From a bacterium (GTDB lineage Bacteria > SM23-31 > JAUVVT01): 7,405 nucleotides of DNA. The stretch covers positions 1 to 7,405 of the forward strand of contig JAUWXV010000188.1 of assembly GCA_030616165.1 (NCBI GenBank), read 5' to 3'. Within the stretch, counting starts at the first letter, position 1, and every line of letters begins with the position of its first letter. Both the position numbers and the translations under genes were made by a program. Below, piece after piece: positions 1-7,405 of this stretch. The notes under the pieces were generated by a model, which did not search any database, had not been told where the DNA came from, and was given only the letters and a program-made list of their open reading frames with translations.

Positions 1-626
1 ATCATTTCCATCCTCGCACTTTCTGGAACCTGTATGTCATAACATATTATAATTCCAACTTTTAATTTGATATCCCTGATAGATATATCAAATGTCCTGA
101 ACCCATCTCCATGGTTAATTCCCGAATCTACCATCCAGTCTTGAAGGTGCATCTTACTGTATTTACCGATTATTTCCCCTTTCGGGTTTAATAATATGCA
201 GGTGTTATAAACCTTTCCATCCCTCAGTTCTTCGTAACCGGTTATTATATATATTCCTAATTCTTGAGCAAGTTGTGCAAATTTTTTACTATGAGGACCG
301 GGTATTGGTTCGGCTGCTGATATAATCTTTTCTAATTCTTTTTGATATTCTTCTTCGGTTTTTAAACGTTTTCTATTCAATCTCGGATAACCTGTGAGGG
401 CACATTCCGGAAGGCATGCTATATCTGCTCCCTTGGATGCTGCTTCTCGAAGCATCGATTCTGCTTTCTTGAAGTTTGCTTCTTTATCAAACTTCACAGC
501 ATTCATCTGTATCGCAGCAACCTTTATGATACGTTTTTGCTTTTTTGTTTGAGATTTTGAACTCGGTGAATTGACCGAAACTAACATAAATAAAACGAAT
601 ATATTTAATATCAGGAACTTAAACAT
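1..626 (-). CDS. Exported carbon-nitrogen hydrolase (nitrilase superfamily), 3' end cut by window edge
   Basis: 208 codons are visible from the ATG at 626 down to the left edge, with no stop, so the C-terminus lies outside the window. The family hydrolyses or condenses non-peptide C-N bonds (nitriles, amides, carbamoyl compounds) with a Glu-Lys-Cys triad. All three residues are visible: E74 in LPECALTGY, K158 in GKYSKMHLQ and C195 in IIICYDIQVPESAR. The fold begins near residue 34 (IKVAAIQMN). Residues 1-20 form a Lys-plus-hydrophobic segment (MFKFLILNIFVLFMLV) that looks like a Sec signal peptide without a lipobox Cys, so periplasmic or extracellular action is inferred; most relatives are cytosolic. 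The start is supported by GGAGG six bases upstream. It follows the OsmC-like gene by 47 bases on the same strand, so the two are probably one operon. The substrate cannot be read from the sequence. Confidence 0.9.
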   Translation of the reverse strand, partial: MFKFLILNIFVLFMLVSVNSPSSKSQTKKQKRIIKVAAIQMNAVKFDKEANFKKAESMLREAASKGADIACLPECALTGYPRLNRKRLKTEEEYQKELEKIISAAEPIPGPHSKKFAQLAQELGIYIITGYEELRDGKVYNTCILLNPKGEIIGKYSKMHLQDWMVDSGINHGDGFRTFDISIRDIKLKVGIIICYDIQVPESARMEM

Positions 627-673
627 AATCAGCCTCCATAAAATTTTTATTTATTTAAAACTAAATTAAATCA

Positions 674-1087
674 TTATTCGATAATTTTATATGAATATGT
701 TAATTCTGCTGTATTTCTGAGCATTGCTGATACCGAACAATATTTTTCTTGAGATAACTTTATTGCTCTTTCAAGATTTCCCTTTTTTAAATCCTTCCCA
801 TGGAATATATATTCGATGTGAATTTTTTTAAAAACTTTAGGGTAATCTTCAGCCTGATTTGCATCTATATTAACCTCAAATTTGTCCAATTTTACCCTCA
901 TTTTATTGAGAATGGAAATGACATCAACACTGGTGCATCCCCCTAAACCTATAAGTATCAATTCGATGGGCCTGACAGATGCTTCTTCTCCACCGACTTT
1001 TTTTGTTGTGTCCATAATTACCCAGTGATTCGACTCAGATTTACCTATGAAACTCATATTTCCTGAATGTCTTACAACCGCTTTCAT
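674..1087 (-). CDS. OsmC/Ohr-family protein
   Basis: 137 residues, the usual size for the OsmC superfamily. Characterised members are thiol-dependent peroxidases that reduce organic hydroperoxides as intertwined cytoplasmic homodimers, using two cysteines. Both are visible: C51 in GLGGCTSVDV, the expected start of the long central helix, and C117 in KYCSVSAML. Their spacing of 66 residues fits the peroxidatic/resolving pair of OsmC. The preceding GGEEASVRPIELILIG segment matches the conserved Gly-Pro-Glu-Leu loop, with Pro40 and Glu42. The sequence looks closer to the generic OsmC/YhfA branch than to Ohr, so peroxidase activity is likely but not certain. The start codon has GGAGGT nine bases upstream. 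It is first in a minus-strand pair with the nitrilase-family gene and diverges from the isomerase gene. No separate terminator was seen between the pair. Confidence 0.9.
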   Translation of the reverse strand: MKAVVRHSGNMSFIGKSESNHWVIMDTTKKVGGEEASVRPIELILIGLGGCTSVDVISILNKMRVKLDKFEVNIDANQAEDYPKVFKKIHIEYIFHGKDLKKGNLERAIKLSQEKYCSVSAMLRNTAELTYSYKIIE

Positions 1088-1194
1088 TTTTATTTAACCT
1101 CCGAAGTTTCTGAATTATTGATTTTTAATTTATTAAATAATATTAATAAATTCAATATATAATATAATTTGAGTTTTATACTTTGAATTATTAT

Positions 1195-1223
1195 ATTATA
1201 TGGTAATTTTTAAACTTTGTAGC
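1195..1223 (-). promoter_or_regulatory. Candidate sigma70 promoter for the osmC-like operon (proximal)
   Basis: On the minus strand a perfect -10 TATAAT (1200-1195) sits 17 bases after GCTACA (1223-1218), which matches the -35 consensus at only three of six positions. It would give a leader of roughly 100 bases. In a stretch this AT-rich, a TATAAT match by chance is likely, so this is one of two alternatives. Confidence 0.3.
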
Positions 1224-1253
1224 ATAGTTTTAAAAAAGTGTGGTGAATTTTTT

Positions 1254-1282
1254 AATTTAAATAAAATTTTCGATATTGTCAA
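1254..1282 (-). promoter_or_regulatory. Candidate sigma70 promoter for the osmC-like operon (distal)
   Basis: On the minus strand a perfect -35 TTGACA (1282-1277) is followed after 17 bases by TAAATT (1259-1254), a four-of-six match to the -10 consensus. A perfect -35 is rarer by chance in A/T-rich DNA than a perfect -10, which slightly favours this candidate over the proximal one. Confidence 0.35.
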
Positions 1283-1312
1283 AAGTTCTATGAAAAACAA
1301 GGATAAAATATG

Positions 1313-1370
1313 AAACCACAGAGACCACAGAGGAATACTCTGCCTGCCCTGTGGGTGTACTCTGTGGTTT
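1313..1370. repeat. Large inverted repeat with CCACAGAG motifs
   Basis: An 11-base arm AAACCACAGAG (1313-1323) is perfectly complementary to CTCTGTGGTTT (1360-1370). A second nested pair, CCACAG (1325-1330) and CTGTGG (1349-1354), continues the stem, and an alternative small hairpin CAGAG/CTCTG (1328-1332/1338-1342) lies inside. The left arm is itself a tandem of ACCACAGAG units. Its composition stands out from the A/T-rich flanks. From memory, CACAGAG-type tandem palindromes are dispersed intergenic repeats in several environmental bacterial lineages; I could not check this. It is not followed by a T-run, so it is not a standard terminator. It ends 27 bases before the isomerase Shine-Dalgarno and could fold in that mRNA leader. 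Confidence 0.75.
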
Positions 1371-1408
1371 AATTTAGACAAAACTATATAAAATATCAGG
1401 AGGACATT

Positions 1409-2905
1409 ATGCGCACCACACCAATTGGCATTATAATGCTAAATGATGAGCGTGAACATGTTTATACGCAGAATAACGAGGAGAATATGCGTATCGTTCG
1501 TCAATGGGCTGACCTTATACGGGAAAAAATATTGTATATTGATGGCACAAGAGCCGAAGTTGTTGTTGGCTCTGAAATTATTACAGGTATAAGAATTGCT
1601 CAAAAGGTTGGCGAAGAACTTTCCAGAAGGAACTGCAAACAGGTTATAATGTGTTATAATGTATGGAACTTTCCGTTTTTGGTTTGGCCATTTATAAATT
1701 CTCTTGGGAAGGACATCCCCATTTTGAGTTTATCGAACAATAATGGCAAATATCCTGGTAATGTGGGACTTTTAGCAACAGATGGCGCCCTCAGACAAGC
1801 AGGGATAAAAACTCATCGTATCGTCGGGGAGATTGATTCAGAAAAGACGAGACAGGAAGTTTATGACTGGATAAGAGCAAGCCTTGCATTTACGACTATG
1901 AAAAATGAAGTCTATGGTTGTTATGGCGGACATTCTATGGGAATGGAGACCGGCTATTTTCATTTAACGCCAACATTGAAAGTTTTAGGAACAACGGTTC
2001 GGCAGATTGATCAGCTGTGGCTTGTTGAAACTATGAAAAATGTCGATAAAAAAGAGGTGAATAATGGATTTAAATGGTTTACAGAACTTCTTGGTGAGAG
2101 AATAAAATACGATAACAAAATGCTGACTCCTGAAACTCTAAAGACTCAAATCCGCCTTTATCTTGCAATGGAATTGGTCAACAAGGAAAAAGGATTTGAT
2201 TCCTGCGGTCTTAAAGGACAGCGTGAACTTACTGAGTATGTTTGTTTGGGTGATGTAGCCGAGATGCTTATGAACGACCCATACGATTGGAGAGGTCCGA
2301 AGGAATCGATTGTGTGTGCTACTGAGGCTGATTCTTATGCCGCGATAACAATGCAGTTATTGAAATACATCACCGGTGGTCTGCCTACTTTATTTATGGA
2401 TGTTCGGCTTTATCATCCGGATAAAAAAATTTGGGACTGGTGCAACTCTGGAAATCATTCAAGTTATTATGCCGATTTGAGTATGGACCCTGAGCAAAAT
2501 TTTAAACATATCACATTTCATCCTGCGCTTGAATTCTATTTCAAGGCTGGTGGTGCTTCAGTTGAATTTAATGCTGCTCCGGGACCTATGACTTTTGCAA
2601 GAATTGGTCTGTGGGATGAAAAATTATATATGGTAATTGCTTATGGGGAAAGCCTGAAACTTACAGAAAATGAACAGAAAAAATTAAACGAACAGACAAA
2701 TCCAACATGGCCGCATGTTCATGCAAAATTGGAAGCCGAATTCGACGAATTCTTGCAGGTTTTTCCATGCAACCACATTATCGGTGTTAGTGGGGATAGA
2801 GTCCGTATTCTAAATTATCTGTGTGAGATATCTGGAATTACCCCGGTTATTATTGGCAAAAGAGGAAATGAAAGAATGATGCCCATTTGGGAGCGGGTTG
2901 TATAA
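1409..2905 (+). CDS. L-fucose/L-arabinose isomerase-family protein
   Basis: 498 residues. The family interconverts aldoses and ketoses (for example L-fucose to L-fuculose) with a divalent metal in the cytoplasm. Visible hallmarks are an N-terminal substrate-domain start (PIGIIMLNDEREHVY), the GGHSMGME segment at 173-180, a metal-ligand pair E306 (CATEADSYAA) and D331 (LFMDVRLYHP) spaced as in FucI E337/D361, and a C-terminal FPCNHIIGVSGD motif whose H456 is the likely third ligand (assignment inferred). It is about 90 residues shorter than E. coli FucI (591) and resembles the shorter FucI-like group, so the true sugar is uncertain. The start is firm: AGGAGG lies five bases before the ATG. No kinase, aldolase, transporter or sugar regulator is adjacent, so it appears as an orphan isomerase. 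Its base composition is like its neighbours. Confidence 0.85.
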   Translation: MRTTPIGIIMLNDEREHVYTQNNEENMRIVRQWADLIREKILYIDGTRAEVVVGSEIITGIRIAQKVGEELSRRNCKQVIMCYNVWNFPFLVWPFINSLGKDIPILSLSNNNGKYPGNVGLLATDGALRQAGIKTHRIVGEIDSEKTRQEVYDWIRASLAFTTMKNEVYGCYGGHSMGMETGYFHLTPTLKVLGTTVRQIDQLWLVETMKNVDKKEVNNGFKWFTELLGERIKYDNKMLTPETLKTQIRLYLAMELVNKEKGFDSCGLKGQRELTEYVCLGDVAEMLMNDPYDWRGPKESIVCATEADSYAAITMQLLKYITGGLPTLFMDVRLYHPDKKIWDWCNSGNHSSYYADLSMDPEQNFKHITFHPALEFYFKAGGASVEFNAAPGPMTFARIGLWDEKLYMVIAYGESLKLTENEQKKLNEQTNPTWPHVHAKLEAEFDEFLQVFPCNHIIGVSGDRVRILNYLCEISGITPVIIGKRGNERMMPIWERVV

Positions 2906-2963
2906 GATTACGGAACGAAAAATTTAAGTGAAAATTTAAAAGTCTAAATATCCTATAACAGTA

Positions 2964-2989
2964 TACGGGTGTGATGAATAATGCCCGTA
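2964..2989 (+). promoter_or_regulatory. Hairpin in the lepA leader
   Basis: TACGGG (2964-2969) and CCCGTA (2984-2989) form a perfect six-base-pair stem around a 14-base loop. The loop contains the in-frame GTG (2971) and ATG (2974) that would start the longest lepA reading, so in mRNA those codons would lie in the loop. It is followed immediately by the palindromic repeat at 2991-3021. There is no T-run, so it is not a typical intrinsic terminator. A regulatory role is only inferred. Confidence 0.4.
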
Positions 2990-2990
2990 A

Positions 2991-3021
2991 AAATTGGTTC
3001 GATAAATCGAATCCTTACAAT
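2991..3021 (-). repeat. Palindromic repeat, copy 1 (inverted relative to copy 2)
   Basis: The core GGTTCGATAAATCGAATCC (2996-3014) is an inverted repeat, TTCGAT/ATCGAA, with flanking GG/CC. Read on the minus strand, the 31 bases match the element at 4990-5021 with three substitutions and one single-base gap, including flanks outside the palindrome (TGTA on one side, AATTT on the other). That extent of similarity suggests a shared element rather than two chance palindromes. It ends nine bases before the preferred lepA start, so it lies in the leader. Confidence 0.7.
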
Positions 3022-3030
3022 CAAGAATAT

Positions 3031-4824
3031 ATGACTATAGATAAGATACGAAATTTCTGCATAATAGCCCATATAGACCATGGGAAATCGACATTAGCGG
3101 ATAGATTTCTTGAATATACAGAGGCAATTCCCAAACGAGAGATGAAAGACCAGATACTTGATGATATGGAACTTGAGCGGGAAAGGGGAATTACCATAAA
3201 ATCTCATCCCATTCAGATGAGATACCATTCAAAAAATGGAGAGGAATATCTGTTAAATCTAATCGATACGCCTGGTCATGTCGATTTTACTTATGAGGTC
3301 TCACGAAGTATTGCTGCTTGTGAGGGCGCATTGCTGTTGATTGATGCATCTCAGGGAATACAGGCACAGACTCTGAGCAATCTTTATTTGGCTTTAGAAA
3401 ATGATTTAACAATTATTCCTGTAATAAACAAAATAGATATACCAAATGTTGATGTTGAGAGGGTAAAGAATCAAATCAAGGAGTTAATAGGAATTGACTG
3501 TAATGAGATACTTTTTGCAAGCGGAAAATTTGGAATCGGCATCTCTGAAATATTTGAAGCAGTGGTTAATAGAATTCCACCTCCAAAAGGGAATCCGGAC
3601 GCTCCTCTTAAATCGCTGATATTTGACTCGATGTTTGATTCATACAGGGGTGTTATCGTATATGTGAGGATTTTTGATGGGATTCTGAAAGAAAAGGACA
3701 AAATTGCATTATTTTCAAATAAGAAGATATACGAAGTTGATGAGGTTGGTATACTCCAGATGAAGAAAAAAAGGCTTAAACAGCTTAATCCGGGTGAGGT
3801 AGGATATATTATACCCGGTGCGAAAAATCTTGAAGATATAAAAGTGGGCGATACAATATTTAATGCTAATATCCCGATAAAAAAGCCTCTTGGAGGTCAT
3901 AAAGAGGTTAAACCGATGTTATTTGCGGGTTTTTATCCTGTGAACAGTGCAGATTATGAGAATCTTAAAAACTCCCTTGCAAAACTTAAGTTAAATGATT
4001 CTTCAATATTTTATGAGCCAGATTCATCAGATGCTCTTGGGTTTGGCTTTAGGTGTGGTTTTTTAGGTCTCCTGCATAAAGAGGTAATTCAGCAAAGGCT
4101 CGAAAGAGAATACAATCTTGAGATTATTACAACTATTCCTAATGTTAAATATCTCGTTTATAAGAAGGACAATGAAAAAATATATGTGGACAATCCGAGT
4201 CATCTTCCCGAAATAGGAATGATTCAAAAAATTGAGGAGCCGTATGTAAAAGCACAAATTATTACACCTGTTGAATATATAGGTAATGTATTGAAAATTT
4301 CAAAAGACAGGAGAGGAATCCTTGAAAAAACAGAATATCTCGATAAGGGAAGTGTTGTTTTAAATGTTAAATTCCCATTTTCCGAGATAATATTTGACTT
4401 TTACGATAAATTAAAGTCAGTTTCTAAAGGTTACGCATCGTTCGACTATGAATATTTTAATTATCAGGAATCTGAATTGGTGAAGGTGGATATTCTGATT
4501 AATGGAATCGCGGTGGATGCATTATCCTTAATCATCCATAAGCATAAGGCTTACAATTGGGGGAAAAATATCTGTGATAAAATGAAGAAAATCATCCCGA
4601 GACAGCTTTACGAAGTGGTGATACAGGCTGCTGTGGGCAGTAAAGTTATTGCAAGGGAATCTATTAAACCCCTCAGAAAAAATGTAACCGGTAAGTGCTA
4701 TGGAGGAGATGTTACAAGAAAAAGGAAACTTCTTGAAAAGCAAAAATTCGGTAAAAAACGGATGAAAAGACTTGGTAAGATTGATATACCACAGGAAGCA
4801 TTTTTAATCGTTTATGGTGCTTAA
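3031..4824 (+). CDS. lepA: Elongation factor 4 (LepA), ribosome-associated translational GTPase
   Basis: 597 residues from the chosen start, close to E. coli LepA (599). LepA/EF4 binds ribosomes and hydrolyses GTP; it has been linked to back-translocation and to initiation or 30S assembly. GTPase motifs, in this numbering: G1 AHIDHGKST (13-21), G2 within ERERGITIK (Thr55), G3 DTPGH (79-83), G4 NKID (133-136), and a G5 reading SGK (164-166) where SAK is more usual. Downstream are the EF-G-like domains, the SDALGFGFRCGFLGLLH signature, and the LepA-specific C-terminal domain (IPRQLYEVVIQAAVGSK; CYGGDVTRKRKLLEKQK). The ATG at 3031 gives MTIDKIRNF, matching the family start. The frame is open back to GTG 2971 or ATG 2974 (617 or 616 residues), but the extra 20 residues are encoded largely by a palindromic repeat and have no family counterpart. 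Neither start has a strong Shine-Dalgarno. The gene is intact. Confidence 0.95.
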   Translation: MTIDKIRNFCIIAHIDHGKSTLADRFLEYTEAIPKREMKDQILDDMELERERGITIKSHPIQMRYHSKNGEEYLLNLIDTPGHVDFTYEVSRSIAACEGALLLIDASQGIQAQTLSNLYLALENDLTIIPVINKIDIPNVDVERVKNQIKELIGIDCNEILFASGKFGIGISEIFEAVVNRIPPPKGNPDAPLKSLIFDSMFDSYRGVIVYVRIFDGILKEKDKIALFSNKKIYEVDEVGILQMKKKRLKQLNPGEVGYIIPGAKNLEDIKVGDTIFNANIPIKKPLGGHKEVKPMLFAGFYPVNSADYENLKNSLAKLKLNDSSIFYEPDSSDALGFGFRCGFLGLLHKEVIQQRLEREYNLEIITTIPNVKYLVYKKDNEKIYVDNPSHLPEIGMIQKIEEPYVKAQIITPVEYIGNVLKISKDRRGILEKTEYLDKGSVVLNVKFPFSEIIFDFYDKLKSVSKGYASFDYEYFNYQESELVKVDILINGIAVDALSLIIHKHKAYNWGKNICDKMKKIIPRQLYEVVIQAAVGSKVIARESIKPLRKNVTGKCYGGDVTRKRKLLEKQKFGKKRMKRLGKIDIPQEAFLIVYGA

Positions 4825-4831
4825 AATGGTC

Positions 4832-4860
4832 TTGACTTTTATTTCAAAAGGTATTATACT
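4832..4860 (+). promoter_or_regulatory. Sigma70-type promoter for the solenoid gene-thiL unit
   Basis: TTGACT (4832-4837) and TATACT (4855-4860) each match consensus at five of six positions and are separated by the ideal 17 bases. It is the best promoter in the window and begins eight bases after the lepA stop codon. Transcription would start near 4867, giving an unusually long leader of about 205 bases before the next start codon at 5073. Confidence 0.7.
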
Positions 4861-4925
4861 GAAATTGATGTATACTTAATTATATGGGAACGGTTCATCA
4901 AACACGATTTTTAAAGCGTGAAGAA

Positions 4926-4948
4926 TAACACCTCTGTGATGGTTGTTA
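4926..4948 (+). promoter_or_regulatory. Possible hairpin in the long 5' leader
   Basis: TAACACC (4926-4932) can pair with GGTTGTTA (4941-4948), a seven-pair stem with one bulged T around an eight-base loop. With the palindromic repeat at 4990-5021 it makes two stem-loops in the predicted leader. No known riboswitch consensus was recognised here. The stem is weak enough to be chance. Confidence 0.25.
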
Positions 4949-4989
4949 AAAATTGTATTTCTTAGATTTTTTAAATTCGATATTATTAT

Positions 4990-5021
4990 AATGTAGGGGT
5001 TCGATTTATCGAACCCAATTT
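4990..5021 (+). repeat. Palindromic repeat, copy 2
   Basis: GGGTTCGA (4997-5004) and TCGAACCC (5009-5016) form a perfect eight-base-pair stem with a TTTA loop, preceded by AATGTAG and followed by AATTT. A diverged copy in inverted orientation lies at 2991-3021. The TGTAGGGG...CCC layout resembles a class of short dispersed palindromes that I remember from many environmental bacterial genomes; this is unverified. The stem is not followed by a T-run on either strand, so a terminator role is unlikely. It lies 51 bases before the solenoid gene start. Confidence 0.75.
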
Positions 5022-5072
5022 AATGGTCATTATGAATATTGTTAAAAAATAAATAATTAAAGGGCCGTAAAG

Positions 5073-6236
5073 TTGTTATACAAGGATATATTAAGGCAGA
5101 GGGTAGAGGCGAGTCAGGATAATATGGTAAAAGCCAGGTACTATAAGTCAATCGGGGACATAAATACCGCAAGGAAATGGGCTTCGGATGAATTCATAAA
5201 AAGAATGAACAGCGGTTATTACAATTCTGCAGTTAGAATAAAGAGAGAATATGAATTACCTCTCGATATGATTCGAAACTCTGTTGAAAGGGGATATAAT
5301 CTTAATATAGAGAAAGGGCATTATGAAACAGCGGCAAGGATTGGAAAGGAATATGGACTGCCAGAATCGAGGTTTGTTGAATCTGCGGTTATGGCATTTA
5401 ATAAATATCTTTCGAGAGAACAATACCAGAAGGCTTGGGAGATAGAGGAAGAATTCAAAATCCCTATTTCCAGGGTTCAGGAACAGATTTTTGAGTCGTA
5501 TGAATTGAATTTATCAAAAGAGAGATTTGAAATGGCTGCCCGGATAGCAGCGGAGTATCGTTTGCCGAGAAAATACGTAATATCTGCGGCAGAAAAAGCA
5601 TTAAAGAAAGATATTGCCAATAACCGATTCGAAAAAACAATAAATTTAGCATCAGAACTAAAACTTGATAAGAAAATTATCAGAAGAATAGCTGCAGAGG
5701 AATTTAAAGTGCGGTATCATAAAGGACTTTATGAACAGGCAAGATTTATTATGGATACGTTCAAAGTACCTTTGAAAATGATTCAGGATGCAGTTGTTAA
5801 GGTCTTTAATCTTCACATGGAAAAAAATCTCTATGGTGAAGCGAGTGTTATTGCTCAGGAATATAAACTTCGTAAAAAAAGAACTAAAAAAGCTGCTCTG
5901 AAATCTTTTGAATTTCTTATTCAAAAAGATGAATTAGAAAATGCCGAAAAGATAAGGAAGTTATATGAACTATCTAAAAGAGATGTAAAAGGTATTGTTG
6001 CAAGGGATTTTACCAAAAGGCTTGAAAATGAAGATTACCCCGGCGCTCTTATAATGAAAAGGGAATATAAACTCTCAAGAAAAATGACCGTTGCTCCAGC
6101 AAGAAAGATTTATAATATTTTAAATCAAGCCGGTTATATTAAGTTGGCAAATGATTTAAAGATGGAATATTTGGGTGGGGATGGAAATCTTGTGAAAAGG
6201 TATATTAAAAAATTATATAAAATTATCTCAAGTTGA
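5073..6236 (+). CDS. Uncharacterised alpha-solenoid protein with ten exact 34-residue repeats
   Basis: 387 residues, not recognised as a named family. From about residue 39 the protein is a tandem array with an exact 34-residue period. The E-Y-x-L-P signature starts at residues 59, 93, 127, 161, 195, 229, 263, 297, 331 and 365 (degenerate in units 5, 6, 8 and 10). An aromatic or Leu recurs at 50, 84, 118 and so on, Ala at 53, 87, 121 and so on (nine of ten), and Ile/Leu/Met at 56, 90, 124 and so on. This pattern implies two helices per unit, as in TPR-like solenoids, though the TPR Trp/Gly positions are absent. It is rich in Lys, Arg and Glu, with no signal peptide or membrane segment, so a cytoplasmic binding scaffold is inferred. 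The start is TTG with AAGGG eight bases upstream; an in-frame stop lies just before, and the next Met is residue 18. It is probably co-transcribed with thiL. Confidence 0.85.
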   Translation: MLYKDILRQRVEASQDNMVKARYYKSIGDINTARKWASDEFIKRMNSGYYNSAVRIKREYELPLDMIRNSVERGYNLNIEKGHYETAARIGKEYGLPESRFVESAVMAFNKYLSREQYQKAWEIEEEFKIPISRVQEQIFESYELNLSKERFEMAARIAAEYRLPRKYVISAAEKALKKDIANNRFEKTINLASELKLDKKIIRRIAAEEFKVRYHKGLYEQARFIMDTFKVPLKMIQDAVVKVFNLHMEKNLYGEASVIAQEYKLRKKRTKKAALKSFEFLIQKDELENAEKIRKLYELSKRDVKGIVARDFTKRLENEDYPGALIMKREYKLSRKMTVAPARKIYNILNQAGYIKLANDLKMEYLGGDGNLVKRYIKKLYKIISS

Positions 6237-6253
6237 AACTTTATAATAAAAAA

Positions 6254-7255
6254 ATGAATCTTGAGGAGATTGGAGAATTTAGATTTATAGAATATTTAAA
6301 AAAAACATATGCTCCAAATGATTTGGATATTTTAAAGGGGATTGGTGATGATACCGCTGTATTTTTAAAAGAAAATGATACTGCGCTCCTTTTAACAACC
6401 GATATGCTTATTGAAAATATTCATTTCAAAATTTCTAATATGTCTCCTGAAGATTTGGGATTTAAAAGTTTATCAGTAAACCTGAGCGATATTGCGGCGA
6501 TGGGCGGAATACCCAAAAATGTGTTTATATCATTAGCAATTCCTGATAAGATAAATTATGAATTTATAAATAATTTTTTTCGGGGGATGGATGAATTAAT
6601 AAAACAATTTAATTTAAGTCTTATTGGGGGTGATACAAATTTTTCAAGGAACGATTTTATCATAAATGTAGTTATAACGGGTGTGGCAAAAAAGAATGAG
6701 ATTTTGTATAGGGATGGAGCAAAAGTAAAAGATAAGATATTGGTAACTGGATATTTAGGGGATTCTTCTTGTGGTCTTGATGTATATGATGGAAAGTTAA
6801 AATTTAACAGTAATTATGAAAAATATTTCCGGAATGCTCATATAAGACCAAAACCACAGATTAAGGAGGGTAAAATCATAGCAGAATCAAAAATTGCAAA
6901 CTCTATGATCGACCTGAGTGATGGACTTGCGAGCGATTTGAGGCATATATGCATACAGAGCGGTGTGGGTGCTGTGATTTTTGAAAATCTTATACCTTAT
7001 TCTGATTTTATGAAGGATATTTCCCGTTCGAAAAATGTAAATGCTTTGGATTACGCACTTTATGGTGGTGAAGATTACTGTCTTTTAATTACCGTTTCTC
7101 CAGAATACAAAAATGAGTTATACAATGTTTTTAATTCAAAAATAAATACTCCCTTATTTGAAATCGGGGAAATTGTAAAAGGAGATAATATCGAAATTGT
7201 TCTTAATTCTGGAGAAAGAAAAGCTATATCAAAAATGGGGTTTCAACATTTTTAA
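6254..7255 (+). CDS. thiL: Thiamine-monophosphate kinase
   Basis: 333 residues from the ATG at 6254. ThiL uses ATP to phosphorylate thiamine monophosphate to thiamine pyrophosphate, the final step of bacterial TPP synthesis, in the cytoplasm; it belongs to the PurM/SelD/HypE-type ATP-binding superfamily. Visible motifs are GEF at the N-terminus, the metal/ATP site GIGDD (29-33), TTDMLIENIHF (about 48-58), SVNLSDIAAMGG (74-85), GGDT (125-128), DLSDGLASDL (220-229), YGGEDY (270-275) and a C-terminal MGFQHF. All key Asp residues are present and the length is normal. The frame extends to a TTG at 6233 that overlaps the previous stop, but the ATG gives MNLEEIGEF, the usual family start. Neither has a clear Shine-Dalgarno, so translation may depend on coupling to the upstream gene 17 bases away. 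No other thiamine gene or TPP riboswitch is visible. Confidence 0.95.
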   Translation: MNLEEIGEFRFIEYLKKTYAPNDLDILKGIGDDTAVFLKENDTALLLTTDMLIENIHFKISNMSPEDLGFKSLSVNLSDIAAMGGIPKNVFISLAIPDKINYEFINNFFRGMDELIKQFNLSLIGGDTNFSRNDFIINVVITGVAKKNEILYRDGAKVKDKILVTGYLGDSSCGLDVYDGKLKFNSNYEKYFRNAHIRPKPQIKEGKIIAESKIANSMIDLSDGLASDLRHICIQSGVGAVIFENLIPYSDFMKDISRSKNVNALDYALYGGEDYCLLITVSPEYKNELYNVFNSKINTPLFEIGEIVKGDNIEIVLNSGERKAISKMGFQHF

Positions 7256-7329
7256 TTCTTTTATAAAATAAGAAATTAGAAAATAATTAAAAGTTTTTTA
7301 TGCAATTTTTTTACAAGAAATTTTCAAAT

Positions 7330-7349
7330 GACAGACAAGAATGTCTATC
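7330..7349. repeat. Imperfect palindrome downstream of thiL
   Basis: GACAGACA (7330-7337) and TGTCTATC (7342-7349) pair at seven of eight positions around an AGAA loop. It lies 75 bases after the thiL stop. No T-run follows directly on the plus strand, so a terminator function is not well supported. It resembles a decayed copy of an ACAGACAAGAATGTCTGT-type dispersed palindrome that I recall from other bacterial genomes; this is unverified. Confidence 0.5.
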
Positions 7350-7405
7350 CTGCGGTTTTCCATGGTTTATTATAAAATCTAAGGAATATCGTCATCATAA
7401 AAAAT

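Follow-up and report, generated by a model that had tools for sequence, protein, structure and literature searches.

Which protein family does a 387-residue bacterial protein belong to when it consists of ten 34-residue units, shares its period with the TPR and lacks the residues by which TPRs are recognised? The question was raised by a first-pass annotation of a contig of 7,405 nucleotides (JAUWXV010000188.1, here called the window), which proposed a possibly undescribed solenoid family. The open reading frame occupies positions 5073–6236 of the forward strand, begins with a TTG start codon and was judged to be real; it aligns without frame breaks to orthologues in three other genomes, and its product has a pI of 9.7. 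Neither a signal peptide nor a membrane-spanning segment is visible in the sequence of the protein, which is probably cytoplasmic.

Upstream of the gene, a Shine-Dalgarno-like AAAGGG was read in the sequence at 5059–5064 (+), 8 nt before the TTG, and a consensus scan returned a sigma-70-like element, TTGACT-N17-TATACT, at 4832–4860 (+), directly 3′ of lepA. The nearest relative retains this promoter-like element behind lepA (TTGACATTTATT..AAAGATATTATACTT); we regard the element as a putative promoter, a match being in itself no proof of function. A perfect 8-bp hairpin (GGGTTCGA-TTTA-TCGAACCC) lies at 4997–5016, between lepA and the solenoid gene; it lacks a T-run, is absent from the nearest relative and is a candidate terminator or operator. 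No Rfam model matched in the window.

The ten units extend over positions 5160–6179 (+), as delimited by periodicity, structural model and unit alignment, and start every 102 nt, at 5160, 5262, 5364, 5466, 5568, 5670, 5772, 5874, 5976 and 6078. The signature recurs without insertion or deletion at residues 59, 93, 127, 161, 195, 229, 263, 297, 331 and 365, and fades in the last units (EYKLR, LYELS, EYKLS, EYLGG). The register described by the first-pass annotation is borne out by BLOSUM62 autocorrelation, with z values of 11.9, 12.6, 10.5 and 8.2 at lags 34, 68, 102 and 136, compared to a maximum over all lags of 4.7 in 2000 shuffles. The strong divergence of side chains that had been described is also real: the units are on average 22% identical (12–41%) at the protein level and 43% at the DNA level, and Tandem Repeats Finder reported no tandem repeat in the DNA, from which we conclude that the repeat is old. 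The phase of the conserved positions (alanine, aromatic and isoleucine in the original description) is kept at unit positions 24 (Ala), 12 and 31 (aromatic), and 4, 27 and 33 (Ile/Leu). Among 263 family units, which yield the consensus KEKIKEAALKAFEKLLKKGKYEKAAKIKKEFKLP, Ala24 occurs in 88%, Phe/Tyr31 in 94%, Leu/Ile33 in 87% and Ile/Leu27 in 80%.

Orthologous units resemble each other in place (67, 46 and 41% identical) far more than out of place (22%), indicating that the array had acquired its ten units before the lineages diverged; both the age of the array and its fixed unit order are thus evident from the alignments. Unit position 15 and several positions of helix B are conserved among orthologues and differ between units, a pattern as would be expected of partner-specific contacts, although position 15 gives only a modest specificity signal, with z near 1.6 for two groups and 0 for the third. 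The array is preceded by a conserved N-terminal cap outside the ten units (residues 1–29, positions 5073–5159, +), carrying the motif DN[LM]xKA..Y...GD, in which D16, N17, K20, A21, G28 and D29 are invariant across six homologues.

An AlphaFold2 model of the protein, built from six aligned homologues, reaches a mean pLDDT of 89 and shows a regular solenoid of two-helix units, the kind of structure that the first-pass annotation had anticipated. The cap contributes helices at residues 2–13 and 17–26, and in the AlphaFold2 models each unit comprises a long helix of 17–18 residues and a short helix of 10–12, mostly 10–11, residues. An equal long-short pattern was predicted for a distant paralogue of 541 residues (AlphaFold2 with nine sequences, pLDDT 91), which in addition carries a detached C-terminal helix at 526–538. 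Fold searches against the PDB and viral structures gave no confident global match. The best Foldseek result against solved structures had an E-value of 1.8e-4 with a TM of 0.12; the best VIA match reached Z 8.7 at an rmsd of 16.6 Å, and another Z 8.6 over 121 residues at 5.1 Å. The matches were weak and partial, and concerned TPR, coat, IFT, Gemin5, nuclear-pore and designed repeat solenoids. Get4 and other particular solenoids were not among the listed fold matches, an absence that excludes nothing.

Searches by sequence support the conclusion that the family is undescribed by the Pfam, NCBIfam and PADLOC libraries, none of which placed a family above its cut-off on any natural repeat region. 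The natural protein matched no solved structure in the PDB by sequence, and the PDB sequences matched by an artificial consensus were limited to consensus TPRs and a designed repeat protein. A literature search, conducted mainly outside subscription journals, found no named repeat of this kind. No strong full-length match to a TPR, PPR, Sel1 or HAT family was obtained, so that the first-pass suggestion of an undescribed solenoid stands as far as these libraries and the PDB sequences are concerned.

The closest known repeat to be considered is the TPR, in which residue classes are conserved at positions 4, 7, 8, 11, 20, 24, 27 and 32. Like the TPR, the family repeats a 34-residue antiparallel helix pair in tandem and stacks it into a solenoid, and its inter-helix turn G-x-(Y/F)-x-x-A lines up with G15-x-Y17-x-x-A20 of the TPR. 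The sole profile-profile signal, obtained with hhalign between the family and the TPRs of the host, is anchored on this same turn region (score 20.3 and probability 40%, where controls that were shuffled or reversed did not score above 13 and family against family gave 99.5%), and sub-threshold Pfam matches include TPR_19, TPR_1, ANAPC3 and TPR_ELP1, besides Clathrin_H_link. On the other hand, the small residues 8 and 27 of the TPR are Phe/Tyr in the family, W4 and L7 are lost, and the family unit closes with (E)(F/Y)x(L/I)P. Scored for the eight TPR classes, the 263 units reach 3.06 of 8 in their best register, compared to 8 of 8 for a consensus TPR, and no register brings classes 8, 20 and 27 together in more than 11% of units; the absence of a TPR signature noted at first pass is therefore corroborated. 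TPR_16 gave 76 matches elsewhere in the host genome and none at family genes, and no TPR model rose above its cut-off in any family member scanned. Helix lengths also differ, being 17–18 and 10 residues in the family rather than about 13 each as in the TPR (PMC8160929). The family may descend remotely from the TPR superfamily. That the protein is simply a divergent TPR protein with the usual protein-protein role has a fair way to go to an even chance, and is to be taken as a question of classification, compatible with the explanation preferred below.

A protein search and a profile search each detected the family in all six genomes of the phylum that were examined (all from one class), the former usually in several copies per genome. 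The protein search found no relative in 35 genomes outside the phylum, a two-unit profile had no match outside it, and among 386 genomes the profile search returned a single outside match in the 380 other bacteria, a weak look-alike. This is a 240-residue open reading frame (L044 in G062; E 7e-9) with three look-alike hairpins, which was rejected as a family member in view of its hairpin spacing of about 76 residues and probably arose independently. When about 85,000 species genomes were scanned for the N-terminal motif, only three metagenome-assembled genomes matched, with the record titles CSMAG_1171, candidate division KSB1 B21_G16 and PL23a_bin.125. No relative was found in viral contigs, and there is accordingly no sign of a phage origin.

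The host genome carries about nine loci (ten contig matches, two of which look like the ends of one gene split between contigs). In the tree the proteins fall into the window type (four genomes), a sister 387-residue type, a 525-residue type and a 540-residue type, and the grouping indicates that the paralogues form ancient orthologue groups spanning genomes. The pI is 9.5–9.75 (net charge +23 to +29) throughout the 387-residue group, 9.1–9.4 in the 525-residue orthologues and from 4.9 to 9.2 in the 540-residue group. The window type is found after lepA and before thiL in two genomes, the host and its nearest genus. The linkage to thiL that the first-pass annotation had singled out thus extends, together with lepA, to the nearest genus and no further, the two more distant window-type orthologues having a rhomboid protease gene downstream; since its conservation is confined to a single family within the phylum, it was dropped as a functional clue.

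We propose that the protein belongs to a family of TPR-like alpha-solenoids, unnamed and restricted to one lineage, and that it acts as a scaffold or adaptor tethered to a membrane or another acidic surface, with a partner of its own for each paralogue, an explanation that we consider about evenly poised between right and wrong. Stacking of the hairpins would create a curved face to which a partner macromolecule may bind through unit-specific residues, and each paralogue would be dedicated to a different partner. The tether may be provided by a basic amphipathic C-terminal helix, for which the candidate is the tail at residues 370–387 (positions 6180–6233, +), delimited by hydrophobic moment, pLDDT and the tails of paralogues. 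Its segment KRYIKKLYKII has a larger hydrophobic moment than every 11-mer of the protein body; the tail lies outside the ten units and is poorly ordered in the AlphaFold2 model (pLDDT 43–48). Paralogues end in comparable tails, and the last 20 residues combine a hydrophobic character with a net basic charge in 69% of family members compared to 23% of 109 neighbouring proteins, a difference to be read as a trend only, since the sequences are related and the p-value is not independent. The scaffold role is suggested because a fusion to a cyclase and an adjacency to PilZ proteins, described below, resemble the behaviour of interaction modules; against it stand the neighbourhood of the window gene, which changes between families of the phylum, the modest specificity signal, and the fact that the two structural models draw on six and nine sequences.

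A different function would follow if the basic surface of the 387- and 525-residue types bound RNA, tRNA or the ribosome in the manner of PPR proteins, a role that we regard as unlikely. The high pI is kept in the 387-residue group and in the 525-residue orthologues, lepA precedes the window type in two genomes, and the 525-residue type follows gatA-gatB in four (L048, L056, L061, L066), with threonine synthase in between in two of these (L061, by model; L066, read from the sequence). The comparison with PPRs extends to two-helix units and a basic protein, and weak fold matches include helical-repeat RNA binders, namely a designed cPPR, PPR10 and Gemin5. However, the lepA linkage goes no further than the nearest genus, and a housekeeping gene as neighbour counts for little as evidence in any case. 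The family unit has 34 instead of 35 residues, no Pfam PPR model matched, and the proteins come from a bacterial lineage with no organellar context. In PPRs the bases are read by residues 5 and 35 of the repeat (PMC11514114), and no such two-residue code is visible in the family.

The solenoids may alternatively be sensors or adaptors in nucleotide second-messenger signalling, where they would control cyclases and c-di-GMP (PilZ) effectors; we think this improbable as well. In its favour is a gene of the host (L072, G000 contig 280, 4061–5184) in which an N-terminal class III nucleotide cyclase domain (Guanylate_cyc, E 1.8e-13) is followed by four to five units before the contig end cuts the gene. 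The 540-residue paralogue moreover precedes YcgR/PilZ-type proteins in two genomes (G000 and G004): at one locus of the host (L049, 4562–8717) the paralogue, a Get3/ArsA-type ATPase and a YcgR/PilZ protein stand in one row, and at locus L063 the solenoid and PilZ genes adjoin without the ATPase. Yet units are present at only one of the eight cyclase loci found, the window protein has no signalling neighbour, and other paralogues adjoin unrelated genes. A further cyclase of the host (L073, G000 contig 72) carries an N-terminal helix-turn-helix-like region and no units; in its catalytic domain it closely resembles the solenoid fusion.

Returning to the scaffold explanation, its most far-reaching form would be a new helical-repeat family, defined by a hairpin of unequal helices, one long and one short, and by an F/Y-x-L-P junction between repeats, that originated and radiated within one uncultured phylum into about nine dedicated paralogues per genome which jointly make up a lineage-specific, membrane-tethered scaffold or coat system; as a whole we hold this to be quite unlikely. 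If the family assignment is right, the repeat is of a type not represented in Pfam, NCBIfam or PADLOC, and the genes would constitute a multi-copy, ancient and lineage-defining family of uncultured bacteria. The finding alone settles no long-standing question; the consensus unit is regular enough for an annotating profile and for a trial as a repeat-protein scaffold.

For a clathrin- or COP-like membrane coat, in which the paralogues would assemble into a lattice on the membrane via their tails, the starting point is that Clathrin_H_link (PF13838) is the best Pfam match of the unit, with an E-value of 0.0012 for the protein. The score on P0001 is 19.3 bits, below the gathering cut-off of 27.8 bits, and the match covers 18–28 residues of the unit; an artificial six-unit consensus reaches E 1.8e-15, a value inflated by repetition, and a single unit E 0.017. 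Across the genomes of the phylum PF13838 gave nothing over the cut-off, and control genomes behaved alike, so that the clathrin match was rejected as a sign of membership. Nup, COPI, Gemin5 and IFT solenoids are among the best VIA matches, amphipathic tails are widespread, and the family is multi-copy, recalling the coat-like proteins of the PVC superphylum, which are likewise bacterial, multi-copy alpha-solenoids with a suggested membrane link. In those proteins a beta-propeller must stand at the N-terminus, ahead of the solenoid (PMC2799638), and scans or models of the 387-, 525- and 540-residue types revealed no propeller domain. As all natural matches either stay below cut-off or cover only a part (Z no higher than 8.7, with rmsd frequently above 5), we consider a coat very unlikely. 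The strictly regular 34-residue units also set the family apart from the clathrin heavy-chain link and coat solenoids.

Finally, two weak and long members of the family (L053 and L060) follow hypD-hypE. HypE and the ThiL encoded in the window belong to one enzyme superfamily, which is probably a coincidence.
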